Source of the DNA: an uncultured Poribacteria bacterium
GTDB lineage: Bacteria > Poribacteria > WGA-4E > WGA-3G
Length of the DNA: 64,000 bases
Reading direction: 5' to 3'
NCBI GenBank assembly: GCA_951812525.1
Contig: OX638316.1
Location: 2,722,506 to 2,786,505, forward strand
Shown: in pieces, positions 1-64,000 of the stretch
Numbering within the stretch: position 1 is the stretch's first letter
Layout of the letters: the number at the start of each line of letters is the position of its first letter
Position numbers and translations under genes: made by a program
Notes under the pieces: model-generated
Databases searched by the model: none
Told to the model about the DNA's origin: nothing
Seen by the model: the letters and a program-made list of their open reading frames with translations, nothing else

Positions 1-365
1 CAGAAACGCGCGGTGGCTGGTCCGATGATGGACGTAGAGTGAGAGGAACATTGCATTGGGTCTCTGCAGAGCACGCTGTTGATGCTGAGGTACGTCTCTA
101 CAATTCGCTCTTTACCGAACGCGAACCCGAGAACGCAGCAGGAGATGCTGACTGGATGCAATTCCTCAATCCGAACTCCTTAGAGATTCTACACAACTGC
201 AAAGTTGAACCGAGTCTCGCTGATGCAGAGTCCGAAAGCCGGTATCAGTTTCTCCGGATGGGCTATTTTTGTGTGGATCCAGATACGACATCAGAGAAAT
301 TAGTGTTCAATCGTACAGTACCACTGAGGGATAGTTGGGCAAAGATTCAGAGAGGACAGAAATGA
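1..365 (+). CDS. glnS: Glutaminyl-tRNA synthetase, C-terminal part (5' truncated by window)
   Basis: The frame is open from base 3, so the gene begins before the window; the GTG at 39 is internal. It charges tRNA-Gln with glutamine in the cytoplasm. About 120 residues of the C-terminal anticodon-binding beta-barrel are visible, with the family blocks GTLHWVSAEHAVDAEVRLY, FLNPNSLE, RYQFLRMGYFCVDPD and KLVFNRTVPLRDSWAKI. A dedicated GlnRS beside gltX suggests direct Gln-tRNA-Gln formation rather than the amidotransferase route. Its TGA stop overlaps the gltX ATG (ATGA), so the two synthetases are probably translationally coupled. Confidence 0.95.
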   Translation, partial: ETRGGWSDDGRRVRGTLHWVSAEHAVDAEVRLYNSLFTEREPENAAGDADWMQFLNPNSLEILHNCKVEPSLADAESESRYQFLRMGYFCVDPDTTSEKLVFNRTVPLRDSWAKIQRGQK

Positions 366-1840
366 ACGACACACCAAACGGCACAGCAGCCCTTGTAGGA
401 GATCAGATCCGTGTCCGGATGGCACCCTCACCCACGGGCTATTTACATATCGGCGGTGCACGAACGGCACTCTTCAATTGGTTGTTTGCCAAACACCACA
501 GCGGCAAGTTTATCCTCCGAATTGACGATACCGACATGGCGCGCTCCACTGATGAATCTATGCATGAAATTTACGACGCTTTGAGATGGTTGGGCATCAA
601 TTGGGACGAACACTATGTCCAGTCGGAGCGAAGAAGTATCTATGACGGTTACGTCGAAAAATTGCTTGAAAGTGGCAACGCATATCACTGCTATTGCACA
701 CCTGAAGAGCTGGAGGAGATCCGCACACAAGCTCGCCTTGATAAGCAGACGCGTTCCTACGATGGAAGATGTCAACACCTATCGTCGGAAGCCGTAGAAC
801 GCTTTGTCGCCGAAAGCAGGAAACCGACCGTGCGTATAAAGATGCCTGATACACCGATTCGTATTGACGACATCGTTCTCGGTTCACGCGTTATTGATCC
901 TGCTACCTTAGAGGATGAGGTAATTGTACGTTCAAATGGGATGCCGAACTACAACCTAACATCAATTATCGACGATGCAGAGATCCAAATAACGCACGTA
1001 ATCCGCGGCACAGAGCATCTCAACAATACGCCGAAGCAAATTGCAATCGCAAATGCCCTCGGTCTAAAGGTTCCGCAATTTGCACACATTCCGCTCGTCT
1101 TGGATAGTAGTGGCAGAAAAATGAGTAAACGTCATCACGGCGACCTTGTTGCCGTTAACCGTTACCGTGAGCAGGGATATCTCCCTGAGGCGATGCTAAA
1201 TTTCGTTGTTCGACTTGGCTGGTCCTATGACGACAAACAGGAGATTTTTTCTCTTGATGAACTTATTGAGAAGTTCGATATCGCACGGATTGGCAAAAGT
1301 GGCAGCGTCTTTGATATTAAGAAACTAGAGTGGCTCAACTCCCACTATATTAATCAGCTTGATATAGCAGCACGGACGGACGCAGTGATCCCGTTCTGGC
1401 AAAAAGAGGGGCTACTGGATGATGCGACAGAGGATCGCGACCGACTGGAAAGTATTGTGGAAGCGATAGGCGAACGCCTCACAACCCTACAGGACATCAT
1501 TCCACAAACTCGCTATTTTTTTACCAATCCCGATGGATACGACCCGAAAGCAGTCAAAAAGTGGTGGGGAAATTCAGAAGAGAAGAGAGGGAAAACGAGC
1601 GAGATTCTGACGACTGTCTTACAAATTTTGGAAGAAATACCTACATTTAACCTACAAACAATTGAAGCGGCAATTTGGAAATACACGGATGAGAACAACA
1701 TCAAACGCGTCGCGGCGATGCAAGCGTTGCGAATCGCTCTGACAGGAACGTCCTTCGGGCCGAGTCTCTTTGATATTGTTGTGCTGCTCGGCAGAAACGA
1801 AACTTTAAAACGGATCCCAAAGGCGATAGCGCATTTATAA
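362..1840 (+). CDS. gltX: Glutamyl-tRNA synthetase
   Basis: Class I synthetase of 492 residues that charges tRNA-Glu. The HIGH-type motif is in PSPTGYLHIGGARTALF and the KMSKR motif in GRKMSKRHHGD; an alpha-helical anticodon-binding half follows. The ATG at 362 is chosen over the upstream in-frame start at 335 because it is preceded by AGAGAGGA, overlaps the glnS stop by four bases, and puts the catalytic core near the N-terminus as is usual. Length is normal for bacterial GltX. Confidence 0.97.
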   Translation: MNDTPNGTAALVGDQIRVRMAPSPTGYLHIGGARTALFNWLFAKHHSGKFILRIDDTDMARSTDESMHEIYDALRWLGINWDEHYVQSERRSIYDGYVEKLLESGNAYHCYCTPEELEEIRTQARLDKQTRSYDGRCQHLSSEAVERFVAESRKPTVRIKMPDTPIRIDDIVLGSRVIDPATLEDEVIVRSNGMPNYNLTSIIDDAEIQITHVIRGTEHLNNTPKQIAIANALGLKVPQFAHIPLVLDSSGRKMSKRHHGDLVAVNRYREQGYLPEAMLNFVVRLGWSYDDKQEIFSLDELIEKFDIARIGKSGSVFDIKKLEWLNSHYINQLDIAARTDAVIPFWQKEGLLDDATEDRDRLESIVEAIGERLTTLQDIIPQTRYFFTNPDGYDPKAVKKWWGNSEEKRGKTSEILTTVLQILEEIPTFNLQTIEAAIWKYTDENNIKRVAAMQALRIALTGTSFGPSLFDIVVLLGRNETLKRIPKAIAHL

Positions 1841-1879
1841 GGCATTGCGGCGTGAATAACCTCTATAAGGGGGTCACTC

Positions 1880-3169
1880 ATGGCAGCAAATCTCGCTATA
1901 TGTGGTGGTAAACGGACTGTCCCTGATGGGCTAATTCAACCGTGGCCACAAGTTACCCAATCCGACAAAGACGCGATTGCCGAGGTTATCGCCTCCGAAA
2001 AAATTACCGAACAGCAACGGGTTCAATCTGAAGGTCTTGCTAACGAATGGGCGGAATACATGGATGTCCAGTATTGCATCCCAGTCAACAGCGGAACCGC
2101 TGCGTTACATTTATGTGTCGCAGGTGTCGGCATTGAGCCGGGTGACGAAGTCATCATTCCCGCCTTCACTTTCTGGGCAACAGCCGCCGCCGTCCTCCAT
2201 CACAACGCTATCCCTGTCTTTGTTGATATTGATCCAGTCACCTACTGTATCGACCCAAATGAGATCGAAGCTAAGATCACCGAGAGGACGCGCGCAATTG
2301 CGCCGGTTCATATTCATGGGATGCCTGCCGATATGGATCCTATTCTGGAGATCGCAAAAAAGCACAACCTGAAAGTTATTGAGGATGTCGCACAGGCACA
2401 CGGTGCGCGCTACAAGGGTAAACTTTGTGGTGCATTTGGCGATGCCGCAGGATATAGCACGCAAGCCTCTAAGACGCTGAGTAGCGGTTGTCAAGGTGGT
2501 TTGTTCACAACGAATGATGAGCAGACTTACAAACGTGCAGCGTTGTTGCAATATTTCGGCGAAATCGTTGTGCCGGGCAGTGAAAGGGAAGAACAGGAAT
2601 ATAATGCTTACGGACTTGGATGGATGTATCGCGGCGATATGTTCAGTCAAGCGTTCATCCGTAGCCAACTCAAACGCCTTGACGAGAACAACACCCAACG
2701 CGTCGAAAATTGTCAATATCTCACGATGCATCTGAACGAAATTGAAGGCATTGAGACCCCTGTTACACCAGAAGGGTGTGAACCGGTGTATTACAACTAC
2801 GTCATCGGTTTTGATCCGACAGCGTTGGGACTCGGCATCTCCGCCCGCACCATGCGTGAGAAAGTGCAAGCCGCGCTACGTGCTGAAGGTGTGCCAACCG
2901 GACAGTGGCAACGGCTCCCTGTCCCATCTCAAGAGATTTTCCAGAACCGAATCGGCTACGGCACAGGCTGTCCGTGGCGATGCAATAATTCGACGGTTGA
3001 GTATAAAACAGAGGACTATCCTCGTGCTGTTGAATTCATTGATTCTCACTGTTATATCTTCGACGTCAATCCACCCAACGACTTTGAGTTAATGTCCTAT
3101 TACGTCGAAGCGTTCCACAAGGTGATGGATCAACTCGATGCTGTACTTGAAGTGGCCGATGCTGCTTAA
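1880..3169 (+). CDS. DegT/DnrJ/EryC1/StrS-family PLP aminotransferase
   Basis: A 429-residue member of the PLP-dependent sugar aminotransferase fold. Visible are the cofactor-phosphate motif NSGTAALHL (about residue 70), PAFTFWATAAAV, the Asp that contacts the pyridine nitrogen in VIEDVAQAHGA (D169), and the likely Schiff-base lysine K198 in STQASKTLSSG. The family transaminates keto-sugars or cyclitols; the substrate cannot be read from sequence. AGGGGGT precedes the ATG. It lies 39 bases after gltX. The last codons lie in a 36-bp tandem duplication (see repeat at 3159). Confidence 0.88.
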   Translation: MAANLAICGGKRTVPDGLIQPWPQVTQSDKDAIAEVIASEKITEQQRVQSEGLANEWAEYMDVQYCIPVNSGTAALHLCVAGVGIEPGDEVIIPAFTFWATAAAVLHHNAIPVFVDIDPVTYCIDPNEIEAKITERTRAIAPVHIHGMPADMDPILEIAKKHNLKVIEDVAQAHGARYKGKLCGAFGDAAGYSTQASKTLSSGCQGGLFTTNDEQTYKRAALLQYFGEIVVPGSEREEQEYNAYGLGWMYRGDMFSQAFIRSQLKRLDENNTQRVENCQYLTMHLNEIEGIETPVTPEGCEPVYYNYVIGFDPTALGLGISARTMREKVQAALRAEGVPTGQWQRLPVPSQEIFQNRIGYGTGCPWRCNNSTVEYKTEDYPRAVEFIDSHCYIFDVNPPNDFELMSYYVEAFHKVMDQLDAVLEVADAA

Positions 3170-3240
3170 TAACGAACGGTAGGCGAGATTTCCCATGCTG
3201 CTTAATAGCGAACGGTAGGCGAGATTTCCCAATCTCGCTT
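3159..3240. repeat. 36-bp tandem duplication leading into a hairpin repeat
   Basis: The 36-base unit at 3159-3194 recurs at 3195-3230 with one mismatch (AACGAACGG versus AGCGAACGG). The unit contains the last codons and TAA of the DegT-family gene plus the left arm of a dispersed hairpin element. Only the second copy continues into the right arm AATCTCGCTT (3231-3240), pairing with AGGCGAGATT (3217-3226). Confidence 0.85.
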
Positions 3241-3544
3241 GTCCTCCCTGAAATAGTATGTGTAGGTTGGGTAGAGCGGCAAATAACCAGTATCCGTCTC
3301 GTTTATAGAGAATATTGCTTTGCGATGATTTGTACGCATAGATAAATGTAGCGAAACCCAACTTCCCTAACTGAATGCTTTGTGTCCATTGGCGTTGATT
3401 CTCTTTGTGCTTATGTCGAACTCACGTTATTTTATAATAAAATCGAATTAAGCCCAATACTATTAAACCTATTATCGTCAAATAGAAAGAGGCTTTAGAT
3501 TGCTGTAACCTAAAGCCTCTATTTTAATTTTGACCTATGAATTC
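3170..3544. other. Gene-free spacer with repeats
   Basis: The spacer lies between convergent genes and has no credible coding frame. It holds the second copy of the 36-bp duplication, a split copy of the GTAGGTTGGGTAGAGC element (left arm about 3262-3280, right arm GTAGCGAAACCCAAC about 3348-3362, some 70 foreign bases between), the motif TTATGTCGAACTCACGTTA at 3411-3429 that recurs elsewhere, and a bidirectional terminator at 3488-3520. Confidence 0.7.
3488..3520. terminator. Bidirectional intrinsic terminator
   Basis: A perfect 11-bp stem, AGAGGCTTTAG (3488-3498) and CTAAAGCCTCT (3510-3520), with an 11-base loop. It is followed on the + strand by ATTTTAATTTT and preceded by an A-rich tract that gives T-rich sequence on the minus strand. 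It sits between the convergent aminotransferase and sulfatase-like genes and can serve both. Confidence 0.8.
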
Positions 3545-4993
3545 CTACTCATCCGAATCATCAGGATAGTCAATCGACCATTTACCCCGTCCATCCCCAG
3601 AAGGCTCTTCCTTCCAGAGATCGAGGAAATTCTCAGGCGCATTATGCTCCGTAAGATGTGCCATAAACATCTCATGCAGTTCCTTGACGAGTTCCATATT
3701 ATCCGCAGCAATGTTATTCTCAGCGATCGGATCTGACGGTAAATCAAACAGTTCCGGTCTGCCGTATTCACCGACAGGTGCATATCCCCAGCGTTCCGTG
3801 ACGAGGAATGGTGTCGTCGCTCGGCGTGGGACACTCTCGTCCTGCGCAGTGATGTGACACCCCGTTACCGCAAAGTCTCTATGCTGCGCATCGCCTTGAA
3901 GAAGCGCATTTGCGAAGGAGCGTCCTTCGAAGGGTTTCGGTGGATCCAAGCTAACACCAGCCAACTCACAGAGCGTCGGCATAATATCCATCGGTTGCGC
4001 GATGAGGTCGAGACGTTGTCCGGACGGGACATCTCCGCCAGCAATCAAGAACATCTCATGGTTAATCTCTGGGTACGTCGGCCAGTAGCGTGAATCTTCA
4101 GGATCGACGTTGGATTTACCCGTCCTACTGTGTTCTCCGAGTGACATCCCGTGATCCGACAGCACAACAACGAGGGTATCGTCCCACAACTCCAAGTCTT
4201 CTACCTTCTGCAGAACCCGTCCAATATGCCTGTCAATAAGTTCGGCTTCACCAGCGTAATGTGCCCAGAGGTTGTGCAGTTCCGCATCCGTAAAGAGTGA
4301 TGCCAGACCATAGTTTGGGTGTAGCATCGGAGGTCCTGTATAGTCTGGATCGTAGCGTTTAACCAGATATTCCGGTGGATCCCACGGTTCATGTGGATCG
4401 AAGAAATCTACCCAGAGGAAGAAAGGACCCGAACGGTGATTTTCCTCCAACCATCGAATTGTGGTTTCGGAAGTCCTACCGGAGAACGTTTCTGATTCAT
4501 ACTGATAGTACCGGTTTGTCCAGCGGTGCGTGTTCGGTAAGGTATGCCCACGATATGAGGGATGCGGTCGCGTCTTCTCATTCGGCATAACGATTTTTAT
4601 CTCGTCGTTGTGGTGGAGAAGCGGTTTGTCCCCTTCTTGTCCACGATGCTGGAAAGCAGCATCGAAACAGTGCTGGAACCGTACGTTAAACAGATGTGGA
4701 GTGTCGCAAATAAGCTGCGTTGCGTATCCTTGCTCGCTCAAAAGTTGCGACGTGATGCTTCGTCCACTCAGATCGATTGGCTGCCACGGATAGTGTGGCC
4801 ACCCGACTGTTCCCGTCATAATATCGGTACGATGTGGCACCGTCGGGAAACTGCTCATATAAAATTTGTCGATAGCGGTTGCACGTTCCGCCTCAAATTT
4901 ATCGAGCATTGGTGTGCGAATAGGGCGTCTCGCCCGTTCGCCTAAATTGTCATACCTGAAGGTATCGGTAATAAGTAAAACGATATTCTTCAT
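3545..4993 (-). CDS. Sulfatase-like alkaline-phosphatase-superfamily hydrolase (Thr at the formylglycine position)
   Basis: A 482-residue protein with the sulfatase fold signature: N-terminal metal-site strand NIVLLITDTFRYDNLG (D10), the nucleophile loop, FFDPHEPWDPP (H201), and the C-terminal metal motif VVVLSDHGMSLGEH (D280, H281, H288) followed by K293. The loop that reads C/S-x-P-x-R in type I sulfatases reads T-V-P-H-R here (Thr51 to Arg55). There is therefore no Cys or Ser for formylglycine conversion, and Thr may be the direct nucleophile as in phosphodiesterase and phosphomutase members of the superfamily. No signal peptide is seen. Substrate unknown. It lies 57 bases after the prenyltransferase on the same strand. 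Confidence 0.85.
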   Translation of the reverse strand: MKNIVLLITDTFRYDNLGERARRPIRTPMLDKFEAERATAIDKFYMSSFPTVPHRTDIMTGTVGWPHYPWQPIDLSGRSITSQLLSEQGYATQLICDTPHLFNVRFQHCFDAAFQHRGQEGDKPLLHHNDEIKIVMPNEKTRPHPSYRGHTLPNTHRWTNRYYQYESETFSGRTSETTIRWLEENHRSGPFFLWVDFFDPHEPWDPPEYLVKRYDPDYTGPPMLHPNYGLASLFTDAELHNLWAHYAGEAELIDRHIGRVLQKVEDLELWDDTLVVVLSDHGMSLGEHSRTGKSNVDPEDSRYWPTYPEINHEMFLIAGGDVPSGQRLDLIAQPMDIMPTLCELAGVSLDPPKPFEGRSFANALLQGDAQHRDFAVTGCHITAQDESVPRRATTPFLVTERWGYAPVGEYGRPELFDLPSDPIAENNIAADNMELVKELHEMFMAHLTEHNAPENFLDLWKEEPSGDGRGKWSIDYPDDSDE

Positions 4994-5050
4994 ATTTTAA
5001 TAGTCACCCCCGTTACGATTGCCGGTTGCGCAATCATAAGTTACTGCGCC

Positions 5051-5974
5051 TTAAACCTCTTGGCGCGTTGTTTTTAACAAAAATAGCGTCACTAACAGCA
5101 ACGGCACAATGATAGCCGTAGAAACAACAATAGGGACCTGTGCACCGATAAGGCACGGAAAAAAGAAAATCGAGCCTATCATCGAACCCTTCAACGCGAA
5201 ATAGCCGTTTTTCTCGTTAGGTTCGAGGTAGAGCGAAATCCGGGTGCCGACTGTCGCAATGATGCCTAAAATTACCCAAATAATATAAGACTTTTGAAGA
5301 TCCGGTTCCAACCAATACGGCAGGAAAGCAATAGTAAACGCAAGAACCGTGGCAACAGCGGAGAGCAGAAGTGCTGGACGGATACCGATCTGGAGGGGTG
5401 TCGTTAAAATGCCAAGTTCCTTGTCGCGTGAAATATCTTTAAAAGTAGTCGTAATATGCGTACCTAAATCGTAAAGCGTGGTAGCAGCGAAGGCGTACCA
5501 TACCAACCGCGGCACAGTCCCACTCACCGCTAATGCACCGAAGACATTCAGCAGTCCAATCCCCAAAGGCAGTGAGAGACTTCCCAAGATGCCTCTTGCT
5601 TTGAAAGTAGCATTGTAGAGGTGTGAAATCGCCACCAAGCCCATTACCAAAAGACCGGCTTTGATATTGAGCCAGAAACCGCCGATTACACATAATCCGT
5701 AAATAACACTCGCCGGTATAATCGCCTGTTGGGGTGTGAGTCGTTGGGATGGGAGCGGACGCTCTGGATTTGTCTGTTTGTCTGTTTCGTGGTGGAAGTA
5801 GTCATTTTTTATCATTCCGGCGAAGTAACCACAGAGCGCGATCAACAACGTTACCGAGACACGCCACGTCCAATGGCCTTCGCTTGCAATGAGTGCACCC
5901 GGCAGTGTTGCAACAATCGGAATCGCAAAAAGCGGATAGCGGATGAGTTCGAGATAGGCTTTGAAGCGATTCAT
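5051..5974 (-). CDS. UbiA-family membrane prenyltransferase
   Basis: A 307-residue polytopic protein with about eight to nine hydrophobic helices. The first Asp-rich motif is NDYFHHETDKQTNPERPLPS; the usual form is NDxxDxxxD, so the middle Asp is a His. The second motif is FKDISRDKELG. UbiA proteins transfer isoprenyl chains to aromatic or other acceptors in the membrane; the acceptor cannot be told. AGGAAAG precedes the ATG. The upstream beta-helix gene ends 15 bases before this start, which suggests one operon with the sulfatase-like gene. Confidence 0.88.
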   Translation of the reverse strand: MNRFKAYLELIRYPLFAIPIVATLPGALIASEGHWTWRVSVTLLIALCGYFAGMIKNDYFHHETDKQTNPERPLPSQRLTPQQAIIPASVIYGLCVIGGFWLNIKAGLLVMGLVAISHLYNATFKARGILGSLSLPLGIGLLNVFGALAVSGTVPRLVWYAFAATTLYDLGTHITTTFKDISRDKELGILTTPLQIGIRPALLLSAVATVLAFTIAFLPYWLEPDLQKSYIIWVILGIIATVGTRISLYLEPNEKNGYFALKGSMIGSIFFFPCLIGAQVPIVVSTAIIVPLLLVTLFLLKTTRQEV

Positions 5975-5989
5975 TAGAGTGCTTTCCTG

Positions 5990-7069
5990 CTAAAAATTTT
6001 CTCGTTGCACACCGGCTTCTGTCACCGGAGAATTTCTCGGCTCAAACGTCTCGTCTACGCCATAAAATTGATCGCTCTGTGTTCCGATACCGAGTTCCGT
6101 TACGCCAGGTCCAACCTGTTTATTTCCCTGAATAAAGTTATCTCGGAGTCTACCGCCATCGTAGACTGCCCAGCCAACGTTCATTGTGATATTGTTGGAG
6201 ACGACCTCTGGTGAGGCAGTGGAATAACAGACAATAGCGTTCTCATAATTCGCACGCAGAATATTAAACTGAATGCGGGGTCGGGAGTCATCTTCGCATA
6301 TAATTCCGTAATTGTTGGCTGTGAATTCGTTGTATTCGACGTCTGGTGATGAACTTCCACGGAATTGTGAACCTGTGCCATTTCTATTAAATTCGTTGCT
6401 GGTAATAGTAGGGTTGGTGTTCTCAGAAAGTACCCCTGTTTTGTTTTCACTGAAGAGACATCTCTCAATTTGGACTGCGTCTGTTAGGCATGTAATACCG
6501 ACAGTTGCATGTTGAATACGACAATATGTTAGACGGCTATTCGGACTTTCAGATTCAATCTGAATTCCTGCCCAATCTCCGGCTTTCGGTGGATCAGCCC
6601 TGATGGTTTTCTCTTGCTGCTTCGTTTCGGGACTGCCGAACCCTTCTCCCAACACTTGCCCTTCTACACTAGTTGCGAACGGGCTTGTCGTCTCTGCTGC
6701 TGGCTCTTGTTGTTTTTCTCGCAGCCTTCCTAAAGAGCCGAAGACCACCATCCGCTCTGGCGATCCTTCGGCGTAGAGTTCACCATGTACAATAAGCTGG
6801 CTCGGAGTATCCGTCGGTTCAAAACCGATGATAGTGCCAGCACGGATAGTAAGTGTGATGCCTTCTGGAACAACAAGGGTGTCGGTGATATAAATGCGTC
6901 CGTCCCAGATCTCATTCTCTGTCAGTTCACCTGACTTCTCCATAATTTCTGAACTCATGCTGCCCACATCGAAGTTAAAAGTCTCGCCTTGGCATCCGCA
7001 ATAGAGCCCAATTAAAATACAGGTAAGGGTAATAGAGGCATAGTACTGTGTGGTGGTTATTATTTCCAT
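5990..7069 (-). CDS. Right-handed beta-helix lipoprotein-like protein
   Basis: A 359-residue predicted exported protein. The N-terminus has a hydrophobic stretch ending in LYCGC, a weak lipobox with Cys26. A short DUF-like beta domain follows (GRIYITDTLVVPEGITLTI), then a low-complexity linker, then repeated parallel beta-helix coils around residues 180-330 with units such as GVLSENTNPTITSNEF and GIICEDDSRPRIQFNIL. Such folds bind or cleave polysaccharides or serve as surface scaffolds; no catalytic residues can be assigned. It is the first gene of a possible three-gene minus-strand operon. Confidence 0.8.
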   Translation of the reverse strand: MEIITTTQYYASITLTCILIGLYCGCQGETFNFDVGSMSSEIMEKSGELTENEIWDGRIYITDTLVVPEGITLTIRAGTIIGFEPTDTPSQLIVHGELYAEGSPERMVVFGSLGRLREKQQEPAAETTSPFATSVEGQVLGEGFGSPETKQQEKTIRADPPKAGDWAGIQIESESPNSRLTYCRIQHATVGITCLTDAVQIERCLFSENKTGVLSENTNPTITSNEFNRNGTGSQFRGSSSPDVEYNEFTANNYGIICEDDSRPRIQFNILRANYENAIVCYSTASPEVVSNNITMNVGWAVYDGGRLRDNFIQGNKQVGPGVTELGIGTQSDQFYGVDETFEPRNSPVTEAGVQRENF

Positions 7070-7075
7070 GATATA

Positions 7076-7105
7076 TTTCTACCACAGCTCTCGGTGTTCT
7101 GTCAA
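7076..7105 (-). promoter_or_regulatory. Possible promoter for the beta-helix/UbiA/sulfatase genes
   Basis: On the minus strand TTGACA (complement of 7100-7105) is followed after 18 bases by TAGAAA (complement of 7076-7081). The predicted transcript would begin almost at the ATG, so this is only a candidate. Confidence 0.35.
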
Positions 7106-7118
7106 GATGAAAAAAAGT

Positions 7119-7147
7119 TTGACATCAGCAGTTAAATTTGCTATAAT
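7119..7147 (+). promoter_or_regulatory. Consensus sigma70-type promoter for the ffh operon
   Basis: TTGACA (7119-7124), a 17-base spacer, then TATAAT (7142-7147): both hexamers match consensus. It predicts a start near 7154 and an untranslated leader of roughly 165 bases before ffh. I see no clear structure in that leader. Confidence 0.88.
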
Positions 7148-7320
7148 TGTATAGTTAAGAATCGACGTTCGTGCGCGACTTTGAAATCAAGGTTTACGCG
7201 TAATGGCTAAGCGCGCTTTAATGACGTTTCTAAAATAAGGTCGATAATTATTGTACATTTTGGACACTGGACGGGAGTCTGGAACACTATCCGCTCCTGC
7301 AAAAAGAGGACGCATCGACA

Positions 7321-8730
7321 ATGTTTGAGAGTTTAGGTAATAGATTACAAAGTACCCTCAAAAAAATCAAGGGACAGGGAAAACTCACAGAGAGCAATGT
7401 CTCTGATACCTTGCGTGAGGTGCGGCGTGCTTTCTTAGAAGCAGATGTTAACTATAAAGTCACACGTGAGTTTATAGAGCAAATTAAAGCGCGTACTCTC
7501 GGTCAAGAGGTGCTCGGTAGTCTTACGCCTGAACTTCAGATTGCCCGGATTATTGGTGAAGAACTCACGCAGTTGATGGGCAACAAGGCGGAGAAGATTA
7601 ACATTGCGCCGAGTGGACCTACAGTAGTAATGCTTGTCGGGCTGCAAGGTGCAGGTAAAACGACTGTAGCGGCGAAATTAGCACTTAAGTTTCGCAAAGA
7701 CGGACGTAAACCTCTTCTCGTTGCCGCTGACATCTATCGACCCGCCGCCATTAAGCAGCTACAAGTCCTCGGAGAACAGACTGAAACGCCTGTATTTTCG
7801 ATGGGGACAGACACCTCACCGGTTAAAATCGCCGAAGCATCTGTCAAGGAAGCTTTAGCACACGGTCATAACTGTGTTATTATTGACACTGCTGGACGTT
7901 TGCACGTTAATGATGAATTAATGGACGAACTTCGGCAGATTAAGGCGGGTGTGAACCCATCTGAAGTCCTGCTTATCGTTGATGCAATGACAGGACAAGA
8001 TGCTATAAATGTTGCCGAAAACTTCAACAATGATTTGGATATTGACGGCGTTATCCTCACCAAAATGGACGGTGATGCTCGCGGTGGTGCTGCGCTTTCG
8101 ATCCGTCATATTACACACAAACCGATTAAGTTCATTGGGGTCGGTGAGAAAATTGAGGCAGCCGCATTAGAAGAATTCCATCCAGAACGGATGGCTTCAC
8201 GCATCCTCGGGCAAGGCGATTTCCAAACGTTACTTGAAAAAGCAGAAGAGGTTTTCAGCGAAGATCAGGCAAAAGAACTTGAACGTAAACTCATAGAGAG
8301 CAAAGGATTAGACTTTACCGATTTTCTGACACAACTTGAGCAGCTGAAAAATATGGGTCCCTTGGATCAATTGCTTGATCTGATGCCCTTTAAAAATCAA
8401 TTGCCTGTTCAGAATCTAACACCTGATGAGAGTCATTTACAAACGGCGAAAGCGATTATTCATTCAATGACGCCTGAGGAACGAAAAAATCCTCGATTGT
8501 TAGACAGAAGTCGGAAACTTCGAATTTCCAAAGGTAGTGGAACAACAGTAAACCAAGTGAACATGCTGATTTCGCAGCTACAGATGATGAATCGTATGCT
8601 GAATCAGCAGGCGGCGATGGCAATGCCGCAGATGGGAACCGGTTTAAAAATGGGGCGGAAAATGGGAGCACTTCCTGGTCAGAAACGTAAGGCAGGGAGA
8701 AAGCCCCGAAAACGGAAACGCCGCAGATAA
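7321..8730 (+). CDS. ffh: Signal recognition particle protein Ffh (SRP54)
   Basis: A 469-residue SRP GTPase that binds signal sequences of nascent membrane proteins and delivers ribosomes to FtsY. An N-terminal four-helix N domain is followed by the G domain with GLQGAGKTT (P-loop), DIYRPAA, DTAGRL and [10 protein letters not shown], and a Met-rich M domain ([19 protein letters not shown]) ending in a very basic tail. First gene after the consensus promoter; the order ffh-rpsP-trmD-rplS is the usual bacterial one. Confidence 0.97.
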
Positions 8731-8798
8731 CGATAGGCACGATCTTAGGAATCTGCCTTTCTATAAACGCAGCGTGGATGCCATTAGGAGGTATTTTT

Positions 8799-9209
8799 TT
8801 GGCAGTTAGAATTAGATTACAGCGACACGGTAGAAAGAAACGTCCGTTTTATCGACTCGTCGCCGCTGACGCACGTGCCCAAAGGGATGGCGTGTTTTTA
8901 GAACGTTTGGGTCATTATGATCCTTTAACGGATCCGGCGGACATCGTTATTGATGAAGAGAAAGCTTTGAAATGGTTGAGGCGCGGCGCACAGCCATCCG
9001 ATACAGCGAAACGTTTACTTTCAAAACGTGGAATCATAATGAAATTTGAATACGAGAAATTGGGAAGACCGATGCCGGAGGACGTTGTCGTCGAAGAAGG
9101 CGTTGAAGCAGATGACGCACAACCGACTGACGCAGAAACAGTTAAACCTGAAACGGACAGTTCACCCGATGAAGTAGTATCCGAAACTGCTGCTGAAGAA
9201 GAAGAATAG
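8799..9209 (+). CDS. rpsP: 30S ribosomal protein S16
   Basis: The conserved S16 N-terminus [20 protein letters not shown] begins right after a TTG at 8799. AGGAGGT lies six bases upstream of it, so TTG is the start; the ATG at 8778 would encode the Shine-Dalgarno and is rejected. The product has 136 residues, the last 45 or so being an acidic extension ([15 protein letters not shown] and onward) not found in E. coli S16. It assembles early into the 30S subunit. Confidence 0.96.
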
Positions 9210-9275
9210 CACCGGTTTCAAAATATTCCGAGGGGACAGGCAACAGACACTTCTATTGAAATTTGAAAGTGAACC

Positions 9276-9530
9276 ATGTTCAAAGATTTGATTGAATACA
9301 TCGTAAAGTCTCTCGTCGATTATCCCGATCAGGTGGTAGTCCAGGAAGTAACTGGCGAAACGGTGGTTATTGTAGAGTTGACTGTCATGGAAGAAGATTT
9401 AGGAAAAATCATCGGTAGATACGGACGTACGCTTAAAGCAATAAGAAGTGTTCTCTATACTGCAGGATTGCAAGCAAATAAAAAAGTGATTCTTGAATTG
9501 ATTGAACACCCGAGAGTAGAGGAGCAATAG
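9276..9530 (+). CDS. khpA: KH-domain RNA-binding protein KhpA
   Basis: An 84-residue single KH domain with the RNA-gripping GxxG loop in GKIIGRYGRT. The family, encoded beside rpsP in many bacteria, binds RNA broadly, often with KhpB/Jag. In most genomes rimM comes next; here trmD follows after 73 bases. Confidence 0.93.
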   Translation: MFKDLIEYIVKSLVDYPDQVVVQEVTGETVVIVELTVMEEDLGKIIGRYGRTLKAIRSVLYTAGLQANKKVILELIEHPRVEEQ

Positions 9531-9603
9531 GAATTTCGTTTACTACGCGAGGTAGACGCATCAACTGAAAATGTAGGGTGTCGCTTGCAAGCCTATATTA
9601 AAA

Positions 9604-10332
9604 ATGAAAATTGATGTTCTCGCCTTGTTTCCAGAGATACTCGCACCTGCGTTAAAAACGGGTATCCTTCGACGCGTTCAGGACGCAGATAAACTCACCG
9701 TCAACCTCCATAATCTTCGCGATTGGGCAACCGACAAGCACCAGTCGGTTGATGATTACCCTTATGGCGGTGGCGCAGGTATGATCCTTAAACCGGAACC
9801 TATCTTCGCTGCGGTTAATGCGTTGAACGTCGAGGAAACCGCACACGTTGTTTATCTAACGCCACAAGGCGTACCGTTGACACAGCCGCTCGCGGAATCT
9901 CTCTCTTTAGAATCACATCTCATTCTGTTGTGTGGGCGTTATAAAGGAATTGATGAGCGGGTCCGACGTCAATTGGTCGCAACCGAACTTTCCATCGGGG
10001 ACTATGTTTTAAGTGGAGGGGAGATTGCTGCACTCGTTTTGATTGATGCCATTGGTCGAGTGCTTCCGGGGGCACTTGGTGATTACGAATCCGCACACGC
10101 CGATTCGTTTAGTCATGATTTGCTTGACCATCCGCACTACACGCGGCCCTCTGAGTTCGCTGGAATGAATGTTCCCCAGGTTCTCTTGAGTGGAGACCAT
10201 GAAGATATTAAGAAATGGCGGTATGCAGAGGCACTCAAACGCACCGCAAAGCACCGTCCGGATCTACTCCAGAAGCTGGAATTGAGCGAGGAAGACATCG
10301 CTATTCTCAAAATGGCAGGGTTGGTGGAGTGA
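9604..10332 (+). CDS. trmD: tRNA (guanine37-N1)-methyltransferase
   Basis: A 242-residue SPOUT-class enzyme that methylates G37 of tRNAs reading CNN codons, using S-adenosylmethionine, and prevents frameshifting. Motifs seen: DVLALFPE, DDYPYGGGAGMILKPEP, LLCGRYKGIDERV and the knotted SAM site SIGDYVLSGGE, followed by HPHYTRP. Length is typical. It sits in the ffh-rpsP-rplS operon as usual. Confidence 0.97.
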   Translation: MKIDVLALFPEILAPALKTGILRRVQDADKLTVNLHNLRDWATDKHQSVDDYPYGGGAGMILKPEPIFAAVNALNVEETAHVVYLTPQGVPLTQPLAESLSLESHLILLCGRYKGIDERVRRQLVATELSIGDYVLSGGEIAALVLIDAIGRVLPGALGDYESAHADSFSHDLLDHPHYTRPSEFAGMNVPQVLLSGDHEDIKKWRYAEALKRTAKHRPDLLQKLELSEEDIAILKMAGLVE

Positions 10333-10424
10333 ACCGAAGTTGTAGTTATCTATTTTTTTAAATCGCTCTTGCCGACCATATTAAGATTCTGACGGAACTT
10401 ATACTACACAAGGAGAAATAGAAA

Positions 10425-10769
10425 ATGAATTTGATTGAATCCGTTGAAAGCCAATATATGAAAAGTGAGATCCCTGAGTTTGGTGCCGGGGATGTCGTCA
10501 AAGTGAACACTCGTATCCGAGAAGGACAAAAGGAACGCATTCAGACTTATGAAGGCACTGTTATTCGTCGAGCACACGGCGGATTACGATCGACGTTTAC
10601 AGTACGCCGTGTCGCCTTCGGAGCAGGAAGTGAAAGGACTTTCCCTCTCCATTCACCCAATATTGAGAGCATTCAGGTCGTTCGATACGGTGCTGTCCGC
10701 CGCGCGAAGTTGTATTACTTACGCGACCGCACCGGTAGAGCCGCACGCGTCAAAGAGCGCAGAAGATGA
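10425..10769 (+). CDS. rplS: 50S ribosomal protein L19
   Basis: A 114-residue L19 with [45 protein letters not shown] and [13 protein letters not shown]; it sits at the 30S-50S interface. AAGGAGAAATAGAAA precedes the ATG. The rnhB start follows the stop by only four bases. Confidence 0.97.
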
Positions 10770-10773
10770 CCTG

Positions 10774-11373
10774 ATGCACATGAACGGTTTTGAGCTCGCT
10801 TACCAACAAAGCGGCTATAAACAGATCGCAGGCATTGACGAGGCAGGCCGAGGCGCATTGGCAGGTCCCGTCATTGCCGCTGCTGTTATCCTACCCATTA
10901 ATTGCACCCTTGACGGTTTAAATGATTCAAAGCAGTTGTCTTCCAAGCAACGCGACCAACTTGATGGAGAGATTCGCCGTGTCGCTTTGTCGATAGGCAT
11001 CGGTTCCGTGGATAATCACGGTATCGACCGTCTCAATATCCTTAATGCTTCCCTATTGGCGATGCAGGAAGCGGTTGAAAAACTAACACCACAGCCTGAT
11101 TGTTTGCTCGTTGATGGTATATATCTCCCACAAGCGGATATTCCGGGCGAGGCAATTCCGAAAGGCGATAGCCGGAGTTATTCTATTGCTGCAGCCTCCA
11201 TTATCGCAAAAACCACGCGCGATAGGCTCATGATTGAATTGCATCGCACCTACCCAAACTACGGATTCCTAAAACACAAAGGATATCCGACATCCCAACA
11301 TCGACAAGCAATTGCACAGTTTGGTGCGTCCGATATTCACCGACATACCTTTAAACTCCTCCCAGACGACTAA
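10774..11373 (+). CDS. rnhB: Ribonuclease HII
   Basis: It removes RNA, including single ribonucleotides, from RNA-DNA hybrids. The metal site motif GIDEAGRGALAGPV, the later acidic residues in LLVDGIY and the Tyr/Ser block GDSRSYSIAAASIIAK are present. The frame extends upstream through rplS, but homology begins at QIAGIDEAG; ATG 10774 (199 residues) or 10780 is the likely start. A clear Shine-Dalgarno is not seen, which suggests coupling to rplS translation. Confidence 0.94.
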   Translation: MHMNGFELAYQQSGYKQIAGIDEAGRGALAGPVIAAAVILPINCTLDGLNDSKQLSSKQRDQLDGEIRRVALSIGIGSVDNHGIDRLNILNASLLAMQEAVEKLTPQPDCLLVDGIYLPQADIPGEAIPKGDSRSYSIAAASIIAKTTRDRLMIELHRTYPNYGFLKHKGYPTSQHRQAIAQFGASDIHRHTFKLLPDD

Positions 11374-11438
11374 ATCATATTATATCTGGCGGGCATTATA
11401 CGCGTTATTACGTGAAACTTTACAGATGGAAGGTAAGC

Positions 11439-11813
11439 ATGGATCGTTCACGCTTGGACATTGCAAAAATCGGCGAATCATTGGCAGTCACACATCTCAG
11501 AGCACGAGGGTGTGAAATCCTTGCACAAAACTATCGAGCAATACGAGGGGAAATTGATTTGATTGTACGGGATGGGCAATTTATCGTCTTTGTGGAAGTT
11601 AAAACGCGGAGGAGTCTCAAATTCGGAGTGCCTCAAGCAGCGGTAACCAAGCAGAAACAGAAGCAAATCTCAAAGGTAGCACTGGCATATCTGCAAACAG
11701 AAAACCTCTGGGATACTCCCTGCCGTTTCGATGTTATCGGTATCCACCTATCGTCCCGATCTGAGTTATTACGACTTGAACACATCGAAAGTGCATTTGA
11801 ATTTCAGCAGTAG
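11439..11813 (+). CDS. yraN: UPF0102 (YraN-family) nuclease-fold protein
   Basis: A 124-residue protein with the endonuclease-like core GEIDLIVRDGQFIVFVEVKTRR, the E/D...ExK pattern of Holliday-junction-resolvase-like folds; its function is not well established in bacteria. The ATG at 11439 follows GGAAGGTAA and is preferred to the in-frame ATG at 11412. It follows rnhB, a common arrangement. Confidence 0.92.
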   Translation: MDRSRLDIAKIGESLAVTHLRARGCEILAQNYRAIRGEIDLIVRDGQFIVFVEVKTRRSLKFGVPQAAVTKQKQKQISKVALAYLQTENLWDTPCRFDVIGIHLSSRSELLRLEHIESAFEFQQ

Positions 11814-11845
11814 AGCAAGGTATGAAAGCCTCACTCTACTGTCTG
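11810..11845. terminator. Weak terminator-like hairpin at the end of the ffh operon
   Basis: GTAGAG (11810-11815) can pair with CTCTAC (11834-11839), followed by a pyrimidine-rich tract. It overlaps the yraN stop and lies between convergent genes. The stem is short, so this is a candidate only. Confidence 0.35.
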
Positions 11846-11856
11846 TTCTTTTCCAA

Positions 11857-12480
11857 TTACTTGCGGGACGGTTCTGGATCCAAGGCTGGATAGATTTCTA
11901 TATCCGAGCGGGTGATCATTGTGCCGACATAAAAGGTTAGCCAGTCTCCGCAGAGTTCAATAGACATGAATTCGTCGTCACCCGCGACGTATTCGTGAAG
12001 CTCAACATCAAATTTCTGTTCGCCTTCAACGTCGGTAACGGTAAGATTAGCCGAGATGACTTCTTGTCGACTGTATTCAACAGCGATATCCGCCTGTTCG
12101 TTGTCCGGGTCTGGAAAATAGAGGGTCATCATGTCTGGCAAGGGATCCCCAAGTTCACATTCATCATCAATGATCCACCGCGAAATCTCGTATTCGTCCC
12201 GTGTGCCTGCTACATGGTCGACACCGACGACGATCTCTTCCTCCGCGTCCCGGATGTGGTACATGTAGCGACGGAGTGCCTCGCCTTCATATTTCTTTCG
12301 GGTGACGAGTTTGAAAGCGTGCGACGTATCTCCTGTCTTCTCGTATGTGATGATATCGGAGAGTTCGATCATACTCTCAATCGGAATGTCAACCAATTCA
12401 TGCCGCACCGGTTTTTTCGAGTCAGGGTCTTTTCGCTTGCCGAACAGTGATTTGCCATCTTTTCTACCAAATAACGCCAT
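11857..12480 (-). CDS. Conserved-looking cytoplasmic protein of unknown function
   Basis: A 207-residue acidic soluble protein that I do not recognise. It opens with a basic segment (MALFGRKDGKSLFGKRKD), then a mostly beta region with phrases such as IITYEKTGDTSHAFKLV, WIIDDECELGDPLP and ELCGDWLTFYVG; no signal peptide, membrane helix or catalytic motif is seen. It starts eight bases after the Ser/Arg-rich gene and is probably co-transcribed with it, so the two may act together. Confidence 0.7.
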   Translation of the reverse strand: MALFGRKDGKSLFGKRKDPDSKKPVRHELVDIPIESMIELSDIITYEKTGDTSHAFKLVTRKKYEGEALRRYMYHIRDAEEEIVVGVDHVAGTRDEYEISRWIIDDECELGDPLPDMMTLYFPDPDNEQADIAVEYSRQEVISANLTVTDVEGEQKFDVELHEYVAGDDEFMSIELCGDWLTFYVGTMITRSDIEIYPALDPEPSRK

Positions 12481-12488
12481 CTTACCCC

Positions 12489-13607
12489 CTAAAAATAACC
12501 CTTATTATACATCACTAACATGATCACTCCAACAACGAGGAGGCTTCCAAAGATTAGGAGAAACCATGTTCCGCCTGAGGTGCTCTTCTCGATGACAACA
12601 GTGCGTGTGGCTGGCGGGGCACGCGTTGAAGTATTTTGGGTAGACGATGCTGTTACTGTCGGTGTCTCTTCAGCAGCGGCAAGGAGTTCCTCTTTTAACG
12701 CTGCTTCATCTGGAAGTTCGTCAACAGTGAAAACTTCTGCCCCGTCCCCATAAAATTTATCTGGGTTTTCTTCTACATAACTTGCGGTATAATTTTCGTC
12801 GGCGTTCGTACCAGGGTCCACATAGTTCGAATTAGGTTCAATACCTTGGCTCTCGTAGTAGTCCTTATAATACTCGTATTCCTTCTGCTTTTCGGCATTC
12901 CAATGCGACCGGTCATAATCTCGATGGTGATAGTGCCACATATAACTATGGCGGATCGCATGATTGTAGTGATCGTGGAAATAGATGCCGAATAAAAGAT
13001 TGTTAAACGCCATGGATGCAGAGAGGCTGTACATTGAATACCCCATCATGGGGTAGTAACCACCAAAGTTATTGACGGTAATAGTTTGCCGTTGCTGCCG
13101 ACGAGCGCGTGACGTATCCCGGTTGGCTGTCCGAACTTGGCGTTTCAAACTCCGGTTTTCTGTTTTGAGTTGCCGCACCTGTTTCCGGTTTTGTGCCTTC
13201 ACTTGTCGCTGCTGACTCCGTGTCGCTGTCGTGTTTCGCGTTGACGTGGCTGATGTAGCTCTGGCGCGATTGGTGGCAGTCTGCTTCTGCCGAGCAGTCG
13301 TACTCGCACGAGTACTTGTGCTTCTTGAGGTACTGCCAGTGCTGCGTGTTGTACGTGATGTTGAAGTCCGCGGACTCGTATAACTTCTGCTCCGTGGACT
13401 TGAATAACTTCTACTCGTAGAAGAACGACTCGAAGAGCGTCTCGGCGTGTAACTCCGCCGACTGGAACTCCGGCTATAACTGCGGCTACGACTGAAACTC
13501 CGTCCTCCCCCAAAGCCACGACGGCTCTCTACAATATCCGGCGCAAAGCTAAACAAAAAGACAACCAGAACAACGAGGACTGAAAACTTCTGAAATTTGT
13601 GTTTCAC
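12489..13607 (-). CDS. Ser/Arg-rich exported protein with C-terminal membrane anchor
   Basis: GTG at 13607 is chosen: AAGGAGGA lies about eight bases upstream and it opens a clean signal peptide (KHKFQKFSVLVVLVVFLFSF). The longer TTG start at 13652 overlaps the tRNA promoter and is rejected. The 372-residue product has a long SR/RS/T-rich low-complexity segment (about residues 30-130), a basic coiled-coil-like stretch (LKTENRSLKRQVRTANRD), a Tyr/His-rich segment (FHDHYNHAIRHSYMWHYHH), an acidic Pro/Thr linker and a final helix WFLLIFGSLLVVGVIMLVMY. Function unknown. Confidence 0.75.
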   Translation of the reverse strand: MKHKFQKFSVLVVLVVFLFSFAPDIVESRRGFGGGRSFSRSRSYSRSSSRRSYTPRRSSSRSSTSRSYSSPRSRSYTSPRTSTSRTTRSTGSTSRSTSTRASTTARQKQTATNRARATSATSTRNTTATRSQQRQVKAQNRKQVRQLKTENRSLKRQVRTANRDTSRARRQQRQTITVNNFGGYYPMMGYSMYSLSASMAFNNLLFGIYFHDHYNHAIRHSYMWHYHHRDYDRSHWNAEKQKEYEYYKDYYESQGIEPNSNYVDPGTNADENYTASYVEENPDKFYGDGAEVFTVDELPDEAALKEELLAAAEETPTVTASSTQNTSTRAPPATRTVVIEKSTSGGTWFLLIFGSLLVVGVIMLVMYNKGYF

Positions 13608-13645
13608 CCTGATCTTCCTCCTTGGATTTTTTTTACCGAAAAAAC

Positions 13646-13674
13646 TTGACAAAAGACGCTGAATTTGTTAAAAT
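13646..13674 (+). promoter_or_regulatory. Sigma70-type promoter for tRNA-Arg
   Basis: TTGACA (13646-13651), a 17-base spacer, and TAAAAT (13669-13674). The predicted start near 13681 lies about 60 bases before the tRNA. Confidence 0.8.
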
Positions 13675-13739
13675 ATTCCTAAAGATAATGTGGAGTCGAA
13701 TCGGTTTCATCTGCGAAACCTCTTGGACTTTAGATATGT

Positions 13740-13813
13740 GTGCCTGTAGCTCAGTTGGATAGAGCGTTAGCCTCCGGAGCTAAAGGTCGGGCGTTCGAGT
13801 CGCCCCAGGCACG
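13740..13813 (+). tRNA. tRNA-Arg (anticodon CCG)
   Basis: A full cloverleaf can be drawn: acceptor GTGCCTG with CAGGCAC (7 bp), D arm GCTC...GAGC, anticodon stem TTAGC/GCTAA with loop CTCCGGA giving anticodon CCG, and T arm GGGCG TTCGAGT CGCCC. The CCA end is not encoded; a T-run (GTTTTTT) follows and may end transcription. Confidence 0.95.
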
Positions 13814-13933
13814 TTTTTTCATAATATGTGCACAAGTTACATCTTTGCTGCGCGAAATCCCCTGTTTAATCACCTTGAAGAATTATGTTAGCATTAATAA
13901 AAATGGATGTCAAGGATATTTGAAAGGAAAAAT

Positions 13934-14818
13934 ATGGCACTTGACGTACGCGACGAACAACTTTTAAAGTTGATTGATTCCGAGGCACCCGTTGAACAAA
14001 TCGCAACGGGATGCCAATTCACCGAGGGACCTCTCTGGCATGCTACAGAGCGGTTTCTGCTTTTTAGCGATATTCCCGCAAATAAAATGCGGCGGTGGGA
14101 CGCAGGATCTGGAATGACAGTGTTCCGGGATCCATCTGGAAAATCAAACGGCTTGACTTATGATAAAGGCGGACACCTCATCGCTTGTGAACACGGAAAT
14201 CGGAGAGTCTCGCGGACAACAGCAGATGGACAGGTCATTACAATTGCATCCCATTATGAAGGAAAACGCCTGAATAGCCCTAATGATGTCGTCGTGAAAT
14301 CGAATGGGAGTATCTATTTTACCGATCCACCTTACGGGTTAAGTGCAGCGTATGGCGTTGAATCAGAGAAAGAACTCGATTTTCAAGGTGTCTATCGTTT
14401 GTCGCCTAATGGGGACACCCTAATCCTCCTCGTTGATGATTTTGACAGACCTAATGGTCTCTGTTTTTCGCCAGATGAGTCCATCCTTTATATCAACGAC
14501 ACTGAGCGTATGCATGTCCGCGCCTTCGATGTGCAACCCGATGGTACAATCGCTAACGACCGCATCTTCGGCGAAGAAGAGGGAGACACTGGTAAGCCGG
14601 ACGGAATGAAAGCCGATGTTCACGGGAATGTATACCTGACCGGTCCAGACGGCATTTGGGTCTTCGCACCCGACGGAACGCACCTCGGAATTATTCTTGT
14701 TCCTGAACGCTCAGCCAACTTGGCATGGGGCGGTGATGACTGGAACAGTCTTTTCATCACAGCGAGTACCTCCGTTTATCGCGTGGAATGCAAAGTCGCA
14801 GGAGTCGCGGTGCCCTAA
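13934..14818 (+). CDS. SMP-30/gluconolactonase-family protein
   Basis: A 294-residue six-bladed beta-propeller-type enzyme. The family motifs are FTEGPLWHATERFLLFSDIP (metal Glu), SNGLTYDKGGHLIACEHGNRR, LNSPNDVVVKSNGSIYFTDPPYG, RPNGLCFSPDESILYINDT and KPDGMKADVHGNVYLTGP. Family members hydrolyse sugar lactones; the exact lactone is not known. ATG 13934 follows GAAAGGAAA and replaces the longer start at 13907. Its stop overlaps the dut start (TAATG). Confidence 0.9.
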   Translation: MALDVRDEQLLKLIDSEAPVEQIATGCQFTEGPLWHATERFLLFSDIPANKMRRWDAGSGMTVFRDPSGKSNGLTYDKGGHLIACEHGNRRVSRTTADGQVITIASHYEGKRLNSPNDVVVKSNGSIYFTDPPYGLSAAYGVESEKELDFQGVYRLSPNGDTLILLVDDFDRPNGLCFSPDESILYINDTERMHVRAFDVQPDGTIANDRIFGEEEGDTGKPDGMKADVHGNVYLTGPDGIWVFAPDGTHLGIILVPERSANLAWGGDDWNSLFITASTSVYRVECKVAGVAVP

Positions 14819-15255
14819 TGTCGATGAAAGTTAATATCAAACGCATAGATAAGACCCTCCCGTTACCAAAATATGAGACAGCAGGCTCTGTTGGATTTGA
14901 TTTAATTTGTCGAGAATCGGCAGAGATTTCGCCTCAAACCATCGTTCTCATCCCCGCGAATGTTATCGTTGAAACCCCTCCTGGTTATATGCTAATGGTC
15001 TGCGCGCGAAGCAGCACACCCCGCAAATTCGGATTAATGGTGCCCCAGGGAGTGGGCATCGTCGATAATGATTACTGTGGTGAAGAAGACGAACTACAAA
15101 TTCAGGTCTACAATTTCACGAATGAAGTCGTGCATGTTGAAAGAGGCAGTCGGATCGCACAAGCGATTTTTGTACGTGTAAATACAGCAGAATGGAACGA
15201 GGTTGAACAGATGCACTCACCCTCTCGCGGGGGATTTGGCAGCACAGATCGATAG
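14818..15255 (+). CDS. dut: dUTP diphosphatase
   Basis: A trimeric-type dUTPase of 145 residues that hydrolyses dUTP to dUMP, keeping uracil out of DNA and feeding thyA. Motifs run in order: TAGSVGFDL, ARSSTPRKFGL, GVGIVDNDYCGEEDELQIQVYN, ERGSRIAQ and the flexible C-terminal RGGFGST. The ATG overlaps the lactonase stop by one base; ATG 14824 is an alternative. thyA starts three bases after the stop, which fits one operon for dTMP synthesis. Confidence 0.95.
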   Translation: MSMKVNIKRIDKTLPLPKYETAGSVGFDLICRESAEISPQTIVLIPANVIVETPPGYMLMVCARSSTPRKFGLMVPQGVGIVDNDYCGEEDELQIQVYNFTNEVVHVERGSRIAQAIFVRVNTAEWNEVEQMHSPSRGGFGSTDR

Positions 15256-15257
15256 CC

Positions 15258-16055
15258 ATGGAACAGTATATACGAGGGCTTCAACAAATAATAGATACAG
15301 GTGTTGACCGACCTGGCAGAAACGGTGTAACACGCGCACTGTTTGGCATGCAGATGCGATACAATCTTGAAGATGGATTCCCCGCCGTAACAACGAAAAA
15401 ATTGGCGTTCGGTGCTGTAAAAGCTGAACTCTTAGGCTTTCTACGTGCCTATTCGCATGTCGATCAATTTCAGAAACTCGGTGTACAGGTGTGGAACGCC
15501 AATGCTGATGCGTGGAACCGCAACGGTTCTCTTGGTCGCATATATGGTGTTCAATGGCGAGAGTGGCAAACAGAAAATGGCACAATCGATCAGTTAGGAG
15601 AAGTTATCAAACAACTTCAAACAAACCCGTACAGCCGAAGGCATGTCGTTACAGCGTGGAATCCGGGGGAATTGAATCAGATGGCGTTGGAACCCTGCCA
15701 CATGTTCTTCCAATTCTTTGTAGCGGACGATAAGTTGTCATTGCAAATGTATCAGCGCAGTTGTGATATGTTCTTGGGTGTGCCGTTTAATATCGCCTCG
15801 TATGCACTCCTTTTACACATGGTAGCACAGGTAACAGGGTTAATGCCGGGTGAATTTATTCACACCTTAGGTGACGCACACATCTATCATGAGCACTTTC
15901 AGGCAGTTAAAATCCAATTGCAACGGGAGCCTTATCCACTCCCGCGACTGGTGTTGGACCCGAAAATCTCATCAATTGATGCCTTCAAAATGCAACACAT
16001 TCAGTTAGAGGATTACCAACACCACGAGGCTATTCACGCACCTATGCTTGTCTAA
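15258..16055 (+). CDS. thyA: Thymidylate synthase (ThyA type)
   Basis: It converts dUMP to dTMP with methylene-tetrahydrofolate and releases dihydrofolate. The 265-residue protein has the catalytic Cys in ALEPCHMFFQF, the dUMP site YQRSCDMFLGVPFNIASYA and HTLGDAHIYHEHF. The length matches E. coli ThyA. It lies between dut and folA, the enzymes that supply dUMP and recycle the dihydrofolate. Confidence 0.97.
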   Translation: MEQYIRGLQQIIDTGVDRPGRNGVTRALFGMQMRYNLEDGFPAVTTKKLAFGAVKAELLGFLRAYSHVDQFQKLGVQVWNANADAWNRNGSLGRIYGVQWREWQTENGTIDQLGEVIKQLQTNPYSRRHVVTAWNPGELNQMALEPCHMFFQFFVADDKLSLQMYQRSCDMFLGVPFNIASYALLLHMVAQVTGLMPGEFIHTLGDAHIYHEHFQAVKIQLQREPYPLPRLVLDPKISSIDAFKMQHIQLEDYQHHEAIHAPMLV

Positions 16056-16107
16056 CATCCTCTGAGCATTCACACAACCAAATCTATGAGGGGCAACTTA
16101 CGACAAA

Positions 16108-16611
16108 ATGGAACAAGAGCGTCGAGATAAAAGCAACTGCGGCACCCCTGAACACAATGGAAACCGTCCCGATCTCGAAGAATTATCACCTCCGGAGGAA
16201 GCGGCGTTTCTCATTCAACTCATCTTTGAGGAATTTGAAGAGATTCTAACAAACTATCCGCATCATGCCGCCTACTGCTTCGCATCGATTACCCGTCTGG
16301 CGAGCACAACCGAGAATCTTTCCTACTTCGCACGACGGTTAGGAATGTGGCTCTGGATTGAAGTACTTAGTTTTCAGATTGAAGAACCTTTAAATCTCGA
16401 CAAACTCGCCGAACACTTTGAAACCGACACAGAAACCGTCCAAACCGGAATTGACGAGCTTGAAAAGATAAGAGAATTTGAGATGGAATGGGAACTGAAA
16501 GGGCGGATTAAACTTATACCTCGCATGTCAAAAGAGACAGTAACCCATTTCGCTAATCAGGTCTTGAACGGTATAGAGGCGGGAGAACAAGAAGAGAGAG
16601 TGAAACCCTAA
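16108..16611 (+). CDS. Protein of unknown function inserted in the dTMP/folate cluster
   Basis: A 167-residue protein that I do not recognise. It has an acidic N-terminus (EELSPPEEAAFLIQLIFEEF), a hydrophobic helical segment (LGMWLWIEVLSF) and a stretch that looks like a winged helix-turn-helix (LNLDKLAEHFETDTETVQTG). It starts 52 bases after thyA, and its TAA is directly followed by the folA ATG with no gap, so it is very likely translated with folA. A DNA- or RNA-binding role is possible but unproven. Confidence 0.72.
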   Translation: MEQERRDKSNCGTPEHNGNRPDLEELSPPEEAAFLIQLIFEEFEEILTNYPHHAAYCFASITRLASTTENLSYFARRLGMWLWIEVLSFQIEEPLNLDKLAEHFETDTETVQTGIDELEKIREFEMEWELKGRIKLIPRMSKETVTHFANQVLNGIEAGEQEERVKP

Positions 16612-17106
16612 ATGTTAATTTCAATGATCGCTGCAATGGATAAAAATCGGCTTATCGGTAATGGACCCGATATCCCGTGGCAGATGCCCGCTGACCGACG
16701 ACATTTTCGCGATATGACAGTCGGCAAGCCCGTCGTTATGGGACGTAAAACTTTTGAAACGCTCAAACGTCCGTTGGGCAAACGACACAACATCGTCCTC
16801 ACACGAAATGCAGCTTATAAGGCACCCAAGGACTGTAGCGTTGCACATACGGTAGCCGATGTTCTTGAACTTTGTAAAGAAAAAGAAGAACTCATGATAT
16901 GTGGCGGGGCACCGATCTATCAAGCCTTTTTACCTCACGCCAACCGGCTCTACCTGACGCAAATTCATGCTACATTTGAAGGCGATGTCTATTTTCCCGA
17001 ATTTGACCTCGCAGCCTGGGAAGAAGTAAAACGCATTGACGGCGAACCTGATGAGAAAAATCCTTATCCCTACAGCTTTTTGTTTTTAGAAAGAAGGCAC
17101 GGATAG
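16612..17106 (+). CDS. folA: Dihydrofolate reductase
   Basis: A 164-residue enzyme that reduces dihydrofolate to tetrahydrofolate with NADPH, restoring the cofactor consumed by ThyA. Motifs: SMIAAMDKNRLIGNGPDIPW, MPADRRHFRDMTVGKPVVMGRKTFE and LMICGGAPIYQAFLPHANRLYLT. The ATG abuts the stop of the upstream gene. Confidence 0.96.
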   Translation: MLISMIAAMDKNRLIGNGPDIPWQMPADRRHFRDMTVGKPVVMGRKTFETLKRPLGKRHNIVLTRNAAYKAPKDCSVAHTVADVLELCKEKEELMICGGAPIYQAFLPHANRLYLTQIHATFEGDVYFPEFDLAAWEEVKRIDGEPDEKNPYPYSFLFLERRHG

Positions 17107-17144
17107 GACCCACCACAACTCTTTTCTAACAGAGGAGTAAATTT

Positions 17145-17777
17145 GTGCTTAACCTATGTATGCTGTCCGGTTCTTTTGAATACGACTCCGAAGCATCTCT
17201 GACTATCTTCAAAAAGTATGTTGAAAGACATTACCCGATTCAGGCGAACCTAGTTGTCTACGATTCAGAGGATGACGATCCTTCATTGGCCGCCTTAGAC
17301 GATGCCGATGTTTTATTAGTCTTTACACGTCGTCTCAATACAGAAGGCGAATCGCTCAGAAAATTTCAAGCCTACTGTGAACAAGGCAGACCGATTGTTG
17401 GGGTTAGAACAGCCAGCCACGCCTATCAAAATTGGCTGGAGTTCGATAAAGATTTATTGGGCGGTGATTATCAAGGACATTACGGTGAAGGCCCCATTGT
17501 GCGTGCGGAAGTGGTTGCTACAGAACACCCAATTCTCGACGGTATCTCAGCATTTGCCAGCTACGGGAGCCTCTACAAAAACCCATTGCTTCGCGACGAC
17601 ACATCTCTTCTTTTGATGGGACATACGATTGAACATTCAGAACCAGTAGCATGGACACGTTTGCATAACGGAGGCCGTATCTGTTATACTTCATTGGGGC
17701 ATCAGAAGGATTTTGAAGTCGTTCCCTTTCTGCGATTTCTGGCACAAAGTATTTTGTGGGTATCTGGACAGGAGTAG
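17145..17777 (+). CDS. ThuA-like (trehalose-utilisation-type) protein
   Basis: A 210-residue glutamine-amidotransferase-like fold without an obvious catalytic Cys, as usual for ThuA-like domains. Recognisable parts are DDADVLLVFTR, GRPIVGVRTASHAYQNW, LGGDYQGHYG, EHPILDGIS and GGRICYTSLGH. GTG at 17145 follows AGAGGAG. Family function is poorly defined; such proteins often sit in sugar-utilisation loci, and here a NagA-like gene follows 25 bases later. Confidence 0.85.
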   Translation: MLNLCMLSGSFEYDSEASLTIFKKYVERHYPIQANLVVYDSEDDDPSLAALDDADVLLVFTRRLNTEGESLRKFQAYCEQGRPIVGVRTASHAYQNWLEFDKDLLGGDYQGHYGEGPIVRAEVVATEHPILDGISAFASYGSLYKNPLLRDDTSLLLMGHTIEHSEPVAWTRLHNGGRICYTSLGHQKDFEVVPFLRFLAQSILWVSGQE

Positions 17778-17802
17778 GAAGATTTAAGGACATTTTGGTA
17801 AC

Positions 17803-19062
17803 ATGGAAACACTGACGATTGTGAATGGCGACATCTATACCCCAACGCATTATGGACAGGGGAGCATCGTCATTCAGGATGACACATTTTCAACTATAAC
17901 GACAGATGCGCTGCAGCCAACAGGCGACGTTATCGATGCCTCTGGATGTCTTGTTATTCCGGGGTTGATTGATGGATTGGTGCATGGAGGTGGTGGTTGT
18001 GACAGTATGACGGGCGAGGTCGAAGATGTCGCCGCAATCGCTCGTGCACATGCCCGTAGTGGTGTTACCTCGTTGGTGTTGGGTATCTCCTCAGGGAGCA
18101 TGGCGCAGATTAACGATGCCCTAACGGCTATCGCATATATCGTCGACGAGCCAGTAGTAGACGGCGCGCGGATTTTGGGGTCGTATGTAGAGGGAAAGTT
18201 TGGGAGTCTCGCCAAAAACGGAGCGCAGAACGCGAAATACATTACACAGCCGAATTTTGAAGAATTCCACGCCATGTGGGCGGCTTCTGATGGAACCTTG
18301 AAGGTCATTTCTGTCGCTCCCGAAAACGATGAAAATTTTCAGTTCATCAAGCATCTCGCAACCTTCAGAACAGATGCCTATAACGATATCGTCATCGCCA
18401 TGGGGCACACAAACGCGACTTACGAGCAGGCAATGGCAGCGATTGATGCCGGTATAACCCGTGCCACACATACCTACAACGGTATGAGCGGTATGCACCA
18501 CCGTGAACTCGGTGCGATTGAAGCCGTTCTCTCCCACCCAGATATCCATGCAGAACTCATCGTTGATGAACACCATGTCCATCCGTTTTGGGGCAGTCAT
18601 TTGATTCGGCAAAAAGGTGTTCACGCTGTCGGGTTAATTACAGATTGCACGGAACTCGCTGGTGTGCCTTCTGAAGACTGGCAGGCGACGGCAACGTATA
18701 TTCCTGATATTGATGCCTATCGCCTTAGCGAGGACGCAATTTCTGAAAAGGATACAGCCTTTGAAGCCAGTAGCACCGAGAAGTACATCCGTAACAACGC
18801 AATGTGGCTTGATATTGGTAAACCGACCGAACGCCTCGCTGGTGCCACAATTACCCTTATCGATGGTGTCCGCAATGTCATGAACTGGGGTTATTCTCTG
18901 GAAGAGGCATTAACGATGGCAACATTGACCCCCGCCCAAAATTTAGAGGTCGCGTCATCGGTGGGTTCAATCGAAACCGGGAAAACGGCGGATGTTGTTA
19001 TTGTTGATGCGGATTTAAGCGTTCAGAACGTTGTTTTACGTGGGAAATTACTGGAAAATTAA
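17803..19062 (+). CDS. NagA-like amidohydrolase (N-acetylglucosamine-6-phosphate deacetylase family)
   Basis: A 419-residue TIM-barrel amidohydrolase. Conserved elements are CLVIPGLIDGLVHGG, the metal Glu in SYVEGKF, AMGHTNATYEQA, ATHTYNGMSGMHHRE, ELIVDEHHVHP and the catalytic Asp in LITDCTELAG. The first metal motif, usually H-x-H, reads L-V-H, and the usual EGPF is EGKF, so substrate or metal use may differ from true NagA. It follows the ThuA-like gene closely and may be in one operon with it. Confidence 0.82.
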   Translation: METLTIVNGDIYTPTHYGQGSIVIQDDTFSTITTDALQPTGDVIDASGCLVIPGLIDGLVHGGGGCDSMTGEVEDVAAIARAHARSGVTSLVLGISSGSMAQINDALTAIAYIVDEPVVDGARILGSYVEGKFGSLAKNGAQNAKYITQPNFEEFHAMWAASDGTLKVISVAPENDENFQFIKHLATFRTDAYNDIVIAMGHTNATYEQAMAAIDAGITRATHTYNGMSGMHHRELGAIEAVLSHPDIHAELIVDEHHVHPFWGSHLIRQKGVHAVGLITDCTELAGVPSEDWQATATYIPDIDAYRLSEDAISEKDTAFEASSTEKYIRNNAMWLDIGKPTERLAGATITLIDGVRNVMNWGYSLEEALTMATLTPAQNLEVASSVGSIETGKTADVVIVDADLSVQNVVLRGKLLEN

Positions 19063-19100
19063 AGAATTTCCTAAATTTTTTCCTGTTTTTCAAAAAAAAT

Positions 19101-19130
19101 TTGACAAACCCTCATACTATAGTGTATAAT
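19101..19130 (+). promoter_or_regulatory. Consensus promoter for the str operon
   Basis: TTGACA (19101-19106), an 18-base spacer and TATAAT (19125-19130), both hexamers consensus. Predicted start near 19137, about 165 bases before rpsL. Confidence 0.87.
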
Positions 19131-19136
19131 ATTTGT

Positions 19137-19301
19137 TTTGGAAACCGTATTCAATCTTTTATGGAAACGGGGGCAATTATTCGGAAACATCTAACGTTGT
19201 GCCTAACATCCTACGTTAATTTGTTCTACTGAAACCGTGATGCCCCGCGTGGGGCTTTTTTAATTCACAAGCCCGTATATCTGGTGTAACGGAGGTGCAA
19301 A
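19137..19301 (+). promoter_or_regulatory. Structured rpsL leader, candidate attenuator
   Basis: The leader contains GGGGGCA at 19169-19175, an imperfect hairpin TAACGT (19192-19197)/ACGTTA (19213-19218), two copies of GAAACCGT (19141 and 19231), and then an intrinsic terminator at 19242-19261. GGGGCA can pair with TGCCCC (19241-19246), which is the left arm of the terminator, giving a plausible antiterminator. The regulator is unknown; a short independent RNA ended by the terminator is the alternative. Confidence 0.6.
19242..19261 (+). terminator. Intrinsic terminator inside the str leader
   Basis: GCCCC (19242-19246), loop GCGT, GGGGC (19251-19255), then six T (19256-19261). It lies between the promoter and rpsL, so full-length transcription of the operon must read through it. 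Confidence 0.8.
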
Positions 19302-19673
19302 ATGCCAACAATTAACCAGTTAATCAAAAAACCGCGCAAGCGGTACCGGAAGAAAACGAAATCGCCGGTGCTACAGCAGTGTCCCCAGCGTCGCGGTATC
19401 TGTTTACAGGTAAAAACAGTGACGCCGAACAAACCTAATTCGGCGCTGCGTAAGGTCGCTCGTGTGCGTTTTACTTCTGGTTACGAAGCTACCTGTTACA
19501 TTCCGGGGATCGACCACAATTTGCAAGAACACTCAGTCGTTTTAGTCCGCGGTGGACGTGTCAAGGACCTTTCTAATGTGCGTTATCACATTGTGCGCGG
19601 CAAATTGGATACCGCAGGTGTTGACAACCGTCGCCAGGGGCGTTCAAAGTACGGCGCTCGCAAACCTGGCTAA
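19302..19673 (+). CDS. rpsL: 30S ribosomal protein S12
   Basis: A 123-residue decoding-centre protein with [20 protein letters not shown] (the streptomycin-region lysine is present) and VRGGRVKDL. The C-terminus ends in [13 protein letters not shown] as expected. GGAGGT precedes the ATG. First gene of the str operon. Confidence 0.98.
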
Positions 19674-19691
19674 AAAAGGGAGGAATAGCTG

Positions 19692-20162
19692 ATGCCCAGA
19701 CGTGGAAACGTTGCCAAGCGCGATGTTAACCCTGACGCAACGTACAACAGCAAACTGGTTTCAAAGTTTATTAATAGCCTTATGTTGGATGGAAAGAAGA
19801 GCACGGCGCAGTCCATCCTGTACGAGAGTTTGAAGATTATCGAATCACGGACGAGTGAAGATGGTTTCACTATCTTCAAACAGGCGATTAACAACGTCAA
19901 GCCGGTATTAGAAATTCGGCCAAGACGTGTAGGCAGCCAGACCTACCAAGTTCCAGTTGATGTAAAGGCAGAACGGAAACAACGGCTTGCTTTCAGTTGG
20001 ATTATCCAATCCGCTCGTTCTCGCGGCGAAAGACGGATGGCAGAACGCCTCGCAGGCGAGATATTAGATGCCTCGCGCAACGAAGGTGGCGCAATCCGTA
20101 GAAAAATGGATCAGCATCGGATGGCAGATGCCAACCGTGCCTTTGCACATTATCGGTGGTAA
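19692..20162 (+). CDS. rpsG: 30S ribosomal protein S7
   Basis: A 156-residue 16S-head-binding primary assembly protein: MPRRGNVAKRDVNPDATYNS, KFINSLMLDGKKSTAQSILY, VRPRRVGSQTYQVPV-like block (here RPRRVGSQTYQVPV) and ANRAFAHYRW. It lies 18 bases after rpsL, behind GGGAGGAATAG. Confidence 0.98.
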   Translation: MPRRGNVAKRDVNPDATYNSKLVSKFINSLMLDGKKSTAQSILYESLKIIESRTSEDGFTIFKQAINNVKPVLEIRPRRVGSQTYQVPVDVKAERKQRLAFSWIIQSARSRGERRMAERLAGEILDASRNEGGAIRRKMDQHRMADANRAFAHYRW

Positions 20163-20167
20163 AAACG

Positions 20168-20196
20168 TAAGCGCGGTCCACGGACCGCAACTTACT
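20168..20196 (+). promoter_or_regulatory. Hairpin between rpsG and fusA
   Basis: GCGGTC (20174-20179), loop CACG, GACCGC (20184-20189), extended by GTAAG (20168-20172) with CTTAC (20192-20196). No T-run follows, so it is not a terminator. It could be a translational control or processing site for the str operon. Confidence 0.5.
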
Positions 20197-20220
20197 AATG
20201 AATAATAGGAGTCACTCACC

Positions 20221-22338
20221 GTGGCAGATAAAAAACAAAATACCCCACATCGCTTGGAATTGCCCCACATGCGAAATATTGGCGTCATGGCACATATTGA
20301 TGCCGGCAAGACCACTGTGACCGAGCGGATCTTGTATTATACCGGTAGAGTCTATCGTATCGGTGATGTGGATGACGGCACCACCACTATGGATTGGATG
20401 GTGCAAGAGCAGGAACGCGGTATCACAATCACTGCAGCCGCAACAACCTGCCAGTGGAAAAAACACCATATTAATATTATTGATACACCGGGGCATATTG
20501 ATTTCACCGTCGAGGTTGAACGCTCACTTCGCGTCCTTGATGGTGCAGTCGCCGTTTTCTGCGCAGTCGGTGGAGTTGAACCCCAATCTGAAACCGTCTG
20601 GAGACAGGCTGATAAATACGATATACCGCGAATCGCCTTTGTTAATAAGATGGATCGAACCGGTGCAGATTTCTTTCGCACTCTCGAAATGATGGAAGAG
20701 CGGCTCGGTGCTAACGCAATTCCAGTGCAACTGCCAATCGGTTCAGCAGAGCAATTTACAGGTATCGTTGATCTCATCTCAATGAAAGGGCAGATTTGGA
20801 ACGTATCTGCAGCTTCTGGACGCGACGGCAGCCTCATCCAGGAAACGGACATCCCCAGAGAAATGGAAGAGATGGCACACGAGTATCGCGAACGCATGTT
20901 GGAGTCTATCGCTGATTCTGATGAAGAACTCCTTCTCAAATACTTGGACGGTGCTGAAATCTCGCCAGAAGAAATTAAAGCAGGGCTCCGTAATGGTGTG
21001 GTCACGGGTAAAATTGTCCCAATCCTCTGTGGAACAGCTTTAAAGAACAAAGGCGTTCAGCCGCTTTTGGACGGAATCGTCTCTTACCTTCCAGCTCCGA
21101 CGGATGTACCACCAGTAGTGGGCTTCCATCCGAAGACTGAAGAAGACGAAGTCCGACGCCCCAATGAGAACGATCCTTTCTGTGCACTGGCGTTCAAAAT
21201 TACAACAGATCCACATGTTGGCAAACTGACGTATCTCCGTGTGTATTCTGGTGTCCTCAAGAAAGGTGATACCGTTTACAACAGTAAAACTCGTAAGCAT
21301 GAGCGGATTGGACGTTTGATGCAGATGCATGCCAACAAACGCGAAGAACATGATGCCGTTTACGCTGGTGACATCGCTGCGGCAATCGGATTAAAAGATC
21401 TCTCGACTGGCGATACACTTTGTGATCCGAAAGCGCATATTACCTTAGAAACAATGGTATTCCCGCTGCCAGTGATGGCTATCGCAGTTGAGCCTCGCAC
21501 ACAATCCGATATCGATAAATTGAACCTTGCCCTCTCAAAACTTGCCGAAGAAGATCCAACCTTTAAAGTCCATCAAGATCCTGAAACAGGACAGACCTTG
21601 CTTTCAGGAATGGGTGAACTTCACTTAGAAATCATCGTTGATAGACTCGTCCGCGAGTTTAATGTCTCAGCGAATGTTGGTAACCCAGAAGTCGCCTATC
21701 GGGAAACGATTCTTGATTCCGTTACGTCTGTCGGACGTTTCGTACGTCAATCTGGTGGTAGAGGTCAATTCGGACACGTTGTTATTGAAGTAGAACCCCT
21801 TGAAAAAGGCACCGGCTTTGAATTTAAAGATGAAACTAAGGGCGGTGTTATTCCGCAAGAGTACATTCCAGCCGTGCAAAAAGGGATTGAGAATGCTATG
21901 AACACGGGGGTCCTGGCAGGCTATCCCGTCGTTGATGTATCGGTGAAGCTCGTTGATGGATCCCACCACGCTGTTGATTCGTCCGAAATGGCTTTCTCCA
22001 TAGCAGGTTCTATGGCGTTCAAAGATGCACTAAAACGTGGTACGCCGACGCTGCTTGAACCTATTATGGATGTTGAGGTCATCGTCCCTGACGAGTATCT
22101 TGGCAAGGTGATAGGCGATCTAAATTCTCGGCGCGCACAAATACGTGAAACGGAAACACAAGCTAAATCTCGTATTCAAGTTGTTCGTTCTGATGTGCCT
22201 CTCTCAGAAATGTTTGGATATGTCAAGGCACTTAGATCCCTCACACAGGGTAGAGCCACCTACTCTATGGAATTTTCACACTATAACGAAGTCCCCGCAA
22301 GTGTAATGGAGGACTTAATTTCATCAGCGAAACGTTAA
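20221..22338 (+). CDS. fusA: Elongation factor G
   Basis: A 705-residue translocation GTPase. G-domain motifs [18 protein letters not shown] and NKMDRTGAD; domain IV begins with the [10 protein letters not shown]-type block ([17 protein letters not shown]) and domain V ends the protein. The start is GTG at 20221 behind TAGGAG. Normal length and str-operon position. Confidence 0.98.
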
Positions 22339-22349
22339 GTATTTGTCAT

Positions 22350-22393
22350 GTGCCCGAACTGTGGGAGTGTTACCTCTTCCTGTAAGCGGGCAC
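22350..22393 (+). promoter_or_regulatory. Long hairpin in the fusA-tuf spacer
   Basis: GTGCCCG (22350-22356) pairs with CGGGCAC (22387-22393) around a 30-base loop. There is no T-run. The rest of the 221-base spacer has no convincing promoter and no tRNA gene. Confidence 0.4.
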
Positions 22394-22559
22394 TGTGTTT
22401 GATTAAATGAAACGGTCTGCCATACGCCAATGCGTTTGGCTACCTTATAAAAACGGGATACGCAGTTTTAAGACCAAAATGCTATGTCTATAGTGACAGT
22501 CCTAAAAATCGCGTCTATAACACCCGAAATAACACAATTTTATTGGAGCTCGGACAAAA

Positions 22560-23768
22560 ATGGCTAAGGAAACGTTTGAAAGGACTAAGCCACACGTCAA
22601 TATCGGAACAATCGGCCACGTTGACCACGGTAAAACAACCCTCACGGCTGCTATTACCATGGTCCTCTCCAATCTCGCCAACGAAGATTACGTCATGGAA
22701 TATGATGAAATCGATAAGGCACCTGAAGAAAAAGAGCGTGGTATTACGATTAATACAGCACACGTGGAGTATGAAACTGAGAACCGGCACTACGCACACG
22801 TTGATTGCCCGGGACACGCCGACTATATCAAAAATATGATCACAGGTGCAGCGCAGATGGATGGAGCTATACTCGTTGTGTCTGCTGCTGACGGTCCCAT
22901 GCCGCAAACGCGGGAACACGTACTTCTCGCCCGGCAGGTGAACGTGCCATCTCTCGTCGTCTACCTTAACAAAGCTGACATGGTTGATGACGAAGAGCTT
23001 CTCGAACTCGTTGAACTGGAAGTTCGAGAATTGCTAAGTAGTTATGAGTTCCCCGGTGATGATATTCCTGTCATCACAGGATCTGCTCTTGAGGCTTATG
23101 AAGAAATGGAAGGTGGCGGTGATCCCACTAGCGACGCATGCTCATCCATCCTTGAACTCATGGAAGCAGTTGATGACTTCATTCCTGAACCCACCCGCGA
23201 TATCGAAAAGCCGTTCTTGATGCCGATCGAAGATATCTTCACTATTAGTGGACGTGGTACGGTTGTCACAGGACGTGTTGAACGTGGCATCGTTGAAGTC
23301 GGGAATACCGTTGAAATCGTGGGGCTGCGTGAAACACAAAGCACTGTAGTCACAGGTGTTGAGATGTTCCGTAAACTCCTCAACGAAGGACGTGCTGGCG
23401 ACAATATCGGTGCCTTGATACGTGGTATTGACCGAGAAGGAGTCGAACGCGGGCAGGTGTTGGCAATCCCAGGCACTGTTCAGCCACATACCAAATTTGA
23501 AGCAGAAGCCTACATTCTTACAAAAGATGAAGGCGGACGGCATAATCCCTTCTTTACCGGATACCGTCCACAATTCTATTTCCGGACGACCGATGTAACC
23601 GGACAGATGGAACTGCCTGAAGGCATCGAAATGATCATGCCCGGCGACAACGCACAAATTACCGTTGAACTGTCTAAACCCATCGCGATGGAGGAACAAC
23701 TCCGTTTCGCAATTCGCGAAGGTGGACAGACCATCGGTGCTGGTGTTGTCTCCAAAATTCTTGAGTAA
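22560..23768 (+). CDS. tuf: Elongation factor Tu
   Basis: A 402-residue GTPase that brings aminoacyl-tRNA to the ribosome. [48 protein letters not shown] and [17 protein letters not shown] mark the G domain; domains 2 and 3 are complete ([28 protein letters not shown]). It is slightly longer than E. coli EF-Tu because of an acidic loop near residue 185 ([13 protein letters not shown]). Only one tuf lies in this window. Confidence 0.98.
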
Positions 23769-23775
23769 TAGATTC

Positions 23776-23800
23776 GGCGGAACTCCGGTTCCGCCTTTTT
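23776..23800 (+). terminator. Intrinsic terminator after tuf
   Basis: GGCGGAAC (23776-23783), loop TCCG, GTTCCGCC (23788-23795), then five T. It separates the str cluster from rpsJ, so the S10 cluster needs its own promoter or read-through. Confidence 0.85.
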
Positions 23801-23895
23801 AAAGGCATCAGCAGAGCGACTTTGAACCGCTATTCTCAGATGAAAGTGAACCTACAAAGGCGTACTTCTCTGCTTGATGAAGGCGATACGATAAG

Positions 23896-24207
23896 ATGGA
23901 CAATCAAAAAATTCGGATCCGGCTCAGGGCGTTTGATTATCGATTGTTGGACCTGTGGTCAAAGCAGATAGCAGATACTGCAAAACGCACAGGTGCAGCG
24001 GTTTCTGGTCCGATTCCATTGCCGACAAAGAAGCATCTCTATACCGTTCAACGTTCAACCTTCAAAGACAAGAAATCGCGTGAACAATTTGAGATGCGTA
24101 TTCATAAACGTCTGCTGGATATCTCAGAGACAACACCTAAAACTGTTGATGATTTGATGCGGTTGGACCTGCCGGCAGGTGTTGATGTCAAAATTACGCT
24201 GTTGTAG
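23896..24207 (+). CDS. rpsJ: 30S ribosomal protein S10
   Basis: A 103-residue S10/NusE protein: [32 protein letters not shown] and [12 protein letters not shown]. It is also the NusE antitermination factor in other bacteria. It lies 95 bases beyond the terminator and opens the S10 cluster. Confidence 0.97.
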
Positions 24208-24317
24208 TTGGAGAAATGATTGTTCTCACTCCAGCGGTTTGGAAGCCATAACCTATATATTTGAGAAAATAAATAGGCACCTGGTTTACAAGCCCTATAG
24301 GAGGGGAGCGAGAGAAA

Positions 24318-24959
24318 ATGATTAATGGAATTATAGGCCGCAAAGTCGGCATGACCCAAGTCTTTGAAGAATCAGGAAAAGCAATACCTGTTACCGTTAT
24401 TCAAGCAGGTCCCTGTTCAATTGTCCAACTTAAAACCAAAGAAAAAGACGGATACCAGGCAGTTCAGTTGGGTTTTGGTGAACAGAAAGAGAATCGTACG
24501 AATAGCCCCAAGCGAGGACACTTCGCAAAGGCTGGCGTGGATCCAGCATTCGTCCTTCGTGAATTTCGGGTACAGAGTCTCGATGATGTGTCCGTAGGAA
24601 ACGTCGTTGATGCAAGCGTTTTTTCAGTCGGAGAGTTCGTTGACGTAACCGGTACCTCAAAAGGTCGCGGTTTCACAGGTGTGGTGAAACGCTGGAAATT
24701 CGCTGGCGGTAAGAAAAGCCACGGCGGTGAGCAAGACCTCCGACGGCCAGGGTCGATCGGCGCAAGCGCAACACCATCCCGTGTTTTTAAAGGCAAACGC
24801 ATGGCGGGTCGCTACGGTGCCAAACGGCAGACCGTCCAAAACCTATCCGTGATTCAAGCCGATGCCGAGCGTAACTTATTGGTTGTTAAAGGAGCTGTTC
24901 CCGGTCCACCTAATGGTCTTCTCCTGATTAAAAAGGCATCTAAAGCACTCAGTGCATAG
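24318..24959 (+). CDS. rplC: 50S ribosomal protein L3
   Basis: A 213-residue L3 with the N-terminal block IIGRKVGMTQVFEESGKAIP and the peptidyl-transferase-reaching loop GRGFTGVVKRWKFAGGKKSH plus RRPGSIGASATPSRVFKGKR. GGAGGGGAG precedes the ATG. Confidence 0.97.
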   Translation: MINGIIGRKVGMTQVFEESGKAIPVTVIQAGPCSIVQLKTKEKDGYQAVQLGFGEQKENRTNSPKRGHFAKAGVDPAFVLREFRVQSLDDVSVGNVVDASVFSVGEFVDVTGTSKGRGFTGVVKRWKFAGGKKSHGGEQDLRRPGSIGASATPSRVFKGKRMAGRYGAKRQTVQNLSVIQADAERNLLVVKGAVPGPPNGLLLIKKASKALSA

Positions 24960-25011
24960 GTCGGCAGTTACTACTATTGAACGATTGCCGAGAGGAAGCA
25001 AACACACAGAT

Positions 25012-25668
25012 ATGTCAACTTTAGACGTACGCAACAAATCCGGAGATGTCCTGCATGAAAAGGAATTAGTTGATGCGTTCACCGATGTTGAGGTGAACGG
25101 TCCTGTCATTCACCAGTGTGTTGTTGCCTACCTTGCCAATCAGAGGCAAGGCACCGCTTCAACAAAAACTCGCAGTGATGTCAAGGGTAGTGGCAGAAAG
25201 CTTTACCGGCAAAAGGGAACTGGTAGAGCCCGTGTCGGACACGCTAAATCCCCAATTCGAGTCCACGGTGGTGTGGCATTTGGACCCAAACCCCGCAGCT
25301 ACCGGCAGTATACCCCGAAACGGGTTCGTCGGCTTGGACTCCACAGTGCACTCGCAGACAGGTTCCAGAATCAGCAGTGCATTCTCGTCGAAGATTTTAC
25401 ACTTGAGCGACCACGCACGAAAGATATGATTAACATACTGAATGCCGTGAGCGCACAAGGCAAGGTACTGCTCGTACTTGATGAACCTAACCAGAATATC
25501 CATCTGTCTGTGAGGAACATTCCTAAAGTTAATGTCTGCACATGGAATACGCTCAATGTTTACCAAGTTATGTGGCATGACACATTAGTAATCACAGAGA
25601 AAGCCGTTGAAAAGTTGGAATCCAAGTTCGCTAATACAGGTTCAGAGACAGAAGGATCAGACGCATGA
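25012..25668 (+). CDS. rplD: 50S ribosomal protein L4
   Basis: A 218-residue L4 with the exit-tunnel loop TRSDVKGSGRKLYRQKGTGR. ATG 25012 is preferred to an in-frame ATG at 24952 that overlaps rplC, since homology begins at LDVRNKSGDV; the Shine-Dalgarno (GAGAGGA) is rather far upstream, so the exact start is less certain. Its stop overlaps the rplW start by four bases. Confidence 0.95.
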   Translation: MSTLDVRNKSGDVLHEKELVDAFTDVEVNGPVIHQCVVAYLANQRQGTASTKTRSDVKGSGRKLYRQKGTGRARVGHAKSPIRVHGGVAFGPKPRSYRQYTPKRVRRLGLHSALADRFQNQQCILVEDFTLERPRTKDMINILNAVSAQGKVLLVLDEPNQNIHLSVRNIPKVNVCTWNTLNVYQVMWHDTLVITEKAVEKLESKFANTGSETEGSDA

Positions 25669-25964
25669 AAGATGTATATCAGATTATATTACAGCCGCTG
25701 ATTACGGAGAAAAGCACGATTCTTCGCGAATCTAACAAGTATGCTTTTGTCGTGGATCGCAACGCAACGAAACCTCAAATTCGTCGAGCTGCGGAAGAGC
25801 TGTTCGATATTCATGGGGATGTCCTCAAAGTTCGCACAATGCGCGTTAGTGGTAAGCCGAAAGGCAAAATGTTGCGTTACCAGCGCGGACGTAGACCACA
25901 TTGGAAAAAAGCCGTTATTACGCTAAGAGAAGGCGCAACTATCCAGGCTTTTGAAGCCATATAG
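25665..25964 (+). CDS. rplW: 50S ribosomal protein L23
   Basis: A 99-residue exit-site protein that docks trigger factor and SRP. ILQPLITEKSTILRESNKYAFVVDRNATKPQI is the usual N-terminal half; the GKPKGKMLRYQRGRRPHWKK extension follows. ATGA overlap with rplD implies translational coupling. Confidence 0.97.
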   Translation: MKDVYQIILQPLITEKSTILRESNKYAFVVDRNATKPQIRRAAEELFDIHGDVLKVRTMRVSGKPKGKMLRYQRGRRPHWKKAVITLREGATIQAFEAI

Positions 25965-25987
25965 GATAAGCAAATAAGGAATTCACA

Positions 25988-26803
25988 GTGCCTAAAACAT
26001 ATTCACCTGTAACCCCAAGTCGCCGGTTTATGACCGGCTATACCTTTGAAGAGATTACCCGGAGCAAACCGGAAAAGTCTCTTGTCAAAGGCAGTAAACA
26101 AATGGCTGGGCGGAACACTAGTGGTCGCCTGACGGTAAGACGCCGCGGTGGTGGGCACAAGCGTCGATATCGGATTATCGATTTCAAACGAGATAAATTT
26201 GGTGTGCCAGCCAAAGTCGCTGCAATTGAATATGATCCGAACCGCTCTGCACATATAGCCCTCCTCCATTATGTTGATGGAGAGAAACGATATATCCTCG
26301 CCCCAGTTGGTGTCCAAGTCGGCGACATGTTAAGCTCAGGCGCAGACGCAGAAATTCGGGTTGGAAACGCCTTGCCCCTTGAAAGAATTCCGCTCGGATC
26401 TTCAATCCATAATATAGAGATGCGTCCCGGTAAGGGCGGACAATTAGTACGCAGTGCCGGTACGAGTGCCTCTTTGGTTGACAGAGAAGGAAAGTACGCA
26501 CGTATTCAGCTGCCCTCAGGAGAAATTCGACTCGTTCCTGTGAAAGGTATGGCAACCCTCGGTCAGGTAGGAAACGTCGGTCAGGTTGTTATCGGCAAAG
26601 CAGGACGTTCAAGATGGCTTGGAAAACGTCCGAAGGTCAGAGGCGTGGCGATGAACCCAATTGACCATCCACACGGTGGTGGTGAAGGAAAAAGTTCCGG
26701 TGGTAGACATCCGGTCACCCCGTGGGGTTTTCCGACCAAGGGATATAAAACTCGGAACCCGAAGAAAAAATCGGGTCGATATATTTTCGGAAAACGGAAG
26801 TAG
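25988..26803 (+). CDS. rplB: 50S ribosomal protein L2
   Basis: A 271-residue core protein next to the peptidyl-transferase centre. [20 protein letters not shown], the conserved His region [20 protein letters not shown] and GRYIFGKRK at the end are present. The start is GTG 25988 behind AAGGA. Confidence 0.98.
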
Positions 26804-26867
26804 TCCTTTTCCTAACGGCTTCATTCTGCCAAAGGGCTTAATGTCTACAAGATAGAGGAGAAACATA

Positions 26868-27137
26868 ATGGCGCGCTCTCTTAAAAAGGGACCTTACATA
26901 GACCCCAAACTCGTTAGGAAGATAGATGCTATGGAGCGTTCTGGCAGCAAACGAGTAATTCGCACATGGTCCCGCCGGTCGATGATCACCCCTGAGTTGG
27001 TAGGGCACACCTTAGCAATTTACAATGGGAAAAAATTTTTTCCCGTGTATATTACAGAGAATATGGTAGGACACAAGCTCGGTGAATTTTCGCCGACTCG
27101 GACCTTCCGTTCGCACTCAGCTGGTGGCGGTAGATAG
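26868..27137 (+). CDS. rpsS: 30S ribosomal protein S19
   Basis: An 89-residue 16S-head protein: [38 protein letters not shown], and [26 protein letters not shown] precedes the ATG. A 122-base spacer with no clear feature separates it from rplV. Confidence 0.97.
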
Positions 27138-27259
27138 TTTTGTGATAGCCTCGTGGATCACAGGTGCTTCGCATACCCATTCTTTATTCGGAAATGCGTT
27201 CGGGTATCCTGTTAAGAGAAACGATGAAACCAGAAACATGCTTTTATTAGGAGACACTG

Positions 27260-27613
27260 ATGGAAGCCAGATCGAAGATTAGGAACGCATCGGTTGCACC
27301 GCGGAAAGCACGCTTGATAGCCGATCTCGTCCGTAATCAATATGTTGAGGATGCGTTAAGTCAACTGCGCTTTACGCATAAAGCCGCATCCCCCATAATT
27401 TATAAGCTGATTCAATCAGCCGCTGCCAACGCACAATATCAGGATCCGAACATTGATATCGCAGAATTATATATCAAAGAGATTCGGGTTGATGAGGGGG
27501 TTACGCGGAAATGGATACGACCCCGGGCACGAGGTATGGCAAATAGGATTCTAAAGCGCAGCAGCCATATCACTGTCGTCGTCGATGAGGAGAGTACTGA
27601 GAATGGTGAGTAA
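27260..27613 (+). CDS. rplV: 50S ribosomal protein L22
   Basis: A 117-residue exit-tunnel protein: IRNASVAPRKARLIADLVR and the beta-hairpin block RKWIRPRARGMANRILKRSS. Followed 82 bases later by rpsC, as usual. Confidence 0.97.
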   Translation: MEARSKIRNASVAPRKARLIADLVRNQYVEDALSQLRFTHKAASPIIYKLIQSAAANAQYQDPNIDIAELYIKEIRVDEGVTRKWIRPRARGMANRILKRSSHITVVVDEESTENGE

Positions 27614-27695
27614 CGGCGTGTACATTTACACAGCACCACCCCAGACAACTCAGCCTCCACGTCGCGAACAGGGAAGAACCTGACAGGAGGTTTGT

Positions 27696-28502
27696 GTGGG
27701 ACAAAAAACTCACCCGCGTGGATTACGCTTGGGAATCATTGAAACGTGGGATTCAAAGTGGTACAGCGAACGGGATTACGCCAAGTGGCTCCATGAAGAT
27801 TTTCAGATTCAGGCATTCGTCAAAGAGCAACTTGCCCGCGCTGGGATTTCGCGCGTTGAAGTTGAACGCGTCGCTGACCGTTGTAGTATTAATATCCATA
27901 CAGCGCGCCCAGGTATCGTTATTGGTCGTCGTGGCGCAGAAGCTGAAAAATTGCAAGCTTTACTCGAAAAGCAAGTTGGATGCCCAGTCCGGATTAATGT
28001 CTCGGAAATTAGAGACCCCGAATTGGATGCTCAACTTGTGTCCGAAGCCGTTGCAACACAAATAGAACGTCGCGCAAGCTTTAAACAGGTCATGCGGCGA
28101 AATATCGCAAGTTCGATTCAAGCTGGTGCATTGGGTGTTAAAATTATGGTGAGTGGTCGACTCGATGGCAAGGAGATTGCACGCTCTGAATCCAGTCTTG
28201 AGGGGCGGGTACCCCTTCATACCCTCAGAGCCGATGTTGATTATGGATTTACCGAAGCAAATACAACTTACGGTAAAATTGGTGTGAAAACATGGATTTT
28301 CAAGGGCGAGATTATTGGTGTCCCCGATAAATTAAAGGGTATCTCATCTCCTCGTCGTCAACCCGGACAGCGTGAAGACACTGGGTCCCAACGTTCAGAC
28401 CGTCGCCAAGGCGCGCGCGCCGGACAATCGGGAGAACAGGGCAGAGGAAGAGGACGCCGCCGGCAACGTCGGCCCCGTGGTGATTCTGGGAGTAATTCAT
28501 AA
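27696..28502 (+). CDS. rpsC: 30S ribosomal protein S3
   Basis: A 268-residue KH-domain protein at the mRNA entry site. [20 protein letters not shown] at the N-terminus, the KH loop [14 protein letters not shown], and [19 protein letters not shown] are seen. The C-terminus carries an Arg/Gly/Gln-rich tail of about 45 residues ([20 protein letters not shown]) that is longer and more basic than in E. coli. The start is GTG behind AGGAGG. Confidence 0.97.
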
Positions 28503-28535
28503 CGCCACTGACATATTAGTAAGGAGACATTTAAG

Positions 28536-28949
28536 GTGTTAATGCCCAAACGCGTGATGCACCGAAATGTGCATCGCGGAAAACGCCGTGGAAAACCGGT
28601 CCGAGGTTCAAAAATTAGCTTCGGCGAATACGGATTGCAAGCAATGGAAGCTGGTTGGATCACGAGCAACCAGATTGAGTCCGCGCGTGTTGCTATTACC
28701 AGACACGTACGCCGCGGTGGAAAACTTTGGATCAAAATTTTTCCACATAAGCCAGTTAGTAAAAAACCTGCTGAAACGCGCATGGGGAGTGGGAAAAAAG
28801 GACCCCCTGAATTTTGGGTCGCTGTCGTCAAACCCGGCAGAGTCCTTTATGAATTAAGTGGCGTTTCGCTTGAAGATGCAAAAGGGGCGTTCAAACGAGC
28901 CGCCCACAAATTGCCAGTTAAGACTAAATTTGTTGCACGGAATGAGTAA
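28536..28949 (+). CDS. rplP: 50S ribosomal protein L16
   Basis: A 137-residue tRNA-site protein. GTG 28536 gives the family's usual start MLMPKRV; the ATG two codons later would miss it. [41 protein letters not shown] and [20 protein letters not shown] are present. Confidence 0.97.
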
Positions 28950-29033
28950 TTTCGTCTGCGACTCCGGTTGGAGAAACTATCGTTCCCGTACGCGGCACAG
29001 TAGCTTTGACAACACACAAGGAGGATCGGAAAA

Positions 29034-29222
29034 ATGAGAGCGGATGAACTACGTGGTAAGACAACTGAAGAATTGGAAAATGAACTGCAGGATCTGAAAG
29101 AGACGCTGTTTAACCAGAGATTCCGAAGTATCTTAGGACAACAAGAGGACACGACACGCATCGGTAAAATTCGCAAGGATATCGCACGTGTGAAAACTGT
29201 CCTACAAGGGCGTACACAATAG
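29034..29222 (+). CDS. rpmC: 50S ribosomal protein L29
   Basis: A 62-residue helical-hairpin protein near the tunnel exit: ADELRGKTTEELENELQDLK and RIGKIRKDIARVKTVLQ. AAGGAGGA precedes the ATG. Confidence 0.95.
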   Translation: MRADELRGKTTEELENELQDLKETLFNQRFRSILGQQEDTTRIGKIRKDIARVKTVLQGRTQ

Positions 29223-29329
29223 GCAGAAGTCGCAAGTAACGGATGCTTGATGCAACTTGGAAATAACTCACGGATTGCATGAGATCCATTACTTTACGAT
29301 AATAGTTTTGGCTGGTTTGGAGGATAAAG

Positions 29330-29605
29330 TTGAACGAAGGAAGGCGAGGACATCGCAAATTCCGGACAGGTCTTGTTACAAGCAACAGTATGGACAAAAC
29401 TGTTGCAGTCTCACTTGTGCGGCGTTATCAACATCCCCTTTATAAAAAGGTAGTCCGGAAAACGAAGAAAATTCTGGTTCACGATGAACAGAATAGTTGT
29501 AACGTCGGTGACGTGGTCCAGGTTGTCGAAGCCCGACCGCTGAGCCGCCGAAAACGGTGGCGGGTCCAAGCGATAGTAAGCTCGGTGCAGCCCGCTAATG
29601 ATTAA
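29330..29605 (+). CDS. rpsQ: 30S ribosomal protein S17
   Basis: A 91-residue S17 whose homology covers GLVTSNSMDKTVAVSLVRRY, HDEQNSCNVGDVVQVVEARP and LSRRKRWRV. TTG 29330 is the start: GGAGG lies about eight bases upstream and no ATG fits. The N-terminus is about ten residues longer and more basic than in E. coli. Confidence 0.95.
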   Translation: MNEGRRGHRKFRTGLVTSNSMDKTVAVSLVRRYQHPLYKKVVRKTKKILVHDEQNSCNVGDVVQVVEARPLSRRKRWRVQAIVSSVQPAND

Positions 29606-29758
29606 AGTACCGCTACAACCAGTGTGTGTCGTTTCTGCCACGTATATGCAGAAAAATATGCGACAACAGCGGCTTGGTACTTGAGAGGGAAGGGTTTCAT
29701 CCCTACTCTGGTGTCTCCGAAACTAACAGTTAGGAAAGTGCCGGAGGAGGATACAAAA

Positions 29759-30127
29759 ATGGTTCAATCATACACTCGATTAACCTGTGCCGACAATACT
29801 GGCGCAAGGAAATTAATGTGCATTAGTGTGTTAGGCGGAACCCGTCGTCGCTATGCCCGCGTAGGCGATGTGATTGTGGCAAGCATTAAGGAAGCAACAC
29901 CTAATACATCCGTGAAGGCTGGCGAGGTTGTTCGCGCAGTCATTGTACGTACGACCAAAGAATATCGACGCGCAGACGGTTCCTATATCAAATTCGACCA
30001 GAACGCAGCGGTTCTCATTGATCCGCAGAACCAGCCGCGCGGCACACGTATCTTCGGACCCGTCGCGCGCGAACTCAGAGAGAAGGCATTCACCCGAATC
30101 GTCTCACTCGCCCCTGAGGTTATTTAG
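29759..30127 (+). CDS. rplN: 50S ribosomal protein L14
   Basis: The 122-residue L14 begins [20 protein letters not shown], preceded by GGAGGAGG; the frame is open from 29624 but the upstream part has no homology. [13 protein letters not shown] and SLAPEVI-type end are as expected. Confidence 0.97.
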
Positions 30128-30137
30128 GAGGACAATT

Positions 30138-30371
30138 GTGGCACGGCGAAAACTGCATATCAAGAAAGATGACACAGTAGTAGTTCTCAGTGGGCAAGAC
30201 CGCGGAAAACAAGGTGTCGTTTTGGAGGTGTATCCCCAGAAACAACGAGCTGTTGTTGAAGGTATTCATATTGTTGTACGCCATCTCCGACCAAATCAAA
30301 TGGGACAAGGTGGGGTCGTCGAACGCGAAGGTACTATTCATATTTCCAATCTCAAAAAGGTGGATGCTTAA
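30138..30371 (+). CDS. rplX: 50S ribosomal protein L24
   Basis: A 77-residue KOW-domain protein: [34 protein letters not shown], and [13 protein letters not shown] 30138 is the start, behind AGGAGGA; an open frame further upstream overlaps rplN and is rejected. It is shorter than E. coli L24 (103) because the C-terminal part is missing. Confidence 0.95.
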
Positions 30372-30461
30372 GCGGAACTCAATGCTCCACATACTCTGAG
30401 CGCGAAGCGTTTCCAACGCGCAATCGCACGGAATATGCAATCTCTATAGGATATTAGGCTC

Positions 30462-31001
30462 ATGAGCCCTTTTAAAGAATTTTATCAAACGGAAATTATG
30501 CCCGCATTACTAAAGCATTTTAGCTATGAGAATGTGATGCAGATTCCGAAACTCGACAAAGTCACACTCAATATTGGGGTAGGAGAGGCAATTCAGAATC
30601 CGAAGGCATTAGAAGATGCCGTCGAAGAGTTGACGCTCATCGCAGGACAACGCGCCATCATCACTCACGCCAAAAAGTCTGTTTCTGCCTTTAAAGTCAG
30701 AGAAGGTATGGCGATCGGATGCAAAGTTACCCTGAGACATGAACGCATGTATGAATTCTTCAACCGTCTCGTTAACGTCGTTCTCCCCCAGATTCGCGAC
30801 TTTCGTGGTATGTCACCGGACGCTTTTGATGGTCGTGGTAATTATTCCATCGGACTAACCGAACAGTTAATTTTCCCGGAAATCGACTACGACCGAGTTA
30901 GCGATATCCGCGGGCTGAACATAACAGTTGTTACGACCGCACCAACCGACGAAGAAGGACGCGAGTTGTTACGATTGTTGGGAATGCCGTTCCGACAATA
31001 G
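30462..31001 (+). CDS. rplE: 50S ribosomal protein L5
   Basis: A 179-residue 5S-rRNA-binding protein: [40 protein letters not shown] and [20 protein letters not shown]. Normal length. A 90-base spacer precedes it. Confidence 0.97.
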
Positions 31002-31130
31002 ATAAGTTCGGAACCCGGAATGAGGTCCTGCGCGAACATTCTCGCTGCATTCCCTCTATCTGTAGTTAATTCCGATATCCGGATATATTGAGAGCAAACA
31101 TCACGGATAAAACGGAAAGGAGCACCAAGG

Positions 31131-31316
31131 TTGGCAAGTAAATCATGGATCGCTAAACAAGCAAGAACCCCGCGGTTTCGAACCCGACAATACAGCCGTT
31201 GTAAAAGTTGTGGTAGGTCGCGTGGGTATCTGCGCAAGTTTGAATTGTGTCGTATCTGTTTTCGCCTCTTCGCCCGCGCCGGTAAAATCCCTGGCGTCCG
31301 AAAGGCAAGTTGGTAG
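31131..31316 (+). CDS. rpsZ: 30S ribosomal protein S14, zinc-binding short form
   Basis: The 61-residue zinc type with two CxxC pairs in [22 protein letters not shown], followed by [20 protein letters not shown] 31131 starts it, with AAAGGAG about 11 bases upstream. The zinc-independent long form is not in this window. Confidence 0.96.
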
Positions 31317-31405
31317 AGAACTCAACTCGGCTGCCCCATAGGTACAAGACAACACTGGGGGGCAGCGGCTATTGAAAAATGAGAATGAAATAAGGAGAAT
31401 CTTTC

Positions 31406-31807
31406 ATGTCGATGACCGATCCGATTGCAGATATGCTCACACGTATCCGCAATGCCAATATGGCAGGACATGAACGCGTTGAAATCCCCTCTTCAAAAGT
31501 CAAACTCGAGATCGCACGGGTCTTGTCGGAAGAAGGTTTCATCCGAAACTATCGCTTGATTGAAGATGGAAAACAGGGGATTTTAAGAATCTACTTGAAA
31601 TACGGAAACACCAAAAAAGAGAAGGTCATCACTAATCTCAGACGTATCAGCAAACCAGGCAGACGTGTTTACGCCAAATCTGATGGTCTACCCCGTGTTT
31701 ACGGTGGACTCGGTATCGCTATTTTGTCAACATCCAGCGGCTTAAAAACCATACCAGAGTGCCGCAGGGAAAAAATCGGAGGCGAAGTCCTCTGCTACGT
31801 CTGGTAA
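31406..31807 (+). CDS. rpsH: 30S ribosomal protein S8
   Basis: A 133-residue 16S-binding protein: [46 protein letters not shown] and [15 protein letters not shown] precedes the ATG. In E. coli S8 represses the spc operon; no matching site was identified here. Confidence 0.97.
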
Positions 31808-31843
31808 ATTTTCGATGTTTCTCAGTGAAGTGGGAGAGATAGC

Positions 31844-32410
31844 ATGTCACGTATTGGACTCAAATCGATTTCAGTGCCCGATAAAGTGGAGATCGCTTTA
31901 AACAAAAGCAACGTCCAAGTCGATGGGCCTAAAGGCTGTCTTAATTGGGACCTGCCTGAAGGAATTGATGTGGCACTTGACGAAAATGTACTAACCGTCC
32001 AAAGAAACAGTGAACTCAAAAAGTACAAAGCTTTGCATGGGTTGGCACGCAGCCTCATCGCTAACATGATCACAGGCGTTTCAGAGGGCTTTGAGAAGAA
32101 ACTCCGAGTCGTCGGGACAGGATACCGTGCGGAAGTCAATCGTGAGAACAACTTAGTTCTTGATGTCGGATATTCGCACTCTGTCACTTACGTTCCACCT
32201 GAAGGGATAACACTCAGCGTTGAAGCCTCCGAGAATATAGATGGACAGGCACATACGCCTATTGTTGTCACTGGTATTGACAAGCAGGTGGTTGGACAAG
32301 TGGCGGCTTCCATTCGTCAAATTAAGAAACCTGATACCTATAAGCCTTGTAAAGGGATTCGTTACGATGGTGAACGCGTCCGAGATAAAGAAGGAAAAGC
32401 TGCTGTCTAA
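31844..32410 (+). CDS. rplF: 50S ribosomal protein L6
   Basis: A 188-residue protein with two similar beta domains. MSRIGLKSISVPDKVEI at the start, HGLARSLIANMITGVSEGFE, and KKPDTYKPCKGIRYDGE at the end are family features. Confidence 0.97.
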   Translation: MSRIGLKSISVPDKVEIALNKSNVQVDGPKGCLNWDLPEGIDVALDENVLTVQRNSELKKYKALHGLARSLIANMITGVSEGFEKKLRVVGTGYRAEVNRENNLVLDVGYSHSVTYVPPEGITLSVEASENIDGQAHTPIVVTGIDKQVVGQVAASIRQIKKPDTYKPCKGIRYDGERVRDKEGKAAV

Positions 32411-32492
32411 CGCAGTTGTACATTGCGCGCTATACAGCGAGATTTTCAAGTCCGCTGCAATAAATGCGCGCCTATTGTGATAAGGAGAACTC

Positions 32493-32861
32493 TTGACACT
32501 TATAAAAAAGAAACGGATGAGCCATTTACGACGCCGCAAGCGTATCCGCCAAAAAATTAGTGGCACCGGCGACAGACCGAGACTCTCTGTTTTCCGAAGT
32601 TTAAAGCATATCTACGCCCAACTCATTGATGATGAACTTGGCGTGACGATCACTGAAGCCTCCACCTTATCACCGGAGTTGAAGGAAACAGTCGAAAATG
32701 GCGGTAATATAGAAGCAGCGCAACGAGTTGGAGCACTTCTCGCACAGAAAGCCAAGCAACAGGAGATTGAGGCCGCTATCTTTGACCGGGGTGGACATCT
32801 CTATCATGGGCGCATAAGAGCTCTCGCAGAAGCCGCGAGGGAAGAAGGACTAAAGTTCTAA
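32493..32861 (+). CDS. rplR: 50S ribosomal protein L18
   Basis: A 122-residue 5S-rRNA protein: [55 protein letters not shown] and EGLKF. The start is TTG 32493, with AAGGAG eight bases upstream. Confidence 0.96.
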
Positions 32862-32944
32862 CTACCCCGCAAACCGGACTCTGTCACCGTATCGGCTGCA
32901 TACCTGCCTGCGGTAAACAGAAATCAACCGGATAGGAGTTTTTT

Positions 32945-33457
32945 TTGCTAAAAGAAAAAATCAATCCTGACGAATATGAATTTGAGGAACACATGATTGC
33001 AATCAACCGGGTCATGCGAGTTGGTAAAGGGCGACGCACGCCCAGTTTTAACTCCCTTACGGTTGTTGGTAATCGGGACGGTATCGTTGGTATCGGATTT
33101 GGCAGTGCCAGTGAAGTGCCTGGCGCACTCCGAAAAAGTTTCGCTGATGCCCGAAAAAATCTTATTCGGGTGCCTATTACTAACGGAACACTCCCACATG
33201 AGGTTATCAGCGAATTTAAATCTGCTAAAGTTTTGCTAAAACCGGCGAGCCCCGGAACAGGCATCATTGCTGGACCCGCGACGCGTGCTATCTTGGAATT
33301 CGCAGGCGTACGGGACGCGCTGACAAAACGCCTCTCCTCTCGGAATATGAAAAATATCGCCGAAGCCACTATGTTAGGGTTGAAACAACTCAAAGATGTT
33401 AATGAAGTGGCGCGGTTACGGGACCTGTCGGTCGAAGAACTACTGAAGAAACGCTAA
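32945..33457 (+). CDS. rpsE: 30S ribosomal protein S5
   Basis: A 170-residue protein at the mRNA entry: INRVMRVGKGRRTPSFNSLT, GIGFGSASEVPGALRKSFAD, and KPASPGTGIIAGPATRAILE. The start is TTG 32945, with TAGGAG six bases upstream and a run of T between. rpmD, the usual next gene, is missing. Confidence 0.96.
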   Translation: MLKEKINPDEYEFEEHMIAINRVMRVGKGRRTPSFNSLTVVGNRDGIVGIGFGSASEVPGALRKSFADARKNLIRVPITNGTLPHEVISEFKSAKVLLKPASPGTGIIAGPATRAILEFAGVRDALTKRLSSRNMKNIAEATMLGLKQLKDVNEVARLRDLSVEELLKKR

Positions 33458-33669
33458 ACGGATCTCATAAATACAGTTTTGTAGTGCCAGTGTCCTCGCG
33501 ACTTGGTTTTCGTACGATGCTTATGAGATAGTTTGTCGTCTGGGCAAAAACGCACCGAAGGGCAGTTATACTGCACTCCAGAATATTTTTGTCTGTAGAT
33601 TCAGCTGTGAATTAAATGCGTGGCTGTAAGCCGCGCAAACTATATCTATAACAAACGGAGTAAATCCTA
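33458..33669 (+). promoter_or_regulatory. Structured spacer at the usual rpmD position
   Basis: No L30-like frame was found in these 212 bases. Three inverted repeats are present: ATCTCATAA (33462-33470) with TTATGAGAT (33521-33529); GCAGT-TAT-ACTGC near 33563; and GCGTGGCT (33618-33625) with AGCCGCGC (33629-33636), a triloop stem allowing one G-U pair, just ahead of the rplO Shine-Dalgarno. A leader-type regulatory RNA is possible. Confidence 0.45.
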
Positions 33670-34146
33670 ATGAAACTCAATGAATTGAAACCCGCACTTG
33701 GTGCGACCCGCTCAAGAAAACGGGTTGGTAGAGGTAACGCTTCGGGACGCGGTGGTACTTGCGGACGAGGCCACAAAGGGCAAAAATCCCGATCCGGTGG
33801 TTCAATTCCGGCATGGTTTGAAGGCGGACAGATGCCGCTCGTACGACGACTTCCCAAGCGAGGACCGCGGCGGACTGGTCATAAACGATTTGAATACGAT
33901 GTTATCAACGTCGAGACACTCAATCTCTTCGAGGATGCTGCTGTTGTTAGTCCACAAGCACTCCGAGAAGCCGGTCTCATTAAAGGTAAGAACGCTCTGA
34001 TAAAAATACTCGGCGACGGTGAACTCGAAAAACAGTTGAAAGTCCAAGCCCATCGCTTCTCAAAAACTGCAATCGAAAAGATTGAATCCAAAGGCGGTAC
34101 AGCCGAGGTTCTCGGGGGGCATGCAAACACCGGTGATGCTGCTTAA
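33670..34146 (+). CDS. rplO: 50S ribosomal protein L15
   Basis: A 158-residue protein: MKLNELKPALGATRSRKRVG, GRGGTCGRGHKGQKSRSGG, FEGGQMPLVRRLPKRG and SKTAIEKIESKGGTAEVL. Slightly longer than E. coli L15. Confidence 0.97.
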   Translation: MKLNELKPALGATRSRKRVGRGNASGRGGTCGRGHKGQKSRSGGSIPAWFEGGQMPLVRRLPKRGPRRTGHKRFEYDVINVETLNLFEDAAVVSPQALREAGLIKGKNALIKILGDGELEKQLKVQAHRFSKTAIEKIESKGGTAEVLGGHANTGDAA

Positions 34147-34176
34147 GAGTTTGTATGTCAGGAGGAAAAATAATAA

Positions 34177-35508
34177 GTGATTAAGGCATTTCAAAACGCT
34201 TTTAAAATTCCCGAACTACGGAAACGTATCATTTCTACAGCGTTGCTCTTGATTGTTTACCGTCTTGGTGCCCACATTACGCTTCCGGGGATTGATGACC
34301 AGGCACTTGAAGCTTTTTTTCAACAGCTCATGGAGCGCGGCGGCAATGTTATTGGGTTCATCGACCTGTTTTCCGGCGGCGCATTTAGTCAGATGACTAT
34401 CTTCGCGCTCGGAATACAACCCTATATTAGTGCCTCAATCATTATGCAGCTTCTCGCTGTCATTGTGCCTTCCTTGGAAAAACTTTCCAGAGAGCCCGAT
34501 GGCAGAAAGAAGATTACCCAGTACACACGATACGGAACAGTTGTACTGAGTATCATTCAGGGCATAACAATTAGCATCGTTCTGCGGAATCCGGAAAATA
34601 TAACCGGACAAGCAGGCGAGATTGTGAGAAACCCTGACCTTTGGTGGCATTTCCTCGTCGTCTTGACGCTTACTGCTGGAACATCCTTCGTGATGTGGCT
34701 GGGTGAACAGATTACAGAGCGCGGCATTGGGCAAGGTATCTCATTGATTATTACGGTCGGAATTATCGCAGGATTACCCGGCGGTGTCACGACTGTTTTC
34801 AATAATCTCGTGACAAGACCCGAATTCGGTATTCTACAACTCGCACTTTTAGTCGCTCTTGTTGTTGTTGCCGTCATGGGAACTGTTTTCATTACGCTCT
34901 CTGTACGGAGAATTCCGGTACAATACGGAAGACAGATTCGCGGGCGTAGAGTCATCGGCGGACAATCAACACACCTGCCACTTCGTGTTAACGCTGCGGG
35001 CATGATTCCGATCATCTTTGCCGTTACTTTGATTCAGTTTCCACCAACTGTTCTTGACTTTCTTCCACGCGATTGGGGATGGGTAACAACTGCTAAAGCA
35101 CTGATTGATCCAGGTACACCATTGTACCTCACCTTTTACGCCTTGTTGATTATCGGTTTTACCTATTTCTATACCGCTGTTCAAATTAACCCGGTTCAAA
35201 TGGCAGAGGACTTGCAAAAATACGGTGGGTTTATCCCCGGTATTCGAGCCGGAAAACAGACTGCAGATTACATCAACACGACACTCACGCGAATCACACT
35301 TCCAGGCGCGGTCTTTCTCGCTGCTATCGCTGTGATTCCGATTATTATCACAAGCCAACTCAACGTCGGCAACATGGTTGAAGGTGCTTCCATCCTAATT
35401 GTTGTGGGTGTTGTCTTGGATACAATGTCACAAATTGAATCCTACTTAACGGTACGCCATTATGAAGGATTCCTAAAAGATCGTAAACTTAAGGGCAGAC
35501 GGCGTTAA
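34177..35508 (+). CDS. secY: Protein translocase subunit SecY
   Basis: A 443-residue ten-helix channel of the Sec translocon. The N-terminus [21 protein letters not shown], plug region [37 protein letters not shown], the cytosolic loop [12 protein letters not shown] and [17 protein letters not shown] are family hallmarks. GTG 34177 starts it behind AGGAGGAA. adk, map and infA, common next genes, do not follow; rpmJ does. Confidence 0.97.
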
Positions 35509-35533
35509 GCCCTTTCAACGGAAAGTGATAATT

Positions 35534-35650
35534 ATGAAAGTCCGACCTTCTGTTAAAAAGATGTGTAACCAGTGTAAAATTATTAAGCGGAAAGGAATTA
35601 TCCACGTCATTTGTCCTTCAAACCCGAAGCATAAGCAACGGCAGGGATAA
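35534..35650 (+). CDS. rpmJ: 50S ribosomal protein L36
   Basis: A 38-residue zinc-ribbon protein that reads [20 protein letters not shown] then [18 protein letters not shown]. The C/C/C/H zinc ligands are intact. It has one extra residue (CPSNPKH for the usual CxNPKH). It starts 25 bases after secY and matches the usual secY-rpmJ-rpsM order. Confidence 0.95.
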
Positions 35651-35758
35651 TCCGCTTCACACCTTTTGCATCCAGTCCCGCTGCTACCAAAATTGCTCGG
35701 TGAACTGACACTATTCGGTTAACCTTAAACTTGGAGCAAGGACAAAAAGGAGAGAGCC

Positions 35759-36151
35759 ATGGCAAGGATCGCAGGGGTTGATTTGCCCCGAAACAAACGA
35801 GTAGATATCGCACTGACAGCGATTTACGGCATCGGCCGATATACGGCATCACAAATCGTTAACGACCTCGACATTGATCCAGGGAAAAAAGTTGACATCC
35901 TCGCCGAAAACGAGGTAAGTCAGCTCCGAGACAAGATTTTGGACTATAAAATCGAGGGAGACTTGCGCCGTGAGGTTGACCAGAATGTTAAACGCCTGAT
36001 GGACATCAACAGTTATCGTGGCTTACGCCACCGTCGGCAGTTACCTGTTCGCGGTCAGCGCACAAATACGAACGCTCGCACCCGTAAGGGGAAAGCACGA
36101 ACGATTTCCGTCGGTAGAAAAGCCAAAGAGGCAGGACGCAAGAGCGGATAG
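35759..36151 (+). CDS. rpsM: 30S ribosomal protein S13
   Basis: A 130-residue head protein: [51 protein letters not shown] and [22 protein letters not shown] precedes the ATG. A repeat-filled spacer follows before rpsK. Confidence 0.97.
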
Positions 36152-36170
36152 TCCACTTAGTAGTTGTCAA

Positions 36171-36370
36171 GTTATCGGTTGTCAGTAGGTGAGGTTCCCG
36201 AGGCAGCCTGTGTATACGTGAATCTCTTGACTGGAAGCTGGCGACTGCCGACTGACAACTCATAAAAATAAGAATCGTTGTAGTTATCGGTAGGCGAGGT
36301 TTCTAACCTCGCTTGTGGACGCGAGAATCTCTTGACTGCCGACTGACAACTCATAAAAAGGAGAATCGTT
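36171..36370 (+). repeat. Duplicated hairpin-repeat element inserted between rpsM and rpsK
   Basis: Two related units lie head to tail: 36171-36280 and 36283-36370. Both start GTTATCGG, contain a GTAGG(C/T)GAGGTT element, GAATCTCTTGACTG, GACTGCCGACTGACAACTCA, and end with AAGAATCGTT or GAGAATCGTT. In the second unit GCGAGGTT (36294-36301) pairs with AACCTCGC (36305-36312). The end of unit 2 carries the AAGGAG used by rpsK; unit 1 has AATAAG there. This is the same family as repeats in the accessory spacers. Confidence 0.85.
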
Positions 36371-36742
36371 TTGCGTGGAAGAAGAAGAGAACGCAAGAAC
36401 GTACCAGAAGGGATAGCGCATATACAGGCTACCTTCAATAACACAATTATTACGATCACAGACTTAAACGGAAACACCGTTGCTTGGGCGAACGCTGGAA
36501 TGACTTTCACCGGTTCACGAAAGTCCACCCCTTTTGCCGCGCAGCAGACCGCAGAGGCGTGCGCACGCAGAGCAATGGATCATGGTATGAAACGCGTAGA
36601 AGTCAGAGTCAAGGGTCCTGGGTCCGGGCGAGAATCCTCTATACGAGCACTTGCTGCAGCCGGACTGGAAATTACCTTAATGAAAGACGTGACTCCCATA
36701 CCACATAACGGATGTCGTCCCCCTAAGAGACGACGGGTTTGA
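36371..36742 (+). CDS. rpsK: 30S ribosomal protein S11
   Basis: A 123-residue platform protein: [58 protein letters not shown] and [19 protein letters not shown] 36371 starts it, seven bases after AAGGAG, which is supplied by the end of the upstream repeat unit. Confidence 0.97.
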
Positions 36743-36751
36743 GGAATACGA

Positions 36752-37387
36752 ATGAGCAGATATTTAGATTCAGTCTGTAAATTATGCAGACGGGAAGGCG
36801 AAAAACTTTTTCTCAAGGGGCGTCGATGCAACGGACCCAAATGTTCTTTTGAGCGCCGTAGCTACCCACCTGGACAGCATGGACAGACACCGCCACGACG
36901 CGGGCGCGAAAACAACTATCGGAGACAGCTGCGCGCCAAACAAAAAGTGAAACGTACCTATGGCGTTTTTGAGAAACAGTTTCGGAACTATTATTTTAAA
37001 GCCGCTCGCCAAAGCGGTATCGCTGGTGAGAATTTAATCAGCTTCCTTGAATGCCGCCTCGACAACGTCGTTTACCGACTCGGATTCGCAACATCTCGGA
37101 ATCAGGCGCGTCAACTCGTCAAGCATAATCACTTTACTGTTAATGGCAAGCGGGTTAACATTCCTTCCTATATAGTACAAGTCGGCGATGTCATCGCACC
37201 GCGCGAGCGGAGTCGAAATCTCGCCACTATTCTGGAAGCTTTAGAGTATGCACAGCATCGAGGTGCACCGGAATGGCTTGATATTGATCCAGAGAAAGCG
37301 GAAGGACGTGTTCAGAGTGCACCTGTGGTAGAACAGATCTCCACAGACCTTGAAACACAGCTCATCATTGAACTTTACTCCAGATAG
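36752..37387 (+). CDS. rpsD: 30S ribosomal protein S4, zinc-binding form
   Basis: A 211-residue primary assembly protein. The N-terminal Cys cluster (C9, C12, C26, C31 in VCKLCRREGEKLF and RRCNGPKCSF) marks the zinc form; the S4 RNA-binding domain reads ECRLDNVVYRLGFATSRNQA and VNGKRVNIPSYIV. It starts nine bases after rpsK. Confidence 0.97.
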   Translation: MSRYLDSVCKLCRREGEKLFLKGRRCNGPKCSFERRSYPPGQHGQTPPRRGRENNYRRQLRAKQKVKRTYGVFEKQFRNYYFKAARQSGIAGENLISFLECRLDNVVYRLGFATSRNQARQLVKHNHFTVNGKRVNIPSYIVQVGDVIAPRERSRNLATILEALEYAQHRGAPEWLDIDPEKAEGRVQSAPVVEQISTDLETQLIIELYSR

Positions 37388-37463
37388 GCACATCCGCCCA
37401 TACCGTGTGTGTTATTAAATGCAGGGTGCCATAAATAACGGCACTCTTACAACACAGTTATAT

Positions 37464-37491
37464 CATATTTTACCCACACGGGTAAAATATG
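37464..37491 (+). repeat. Perfect 12-bp inverted repeat ahead of rpoA
   Basis: CATATTTTACCC (37464-37475), loop ACAC, GGGTAAAATATG (37480-37491), with no mismatch. No T-run follows immediately (TCTTTGCTTT), so an intrinsic terminator is unlikely; an operator, processing site or translational control hairpin is possible. Confidence 0.75.
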
Positions 37492-37548
37492 TCTTTGCTT
37501 TACATTTAAAATACTCGCAAAGATTACAGCACACGAGGAACGCAGGGC

Positions 37549-37629
37549 ATGTCCAAACATACGCTACCTACTAAAACTTATGAGCCAATACGCACACGGC
37601 GTCCGCTGCTCAGTTTGCACGCGTTCTAA
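37549..37629 (+). CDS. Candidate 26-residue small ORF before rpoA
   Basis: ATG at 37549 is preceded by GAGGAA and opens 26 codons ending TAA (MSKHTLPTKTYEPIRTRRPL then LSLHAF). No known family is recognised and a 26-codon frame can arise by chance; listed only because it has a ribosome-site-like sequence and fills an unusually long spacer. Confidence 0.2.
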   Translation: MSKHTLPTKTYEPIRTRRPLLSLHAF

Positions 37630-37659
37630 CACTAGTTTTAATCCTATAGGAGGAAATTA

Positions 37660-38679
37660 ATGATAAGGTCCGAGCTCGTGATACCTGAGAGGCTGAAAAC
37701 TGATATCGAATCTTTACAGCCGAATTACGCAAAGTATACCGCTGAACCCTTTGAGCGCGGATTTGGAACAACCCTCGGCAATTCTTTGCGTCGAGTCCTC
37801 CTTTCCTCAATCAAAGGTGCAGCGATTACGGCTGTTCAAATCGAGCAAGTCCGGCATGAATATGACACAATCCCTGGCGTGCTCGAAGATGTAGTACAAA
37901 TTATTCTTAATCTCAAAGAGGTTCGTCTAAATATCGCTGACGACGCTCCGATGGTACTCACGCTCCACGCTGAAGGCTCTGGAGAAGTTACTGCCGCTGA
38001 CATTCGTCCTAATGCAAACGTTCAGATTATCAACCCTGACCAGCATATCGCTACCCTTGATGAGTGCGAAGGGCTAGATATGGAAATTCACGCACAAACA
38101 GGACGTGGATACTCTCTCGCTGAAGAGCACAGACCAATAAACCACCCAATCGGGTTGATCCCTGTTGACGCAAAGTTCTCACCCGTTGAGAAAGTTAATT
38201 TCTGGGTAGAAGAGACCCGTGTCCGAGACACGACCAACTTTGACAAACTCAACCTCGAAGTCTGGACTGATGCCACTATTACAGCGAAGGAAGCGGTCAC
38301 ACGGGCAGCGGAAATTTTGCTACAACAACTTGAACTCTTTACGGAATTCGATGAAAATTATATCGAGCCTGAGCCTGAAATTGATGAGGCAAAACTGCGA
38401 CGCAACCGATACTTAGCTAAACCTGTCGCAGAACTTGAACTCTCAGTTCGAGCTAGCAACTGTCTCGAAACTGCAAATATTAAAACCATCCGAGAACTCG
38501 TCACAAAAGAGGAAAAGGATATGTTGGAGTACAAGAATTTCGGACGCACCTCGCTGAACGAAATTAAAGAACAACTCGCCAATATGGGACTTTCCCTCGG
38601 AATGAATCTCGACGATATGGACGACGCGGACATCGACGAAGAAAATATGGCACAAGAATCCTTGCAACCCCCTATGTAA
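37660..38679 (+). CDS. rpoA: RNA polymerase alpha subunit
   Basis: A 339-residue subunit. The assembly domain has EPFERGFGTTLGNSLRRVLLS and VRHEYDTIPGVLEDV; the C-terminal DNA-binding domain has the block VAELELSVRASNCLETANI and LNEIKEQLANMGLSLGM, after an acidic linker, with an acidic tail. AGGAGGAAATTA precedes the ATG. Position between rpsD and rplQ is canonical. Confidence 0.98.
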   Translation: MIRSELVIPERLKTDIESLQPNYAKYTAEPFERGFGTTLGNSLRRVLLSSIKGAAITAVQIEQVRHEYDTIPGVLEDVVQIILNLKEVRLNIADDAPMVLTLHAEGSGEVTAADIRPNANVQIINPDQHIATLDECEGLDMEIHAQTGRGYSLAEEHRPINHPIGLIPVDAKFSPVEKVNFWVEETRVRDTTNFDKLNLEVWTDATITAKEAVTRAAEILLQQLELFTEFDENYIEPEPEIDEAKLRRNRYLAKPVAELELSVRASNCLETANIKTIRELVTKEEKDMLEYKNFGRTSLNEIKEQLANMGLSLGMNLDDMDDADIDEENMAQESLQPPM

Positions 38680-38712
38680 TTCTTCACGACAACGCTCACA
38701 TGGAGGAAGACA

Positions 38713-39117
38713 ATGCGTCATCGAAAACGCGGTAGGAAACTCGGACGAACCAGCAGCCATCGGAAGGCGCTCTTTCGCAACCAAGCCACCGCACTTTTTG
38801 AGCATGAACAAATTCGGACAACACTGCCCAAATGTAAGGAACTCCGCCGAGTGGCTGAAAATTTAATTACCCTCGCCAAACGCGGAGATCTGACCGCTCG
38901 CCGGCAAGCCGCAAAAATGCTCTACGGAACCCGTCTGCACTACAAACCCAGAAGGGGCGAAGAAGCAAGCAGCATCGACAAACAGGCAGTCCTACGCAAA
39001 CTCTTTGATGACATCGGACCGCGCTATCAAGACCGGAACGGCGGATACACACGGATCATCCGCGGCGAGCTCCGAAAAGGCGACGGCGCACAAATGGGCT
39101 ACATTCAACTCGTTTAA
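38713..39117 (+). CDS. rplQ: 50S ribosomal protein L17
   Basis: A 134-residue protein: [58 protein letters not shown], and [31 protein letters not shown] precedes the ATG. Last gene of the ribosomal cluster. Confidence 0.97.
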
Positions 39118-39137
39118 TAGTATCGAATAAAACGCAT

Positions 39138-39170
39138 GGGCGGAGTTTTACCTCCGCCCGTTTTTCTTTT
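39138..39170 (+). terminator. Intrinsic terminator of the ribosomal protein cluster
   Basis: GGGCGGAG (39138-39145), loop TTTTAC, CTCCGCCC (39152-39159), then GTTTTTCTTTT. It lies 21 bases after the rplQ stop. Confidence 0.9.
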
Positions 39171-39203
39171 ATATACTGCCATTCTCCGCCATGAATCCAC
39201 GGT

Positions 39204-39302
39204 AGCTGCGGTTTTTAACCGCACCGATTTTCCCTGAGCAATCTACTACTGACCGCAGACTTACCCTTAAAATAAGTAGGCGAGGTTTCTTAACCTCGCC
39301 GC
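39204..39302. repeat. Two dispersed hairpin repeats
   Basis: The first copy (about 39204-39227) reads GGTAGCTGCGGTTTTTAACC and on to GCACC. The second has GGCGAGGTT (39279-39287), loop TCTT, AACCTCGCC (39292-39300). Both belong to families repeated through the accessory half of the window. Confidence 0.8.
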
Positions 39303-39364
39303 TAATATTACCTTTATCTCTTCTTCTTTATATTCCTCGCCACTAAGATAAATAATTCGACATC

Positions 39365-40645
39365 CTAAAACCGATACGCAGCAGACACAAACACCCGATG
39401 CGTCAAGCGTTCAGTCGTCACGTCATTCCGACTCTGCTGCCAAGTCCCAAGCATATAGGCAACATCGAATTTCAGAGAATCCTCAAAGATTTTGCCTATA
39501 CCTGCTGTTAAGAAATCGCGGGCATCCTCAACCTCGGCATCGGTAAACGGGATTGTATCGCGAAAATAACCGAGACGGATGTGTGTCCCGATGGTAGGTA
39601 TCCGATATTCCGCGCCGAGCCGAGCCTGAAGTGTTGTAGCATAGAACTCCTCAAAATTGTCTTGTGATATGTCTTCTGCTGGCGCAGGATTATACCGCGT
39701 CTGAGTCCAATCTGTGAGTTGAACATCCCCAGCTAAAATCAACTGTTTGTTGAATAACTTCACAGCGATCCCCGTTCCGACTTCAAATGGACGCTCAATA
39801 TCAAACGCTAAGGCACCGCTTACTGCGTCCCGCGTCTCCTCTCCATCGTCATAAACCGCTACGGTTGACTGATACCAGAGTTCATCAACACCTAAATCCA
39901 CCGGTGCGACTACATTTACACCGAGACTGATAGCATCTGTTAGATGTGCAAGAAGCCCGATCCGACCGCCTACACCGGAATACTCACGGTCAATCTCATC
40001 GTCATATCTAAAACGTGCCAGTTCGCTGTCTATATCTATGATGTCAGTGGCTGTTGTATCTAATTCATTGAGGCTGCGTCCTTGCCAGAAGTCCAGCGAA
40101 CCACCAATTAGAATTCGCTTTGAGACGTATACACTCGTCCCAAAACTCCAAATCCCAATACCACCACTATTCACATCGGTTTCATCGACAGCAAGCCCAC
40201 TGAATTCAGTGCCTGAACTCGGATCAATCCCCTGAATTGCAGTCTGGTAATCGAAGTTCTGCGGACGGTTGTAGCCGAAAGCAATTGCCCAACCTCCCTG
40301 TCTTGTCTGAAACGGGTAAACAAATCCGATAGAATTCAGACGCATCTGCGAACGGCTCGTTCCGGTTGCTGTATCACCAGCAAAGTAGGTGTCAGCACTC
40401 GCACTATTATGTGAAAGGCTGCTAAACATCTCAAACTTTTGGATCTGCGCCATCCCTGCCGGATTCCAGTAGAGTGCTGTAAAATCATCAGCGAGTCCCA
40501 GTGAGGCACCACCCATACCCATTGCTCGTGCACCAACGCCGAACGTATTCCCAATTGCCATCTCTTCTACTTGCGCCATACTAATAGCCGCAAAAAAAGT
40601 CACGGCGAACAGAGAAATAAATGTTACATACATGCCTCGTTTCAT
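39365..40645 (-). CDS. PorV/FadL-like outer-membrane beta-barrel protein
   Basis: ATG 40645 follows GGAGGAAA and opens a signal peptide (KRGMYVTFISLFAVTFFAAI, then SMA). The longer frame from 40771 runs through a repeat and is rejected. The mature part starts with the signature GARAMGMGGASLGLADDFTA followed by LYWNPAGMA, common to FadL/PorV-type barrels, and ends in an aromatic barrel strand (VFVSAAYRF). 426 residues. Likely outer-membrane; substrate or partner unknown. Confidence 0.83.
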   Translation of the reverse strand: MKRGMYVTFISLFAVTFFAAISMAQVEEMAIGNTFGVGARAMGMGGASLGLADDFTALYWNPAGMAQIQKFEMFSSLSHNSASADTYFAGDTATGTSRSQMRLNSIGFVYPFQTRQGGWAIAFGYNRPQNFDYQTAIQGIDPSSGTEFSGLAVDETDVNSGGIGIWSFGTSVYVSKRILIGGSLDFWQGRSLNELDTTATDIIDIDSELARFRYDDEIDREYSGVGGRIGLLAHLTDAISLGVNVVAPVDLGVDELWYQSTVAVYDDGEETRDAVSGALAFDIERPFEVGTGIAVKLFNKQLILAGDVQLTDWTQTRYNPAPAEDISQDNFEEFYATTLQARLGAEYRIPTIGTHIRLGYFRDTIPFTDAEVEDARDFLTAGIGKIFEDSLKFDVAYMLGTWQQSRNDVTTERLTHRVFVSAAYRF

Positions 40646-40676
40646 TGCTCTATTTCCTCCATTTTCCAAAAATCTG

Positions 40677-40735
40677 TAGGAGAGGTATGTGACCTGGATT
40701 TTTTTCTTTATGTAGGAGGGGTTTGTAACCCCGAT
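40677..40735. repeat. GTAGGAGGGGTTTGTAACCCC hairpin repeats
   Basis: A good copy at 40711-40734 has GGGGTT and AACCCC arms around TTG-rich loop; a degraded copy (GTAGGAGAGGTATGTGACC) starts near 40677. The family recurs at 60242 and 60283. The copies lie between the lipoprotein gene and the beta-barrel gene. Confidence 0.75.
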
Positions 40736-40760
40736 ACTCTCCCCAATTTGGGTTACATTA

Positions 40761-41372
40761 TTAATTCCCATTCCTGCTTCTCGTCCGTCGCTGAGGTCGC
40801 TCCGATCTCGTCCGTGGCGAAGTCACACTCCGTGAATTCCGGGAACGTTGATTTTCACTGCGCCAGACACCTCTGTTGTAGGTGCGCCGCGAGAGCGGTG
40901 CATACCGACTACCGCCGTAATACCGCCTATAAACGTTCGTATACGGATAGTAACTCCCATAATACCCATAATACGGATAGTAGCTTCGGTAAGATCTATA
41001 GTACGGAGCATAGAATCCACCATAGAACCAGGGGTGCGGGTAATACCACGCCGCCGGCGGATACGCATAGTACGAAAACGGCGCGTATGGTGCCCAATAG
41101 GTGTTGTACCGGTAAGGGGAGGCGTCCTTGCTGCGATAGGTGGACTTCCGTCGTCCGTAATACCCTTCTGATTGCTCTTCATCATCATGCGCTTCTAACT
41201 CGGATTCTTCCGATTCTGTTTTGGAGGTGTGCTCCATCTTTTCCTCCTTCAGAACCTTATGGTACTTGTAATCAAAATCTGAAGACGCATAGTAGCCCAG
41301 TTGCGTATAACATCCAGTAAGTCCTACGGTTGCCAGAAGCAAAAATACCACGAAAGATAATAGCGACTTCAT
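40761..41372 (-). CDS. Tyr-rich lipoprotein
   Basis: A 203-residue exported protein with a clear lipobox, LTGC (Cys21), after a hydrophobic signal. An acidic spacer (ESELEAHDDEEQSEG) leads to a segment dominated by Tyr, Pro and Trp (PYRYNTYWAPYAPFSYYAYP, YRSYYPYYGYYGSYYPY), then a basic Ser/Arg/Thr-rich end. AAAGGAGAAAGAG precedes the ATG. Low complexity prevents assignment; a surface or matrix role is possible. It lies upstream of the beta-barrel gene on the same strand. Confidence 0.75.
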   Translation of the reverse strand: MKSLLSFVVFLLLATVGLTGCYTQLGYYASSDFDYKYHKVLKEEKMEHTSKTESEESELEAHDDEEQSEGYYGRRKSTYRSKDASPYRYNTYWAPYAPFSYYAYPPAAWYYPHPWFYGGFYAPYYRSYRSYYPYYGYYGSYYPYTNVYRRYYGGSRYAPLSRRTYNRGVWRSENQRSRNSRSVTSPRTRSERPQRRTRSRNGN

Positions 41373-41775
41373 ATCTCTTTCTCCTTTGGATTTATCCGTA
41401 GCTTTTGACTATTATAGCGTATTAACCCTGATATGTCCAATCAAACCACGGCACAGTTTGCCCGGTTTCTGTGAAGTTAAGGCACAAAATAGTCCATAGA
41501 GCATCCCAATCAAATCAAATAACGAGAACTGATCGAAAATAGTTGACCAATAAAGAAAATTAAACAATCCTGAATCCGGTAGGCAGTTTCCAAATTATGC
41601 TACTAAACATAATTTGTCTTAATTTTACATTCCTTGCCTTAACACTCCTACCTTATTCCGCTTTCAAATCCGCCGTAGGTTGGGTAGAGCGCAGCGAAAC
41701 CCGACTATATACTAACAACTTTATTGACCTCGGTTTTCCTTTGACACCGTCTCAATACCGTGCTAAATTGATACC
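41373..41775. other. Gene-free spacer between divergent genes
   Basis: The spacer holds a 9-bp perfect inverted repeat CAAATTATG (41591-41599)/CATAATTTG (41608-41616), which could be an operator or terminator, and a copy of the GTAGGTTGGGTAGAGC...GCGAAACCCGAC element at about 41671-41705. No coding frame is convincing. Confidence 0.6.
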
Positions 41776-42681
41776 ATGCGAGTCTTTATTCAAATCGGTC
41801 ATGGTATCGTTGGTGCCGCCGTTATCTCATTCTTCTGTATATGGCAAGCAGGCAGCTTCGGCGAAGCGAGGCACACGCTCAGTATCATCGGTGCCATCGC
41901 TATCGTTATCGCCAGTCTCTACATCCTGAGAAGTCGTTGGATTCGATGGGGAAACCGGCAGACATGGCTAAAATACCATCAACGGCTCGCCTCCTTAGGT
42001 TTGTGCCTTGTGCTACTACATTCGGCGTTCCAACCGCTCGCATGGCATTCATGGCTCACCTTCGTACTCGCCTTGTTGAATTTAGGCACTGGTGTCGCTG
42101 TGAGTCTAACCGCTCGCAGGACACGCCGGATTTTGCTCCGATGCCATCTCATCCTTGCGCCAGTCCTGCTTGTTGGTATAGTATTCCACGGTCAGAAAAA
42201 ACTCGAACATGACGATTTCTTTCCGCTAACCGATGTCCACGATGTACCTTGCGCCAGGTGTCATACGTCTGAACCTCTGCTGTTCCATGTCGATTTGGCA
42301 CTACAGCAAGAATTAGATACTTCAGAAACCGTGCCGGACGATCTACACTGGTGGCTTTTGCAGAATGAGAACAGAGTGCCCCAAACAGCCCCTGTTACTG
42401 TCAAAGAAGCAGGAAACGCTTGGATAATTAGGGACAACGCAAAGAACCGCAGCTATCATGCGCGGAAAGTAGCAGATAAAATTGCCATCTACGCTGATAA
42501 TTTTTATCGAGGCTATACCTGTGCAACATGCCATGAACACGACACAGATGAGATCCGTTTAGCACACGAACTGCACGGCGTTACGGATTCCCACAGATGT
42601 CTCGTCTGCCACCAGACCGAGATAGATGGGGTAACCTATGGGCGACAGCGCGTCCAGTGGGACTACGATCCAAACTGGTAG
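41776..42681 (+). CDS. Membrane-bound tri-haem c-type cytochrome
   Basis: A 301-residue protein with four or five N-terminal membrane helices (about residues 5-138) containing several His (H68, H82, H91, H124, H138) that could bind haem b, followed by a soluble part with three CxxCH sites: CARCH (159-163), CATCH (249-253) and CLVCH (275-279). This suggests a membrane quinol- or iron-linked electron-transfer protein with the haem domain on the periplasmic side. No close family is recognised. No clear Shine-Dalgarno lies before the ATG and no electron-transfer partner is adjacent. Confidence 0.8.
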   Translation: MRVFIQIGHGIVGAAVISFFCIWQAGSFGEARHTLSIIGAIAIVIASLYILRSRWIRWGNRQTWLKYHQRLASLGLCLVLLHSAFQPLAWHSWLTFVLALLNLGTGVAVSLTARRTRRILLRCHLILAPVLLVGIVFHGQKKLEHDDFFPLTDVHDVPCARCHTSEPLLFHVDLALQQELDTSETVPDDLHWWLLQNENRVPQTAPVTVKEAGNAWIIRDNAKNRSYHARKVADKIAIYADNFYRGYTCATCHEHDTDEIRLAHELHGVTDSHRCLVCHQTEIDGVTYGRQRVQWDYDPNW

Positions 42682-42843
42682 ATGCAAAAAAAATCGGCTT
42701 GAACACGATTAAATATCGCGTTCAAACCTAATGATTCGTTCTGAAACTATTATTTGTACCACAAACTGTTAGTTGGTGCAGTATATTGTGCAATCCTTAA
42801 AACAGTTCTGTGTTTTCTTAGAGAGGGTCATGCATCAGAAGTG

Positions 42844-43662
42844 TTACCGTCTTGATTTAAGTCCACCCCACGTTGTAGCAAGTTTACCTTCAGGTTCTAC
42901 CGACAGAAACTCGCCCTCCATCACCTCTTTAATTTCATCTTCGGACAACGCACGCCCAAATATGTAAAATTCGTCCATCAGTCCATCGTACCACCGATCG
43001 TTCTTATGATGTCCGATTTCAGCCTGAAGCCCCCAGTTGTCTGAGAGTTTGCCTTTACCTTTTGACTCGTGTGTCACCTTTCCATCAATATAGGTTTTCA
43101 CATCACCGCTTTTGCTGTCATAAGTGCCGGTAAAATGCACCCATTTGCCACCTTTGATAATGGGACCTGGGTTGATGTTGAAGACTTGTGTCTCGGCACC
43201 ATCGCGATGAAACCATCTGAACCCGCCTGGTCGAATCTCGACGTGATAAAGACCGCTACCGTGGTCGGTTCCAATCGAATCGAAGATGCTCTGTGGATTC
43301 GGTGAGTCGTTGTGATTAACCCAGACCGCAATCGTGATGCCATCAAGTGGGACATTTTGGAACTCAGGTCCGTTCAGATCTATCCACGTTTGATCTTCCA
43401 AGACAATGGCTTTTTCAATAACACCGTCTTCCCTTCTCGCTTTTCCTTCGATTGTTCCATCGTTGCCGTAAATGGATCCGTCCTCGACAGTATCGCCATT
43501 TCCATCGAAACCGTAATAGACCGATAGTGTCGGATCACTGAGATCTGCTTCAGTTGAAAATGCGCCAGCGATTAGCAATACCAAGACCGCGAAGCACACT
43601 TGCAGCAAGTGTAGCGGTGCCTGTTGCGTCCCGGCGCGGGTACGTATTAAATCGTTAAACAT
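42844..43662 (-). CDS. Secreted LamG (concanavalin-like) domain protein
   Basis: A 272-residue protein with a hydrophobic N-terminal segment (residues 20-38, LLQVCFAVLVLLIAGAF) and one LamG domain: VYYGFDGNGDTVEDGSIYGN, VWVNHNDSPNPQSIFDS, GGKWVHFTGTYDSKSGDVKT and LMDEFYIFGRALSEDEI. It ends in KLATTWGGLKSR, a tail I associate with secreted LamG proteins of Poribacteria (recall only). LamG domains bind glycans or proteins. Confidence 0.82.
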   Translation of the reverse strand: MFNDLIRTRAGTQQAPLHLLQVCFAVLVLLIAGAFSTEADLSDPTLSVYYGFDGNGDTVEDGSIYGNDGTIEGKARREDGVIEKAIVLEDQTWIDLNGPEFQNVPLDGITIAVWVNHNDSPNPQSIFDSIGTDHGSGLYHVEIRPGGFRWFHRDGAETQVFNINPGPIIKGGKWVHFTGTYDSKSGDVKTYIDGKVTHESKGKGKLSDNWGLQAEIGHHKNDRWYDGLMDEFYIFGRALSEDEIKEVMEGEFLSVEPEGKLATTWGGLKSRR

Positions 43663-43964
43663 TTACTCTCCTCAAGTTAATTTGCTCAAATTATGTAATG
43701 ATTCGTGTAAGTAATCGCATCACTTTAATGTATTATTATATCATTAAAAAACCTTGGTGTCAAAATAGAATTCGCTAAAAAAACCTTGAAAAACTCAATA
43801 CTATAGACAACCTTTTCAACACATGTTAATATATATCCCAGTATATTTAAGTCATGAATCCAAAGGAGTGAAATGCTGTGAAACATTCGCTAACAATATA
43901 CTGTTTATATCTAACGCTCCACTTCCAACTCCCGTAACTTGACAATTTCCTATTCTCTCTGATA
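43663..43964. other. AT-rich spacer between divergent genes
   Basis: About 300 AT-rich bases. One inverted repeat is visible, TTTAATG (43724-43730)/CATTAAA (43742-43748). No promoter close to consensus and no coding frame was found. Confidence 0.5.
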
Positions 43965-45944
43965 ATGAAAACGGGAAATCGAATAATGCCAAACAACCTT
44001 CCTACCGCAAATTCTGGGTCGCAAAATTCGCCAAACGTCAGTCTTCGCGCTGTACTCCTCTCACTCTTCATCACTATCCCGAACTCTTACTGGCTCATGA
44101 TTAACTGGGGTCCCAGTGGCTATGGCACCGGTCAGAGTTTTCCCACCGTCACGACTGTCTATTTCAATGTCATTTTTGTAGTCCTCATTTTAATGGCAGT
44201 AAACCCATTCCTCCGAACGATTCGGAAAAATGCCAGTTTCACCGATGCCGAATTGATGGTGATTTATCTACTGGTATCCATCGCTTCCTCCATTGCTGGA
44301 CACGATACGCTCCAAATCTTGTGGCCACTGCTCGCATACCCGATCTGGTTCGCAAGTCCAGAGAATGAATGGGGTGAGTTGTTCCATCAACACATGCCCG
44401 ACTGGCTTACTATCAAAGAACGGAGTGTATTGGCAACCTTTTATCAGGGGGATTCATCTCTCCACACCGTGCAACACCTACAACTCTGGATGACACCTGT
44501 ACTCTGGTGGTCTGCCCTCATCATCGTGCTAACCTGTATGATGCTCTGCATCACGATCCTCATCCGGCACCAATGGGTAAACCACGAAAAACTGAGTTAT
44601 CCTGTCATTCAGATTCCGCTGCAGCTGACCGAAAACGGTGGACACACCCTTCTGAGAAACCGACTATTTTTGCTCGCTGCGGTGCTTGCCGGTGGTATGA
44701 ATATCCTTAACGGTCTCCATTTCCTATTTCCAGTAGTGCCGGGATTAGGTGGAAAGCTCTACAACTTAGGGCAATACTTCCAAACAAAACCGTTAAACGC
44801 CATCGGGAGGTTACCCATTGCCGTCTATCCGTTTGCGATCGGGATGAGTTTCTTCATACCCTTGGAACTCTCGTTTTCTATCTGGTTTTTTTTCCTCTTC
44901 CACAAAATAACGCGTGTATGGGGTACGATGGCAGGCATCGGACATCTGCCCGGGTTCCCATTCCTTGATGCCCAATCCTTCGGTGCTTGGTTCTGTTTGG
45001 GGATCTCCGCTGTATGGCTCACTCGAAAATTTATCGTCCGACAGGTGAAAAACGCCTTCTGGGGAGGCGATAGGCACGAAGACAGAACAGGTACACACAC
45101 AGCCCATACTCGATACGCAATAATCGGTTTGATAGTTGGTAGCATCTTTGTGCTTTACTTCTTCAAAAGCACAGGTGCTTCCATCTTTAGCATCTTTGGT
45201 TACTTCGCGCTTTTCTTTGCATTAGCCATTGCGATTACCCGCATCCGGGCAGAAGTCGGACCGCCCGCGCACGACGTGCCATGGCGGCCCGACAAAGTCC
45301 TTGTTTCCTTCTTCGGCACACGCCGCATCGGTGCACCAGGATTGACAACCTTCAGCATGTTTCACGGCTTTAACCGCTCCTACCGTTCCCACCCAATGCC
45401 GATTATGCTGGAGGGATTCAAGGTCGCACAAGTCCGTGGGCTATCGCATAACCGCTTTATTGTCGCCATCATCTTGGTAACGATCGTTGCAACGATTTCA
45501 TCGGCGTGGGCATACTACGCCCAAGGCTACCATTACGGTGCTGCAGTCTACGGTGAGCAGGCACAATGCCGCTGGACTTATGAGCAGTTGAAGCAGTGGC
45601 TCATTAACCCACAATCTATAGATGTCGGCGCAGTCTCCGCCTCCAGTGGTGCCATGGTCTTGACGACACTTCTAATGATACTACGCCGTCGGTTTATCTG
45701 GTGGCCCTTCCACCCTGCAGGCTACGCCCTATCCCTTAGCTTTTGGAACACGAGTTGGTATTGGTTCTCAATATTCTTATCGTGGGGAATGAAGGCGATT
45801 CTCTTTCAGGCGGGTGGTTTGCGTACATATCGCCGCGCGATGCCGTTCTTTATCGGTTTAGTAATTGGAGAATTCATCGTCGGGGCAATTTGGACATTAA
45901 TCGGTATCGTTCTCGAACGTCCCATGTACCGATTTATGTTCTAA
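43965..45944 (+). CDS. Large polytopic membrane protein (DUF6785/DUF6784-like), copy 1
   Basis: A 659-residue protein with about 14 or more hydrophobic helices. Conserved with the copy at 55196-57136: PENEWGELFHQHMPDWLTI, IRHQWVNHEKLSYPVIQIPL, the PxxVG-type loop, FGTRRIGAPGLT, NRSYRSHPMPIMLEGFKVA and the C-terminal block RAMPFFIGLVIGEFIVGAIW. The architecture recalls oligopeptide-transporter-like proteins, but function is unknown. ATG 43986 is an alternative start. No Shine-Dalgarno is obvious. Confidence 0.72.
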   Translation: MKTGNRIMPNNLPTANSGSQNSPNVSLRAVLLSLFITIPNSYWLMINWGPSGYGTGQSFPTVTTVYFNVIFVVLILMAVNPFLRTIRKNASFTDAELMVIYLLVSIASSIAGHDTLQILWPLLAYPIWFASPENEWGELFHQHMPDWLTIKERSVLATFYQGDSSLHTVQHLQLWMTPVLWWSALIIVLTCMMLCITILIRHQWVNHEKLSYPVIQIPLQLTENGGHTLLRNRLFLLAAVLAGGMNILNGLHFLFPVVPGLGGKLYNLGQYFQTKPLNAIGRLPIAVYPFAIGMSFFIPLELSFSIWFFFLFHKITRVWGTMAGIGHLPGFPFLDAQSFGAWFCLGISAVWLTRKFIVRQVKNAFWGGDRHEDRTGTHTAHTRYAIIGLIVGSIFVLYFFKSTGASIFSIFGYFALFFALAIAITRIRAEVGPPAHDVPWRPDKVLVSFFGTRRIGAPGLTTFSMFHGFNRSYRSHPMPIMLEGFKVAQVRGLSHNRFIVAIILVTIVATISSAWAYYAQGYHYGAAVYGEQAQCRWTYEQLKQWLINPQSIDVGAVSASSGAMVLTTLLMILRRRFIWWPFHPAGYALSLSFWNTSWYWFSIFLSWGMKAILFQAGGLRTYRRAMPFFIGLVIGEFIVGAIWTLIGIVLERPMYRFMF

Positions 45945-45974
45945 AGAGGTCCCTTAGAGATGACCTTAAAACTG

Positions 45975-46003
45975 GTAGGCGAGGTTCCTAACCTCGCCAC
46001 TGC
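45975..46003. repeat. GTAGGCGAGGTTCC hairpin repeat
   Basis: GGCGAGGTT (45978-45986), loop CCT, AACCTCGCC (45990-45998), followed by the ACTGCCAACTGCCAAC tail that accompanies several copies. Confidence 0.85.
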
Positions 46004-46027
46004 CAACTGCCAACTTTCAAAAACCCC

Positions 46028-46056
46028 TTGTAAATTCTGATATATCCTGCTAATAT
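46028..46056 (+). promoter_or_regulatory. Candidate promoter for the TIM-barrel gene
   Basis: TTGTAA (46028-46033), 17-base spacer, TAATAT (46051-46056), placing a start about 25-30 bases before the ATG. Confidence 0.45.
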
Positions 46057-46089
46057 AGAGCAACTTACATAACTTAAGGCAGATAAGTC

Positions 46090-46920
46090 ATGAAACTCAG
46101 TTGTCTCCCCGTCTCTCTTTACGACAACATCTTCACCGGAAAAAACACCGTTGTTGACTGGATTCAGTTCGGAGCGGAATTGGGATTAGATGCAGTCGAT
46201 TTCAGCATCAAATTCTTCCCGGAACGCGACGCAGCAACGCTCAATCACACAATTGCTGCGCTTGAAAAGTTCAATGTTCGACCGTGTATGCTCGCCTGCT
46301 ATTCCGATTTCACGCATCCCGACCCGACACAACGCCAGCAAGAATTAACCAACCTAAAGACAGACATCGTATTAGCGAAGACGTTAGGTGTGGAATTCGT
46401 TCGTATAACTGCAGGACAAAACCACCCCGGTGTCGAACGCACAGCAGGAATCAATTGGGTGACAGACGGATTTCGCCGCGCACTTGACGAAGCCGAAAGC
46501 CACGGTATCACCCTCGCCTATGAGAATCATACCAAAGGTGCACCTTGGGATTACTGGGACTTCTCGCAACCTACAGAGATTTTCTTAGAAATCCTGCATA
46601 CGCTCGCAGACACACCACTCGGCGTCTGCTTTGACACAGCGAATCCACTCGTCCTCAAGGAAGATGTTCTCGCACTTTTAGACAAGGTTATTGCGCGCGT
46701 CGTTGTGCTTCATATTTTCGATATGCGCGAAGCAGGAAAATTCGAGGCGGTGCGTGTTGGAACGGGTGCCTCGCCTATCCCACAAGTCTTCTCTCGCATG
46801 AGACAGGCAGGCTACGACGGCTGGCTCAGCATTGAGGAAGCCAGCCGCTCAGGACAAGACGGTTTTGAACAGTCAATCGCTTATGTCCGAAACGCTTGGG
46901 AACGGGCATCATCCGCGTGA
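46090..46920 (+). CDS. Sugar phosphate isomerase/epimerase-like TIM-barrel protein
   Basis: A 276-residue xylose-isomerase-like (AP endonuclease family 2) TIM barrel. It shows LGLDAVDFSIKFFP, ARVVVLHIFDMRE, the Glu/His/Asp metal-site residues in ITLAYENHTKGA and GVCFDTANPL, and GWLSIEEASRSGQDG. Family members isomerise or epimerise keto-sugars; the substrate is unknown. Its 3' end overlaps the convergent dioxygenase gene by 12 bases. Confidence 0.85.
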   Translation: MKLSCLPVSLYDNIFTGKNTVVDWIQFGAELGLDAVDFSIKFFPERDAATLNHTIAALEKFNVRPCMLACYSDFTHPDPTQRQQELTNLKTDIVLAKTLGVEFVRITAGQNHPGVERTAGINWVTDGFRRALDEAESHGITLAYENHTKGAPWDYWDFSQPTEIFLEILHTLADTPLGVCFDTANPLVLKEDVLALLDKVIARVVVLHIFDMREAGKFEAVRVGTGASPIPQVFSRMRQAGYDGWLSIEEASRSGQDGFEQSIAYVRNAWERASSA

Positions 46921-47760
46921 CGGTTCACTCATCCGCTCCCGTGCTTGACGCGAGAGTTCTGCCAAATGTCCATCGTTTGCCCTGACCTGTTCGAGGTGTA
47001 TCCACCGTTCCGAGGTTGCCGTACGCACCATCTTCTCGCCATATTTCCGATCAATCCAGAACCGCGCAGAGCCGCCGATGTAGGCTTGCAACGCATCTAA
47101 TTTGTCATCGGGATATCGTTGACATAGATTCATAGTAAACATACGTCGCCATTGCCCACCACCGAAAGCCGCATGCTTCGTATTATGATTGAACAACACC
47201 AGATCACCAGGGGTCGTTTCAAAAGCCACTGCTGGAATATCCCGTCCATGTACTTCCCAAAGTTCTTGGCTCTTCCCGACCTGCTTTGCGAGCCCATCCG
47301 CATAGTTATCACCAAACAAATGGCTACCCGGAATAACGCGGAGCGCACCAGTATCCCGTGTCAGTGGATCGAGGTAGAATGCAATCTTAATATGCATCGG
47401 ATCTTCCAACTTGTGTCCACCGTCCGAGTGCCATCCCGTATCACCAACATAGAAATTGCCATCGCTGCCCATATAGTTGAAATCATCGCCGAGCAACGCC
47501 TTCGCAATCGCCAGAATCCTCGGATCATCCAACAGTGAACACAATTCTTCGTGCTGATCAATAAACGGAACGATGCAAGAACGAGCAGTTCCCTCATGTG
47601 GTTTACCGTCATGACCGCCGCCTCTCTCCTGCCAAACGGTTTCAAAAGCATCCTGAATCGCCGTGATCCGATCTGCCATCAGTTGTGGAAAACTGAGGTA
47701 GCCGAACATTTTAAAAAAACTAATTTCCGAATCGGTCATACTGAAATCGTGCTGATTCAT
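46909..47760 (-). CDS. Phytanoyl-CoA dioxygenase (PhyH) family protein 1
   Basis: A 283-residue Fe(II)/2-oxoglutarate-dependent oxygenase. The iron triad is visible as H111-S-D113 in DTGWHSDGGH plus H196 in NTKHAAFGGG, and R205/R206 are candidates for 2-oxoglutarate binding. ATG 47760, behind GGAGGGTG, is preferred to TTG 47775. Family members hydroxylate diverse small molecules; the substrate is unknown. Not similar enough to the second PhyH (51155) to be a recent duplicate. Confidence 0.87.
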   Translation of the reverse strand: MNQHDFSMTDSEISFFKMFGYLSFPQLMADRITAIQDAFETVWQERGGGHDGKPHEGTARSCIVPFIDQHEELCSLLDDPRILAIAKALLGDDFNYMGSDGNFYVGDTGWHSDGGHKLEDPMHIKIAFYLDPLTRDTGALRVIPGSHLFGDNYADGLAKQVGKSQELWEVHGRDIPAVAFETTPGDLVLFNHNTKHAAFGGGQWRRMFTMNLCQRYPDDKLDALQAYIGGSARFWIDRKYGEKMVRTATSERWIHLEQVRANDGHLAELSRQARERMSEPSRG

Positions 47761-48081
47761 CGCTACACCCTCCAATTTCGTACAGGGACCGTGCTTGATA
47801 CGGAAACCTTGAAGTTGTTTCCGTAATCAGAAAAAATCTGGACATTAATACGCCATCATATCACATCTGCATTTAATTATGCAATCCACTCTTCTGTAAA
47901 AAGAATCTCCATATTCTGATGCATTACTGCTGATAGCTGACCGTTAATAATCTTAGTTCAGACAATCCACTACTCACTGCTGACTGCCAATTGCCAACTG
48001 CTAATTGCCAATAAATATTTGCCATATTCATAAATTAATGTTACTATAAATTCAAGATTCTTACCTGCTGAAAGGTTATGG
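47761..48081. other. Gene-free spacer with short repeated phrases
   Basis: From about 47925 the sequence consists of repeated phrases (TGCTGACTGCCAATTGCCAA, CTGCTAATTGCC) found as tails of the hairpin repeats, preceded by TTCAGACAATCCACTACT. A candidate promoter lies at 48019-48047. Confidence 0.6.
48019..48047 (+). promoter_or_regulatory. Candidate promoter for the ABC-2 permease
   Basis: TTGCCA (48019-48024), 17-base spacer, TACTAT (48042-48047). Moderate match to consensus. Confidence 0.35.
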
Positions 48082-48876
48082 ATGGCTATCAACTCCAAGT
48101 CGTTTCCCGCCTATTTTGCGCTTTTTAAAGTAACGTTCCGCCAGATGTTCTGGAGTCGCCGAACTGTCCTAATTCTGCTCGGATGTCTACTACCGATTGT
48201 GATTGCGCTTGTGTTTCGTTTCGTCGTACGCGGCGGTGGAATGGTAAACCGATTCGTTCCACAGATAACACTGATTTTATACGGACTCTTGGTGAACCTA
48301 TGCTCGATTTTTTATGGCACCGCAATCATTTCCGATGAAATTGATGGCAAAGGTCTGACGTATCTTCAGATGCGACCACTCCGTAAATCGGTAATTCTGC
48401 TCAGTAAGTTCGCGGCTTACATCCTTGGTGTTGTTGCCATCATTGCCGCATCACACCTGATTATGACAGGCATTATGGCGACACACCCAAAAATGGAAAA
48501 GAGTGTGCTCTTTCAATTTGGGATGAGTCTGCGTTACACTGCAACAATGGCGTTGGCATTGTTGGCTTACGGCGCACTCGCAGCGGCTTTGGCAGCCAGG
48601 TTTAAAAATCCAGTCCTGTGGGGGCTACTATTCGTGATGGGATGGGAAAATATTACCGCTGTTCCTCTCATGGCGACCGCAATAAAACGATTATCTATAG
48701 CGCACTACCTTTTCGCACTATTTCCACGTTACAAGCTACCCCGGAGCATGTTTAATGATTTCTTGGGTGCCTCGCCGCCGTCGGTATGGGTAGCACTTTT
48801 GGTCATCTGCGTGCTAACAGTAGTACTCCTGTACGTCGCTATCAGAATTTTCCGAGGGCGCGAATACTTGATGTAA
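48082..48876 (+). CDS. ABC-2 type transporter permease
   Basis: A 264-residue membrane protein with six hydrophobic helices and the ABC-2 pattern: N-terminal FKVTFRQMFWSRRTVLILLG, then IISDEIDGKGLTYLQMRPLR (the cytosolic coupling segment typical of the family), and a helical rest. No ATPase gene lies next to it, so its partner must be elsewhere. Cargo unknown. Confidence 0.82.
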   Translation: MAINSKSFPAYFALFKVTFRQMFWSRRTVLILLGCLLPIVIALVFRFVVRGGGMVNRFVPQITLILYGLLVNLCSIFYGTAIISDEIDGKGLTYLQMRPLRKSVILLSKFAAYILGVVAIIAASHLIMTGIMATHPKMEKSVLFQFGMSLRYTATMALALLAYGALAAALAARFKNPVLWGLLFVMGWENITAVPLMATAIKRLSIAHYLFALFPRYKLPRSMFNDFLGASPPSVWVALLVICVLTVVLLYVAIRIFRGREYLM

Positions 48877-48897
48877 CGTGACTTCGATAAAGAGGAC

Positions 48898-48960
48898 TTG
48901 TACCGCAAACTGTTAGTTTGCGAGACTTCGCTAACATCTGTATCCTTATGTCGAACTCAC
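48898..48960. repeat. Hairpin GCAAACT-GTT-AGTTTGC and GTCGAACTCAC motif
   Basis: GCAAACT (48905-48911) pairs with AGTTTGC (48915-48921) around GTT; a related, partly decayed copy (ACCACAAACTGTTAGTTGGT) is at about 42758-42778. Downstream, TTATGTCGAACTCAC at 48946-48960 matches the motif at 3411. Confidence 0.6.
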
Positions 48961-49007
48961 CTTAACGTAACGGGGATTTCAATCAGACATCGCGAGGCTA
49001 AGAGAAA

Positions 49008-49985
49008 TTGACAAACCAGACGCAGAACTACCACGTCCGAGAAAACCAGCATGGCACCCGCTTGGACAGGTTTTTAATCAGCACAGTTGAAGGCGTATCG
49101 CGGACCTATCTCCAAAAGTTGATTCGCAGTGGTGAGGTCACTGTCAACGACAAAGTAGTCAAGCAACCCAGCTATCAACTTCAGCACGGTGATCGGGTCT
49201 GTTTGACGCTGCCCGCACCGCGTCCTTTAGACACCCTACAGCCTGAAAAGATTGCTCTTGACATCCTTTACGAGGATAGCCACTTAATCGTATTGAACAA
49301 ACCTGCCCGGATGCTTGTTCATCCCGCAAATGGAGTGAACGTCGGAACGCTCGTCAACGCACTCCTTGCCCACTGTAGTACAGATCTCTCCGGTATCGGC
49401 GGCATAGAGAGACCTGGGATTGTCCACAGGTTGGACAAGGATACCTCAGGGATTCTGGTCGTTGCGAAAACGGATGTTGTGCATCGTGGACTCTCCGTTC
49501 AATTTGAGCGGCATAGCATTACCCGCCAGTATATCGCTGTGGTGTGCGGTATGCTTACCAAAACCACTGGCACAGTTGATGCGCAAATTGCCCGAAGTCG
49601 GCGAGACAGACGGCGCATGACAACAGTTGAGACCGGTGGACGACACGCCGTTACACACTATGAAGTTTTAGAAACATATCCTAAATTCGCTCTTATGCAA
49701 CTCACGTTGGAAACTGGACGGCTCCATCAGATTCGAGTGCATCTACAACATATCGGTCATCCGGTAGCGGGAGACACAATTTATGGCGGTGAGCAGCGTG
49801 CCTTAAACGATGCCGATACGCCTCAGTTGAAACAGGCACTCACACAGCTCAAACGGCAGGCACTACACGCACGTCTGCTCGGATTTGTACATCCCGCTAC
49901 AGACGAAAATTTAACCTTTTCAGCACCAATGCCGAAAGATATACAACAGCTCGTAGACGCATTACAGATGTCTCAAAACGCTTAA
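49008..49985 (+). CDS. RluA-family 23S rRNA pseudouridine synthase (RluD-like)
   Basis: A 325-residue enzyme with an N-terminal S4 RNA-binding domain (GTRLDRFLISTVEGVSRTYL) and the RluA catalytic motif HRLDKDTSGILV with the nucleophilic Asp143. ETGRLHQIRVHLQHIGHPVA is the other family block. The start is TTG 49008; AGAGAAA lies just upstream. Length and domain order fit RluD, but the target uridines cannot be assigned. Confidence 0.93.
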   Translation: MTNQTQNYHVRENQHGTRLDRFLISTVEGVSRTYLQKLIRSGEVTVNDKVVKQPSYQLQHGDRVCLTLPAPRPLDTLQPEKIALDILYEDSHLIVLNKPARMLVHPANGVNVGTLVNALLAHCSTDLSGIGGIERPGIVHRLDKDTSGILVVAKTDVVHRGLSVQFERHSITRQYIAVVCGMLTKTTGTVDAQIARSRRDRRRMTTVETGGRHAVTHYEVLETYPKFALMQLTLETGRLHQIRVHLQHIGHPVAGDTIYGGEQRALNDADTPQLKQALTQLKRQALHARLLGFVHPATDENLTFSAPMPKDIQQLVDALQMSQNA

Positions 49986-50025
49986 CTAACAACCGATAAC
50001 TGATAACCATTAAGGAAATCTATAT

Positions 50026-51012
50026 ATGGAATATGTCAATTTTGGAAAAGCAGGGGTTAAAGTGAGTCCACTCGCTTTAGGCTTGGGATTAAGAGGACAG
50101 GCTGACGCAAATGATGCCCAGAGGCTTGTTGAACACGCCATTGACTCCGGTATCAACTTCATCGATTGCGCTAACATCTATGGACTTATGGACGATCGCG
50201 CCAACATCGGTCGCTCTGAGGAGGTCCTCGGCAAAGCGATTCAAGGAAAACGCGATGACGTGGTAATTACATCAAAGGTTTTCAGTCAGATCGGTCCAGG
50301 TCCAAACGACGCTGGTTTATCGCGATACCATATCATGCGTGAGATTGAACGTTCCTTGAAACGACTCAATACGGATCATATCGATATCTATCTCATTCAT
50401 GCCTATGATGAGTTGACACCACAGGAAGAGACGATTCGCGCAATGGATGATCTCGTGCATTCAGGCAAGGTGCGCTATATCGGCTGCTGTAATCATCAGG
50501 CATGGCAAGCATGTAAAGCACTCTGGATCGCCGATAAAATCAACGCAACGCCTTATATGTGTATTCAGAATATGTATAACCTGCTGAATCGAGATATGGA
50601 AACAGAACTGTTCGGCTTAGTCCGTGAGGAAGGGCTTGGTGTTATGTGTTACAGCCCGTTAGCGGTAGGTCTGTTGAGTGGTGTTTATTCACCAAACGAA
50701 CCACCACCGCCTGGCACTTTGTGGGCGACACGATTACGTGATGACTTTGCCCAACGAATGAGCGGTGCTACTGGAGAGGTAGTCTTAACCCTCAAGCGAC
50801 TCGCAGCGGAGTTGGGCAAAACGCCTGCGCAACTTGCTGTAGCGTGGGTGCTCTCGCATCCAGAAGTTACAGTCGCAATCAGTGGGAGCGACACAATCGA
50901 ACAACTTGACGACACGCTTGGCGGTGTCGGTTGGGAACTCGACGCTCAAGTTCGGGAAGAATTAGATGAGGTATCCAGTTCGTTTGTCCGTCTAATCGCA
51001 CCACCCGCTTAA
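50026..51012 (+). CDS. Aldo/keto reductase
   Basis: A 328-residue NADPH-dependent TIM-barrel oxidoreductase. The catalytic tetrad can be placed: Asp and Tyr in NFIDCANIYG, Lys in VVITSKVF, His in IYLIHAYDE. The coenzyme region GKTPAQLAVAWVLSHPEVTV and AISGSDTIEQL are present. It resembles the L-glyceraldehyde/potassium-channel-beta-like branch of the family; substrate unknown. Confidence 0.9.
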   Translation: MEYVNFGKAGVKVSPLALGLGLRGQADANDAQRLVEHAIDSGINFIDCANIYGLMDDRANIGRSEEVLGKAIQGKRDDVVITSKVFSQIGPGPNDAGLSRYHIMREIERSLKRLNTDHIDIYLIHAYDELTPQEETIRAMDDLVHSGKVRYIGCCNHQAWQACKALWIADKINATPYMCIQNMYNLLNRDMETELFGLVREEGLGVMCYSPLAVGLLSGVYSPNEPPPPGTLWATRLRDDFAQRMSGATGEVVLTLKRLAAELGKTPAQLAVAWVLSHPEVTVAISGSDTIEQLDDTLGGVGWELDAQVREELDEVSSSFVRLIAPPA

Positions 51013-51034
51013 CCGCAATCCACAAAAAACAGAA

Positions 51035-51140
51035 AGAGGCGAATCTTCGGATCCGCCTCTATACTTCGCTGACGAGGTATCCCAACCTCGCTAATTTTCC
51101 TCAAGTTTGATAGGCGAGGTATCCCAACCTAGCCACTGAC
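51035..51140. repeat. UUCG-loop hairpin followed by two hairpin repeats
   Basis: AGAGGCGAATC (51035-51045), loop TTCG, GATCCGCCTCT (51050-51060), one mismatch; no T-run follows, so it is a weak terminator at best. Then come two GACGAGGTATCCCAACCTCG-type copies, at about 51071-51090 and 51111-51134 (the second with one arm mismatch, CCTAGCC), and an ACTGACAGCC tail. Confidence 0.75.
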
Positions 51141-51154
51141 AGCCAACCACCAAC

Positions 51155-52324
51155 TTACAACTTTTGATACCGTTCCCATGCATCGCCTGCAGCAGCGGCT
51201 TGACGCTCCAATTCCGTTCGCCAGCCAACAACTTCGCCAGCCTTAATACGCTGGATATCAAAGCCGGCATAGCGATCCTCAAGCGTATCGCCGAGTTTGT
51301 GTCTCGCAGCCCAGCGGTCCCATGCCGTCTTCATCCATTCGTGTGGAAGCGCATCACGGACAGCAGGATCAAGCATCCATGCAAACCGCGCATCGGCGAC
51401 TGTTGGCTCCTCATCCGAAGGACCACCCCACTTCGACCATCCGATTGCTAAGGTGTTGCGCTCACGTTCTGGCACGCAGTGTCCGGTATGGATTGTCACA
51501 CCGTTGCGGATGAGGGCTTCTCCGGGTTTGAGACGGATTGCGACTTGTCCGGGCAACGGATCCTTACCGTTCCAACTCGGTGTATAGGGTACGCCTTGGT
51601 CCTTCATGGATTTCGGGAGTAGCACATCATGTTCAAGCGGTGTCCGCCATCGATGGTGACTCCCTGGAATGAGTTCATGGCATTCGTCGTCTGTGAGTGC
51701 GAGGAACATACTCACGCCGTTACGCTGCGTAATGGACTTCTCGTTATTTTCCTGAATCTCTTTCCAACGGGCGCGCTCGACCTCCTCGGAATAGGCTTCG
51801 GGACCTTCTCCACGGTCGGCTTCTTGTGAGTGGTAACTTTTCCCTGTGCCCCACCATGTGGTGTCTCGGTGCCATCCAAGTCTGTTCTCCTTTTTGCGCG
51901 GGTTGCACCAGAGAAGGATGTTCGTCATCACAAGGTCTTCAGGCTTCGCGCCGGTCCACGATTCGACGAAGCCAGTGAAATCTGGCGATCCGTAAAATTC
52001 AGCGAAAACAGATTCTTTAAATGCGGGATGGATTAAACCTCGGATTGCCCACGGCTCATTCTCGCCTGCGCGGTGTACATACCCCTTTGAGCAGTCTATT
52101 GTGTCGTAGCCGTTCTCTGGCGCACACGCCTGCGTAACCCGTCGACCTGCCTCCCGGAGAATGGGAATCCACGGATTGCCAACAAAATCGGTAATAATGA
52201 CGAAACCGTGCTCTCTCAAGTGAGCCAATCTTTCAGGCGTCGGTCCTGGTGCCGAAAGTTCAGGTTTTGAATCAGCAAAAGCCGGAGCGCGATAAACCTC
52301 CGTTGATGCTTGATTGGTATCCAT
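51155..52324 (-). CDS. Phytanoyl-CoA dioxygenase (PhyH) family protein 2
   Basis: A 389-residue Fe(II)/2-oxoglutarate oxygenase, longer than the first. The metal motif is H152-R-D154 in LGWHRDTTWWG; the distal His lies in TIHTGHCVPERERNT, with an Arg nearby for 2-oxoglutarate. FLALTDDECHELIPGSHHRW is the usual core strand region. A C-terminal extension of about 90 residues is rich in Trp and Arg. Substrate unknown. Confidence 0.87.
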   Translation of the reverse strand: MDTNQASTEVYRAPAFADSKPELSAPGPTPERLAHLREHGFVIITDFVGNPWIPILREAGRRVTQACAPENGYDTIDCSKGYVHRAGENEPWAIRGLIHPAFKESVFAEFYGSPDFTGFVESWTGAKPEDLVMTNILLWCNPRKKENRLGWHRDTTWWGTGKSYHSQEADRGEGPEAYSEEVERARWKEIQENNEKSITQRNGVSMFLALTDDECHELIPGSHHRWRTPLEHDVLLPKSMKDQGVPYTPSWNGKDPLPGQVAIRLKPGEALIRNGVTIHTGHCVPERERNTLAIGWSKWGGPSDEEPTVADARFAWMLDPAVRDALPHEWMKTAWDRWAARHKLGDTLEDRYAGFDIQRIKAGEVVGWRTELERQAAAAGDAWERYQKL

Positions 52325-52423
52325 TGTTATGCCTCCTTTGAGCGTTCTGAAACATTGTCGAAATTTGAGATTGTACTATCATGCACTTTCACGAATTAAT
52401 CAAGCCCACGTCTCCACTGTAAG

Positions 52424-52523
52424 TTAGGTTTTCAACTGCACCAATTTTACGCTATGATGCTGGCGAGGTTTCCCAACCTCGCCACTGACAACTGGCTGCC
52501 GATAGCTGACTGCTGACAGCCCT
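52424..52523. repeat. Hairpin repeats upstream of the PhyH gene
   Basis: A GCGGTTTTCAACTGCACC-type fragment near 52424, then GGCGAGGTT (52462-52470), loop TCCC, AACCTCGCC (52475-52483), with tail ACTGACAACTGGCTGCCGAT and GCTGACTGCTGACAGCC. Confidence 0.8.
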
Positions 52524-53555
52524 CTAATGCATCTGAACCGAAAGCACATAACTCAAGATCGTCACCAAAAGCCATGTACCAACCAATACTATGCCGAACG
52601 GACGTTTCAACTGGTCGCCCGACACAAAAATGCCGATCCGGAAGACAATCAGAATAAACAACATCGCTGGGAACAAGAACTGGAAGAACTGGCCATCTGC
52701 TTGCAAGCCCCCGGGCGTAGCAGCCGCTGAGACGCCTGCTACAAACAGCACGTTCAGGATATCCGCACCGATAATATTCCCTACTGCTAATTCACCGTGT
52801 CCACGCCTAACCGCCGTTATCGCTGTCACCAGTTCTGGAAGCGACGTGCCAAACGCAACGAGCGTCGCCGAAATAATATGCTTCGGTACACCAATCCGTT
52901 CCGCCATGATACTCACACTCGGAATCAAGATCTGTGCAGAAATAACAATAATGGCAATTGACAAGATGAGTTTAATAAGTGTACCGGATGTCCCTGTTTC
53001 CTCTGCCTCTTCTGTAGCGTCAGCATTCGCGCCTGTTTCACCTGCCCATCGGATGGACTGCCAAATATATAGTGCCAAAAGCACAACAAAGACAAAACCT
53101 ACGAGTTGTGGAAGCGCACCACCTTGCGTGAAAAGTTTCGCTGGAGAGGTCCACGGGAAGCAGCCTACTACTAAAAGAAACCCCGCACCTACCTGCACAT
53201 TTGACAACCGTGATGCCAGTTTTCGATTGAGAGGTAGCGGGGCAATCAGGGACGCCAATCCCAAGATAAGACCTGTATCACAAATAATCGAACCGACGGC
53301 GTTGCCAAGTGCCAGTCCCGGTTTACCTTGTATCGCCGATAGCACAGAAACCGCCGCTTCTGGGGTAGTCGTCCCGATGCTCACAATCGTAGCACCGATG
53401 ACCGCTTTCCCTAAGCCCCATCGGGTTGAAAGGAGGACGGCTTCGTCAACAAGCCAATCTGCCCCTTTACCGAGTGTATAAAGCGTCACCGCAATTATCA
53501 GAAAAAGGAACGGACTCGCTAACCCACCAACAAGATCTGTAATCCACTGTTCCAT
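52524..53555 (-). CDS. Calcium/sodium-cation exchanger (CaCA family)
   Basis: A 343-residue antiporter with ten or more hydrophobic helices and two alpha repeats: GATIVSIGTTTPEAAVSVLS with GNAVGSIICDTGLILGL, and ATLVAFGTSLPELVTAI with GNIIGADILNVLFVAG. ATG 53555 follows GGTGGAG and replaces the start at 53630. An acidic cytosolic loop (ADATEEAEETG) separates the halves. It likely exports Ca2+ or moves K+/Na+; ion choice is not evident. Confidence 0.88.
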   Translation of the reverse strand: MEQWITDLVGGLASPFLFLIIAVTLYTLGKGADWLVDEAVLLSTRWGLGKAVIGATIVSIGTTTPEAAVSVLSAIQGKPGLALGNAVGSIICDTGLILGLASLIAPLPLNRKLASRLSNVQVGAGFLLVVGCFPWTSPAKLFTQGGALPQLVGFVFVVLLALYIWQSIRWAGETGANADATEEAEETGTSGTLIKLILSIAIIVISAQILIPSVSIMAERIGVPKHIISATLVAFGTSLPELVTAITAVRRGHGELAVGNIIGADILNVLFVAGVSAAATPGGLQADGQFFQFLFPAMLFILIVFRIGIFVSGDQLKRPFGIVLVGTWLLVTILSYVLSVQMH

Positions 53556-54003
53556 TAACTCCACCTTTCGAGAACGTATAGAATATTTGTTTTCAAAGAA
53601 TAGCGTAGCATATACCTTGGGCGAAGTCAAGCAGGTTTTGGGTTAGAGCATTTGTGAATTATAAACACATAAACGCTCTACCTACGCTGACGAGGCACCC
53701 AAACCGCTCTGGTCTTCCTTTAAAATTAGTAGACCTCTTTTTCCAAGCTCCAGAAATAAATCGTCAATCTTGCAAAAAGGTGATATGATATGCAAAGGGA
53801 AATCCTTGTGGTAACAGTTTAGGTTACCGCTTATATCATACGGGTTCTTTCTAACATACTCCTATTTTTTTACCGAACTCACGTTTAGGGAAGCGAATTT
53901 TGTGGTCAGACAAAGTTTCCACGCTGTACTTGTGAGAGGAAGTGCTCTCTCGCATACTAAAACTTGCTCAAAGTGGACAGAATTAACACAAAGGATGTCA
54001 ACT
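53556..54003. other. Gene-free spacer before the lyase gene
   Basis: Contains a hairpin GTGGTAAC (53808-53815)/GTTACCGC (53823-53830), a decayed GACGAGGCACCCAAACCGC repeat near 53689, and ACCGAACTCACGTT (53872-53885), the recurring motif. The in-frame ATG/GTG starts before 54004 have no ribosome site. Confidence 0.6.
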
Positions 54004-55146
54004 ATGCAGCAGACAACGAACCGTCATATTGCCCAATCACTCCGATCGGATACGACGTTTATCCACGATGTTCCACTCGACAACACCGTTATCTTTCGAG
54101 GCGATGGAGAACCGAAAACACCTTTGACAATGCTACAGCGACTTGCTGAGTTCGATCAAGAATTTACGCTTGAAGCCGACAACTACTCCCTCGGTGGCAA
54201 TGTCGAACAGCTTGAAAAAAAATGTGCTGAAATGTTGGGTAAGGAGGCGGCGGTCTTTATGCCGACTGGTACGCTCGCCAATCATCTTGCCATCCGGAAG
54301 CTCTGCGGTGTCAAACCGCGTGCGATTGTACAGGAGCAAAGTCATCTCTACAATGACAGCGGTGATTGTGCAACGCGGCTCAGTAACATAAACCTCGTGC
54401 CCTTGGCAAAGGGTCGTCCCTATTTTACGCTCGAAGCATTGAAAGCCGCAGTAGAGCAGGCAGAAAACGGAAGGGTCGTCAATCCGGTTGGGGCTGTGAT
54501 GGTCGAAAGCCCTGTGCGCCGCCAGTCGGGGAAAATTATGCCGTTTGCTGAAATGAAGGCAGTAACAGACTACTGCCGAGACAAACAGATTGGGAGTCAT
54601 CTTGATGGTGCGCGACTCTATATGATGTCAGGTGCTACCGGCATTCTGCCTGCCGATTATGCAGCGTTGTTTGATACGGTGTATGTGTCGTTGTATAAAT
54701 ACTTTGGAGCACCGTTCGGGGCGATCTTAGCAGGCGCGGCTGAGTTCATAGACGGGCTGTATCATGACCGTCGTATGTTTGGAGGTGGCTTGGCATCTGC
54801 AAACTTTGCAGCAGCATTGGCACTTCAAGGCATAAGTGGATTTGAGGAGCGTTTCAATCGTGCTATGGCACAGGCAACAGCACTTTTTGATAAAATCAAC
54901 GCCCTGGACGGCATCAATGTTGAGCCTTTTAAGCACGGTTCTAATATATTTCCACTGGAGTTAGCATCGGATGTTGATAGTAAGCGTTTCGTCAAGACGC
55001 TTGAAGAGCATTCAGTATCTGTATCTCCGCCGGATAGCGATCGCTCCCGACGTATTATGCTTACTGTGAACCCAACCATATTACGTCAGGATATCCATAG
55101 TCTACGCTTCGCCTTTGAACGCGCGAACGAAAAGGGTCAACGATGA
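54004..55146 (+). CDS. Threonine-aldolase-like / beta-eliminating lyase-family PLP enzyme
   Basis: A 380-residue fold-type I PLP enzyme. LEADNYSLGGNVEQLEKKCA, ALGKEAAVFMPTGTLANHLA-type block (here GKEAAVFMPTGTLANHL), HLDGARLY (the PLP-ring Asp) and the Schiff-base Lys in VSLYKYFGAPFGA are visible. ATG 54004 follows AAGGA by eight bases. Members cleave threonine or other beta-hydroxy amino acids; the substrate here is not known, and the extended N-terminus and divergence from LtaE leave room for another lyase. Confidence 0.85.
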   Translation: MQQTTNRHIAQSLRSDTTFIHDVPLDNTVIFRGDGEPKTPLTMLQRLAEFDQEFTLEADNYSLGGNVEQLEKKCAEMLGKEAAVFMPTGTLANHLAIRKLCGVKPRAIVQEQSHLYNDSGDCATRLSNINLVPLAKGRPYFTLEALKAAVEQAENGRVVNPVGAVMVESPVRRQSGKIMPFAEMKAVTDYCRDKQIGSHLDGARLYMMSGATGILPADYAALFDTVYVSLYKYFGAPFGAILAGAAEFIDGLYHDRRMFGGGLASANFAAALALQGISGFEERFNRAMAQATALFDKINALDGINVEPFKHGSNIFPLELASDVDSKRFVKTLEEHSVSVSPPDSDRSRRIMLTVNPTILRQDIHSLRFAFERANEKGQR

Positions 55147-55195
55147 ACGAATTGCCCGTACATTAACCCTTTTTTTCTACACCGAACTCACGTAA

Positions 55196-57136
55196 TTAAT
55201 AATAAAACGTATAGGTCGGTCTATCAAGAATAATGCTAAGAATATTCCAGAAACTGCCCATCACAAAATCTCCTAATGCTAATCCGAGAAAGAGCGGTAC
55301 TGATTTACGATAGAGACCGAGCCCCCCATATTTTAAGACACTCCATTTGGCGAGCGCGCTAATAATAAACGCTGCCCAAAACAGGTGAAGGTGAAAGGAT
55401 ACCCCATAACCGAGCGGATGAATCGGCCACCAAAACAGTCGGCTCCGTACCGCTGAAAGTAAAATTGTAACAGAAAAACCGACTGTTATCGCAGCAATAT
55501 GACCACTATTTGGATCTTGTGGTGCCGTAAGCCAACCCTCAAGGAAACGATACGCTCGTCCACCAAAGCTATTAATCTGACCGCCCACCTTACCAGTATT
55601 GACACCGAGTTTGAAAAACGTATCTGCCAGCATAAAAATGCACAACGGCATCGCGATAGCTGTCAAAATAAGCATTAGACGAGAGAGACCTTTTACGTCG
55701 AGGTTGCCGCGTTCAGCCAGCTTAAACGCTTCAAGTTGGTGTGGCATCGGATGACTCCTATTGTCTCGGTTGAACCAAAAAAAGAGCGCAAACCATGTCA
55801 AGTTTTGTGCCCTAATGCGCCGCGTGCCGAAGATACTGACGAGGCTATGGTGCGGCCCGATAAAGGTCGTTGAGTGAATAGGAAAACCAATTTGTGCTCG
55901 AATGCGCGTGAGTGGAACCGCAATAGTGGCGAAATGTGCTGCAAAAAATAGGATCGCAATCCATGTCGCCATTCCACCACGCATTGCAAAGCCGATGATG
56001 AATATTCCACCGAAGACAAGTCCAAGAAACGCCGTCCGATATCGCATCGGTTCATTTTCATCTACTATCTGTCTTCGTCCAAATGCTGTCCGAAATGCCC
56101 GCCAGATGTGCCGTCGTGTGCCCAAAAGTGCAACGGCGCAGATACCCATGTACGCCCCGATGTTTTGCTCGTATGGATAAGGGAAACCGGGCACATTCTC
56201 CAGACCCGTTAGAATGGCGATAAAGTATTGCACTTTGTAAAGAAAGAAAAAAAGGAGGCATGATGAGAGCAGATCAAGCGGCATGAGGAAACCGAGCCCG
56301 ACAGCGAATGGATAGATAATAATAGCGTCTCCACCGCGGAGGAAAGCCGTCCACGGTTTTTCAGTGAATAGCGCACCCATAGATATGTACTTGTTTGGAA
56401 AAGCCTGAATTGAGGGAAAAAAGATGTTGAGTCCATTGACCAGACTGATTATTGACGCAATCCCAAACCCCCACCACATCGCTCGACTCCGAAGGAAGCG
56501 GTTTGTGTTGTAGGAGAGTTGATACGGAAGTTCAACGATCGGATACACAAGACGCTCCTGCTCTGTCCACTGTTTTCGGATAATAACATTGATACACTGC
56601 ATCACGAAGATAAGCACGAAAGTGAAGGCGCACCACCAGAACGTCGGGATCACCCATTTCATTACATAATGGGTTTCAAAAAACGGTTCGTCGCCGAGAT
56701 AGAACGCCCGAAGGACACTCGGATCGTTGATTGTTAACCAATCCGGCAGATAACGCCAAAACAACTCGCGCCACTCGTTTTCGGGCGTGCCGAAATAGAA
56801 AGCGTGAACCATAATTGAGACGAGTGGAAGAAACATGTCGTAAGACATGAACAGCAACGTTATTGACATCAGGACATAAAGGCTAATTAGCTCACCACCT
56901 GTCAACGCATGTTTCGCCATATATTTTTTCAAAACCATGTTGAGCGTCGCGATGACCAGAAGTGTGAATACAACGCTGTAAAACGGTGCCATCAGTGTCG
57001 GAAAAGTGTATCGGAGTGCTTCGCATTCAATATGCCATTTGTAGATGAGCGGCAGGAGTAGTACGGATATAAGAATGGTACGGACGCTGATTTTTTCACG
57101 CTTTGGTGTATCCGTAGGTGAACGTAATGAAGACAT
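55196..57136 (-). CDS. Large polytopic membrane protein (DUF6785/DUF6784-like), copy 2
   Basis: A 646-residue paralogue of the protein at 43965. Shared blocks: TPENEWRELFWRYLPDWLTI, IIRKQWTEQERLVYPIVELP, FGTRRIRAQNLT, RDNRSHPMPHQLEAFKLAE, RKSVPLFLGLALGDFVMG. About 14 hydrophobic helices. Divergent enough that the duplication is old. It is transcribed away from the enolase-superfamily gene at 57291. Function unknown. Confidence 0.72.
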   Translation of the reverse strand: MSSLRSPTDTPKREKISVRTILISVLLLPLIYKWHIECEALRYTFPTLMAPFYSVVFTLLVIATLNMVLKKYMAKHALTGGELISLYVLMSITLLFMSYDMFLPLVSIMVHAFYFGTPENEWRELFWRYLPDWLTINDPSVLRAFYLGDEPFFETHYVMKWVIPTFWWCAFTFVLIFVMQCINVIIRKQWTEQERLVYPIVELPYQLSYNTNRFLRSRAMWWGFGIASIISLVNGLNIFFPSIQAFPNKYISMGALFTEKPWTAFLRGGDAIIIYPFAVGLGFLMPLDLLSSCLLFFFLYKVQYFIAILTGLENVPGFPYPYEQNIGAYMGICAVALLGTRRHIWRAFRTAFGRRQIVDENEPMRYRTAFLGLVFGGIFIIGFAMRGGMATWIAILFFAAHFATIAVPLTRIRAQIGFPIHSTTFIGPHHSLVSIFGTRRIRAQNLTWFALFFWFNRDNRSHPMPHQLEAFKLAERGNLDVKGLSRLMLILTAIAMPLCIFMLADTFFKLGVNTGKVGGQINSFGGRAYRFLEGWLTAPQDPNSGHIAAITVGFSVTILLSAVRSRLFWWPIHPLGYGVSFHLHLFWAAFIISALAKWSVLKYGGLGLYRKSVPLFLGLALGDFVMGSFWNILSIILDRPTYTFYY

Positions 57137-57290
57137 GATGAAGATTTACTGACGGACTGGAAAGTCCACGAAAACTGGGTTGGACTGTTAGTGGAGAAAG
57201 ATGAAGCGTCTCCTTATATTCTACGTTTATTTAGGTAAAAGTTCAAGGAAATCCTTCGTCATATACTGATCGCTGAAGAGGTGCTGACTT

Positions 57291-58433
57291 ATGAAAATTA
57301 CGCACGTTGAAGCATTCGCGCTCCGATTCCAAAACGAAAAGTCATCAGAACAACAAGAACCACATTATTCCGTTTCAGCCGAAGGTTGGCGTTCTATCTA
57401 TTCACGCCACCACGAAACAACAGTAGTCCGAATTACCACGTCAGATGGCATCGTCGGCTATGGCGAAGCACAAAGCCCCGTCTCCCCTCGTACATCCAAA
57501 ACGATCGTCGAAGATTTGTGTCGTCCGATACTGATGGGGAAAGATCCCTTTGACGTGGAATACCTCTGGCAACGGATGTTTACCTCGATGCGGGAGCGTG
57601 GACACTATACCGGCTTTTTTATCGATGCACTCGCTGGCTGCGATATCGCACTGTGGGACATCATCGGACAAGCGATAGCGAAACCCGTGCACAAAGTGAT
57701 TGGGGGTCGGTATCGAGACAAGATTCCTTTATACGCTGGGATAGGGGGGACTACACCAGAGGCAGCGGTGGCACAAGCCACAAAATATGTTTCACAAGGC
57801 TATGGCGGGTTGAAGATTCATACAACGCACGGGCGCGCCGAGATTTTAGAGATTGTTGCAGCGGTACGTGAGCAGGTGGGTCCACAAATCAAATTAATGG
57901 TCGATCTCCATACCCAATACAGCGTTCCAGAGGCGATTATGCTCGGACGCGGACTTGAGGAATTGGATGTCTTGTGGTTAGAATCGCCAACGGTACCCGA
58001 AGACATCCCCGGACAGGCGGCATTAGCACAAGCATTGGATATGTCAGTCGCGATTGGAGAGTGGACGCGTACTCGTTATGAATTGCGAGAAGTATTTGAA
58101 CGCCGCGCCTGCGACATTACTATGCCCGATATTGCTCGAACCGGACTCACAGAAGGAAAACGCATTGCAAGCCTCGCTGATACCTATAACATTCCAGTGA
58201 CACCGCACATCGGTGGGGGCGGTATCTTATCGGTTACTGCAACGATACAATTCTCCGCGTCGATTCCCAACTTCCTGATTATGGAGCATTCTCCGGATGC
58301 CCATGAAATGAAAGGGCAAATCACCACGCGAAAACCGACCGTTGAAAACGGAGCTTTCGTACTTGATGATCTGCCCGGACTTGGTGTTGTTATTGATACA
58401 GAAGCGTTAACAGCTTTAGCGATAGAAGATTGA
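57291..58433 (+). CDS. Enolase superfamily, mandelate racemase/muconate lactonizing-type enzyme
   Basis: A 380-residue enzyme. The capping domain leads into the barrel with the catalytic K175-I-H177 in YGGLKIHTTHG, metal ligands D205 (LMVDLHTQYS), E231 (LWLESPTVPED) and E257 (AIGEWTRTRYE), and an H306-D280 dyad (VTPHIGGGG, CDITMPD). This set matches the mandelate-racemase subgroup, which dehydrates or racemises sugar acids; the exact substrate cannot be told. The KxH in place of KxK is seen in some sugar-acid dehydratases. Confidence 0.87.
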   Translation: MKITHVEAFALRFQNEKSSEQQEPHYSVSAEGWRSIYSRHHETTVVRITTSDGIVGYGEAQSPVSPRTSKTIVEDLCRPILMGKDPFDVEYLWQRMFTSMRERGHYTGFFIDALAGCDIALWDIIGQAIAKPVHKVIGGRYRDKIPLYAGIGGTTPEAAVAQATKYVSQGYGGLKIHTTHGRAEILEIVAAVREQVGPQIKLMVDLHTQYSVPEAIMLGRGLEELDVLWLESPTVPEDIPGQAALAQALDMSVAIGEWTRTRYELREVFERRACDITMPDIARTGLTEGKRIASLADTYNIPVTPHIGGGGILSVTATIQFSASIPNFLIMEHSPDAHEMKGQITTRKPTVENGAFVLDDLPGLGVVIDTEALTALAIED

Positions 58434-58452
58434 AACGGCTAATTCGACAATG

Positions 58453-58664
58453 CTAAGCATTTTGGAAATCTTGCCACTGGATTCCTAATTGGCGAACAAC
58501 AGCATGAAGTGTTCCTAATTTCAGGTCTTGTCTACCCAATCTGGAACAACAGTGCCTCGTTGGGTGTTGGGGTTAAACCATTTTCGATGCGATCCACTGC
58601 CACTTCTCTTGCGTTCTTGGCAACCAATGGCTGTTGGTTTTCGAGCGACTTCTCGATATGTCAC
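58453..58664 (-). pseudogene. hicA: Frameshifted HicA-like toxin gene
   Basis: On the minus strand, GTG 58664 opens TYREVARKPTAIGCQERKRS, GSGSHRKWFNPNTQRGTVVP, DWVDK, and after a one-base deletion near 58525-58530 the frame continues DLKLGTLHAVVRQLGIQWQD FQNA and stops at 58453. The split parts together are 70 residues, the length and motif order (RGSH core, KDLKxGTLR, QLGIxWxDF) of YcfA/HicA mRNA interferases. No hicB antitoxin fits in the 60 bases upstream. The deletion would also remove about a third of the fold, so it is probably inactive. Confidence 0.7.
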
Positions 58665-58724
58665 GATGCCGATACTACCGTTTCTAGCCAAGCGGTATTT
58701 TGTATTCCATCAAAACTTCTCCGT

Positions 58725-59672
58725 TTAATATCCTTTTTCCTTATCCACAACGTTGATTAACGGTTCGCCATTCACATAGCGGTGCATGTTGTCAATAAAC
58801 GTCTGCATTGCGCGTTTGGCGATATTCTGCGATGCGCCTGCAGTATGGGACGTTAAGATCACGTTCGGAAGTGTCCATAGCGGATTGTCAGGTGGACACG
58901 GTTCCGTATAGGTGACATCCAATCCTGCACCCGCCAATTTTCCACTCTTCAGCGCAGCAACCAAGGCATCCTCATCTACCACTTTGCCGCGACTGACGTT
59001 GATGAAGAAACATCCCTCAGGCAACGCCTCGAATTCTGCGTGTGATAGCAGCTTATGCGTTTGTGGCGTGATTGGGCAACACACCGTCAGCACTTCGGAG
59101 CGGGACAGAAATTCCGGCAGCCAGTCAAGCTGTCCTAATTCATCAACAGTGTCCGGCTTTTCCATCGGTTCAGGATCTACCGCAATCACGTCAAACTCGA
59201 ACGCCTTGGCACGTTGAGCGACCGCTCTACCGATACCGCCAAGTCCCAGAATTCCCATCGTCATTCCAGACACCTCAACGCACGGTGCCCACTTCCACTC
59301 TTTATCTCGCATCAATTCCAGTTGCGTGTTGATTGCCCGTGTCAATGAAAGTAACAACGCAAAGGCGTGCTCAGCAAGCTGCGGTCCATACAGACGCTTG
59401 CTGTTTATCAGAGTGATAGGACTCTCCTTGAAGGCGGGATACATTGATCTTTCCACCCCTACGAACGGCTGCATCACCCACTGCAGAGATTTCGCATGCG
59501 GAAGGGCATCCTCCGACACCACGCCGTAGAGAATTTCAGCGTCTGAAATGTGGTCGCTAAGTTTTGCACCGTCGGGCAAAAAGTCTATTTCCATCTCCGA
59601 CGGGGCAGCCTCCAACATAGCTGCAACCTCTTCGCTGATTCCACTCGCAATCAAGACTTTGATTTTAGCCAT
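58725..59672 (-). CDS. D-2-hydroxyacid dehydrogenase family protein
   Basis: A 315-residue NAD-dependent dehydrogenase. GILGLGGIGRAVAQRAKAFE is the Rossmann motif; Arg in NVSRGKVVDEDAL, Glu in VTYTEPCPPDNPLW and His in LTSHTAGAS form the catalytic triad. ATG 59672 follows AAGGAG; the longer start at 59735 is rejected. Glyoxylate/hydroxypyruvate reductases and phosphoglycerate dehydrogenases are both in this family; the substrate is not known. Confidence 0.88.
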   Translation of the reverse strand: MAKIKVLIASGISEEVAAMLEAAPSEMEIDFLPDGAKLSDHISDAEILYGVVSEDALPHAKSLQWVMQPFVGVERSMYPAFKESPITLINSKRLYGPQLAEHAFALLLSLTRAINTQLELMRDKEWKWAPCVEVSGMTMGILGLGGIGRAVAQRAKAFEFDVIAVDPEPMEKPDTVDELGQLDWLPEFLSRSEVLTVCCPITPQTHKLLSHAEFEALPEGCFFINVSRGKVVDEDALVAALKSGKLAGAGLDVTYTEPCPPDNPLWTLPNVILTSHTAGASQNIAKRAMQTFIDNMHRYVNGEPLINVVDKEKGY

Positions 59673-59880
59673 TGATAGTCTCCTTCGTTGTAGAATTTTC
59701 TGTGATAATCGTTCACATAAGCCGAAGTTTACCACGAATCAAGGTGGTTGTCAATAGAAACGCCTAAATTTTTAGTACACACCACCATCGAATCCTATAA
59801 CTATCACATCCGCCGTAGGTTGGGTAGAGCGGAGCAAAACCCAACGCCGCATTAGCGAATCCTGATTCAGACAAAAAAAC

Positions 59881-59902
59881 GGCGCGGTTTTTCAACCGCG
59901 CC
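59881..59902 (-). terminator. Minus-strand intrinsic-terminator-like hairpin
   Basis: Nine-base stem with a four-base loop; on the minus strand it would be followed by GTTTTTTTGT. No minus-strand gene ends just to its right, so it may simply be a repeat-family member. Confidence 0.4.
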
Positions 59903-60241
59903 TACTGACAACTATCTAACATGTAAAAAGCCGAAATATAAATTTTCCAAACGTCAATTTGTCACTTCCGTTTTTGGAAACCATTGATAGCATACCATAG
60001 AAGCATCGCAACACTGTGGTGCCGCGGACTTTTCGACGGCGAACTTCTATAGTGAGCACTACCGTACCTGCATCCCCTCGCATTGTAGAGGGCAGTCTTT
60101 TTCACACTTATCAGTTTTAAGCCTCTCGGACCCGTCAATTTTGACATTCCCAATATCCTCCGAAAAGTCTCATGCTATTTTTCAAATAATAACGCAGAAA
60201 ACGCCGTCACGGTACAAAGATGAGTATATAATCCATCTCCC

Positions 60242-60310
60242 TGTAGGAGGGATTTGTAATCCCGACTTTCTCAGTATCCTATTGTAGGAGGGATTTGTAA
60301 TCCCGACTTT
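60242..60310. repeat. Tandem pair of GTAGGAGGGATTTGTAATCCC hairpin repeats
   Basis: Copies at 60242-60269 and 60283-60310, 41 bases apart; GGGATT pairs with AATCCC in each, and both are followed by CGACTTT. Confidence 0.85.
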
Positions 60311-60431
60311 TTCACTGCTGATTGCTGACAGCCGACTGCTACATTCCACTTTCCCCTTGACAGATTCCACCAAAGTCGCTACTCTCAAGGAAAACCATTT
60401 CACTTCACGGTGTGAAAGCGAGCAACCGACC

Positions 60432-63119
60432 ATGCTACAGGTAAAATACGCACGCTATACTCCACACGACGCTTATCTCCGTTTAACCAATGAAAATTAT
60501 ATATTTGACGTAGATAGACGAAGCGGTGTTATAAAAGGTTTATATTTAATTGATGACGCACAAGGCACGAACTTCGTCGGCAATGAACAGAACATGCGCC
60601 TCAACATCTGGTGGAAGCAAAAGCACGTCCCCGAAAAGGCACAACGCATCCCGATGCACTGCTGGACCGGCGACGTTGTACTAAAAGCACGCTTTACAGA
60701 TGAGACGGAATGGCGCGCAATGCACACCTTCCTCAGCGACGATGTCCGCACTGTGACGTATGATAATGAATCTGTAACCACCTGTTATAAAGGCGATTCT
60801 GTCAACCAAGGTGGACTCCAGCATCTCAGTATTGAACAACGTTATGAATTCAGCGGAAATCCACAGAGTGGTGATGCGATTCTCTGGACAATCACGCTTC
60901 ACAACCATTCCCACACACCGATCGAAATCGGCGAACTCGGACTCCCAATCACGCTCAACACCAACTACAGCATTGGCGATGAGAAACAGGGTTTCAACCA
61001 CAGATCCGTTGATTCCACCAAGTACGTCTTTGAGCAACGCGTAATCGAAAGTTCCTTTGTCTCTGGGCATTCGTCTTATATTCTCGCAACACGGGCGAGC
61101 GGTAAAGGCGACCATCTCCTTATTATCCCGCAAGGCGACACGGCGCTGGAGGCAATCTCTGGGTATGGACTTTTTCCCGATACCGAGATGATGAAGGGTG
61201 CCGGTTCCATGTTTTACCTGTTTTCCAAAGCCACAGCGGTTGAACCTTGGTACAATGGACACCGCACCCTCGCTTTAGCACCCAATGAAAAGCGCACTTT
61301 CACATTCAAGATGTGTCGCGTGCAAGACCACACCGATATTAGCGATAAGTTATATGAGAGTGGCAATGTCGCAGTGAAAGTAGCACCGGGGATGGTATTA
61401 CCTATCGGAACCACCGGGCACCTGTTGCTTCGATGCAAGAAACCGATTACAGTGGTTGAGACCGACGACGGCATTGAAGTTGAACCCGTAGCAACGATGG
61501 GGGACCGCTACACCTATACTGTCCGCCTCACAGCAGTTGGGGAACAGAAGGTAGCGATCCGTTATGGAGACGGCGAGTGGACAAACCTACTCTTCAACGG
61601 CATTGAAGCAATAGAAACTCTGATGAAAGCCCGTGCCAAATTCATCGTCGAAAACCAGCGGGTCATGGATCCAGACGATCTCTGCCATTACAGTTTCCGC
61701 ATCTGGAATAACGAAGAGGAAAGGCTCATCGTAGAGGAAGAAGCACCTTGCGGCTCAATTGATATGGGTGGCAGCGATGACCGATGCTTTGCACCACCGG
61801 TATTCCTCGCCGGTAAAAACGCATACTACCCCAACGAGCAGGAGATTCACGCTCTTGACGAGTTCATCGAAAACTTCCTCTACGGGAAGCTGCAGGACAA
61901 AGACAACTACCAAGTGCTAAACTCGCTCATTGGACTCCGAGAAGGTTCATGGCGGCGATGGGACTACGTCTGGCGTATCTACAACTATCCGCACGTTTAT
62001 AACATCTACTATCAGATGTATCGCATCACCAAGTTGCACGGCATAAAGACGAGTCGAGAGCCGTTGGAATACCTCGAACTCGCCTATCACACCGCATTCG
62101 CCTCTTACCAAGACTCCACCTACGAGAGCGTCTACGAAACCAAGAATTACATCGACTACCACCGCGGCAACATGTCCAAAACCCATGCACCAATGGGTTC
62201 ACCGATTCTGGCATACCTTCTGAGATCGCTGAAAACGGAAGGCATGCATGCTGAATACCGAGCACTCTTGGATGCCATTAAAGGCTGCCTCCCATTTTTC
62301 CTGGAGGAGGAATATCCCTTCGCATCGGAGTATTGTTTCGATCACGCCTCGAAAGCAGCGTTATATTACTTAGCCCAAGTCGCAGACGACGAATCCCTGA
62401 AAAAACGCACTGTACAGTCAATCCTCGCCAGCCGCGACGCAACCCCGATGTGGTTTTCTTATTGCACGAACATGCGATATATCGGGTGTTATCCGACACC
62501 CCTGATGGCGCGTCCGCTCTTCGACAGATACGAGCAGACAGGGGATCTCCACTACTTACAGAAAGCCTATGGTGCGACCTTAGCCGTCTGGAGTTGTGTT
62601 GATCCCTCGGGCAAGGGGTACAATGGCAGAGAGTGGCGGTTCAATCCACCGGAAAAAGGTTCACCCGAATACAACTACTACCGGAACGGCTGTTTCTCTG
62701 GCGAAGTCGGCATGGGACTCTATGGCAACCTGAGCATGCTAAAATCCTACCTCGTCCAAGACCCAGATTTCGGACTTATCGGCTATGGATGTGCTGTCTC
62801 TGAAACACTGGACGATTACACCCTCATTCCACAAGACGGCTTAGGTGTCAGAGCTGCCTTCGTCCCGCTCGGAGTGTCGTTAGAGATAGTAAAGGCTTGC
62901 ATTGAGAAAGTGACCCTCACAAAAGACCTTCGGCGATTAGAGTTAGTTTTATCAAAACCCACCAAACACGCCGATTGTGCCCATATCTCAATCCGCGGCA
63001 TGCCACCTGGAACGTACCAATGCACCGCGGGCAAGATCAAATATCACAAGCAGCTTGAATGGGACATCCCCTATCCGAAAGGGCAAAAGCCTCTCACCGT
63101 AACCCTAACCCTTTCCTAA
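60432..63119 (+). CDS. Large DUF5695-like protein, possibly carbohydrate-active
   Basis: An 895-residue soluble protein if started at ATG 60432; TTG 60357 is an alternative and neither has a clear Shine-Dalgarno. The N-terminal third is beta-rich (RYTPHDAYLRLTNENYIFDV, NMRLNIWWKQKHV); from residue 490 on it is helical with many aromatic residues (RRWDYVWRIYNYPHVYNIYY, SEYCFDHASKAALYYLAQ, SGEVGMGLYGNLSMLKSYL), like an alpha/alpha-toroid glycosidase. I recall the family as DUF5695, not certain. No signal peptide is evident. Confidence 0.7.
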   Translation: MLQVKYARYTPHDAYLRLTNENYIFDVDRRSGVIKGLYLIDDAQGTNFVGNEQNMRLNIWWKQKHVPEKAQRIPMHCWTGDVVLKARFTDETEWRAMHTFLSDDVRTVTYDNESVTTCYKGDSVNQGGLQHLSIEQRYEFSGNPQSGDAILWTITLHNHSHTPIEIGELGLPITLNTNYSIGDEKQGFNHRSVDSTKYVFEQRVIESSFVSGHSSYILATRASGKGDHLLIIPQGDTALEAISGYGLFPDTEMMKGAGSMFYLFSKATAVEPWYNGHRTLALAPNEKRTFTFKMCRVQDHTDISDKLYESGNVAVKVAPGMVLPIGTTGHLLLRCKKPITVVETDDGIEVEPVATMGDRYTYTVRLTAVGEQKVAIRYGDGEWTNLLFNGIEAIETLMKARAKFIVENQRVMDPDDLCHYSFRIWNNEEERLIVEEEAPCGSIDMGGSDDRCFAPPVFLAGKNAYYPNEQEIHALDEFIENFLYGKLQDKDNYQVLNSLIGLREGSWRRWDYVWRIYNYPHVYNIYYQMYRITKLHGIKTSREPLEYLELAYHTAFASYQDSTYESVYETKNYIDYHRGNMSKTHAPMGSPILAYLLRSLKTEGMHAEYRALLDAIKGCLPFFLEEEYPFASEYCFDHASKAALYYLAQVADDESLKKRTVQSILASRDATPMWFSYCTNMRYIGCYPTPLMARPLFDRYEQTGDLHYLQKAYGATLAVWSCVDPSGKGYNGREWRFNPPEKGSPEYNYYRNGCFSGEVGMGLYGNLSMLKSYLVQDPDFGLIGYGCAVSETLDDYTLIPQDGLGVRAAFVPLGVSLEIVKACIEKVTLTKDLRRLELVLSKPTKHADCAHISIRGMPPGTYQCTAGKIKYHKQLEWDIPYPKGQKPLTVTLTLS

Positions 63120-63120
63120 T

Positions 63121-63394
63121 CTCAGTAGGTGCGGTTTTCAACTGCACCAGTCCTCTCTAACAAGCAAACTACACTAAATCTCCCGTAGGTTGGGTAGAGC
63201 ATAGCGAAACCCAACTTCATACCACGGACGTTGGCACAGAGGAGATTCCAAAATCTGCGCAATCTGCGCAATCCGTGTAATCCGTGATTCAGACAATCCA
63301 CCAACCGCCAACTTCCAATCGCGACACATTTTGATTGGCAACTGTGAAACAAACCTGCTATACTTATCTGTAAGATTCAAATTAAAAATCTACA
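63121..63394. repeat. Spacer made of dispersed repeats before ecfT
   Basis: Contains GTAGGTGCGGTTTTCAACTGC (63126 on), the GTAGGTTGGGTAGAGC...GCGAAACCCAAC element (63183-63215), four 9-base units AATCTGCGC, AATCTGCGC, AATCCGTGT, AATCCGTGA at 63252-63287, and a TTCAGACAATCCACCAACC tail. No gene fits. Confidence 0.75.
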
Positions 63395-64000
63395 ATGCGC
63401 AACACCAAACTCGAACCCCGCACAAAAATCCTGATGATGCTCATTGCAGGATGCCTCGTCATCCTGCTGGATAGCCCAACAGCACTGCTCGTCTGTTTCC
63501 TCGGTAGCCTCGCACTGATTGCCCTATCCGTACCAACGTGGCGACAGATCGGACTCCTCTGCACCTTCCTCTTTTTCACGACGTGGGGCTTAGTCTACAG
63601 TCAAGCGATCTTCTATAACGAATTCCCACGCACCGTGCTATTCACGCTCGTGCCTGCTGATCTACCCCTCATCGGGAAGATGACGGGCGGTATCCGCGTC
63701 TACCGAGAAGGCTTATTTCACGGGATCGTTCAATCTCTCCGTTTCAACACCACCCTCGTCATCGGGTGTTTCATCGTCTGGACAACGCAACCCCGCGATC
63801 TCCTCCTCGCTCTGACCCAGCTACGCGTGCCAGCCACACTCGCTTTTATGGTAACAACGGCACTGCATTTCATCCCAGTCATTGCCAATGAAGCGGCGAC
63901 TGTGTTCCGCTCTCAACGATTGAGAGGCTTCCGCTATCTTAGACTCAATCTACTCGCTACCTGTCGTGGTATACTCAACAGTTTTCGGCCAATCTTAGCA
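63395..64000 (+). CDS. ecfT: Energy-coupling factor transporter transmembrane protein EcfT (3' truncated by window)
   Basis: ATG 63395 opens a frame without stop to the window end (202 codons). Hydrophobic helices are seen at about residues 14-30, 34-50, 53-70 and 105-130, then TTALHFIPVIANEAATVFRS and QRLRGFRYLRLNLLATCRG, the conserved T-component helix with its RxxG motif that couples to the EcfA ATPases. With an S component it would import a vitamin or a metal ion; the substrate is not visible here. Confidence 0.88.
   Translation, partial: MRNTKLEPRTKILMMLIAGCLVILLDSPTALLVCFLGSLALIALSVPTWRQIGLLCTFLFFTTWGLVYSQAIFYNEFPRTVLFTLVPADLPLIGKMTGGIRVYREGLFHGIVQSLRFNTTLVIGCFIVWTTQPRDLLLALTQLRVPATLAFMVTTALHFIPVIANEAATVFRSQRLRGFRYLRLNLLATCRGILNSFRPILA

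Follow-up and report, generated by a model that had tools for sequence, protein, structure and literature searches.

A tandemly duplicated heptamer-armed hairpin repeat between rpsM and rpsK in a poribacterial ribosomal operon

Two units between rpsM and rpsK

The window, the whole 64,000-nucleotide stretch analysed here, belongs to a poribacterial genome (G000) that consists of one 5.06-Mb contig. The upstream gene of the junction is rpsM (positions 35759–36151, forward strand), an open reading frame that encodes 30S ribosomal protein S13 and matches NCBIfam TIGR03631 with 163.8 bits, above the cut-off. The downstream gene is rpsK (36371–36742, forward strand), which encodes 30S ribosomal protein S11, starts with TTG and matches NCBIfam NF003698 and TIGR03632 above their cut-offs. 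The spacer between them is 219 nt long and is almost wholly made up of two forward-strand units lying head-to-tail, the upstream copy U1 (36160–36279, 120 nt) and the downstream copy U2 (36280–36370, 91 nt). Each unit runs from GTAGTT to CGTT, and the terminal CGTT of U2 lies directly 5' of the rpsK start codon. The two units align head-to-tail over their whole length and match at 77 of the 85 aligned bases, besides gaps; the alignment score of 50 compares with a maximum of 13.8 in 1000 shuffles. This bears out the duplication proposed by an earlier sequence-only reading. That reading had placed the units at 36171–36280 and 36283–36370; there are indeed two, and their limits are better drawn as given above.

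U1 consists of a left arm, a degenerate core, a right arm and a copy of the rpsK leader. Its core (36185–36228, forward strand) contains a decayed GTAG palindrome (GTAGGTGAGGTTCCCGAGGC...CTCTT) and is identical to the 44-nt core of U2 at 31 positions, so that 13 of 44 differ. The 37-nt tails are far more alike (35/37). The U1 tail (36243–36279, forward strand) carries AATAAG at 36267–36272, and the U2 tail (36334–36370, forward strand), comprising the right heptamer arm and the rpsK leader, carries the ribosome site AAGGAG at 36358–36363; this is the sole difference between the tails. The leader is shared with relatives, and a AAAGGAGAAYCGTT-like sequence precedes rpsK in nearly all congeners. 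The rpsK ribosome site has thus been copied and its upstream copy has decayed, as had been claimed.

The duplicated sequence is confined to this place. The window contains exactly two occurrences of GACTGCCGACTGACAACT, where chance would give 0.01 approximate matches, and pattern and BLAST searches of the whole genome find exactly two perfect matches to the tail motif CATAAAAANNAGAATCGTT, both at rpsM-rpsK. Tandem repeats commonly trouble assembly, and an assembly or read artefact has to be weighed here. About 15 substitutions and a length difference of 29 nt separate the copies, and the genome is a single contig, which together make an assembly duplication very unlikely. Single-copy homologues in related genomes also align to the units, and we give an artefact almost no credence.

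Architecture of the unit

The outer arms of both units are degenerate 7-nt repeats of the AACTGAY type (GACTGCCGACTGACAAC), inverted on the two sides. Because of this inversion each unit folds as a hairpin; as RNA of the coding strand, U1 and U2 each fold with a z score of -2.6. The inverted arrangement is a property of the family, since opposite-orientation arm tokens are found upstream of the right arm in 9 of 23 elements of the window's genome and in 17 of 30 elements from four congeners; the downstream control gave none (0/23 and 0/30). In one element (L306) the terminal inverted arms are 21 nt long and 90% complementary.

The core between the arms holds a GTAG-tagged REP-like palindrome, which is intact in U2 (GTAGGCGAGGTTTCTAACCTCGC, 36290–36312, forward strand; identified from the genome pattern matches and the BLAST list) and decayed in U1. 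The pattern GTAGGCGAGGTTN{1,5}AACCTCGC has 50 matches in the genome and none in the control. The genome also contains five Y1 transposase genes, two of which score above the RAYT cut-off. One of these (L212, G000:C1:2370060-2370389; NF047646, 128.4 bits) has GTAGGCACGGTTTCCYAACCGTGCC REPs clustered on both sides. These flanking REPs read GTAGGCACGG...CCGTGCC and have the same layout as the U2-core REP (GTAGGCGAGG) with different stem letters, GCACGG in the flanks versus GCGAGG in the core. From sequence likeness, this RAYT might recognize the U2-core variant as well. The second RAYT gene (L213, G000:C1:4154672-4155010) is surrounded by many TCCCGAACAAGTTCGGG palindromes, which have a GCGTCC side and form a different palindrome family.

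Other small repeats are present in the window. Positions 3159–3231 hold a 36-bp tandem duplication with a GTAGGCGAGATTTCCC REP-like palindrome. Paired GTAGGAGGGATTTGTAATCCCGAC palindromes at 40675–40742 and 60242–60314 represent a second GTAG-type repeat family, and a third repeat family, GTAGGTTGGGTAGAGCG..AGCGAAACCCAAC, has three copies (41661–41705, 59801–59845 and 63171–63215).

The repeat family across the genus

The arm repeat family is genus-specific and genome-wide. The strict arm form RACTGAYAACYGAYAAC has 14–312 matches per genome, both strands summed, in all 36 congeners searched, with 0–1 in the control, and is almost absent from the searched genomes of the same order or class. Direct heptamer arrays of the AACTGATAACTGATAAC type are common in the genus. 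Heptamer tokens occur at rpsM-rpsK in 28 of 34 genus genomes, the highest count of the 28 junctions from fusA to rplQ, followed by rpsE-rplO (14/34), rpmJ-rpsM and rplW-rplB (10 each). Part of the high count at rpsM-rpsK may reflect common descent and not repeated insertion. The sequence-only reading had taken the unit for a member of a family that otherwise sits in accessory spacers; the family is real and genome-wide, and its confinement to accessory spacers does not hold, as it occupies many ribosomal-protein junctions and rpsM-rpsK most often of all.

Spacer length across the genus varies most at rpmJ-rpsM (standard deviation 75), rpsD-rpoA (72) and rpsM-rpsK (66). The rpmJ-rpsM spacers (12–342 nt) and rpsD-rpoA spacers (194–520 nt) are long and variable for a ribosomal operon, and some of them hold other small palindromes, for example TCTCACTGCGAGGC.

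Two other orthologous sites, L306 and L240, were compared in 4–5 congeners, and the element is present, altered or absent. At these sites (L306 with orthologues in G000, G024, G028 and G031) either the arms are kept around an entirely different loop or there is no element at all. A clean empty site with a target-site duplication was sought at the two loci and none was found; unrelated filler stands there instead. These alignments suggest loop exchange between relatives. A further reading, tentative and on balance unlikely, is that the heptamer-armed hairpins form a distinct genus-specific non-autonomous class of elements. Their arms would persist at orthologous sites and their loops would trade cargo such as REPs and other small palindromes; their placement directly before ribosome sites would also have been co-opted, giving transcribed spacers by which the translation of neighboring ribosomal genes is uncoupled or insulated.

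The junction in relatives

We read the rpsM-rpsK spacer in those congeners that were available and in relatives at order and class level, and placed the genomes on a tree of 13 concatenated genes. In this tree, which leaves out G060, the window's clade is ((G012,G031),(G028,(G000,(G035,G024)))). One homologous unit (113–127 nt) is present in G031, G060 and G028. G031 and G028 span the deepest split of the clade (G060 being outside the tree). In the sister genomes G024 and G035 the unit is replaced by another hairpin (195 and 235 nt) with arms of the same family; the 160-nt spacer of G012 is unrelated. Most other congeners carry heptamer-armed hairpins of other types. In G008, G017 and G023 the spacer is 38 nt long and without a hairpin, and these three genomes are nested among hairpin-bearing ones, so that the short spacer looks like secondary loss. 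It retains one heptamer remnant (TGTTAACTGACMACC; L190, L189 and L191) and is possibly a deletion scar. In the same three genomes rpsK starts with GTG, not TTG.

Spacer length ranges from 38 to 339 nt within the genus versus 48–82 nt in order-level genomes, and no operon spacer of the order-level relatives contains heptamer tokens. Read most simply, the repeat would have been acquired at the base of the genus or close to it and later replaced or lost in some lineages and duplicated in that of the window; whether the repeat at a given junction was inherited or re-inserted is judged in most cases by parsimony. Zero, one and two units are thus all found among relatives at this junction, and the spacers of genomes lacking the repeat differ by more than drift.

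Possible role of the hairpin

The recurrence of the repeat at this junction would also fit a selected RNA element, for example an insulator, a processing site or an enhancer of rpsK translation, tuned by two copies. The rpsM-rpsK spacers fold more stably than shuffles (mean z -3.3), and the repeat is found there in 28 of 34 congeners, the top of the 28 junctions. Among the 23 distinct loci of the family in the window's genome, eight have a right arm that is followed within 70 nt by a ribosome site and a start codon, compared with 4.3% for random positions. Translational regulation has moreover been suggested for the related TAACTGA repeats (MacGregor 2015, PMC4679880). However, G008, G017 and G023 do without the hairpin inside the hairpin-bearing part of the tree, and the genus shows no conservation of core or loop sequence. 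The covariation term is only -0.12 kcal/mol (4 sequences), and a search of positions 35600–37700 for Rfam families returned zero matches at E values up to 1. With no Rfam match, weak covariation and the hairpin absent in three congeners, a structured regulatory RNA was dropped as the main reading. For the rpsK ribosome site, accessibility is predicted at 0.37, hardly different from 0.34 with shuffled spacers, which rejects masking of the site by the hairpin. Other operon spacers also fold more stably than shuffles, to a lesser degree than rpsM-rpsK. No promoter- or terminator-like site was found in the junction region, and an internal promoter or terminator was accordingly dropped. Overall, we consider a selected element unlikely, and a tolerated passenger is better supported than a regulatory role. 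The hairpins lie in a presumably transcribed spacer and the rpsK site is not predictably hidden, which makes a near-neutral change probable.

Origin of the second unit

The two copies are most probably the product of a local tandem duplication of a resident hairpin repeat together with the rpsK leader, with near-neutral decay of the upstream copy. The local origin follows from the tail, which is absent elsewhere in the genome and therefore points to tandem duplication and not to a new transposition. The features of the copies are those that a tandem duplication with upstream decay predicts. The U2 core shares 80% identity with the single-copy core of G031 and 84% with that of G028, while U1 and U2 cores are 70% identical to each other; the long left arm of U1 aligns with the left arm of G031 (27/34); and the U2 tail occupies the ancestral position before rpsK.

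We infer the following course. The ancestor of the clade that includes the window would already have had the hairpin repeat, with AACTGAY arms and a GTAG REP-like core, at rpsM-rpsK. A tandem copy of everything from the left arm through the last base before the rpsK start codon would then have arisen on the branch leading to the window; slipped-strand mispairing or unequal recombination, favored by the short repeats and the hairpin, is the likeliest mechanism. The downstream copy U2 would have retained the working ribosome site, and U1, freed from constraint, would have diverged in its core and changed AAGGAG to AATAAG. Arm lengths would have shifted by about one heptamer at a time; the observed arm-length differences include 7 and 14 nt, compatible with slippage in heptamer steps. 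The divergence between the copies is uneven (2/37 in the tails versus 13/44 in the cores). One simple old duplication would not predict tails so much more alike than cores, and later homogenization of the tails or a two-step duplication may be needed. As G024 and G035 lack this unit type, the duplication may have either preceded or followed their split.

Transposition of a REP/hairpin element by a RAYT, to a site beside the resident one, is another possible source of the second unit. GTAG REP-like palindromes are abundant in the genome, and of the five Y1 transposase genes two exceed the RAYT cut-off, one of which has REPs of the same layout on either side. Nevertheless, the copied segment takes in the rpsK-specific leader (AGAATCGTT), whose tail is unique to this junction genome-wide, and U1 and U2 match head-to-tail along their entire length. 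Copying of the rpsK leader led us to reject transposition as the source of U2, and we regard it as quite improbable. It could still explain how the REP-like core first reached the ancestor of the clade. The earlier suggestion of a mobile or recombining element therefore stands in part: the duplication is local and tandem, its copied tail occurs only here, and it is no evidence of transposition, while mobility of the REP part is plausible given a RAYT gene flanked by similar REPs.

A parallel to the local tandem duplication is found in the congener G021 (L304:262-566; G021:C63:73561-73865), where a heptamer-armed unit is tandemly triplicated. The 101-bp units are 99–100% identical and the last one ends at the ATG of an RNase J-like gene. 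This case is independent and much younger.

The usual view of the S10-spc-alpha ribosomal operon is that it is compact and conserved. In this case, one genus shows 0, 1 and 2 repeat copies at a single internal junction, including a natural duplication of a working ribosome site. The repeat has been gained, lost, replaced and duplicated there among relatives, in agreement with the proposed tolerance in an essential operon, and the family keeps reshaping that operon, apparently without harm. The range of states at this junction can be compared to learn what amount of intergenic invasion is tolerated by an essential operon, and if hairpins of this kind ever gain a role.

Comparison with known repeats

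The arms resemble the TAACTGA heptamer direct repeats of Beggiatoaceae, Cyanobacteria and Bacteroidetes (MacGregor 2015, PMC4679880). Those repeats are intergenic, often precede start codons, occur also within Beggiatoaceae ribosomal-protein operons, and change copy number in 7-nt indels between close cyanobacterial strains. The heptamer here (AACTGAT/TAACTGA) shares the intergenic position, the location before start codons and inside ribosomal-protein operons, and the 7-nt steps. Exact-register direct arrays are also common in the genus, U1 and U2 themselves having only degenerate heptamers. In contrast, the published units are nearly all direct (one indirect in BOGUAY), have no predicted fold and rarely adjoin canonical ribosome sites, whereas here the heptamer is variable, often forms inverted hairpin arms with cargo in the loop, and is often followed by a good Shine-Dalgarno site. 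The likeness is one of features and not of demonstrated common origin; it adds an inverted-arm version to these unexplained repeats.

Compared with the MITE-like bacterial repeats ERIC, RUP and NEMIS (named in PMC3733652), the units are similarly short, non-coding, intergenic and foldable as RNA hairpins with terminal inverted arms. They differ in that neither a target-site duplication nor a parent transposon was identified here, and in that the loops vary between copies and between orthologous sites.

The core resembles the GTAG-tagged REPs associated with RAYT transposases (Di Nocera 2013, PMC3733652; Nunvar 2010, PMC2817692). It is likewise a palindrome of 20–40 bp with GTAG at one end and tens of copies, and the same genome has a RAYT gene flanked by REPs of like layout with other stem letters. 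Unlike those REPs, the palindrome is nested within the arms of another repeat, in a ribosomal operon. The unit is thus a composite of two known repeat types, heptamer-repeat arms and a GTAG REP-like core; its ingredients are known, and the new part is their combination with inverted arms, present in three copy-number states at a single essential junction.
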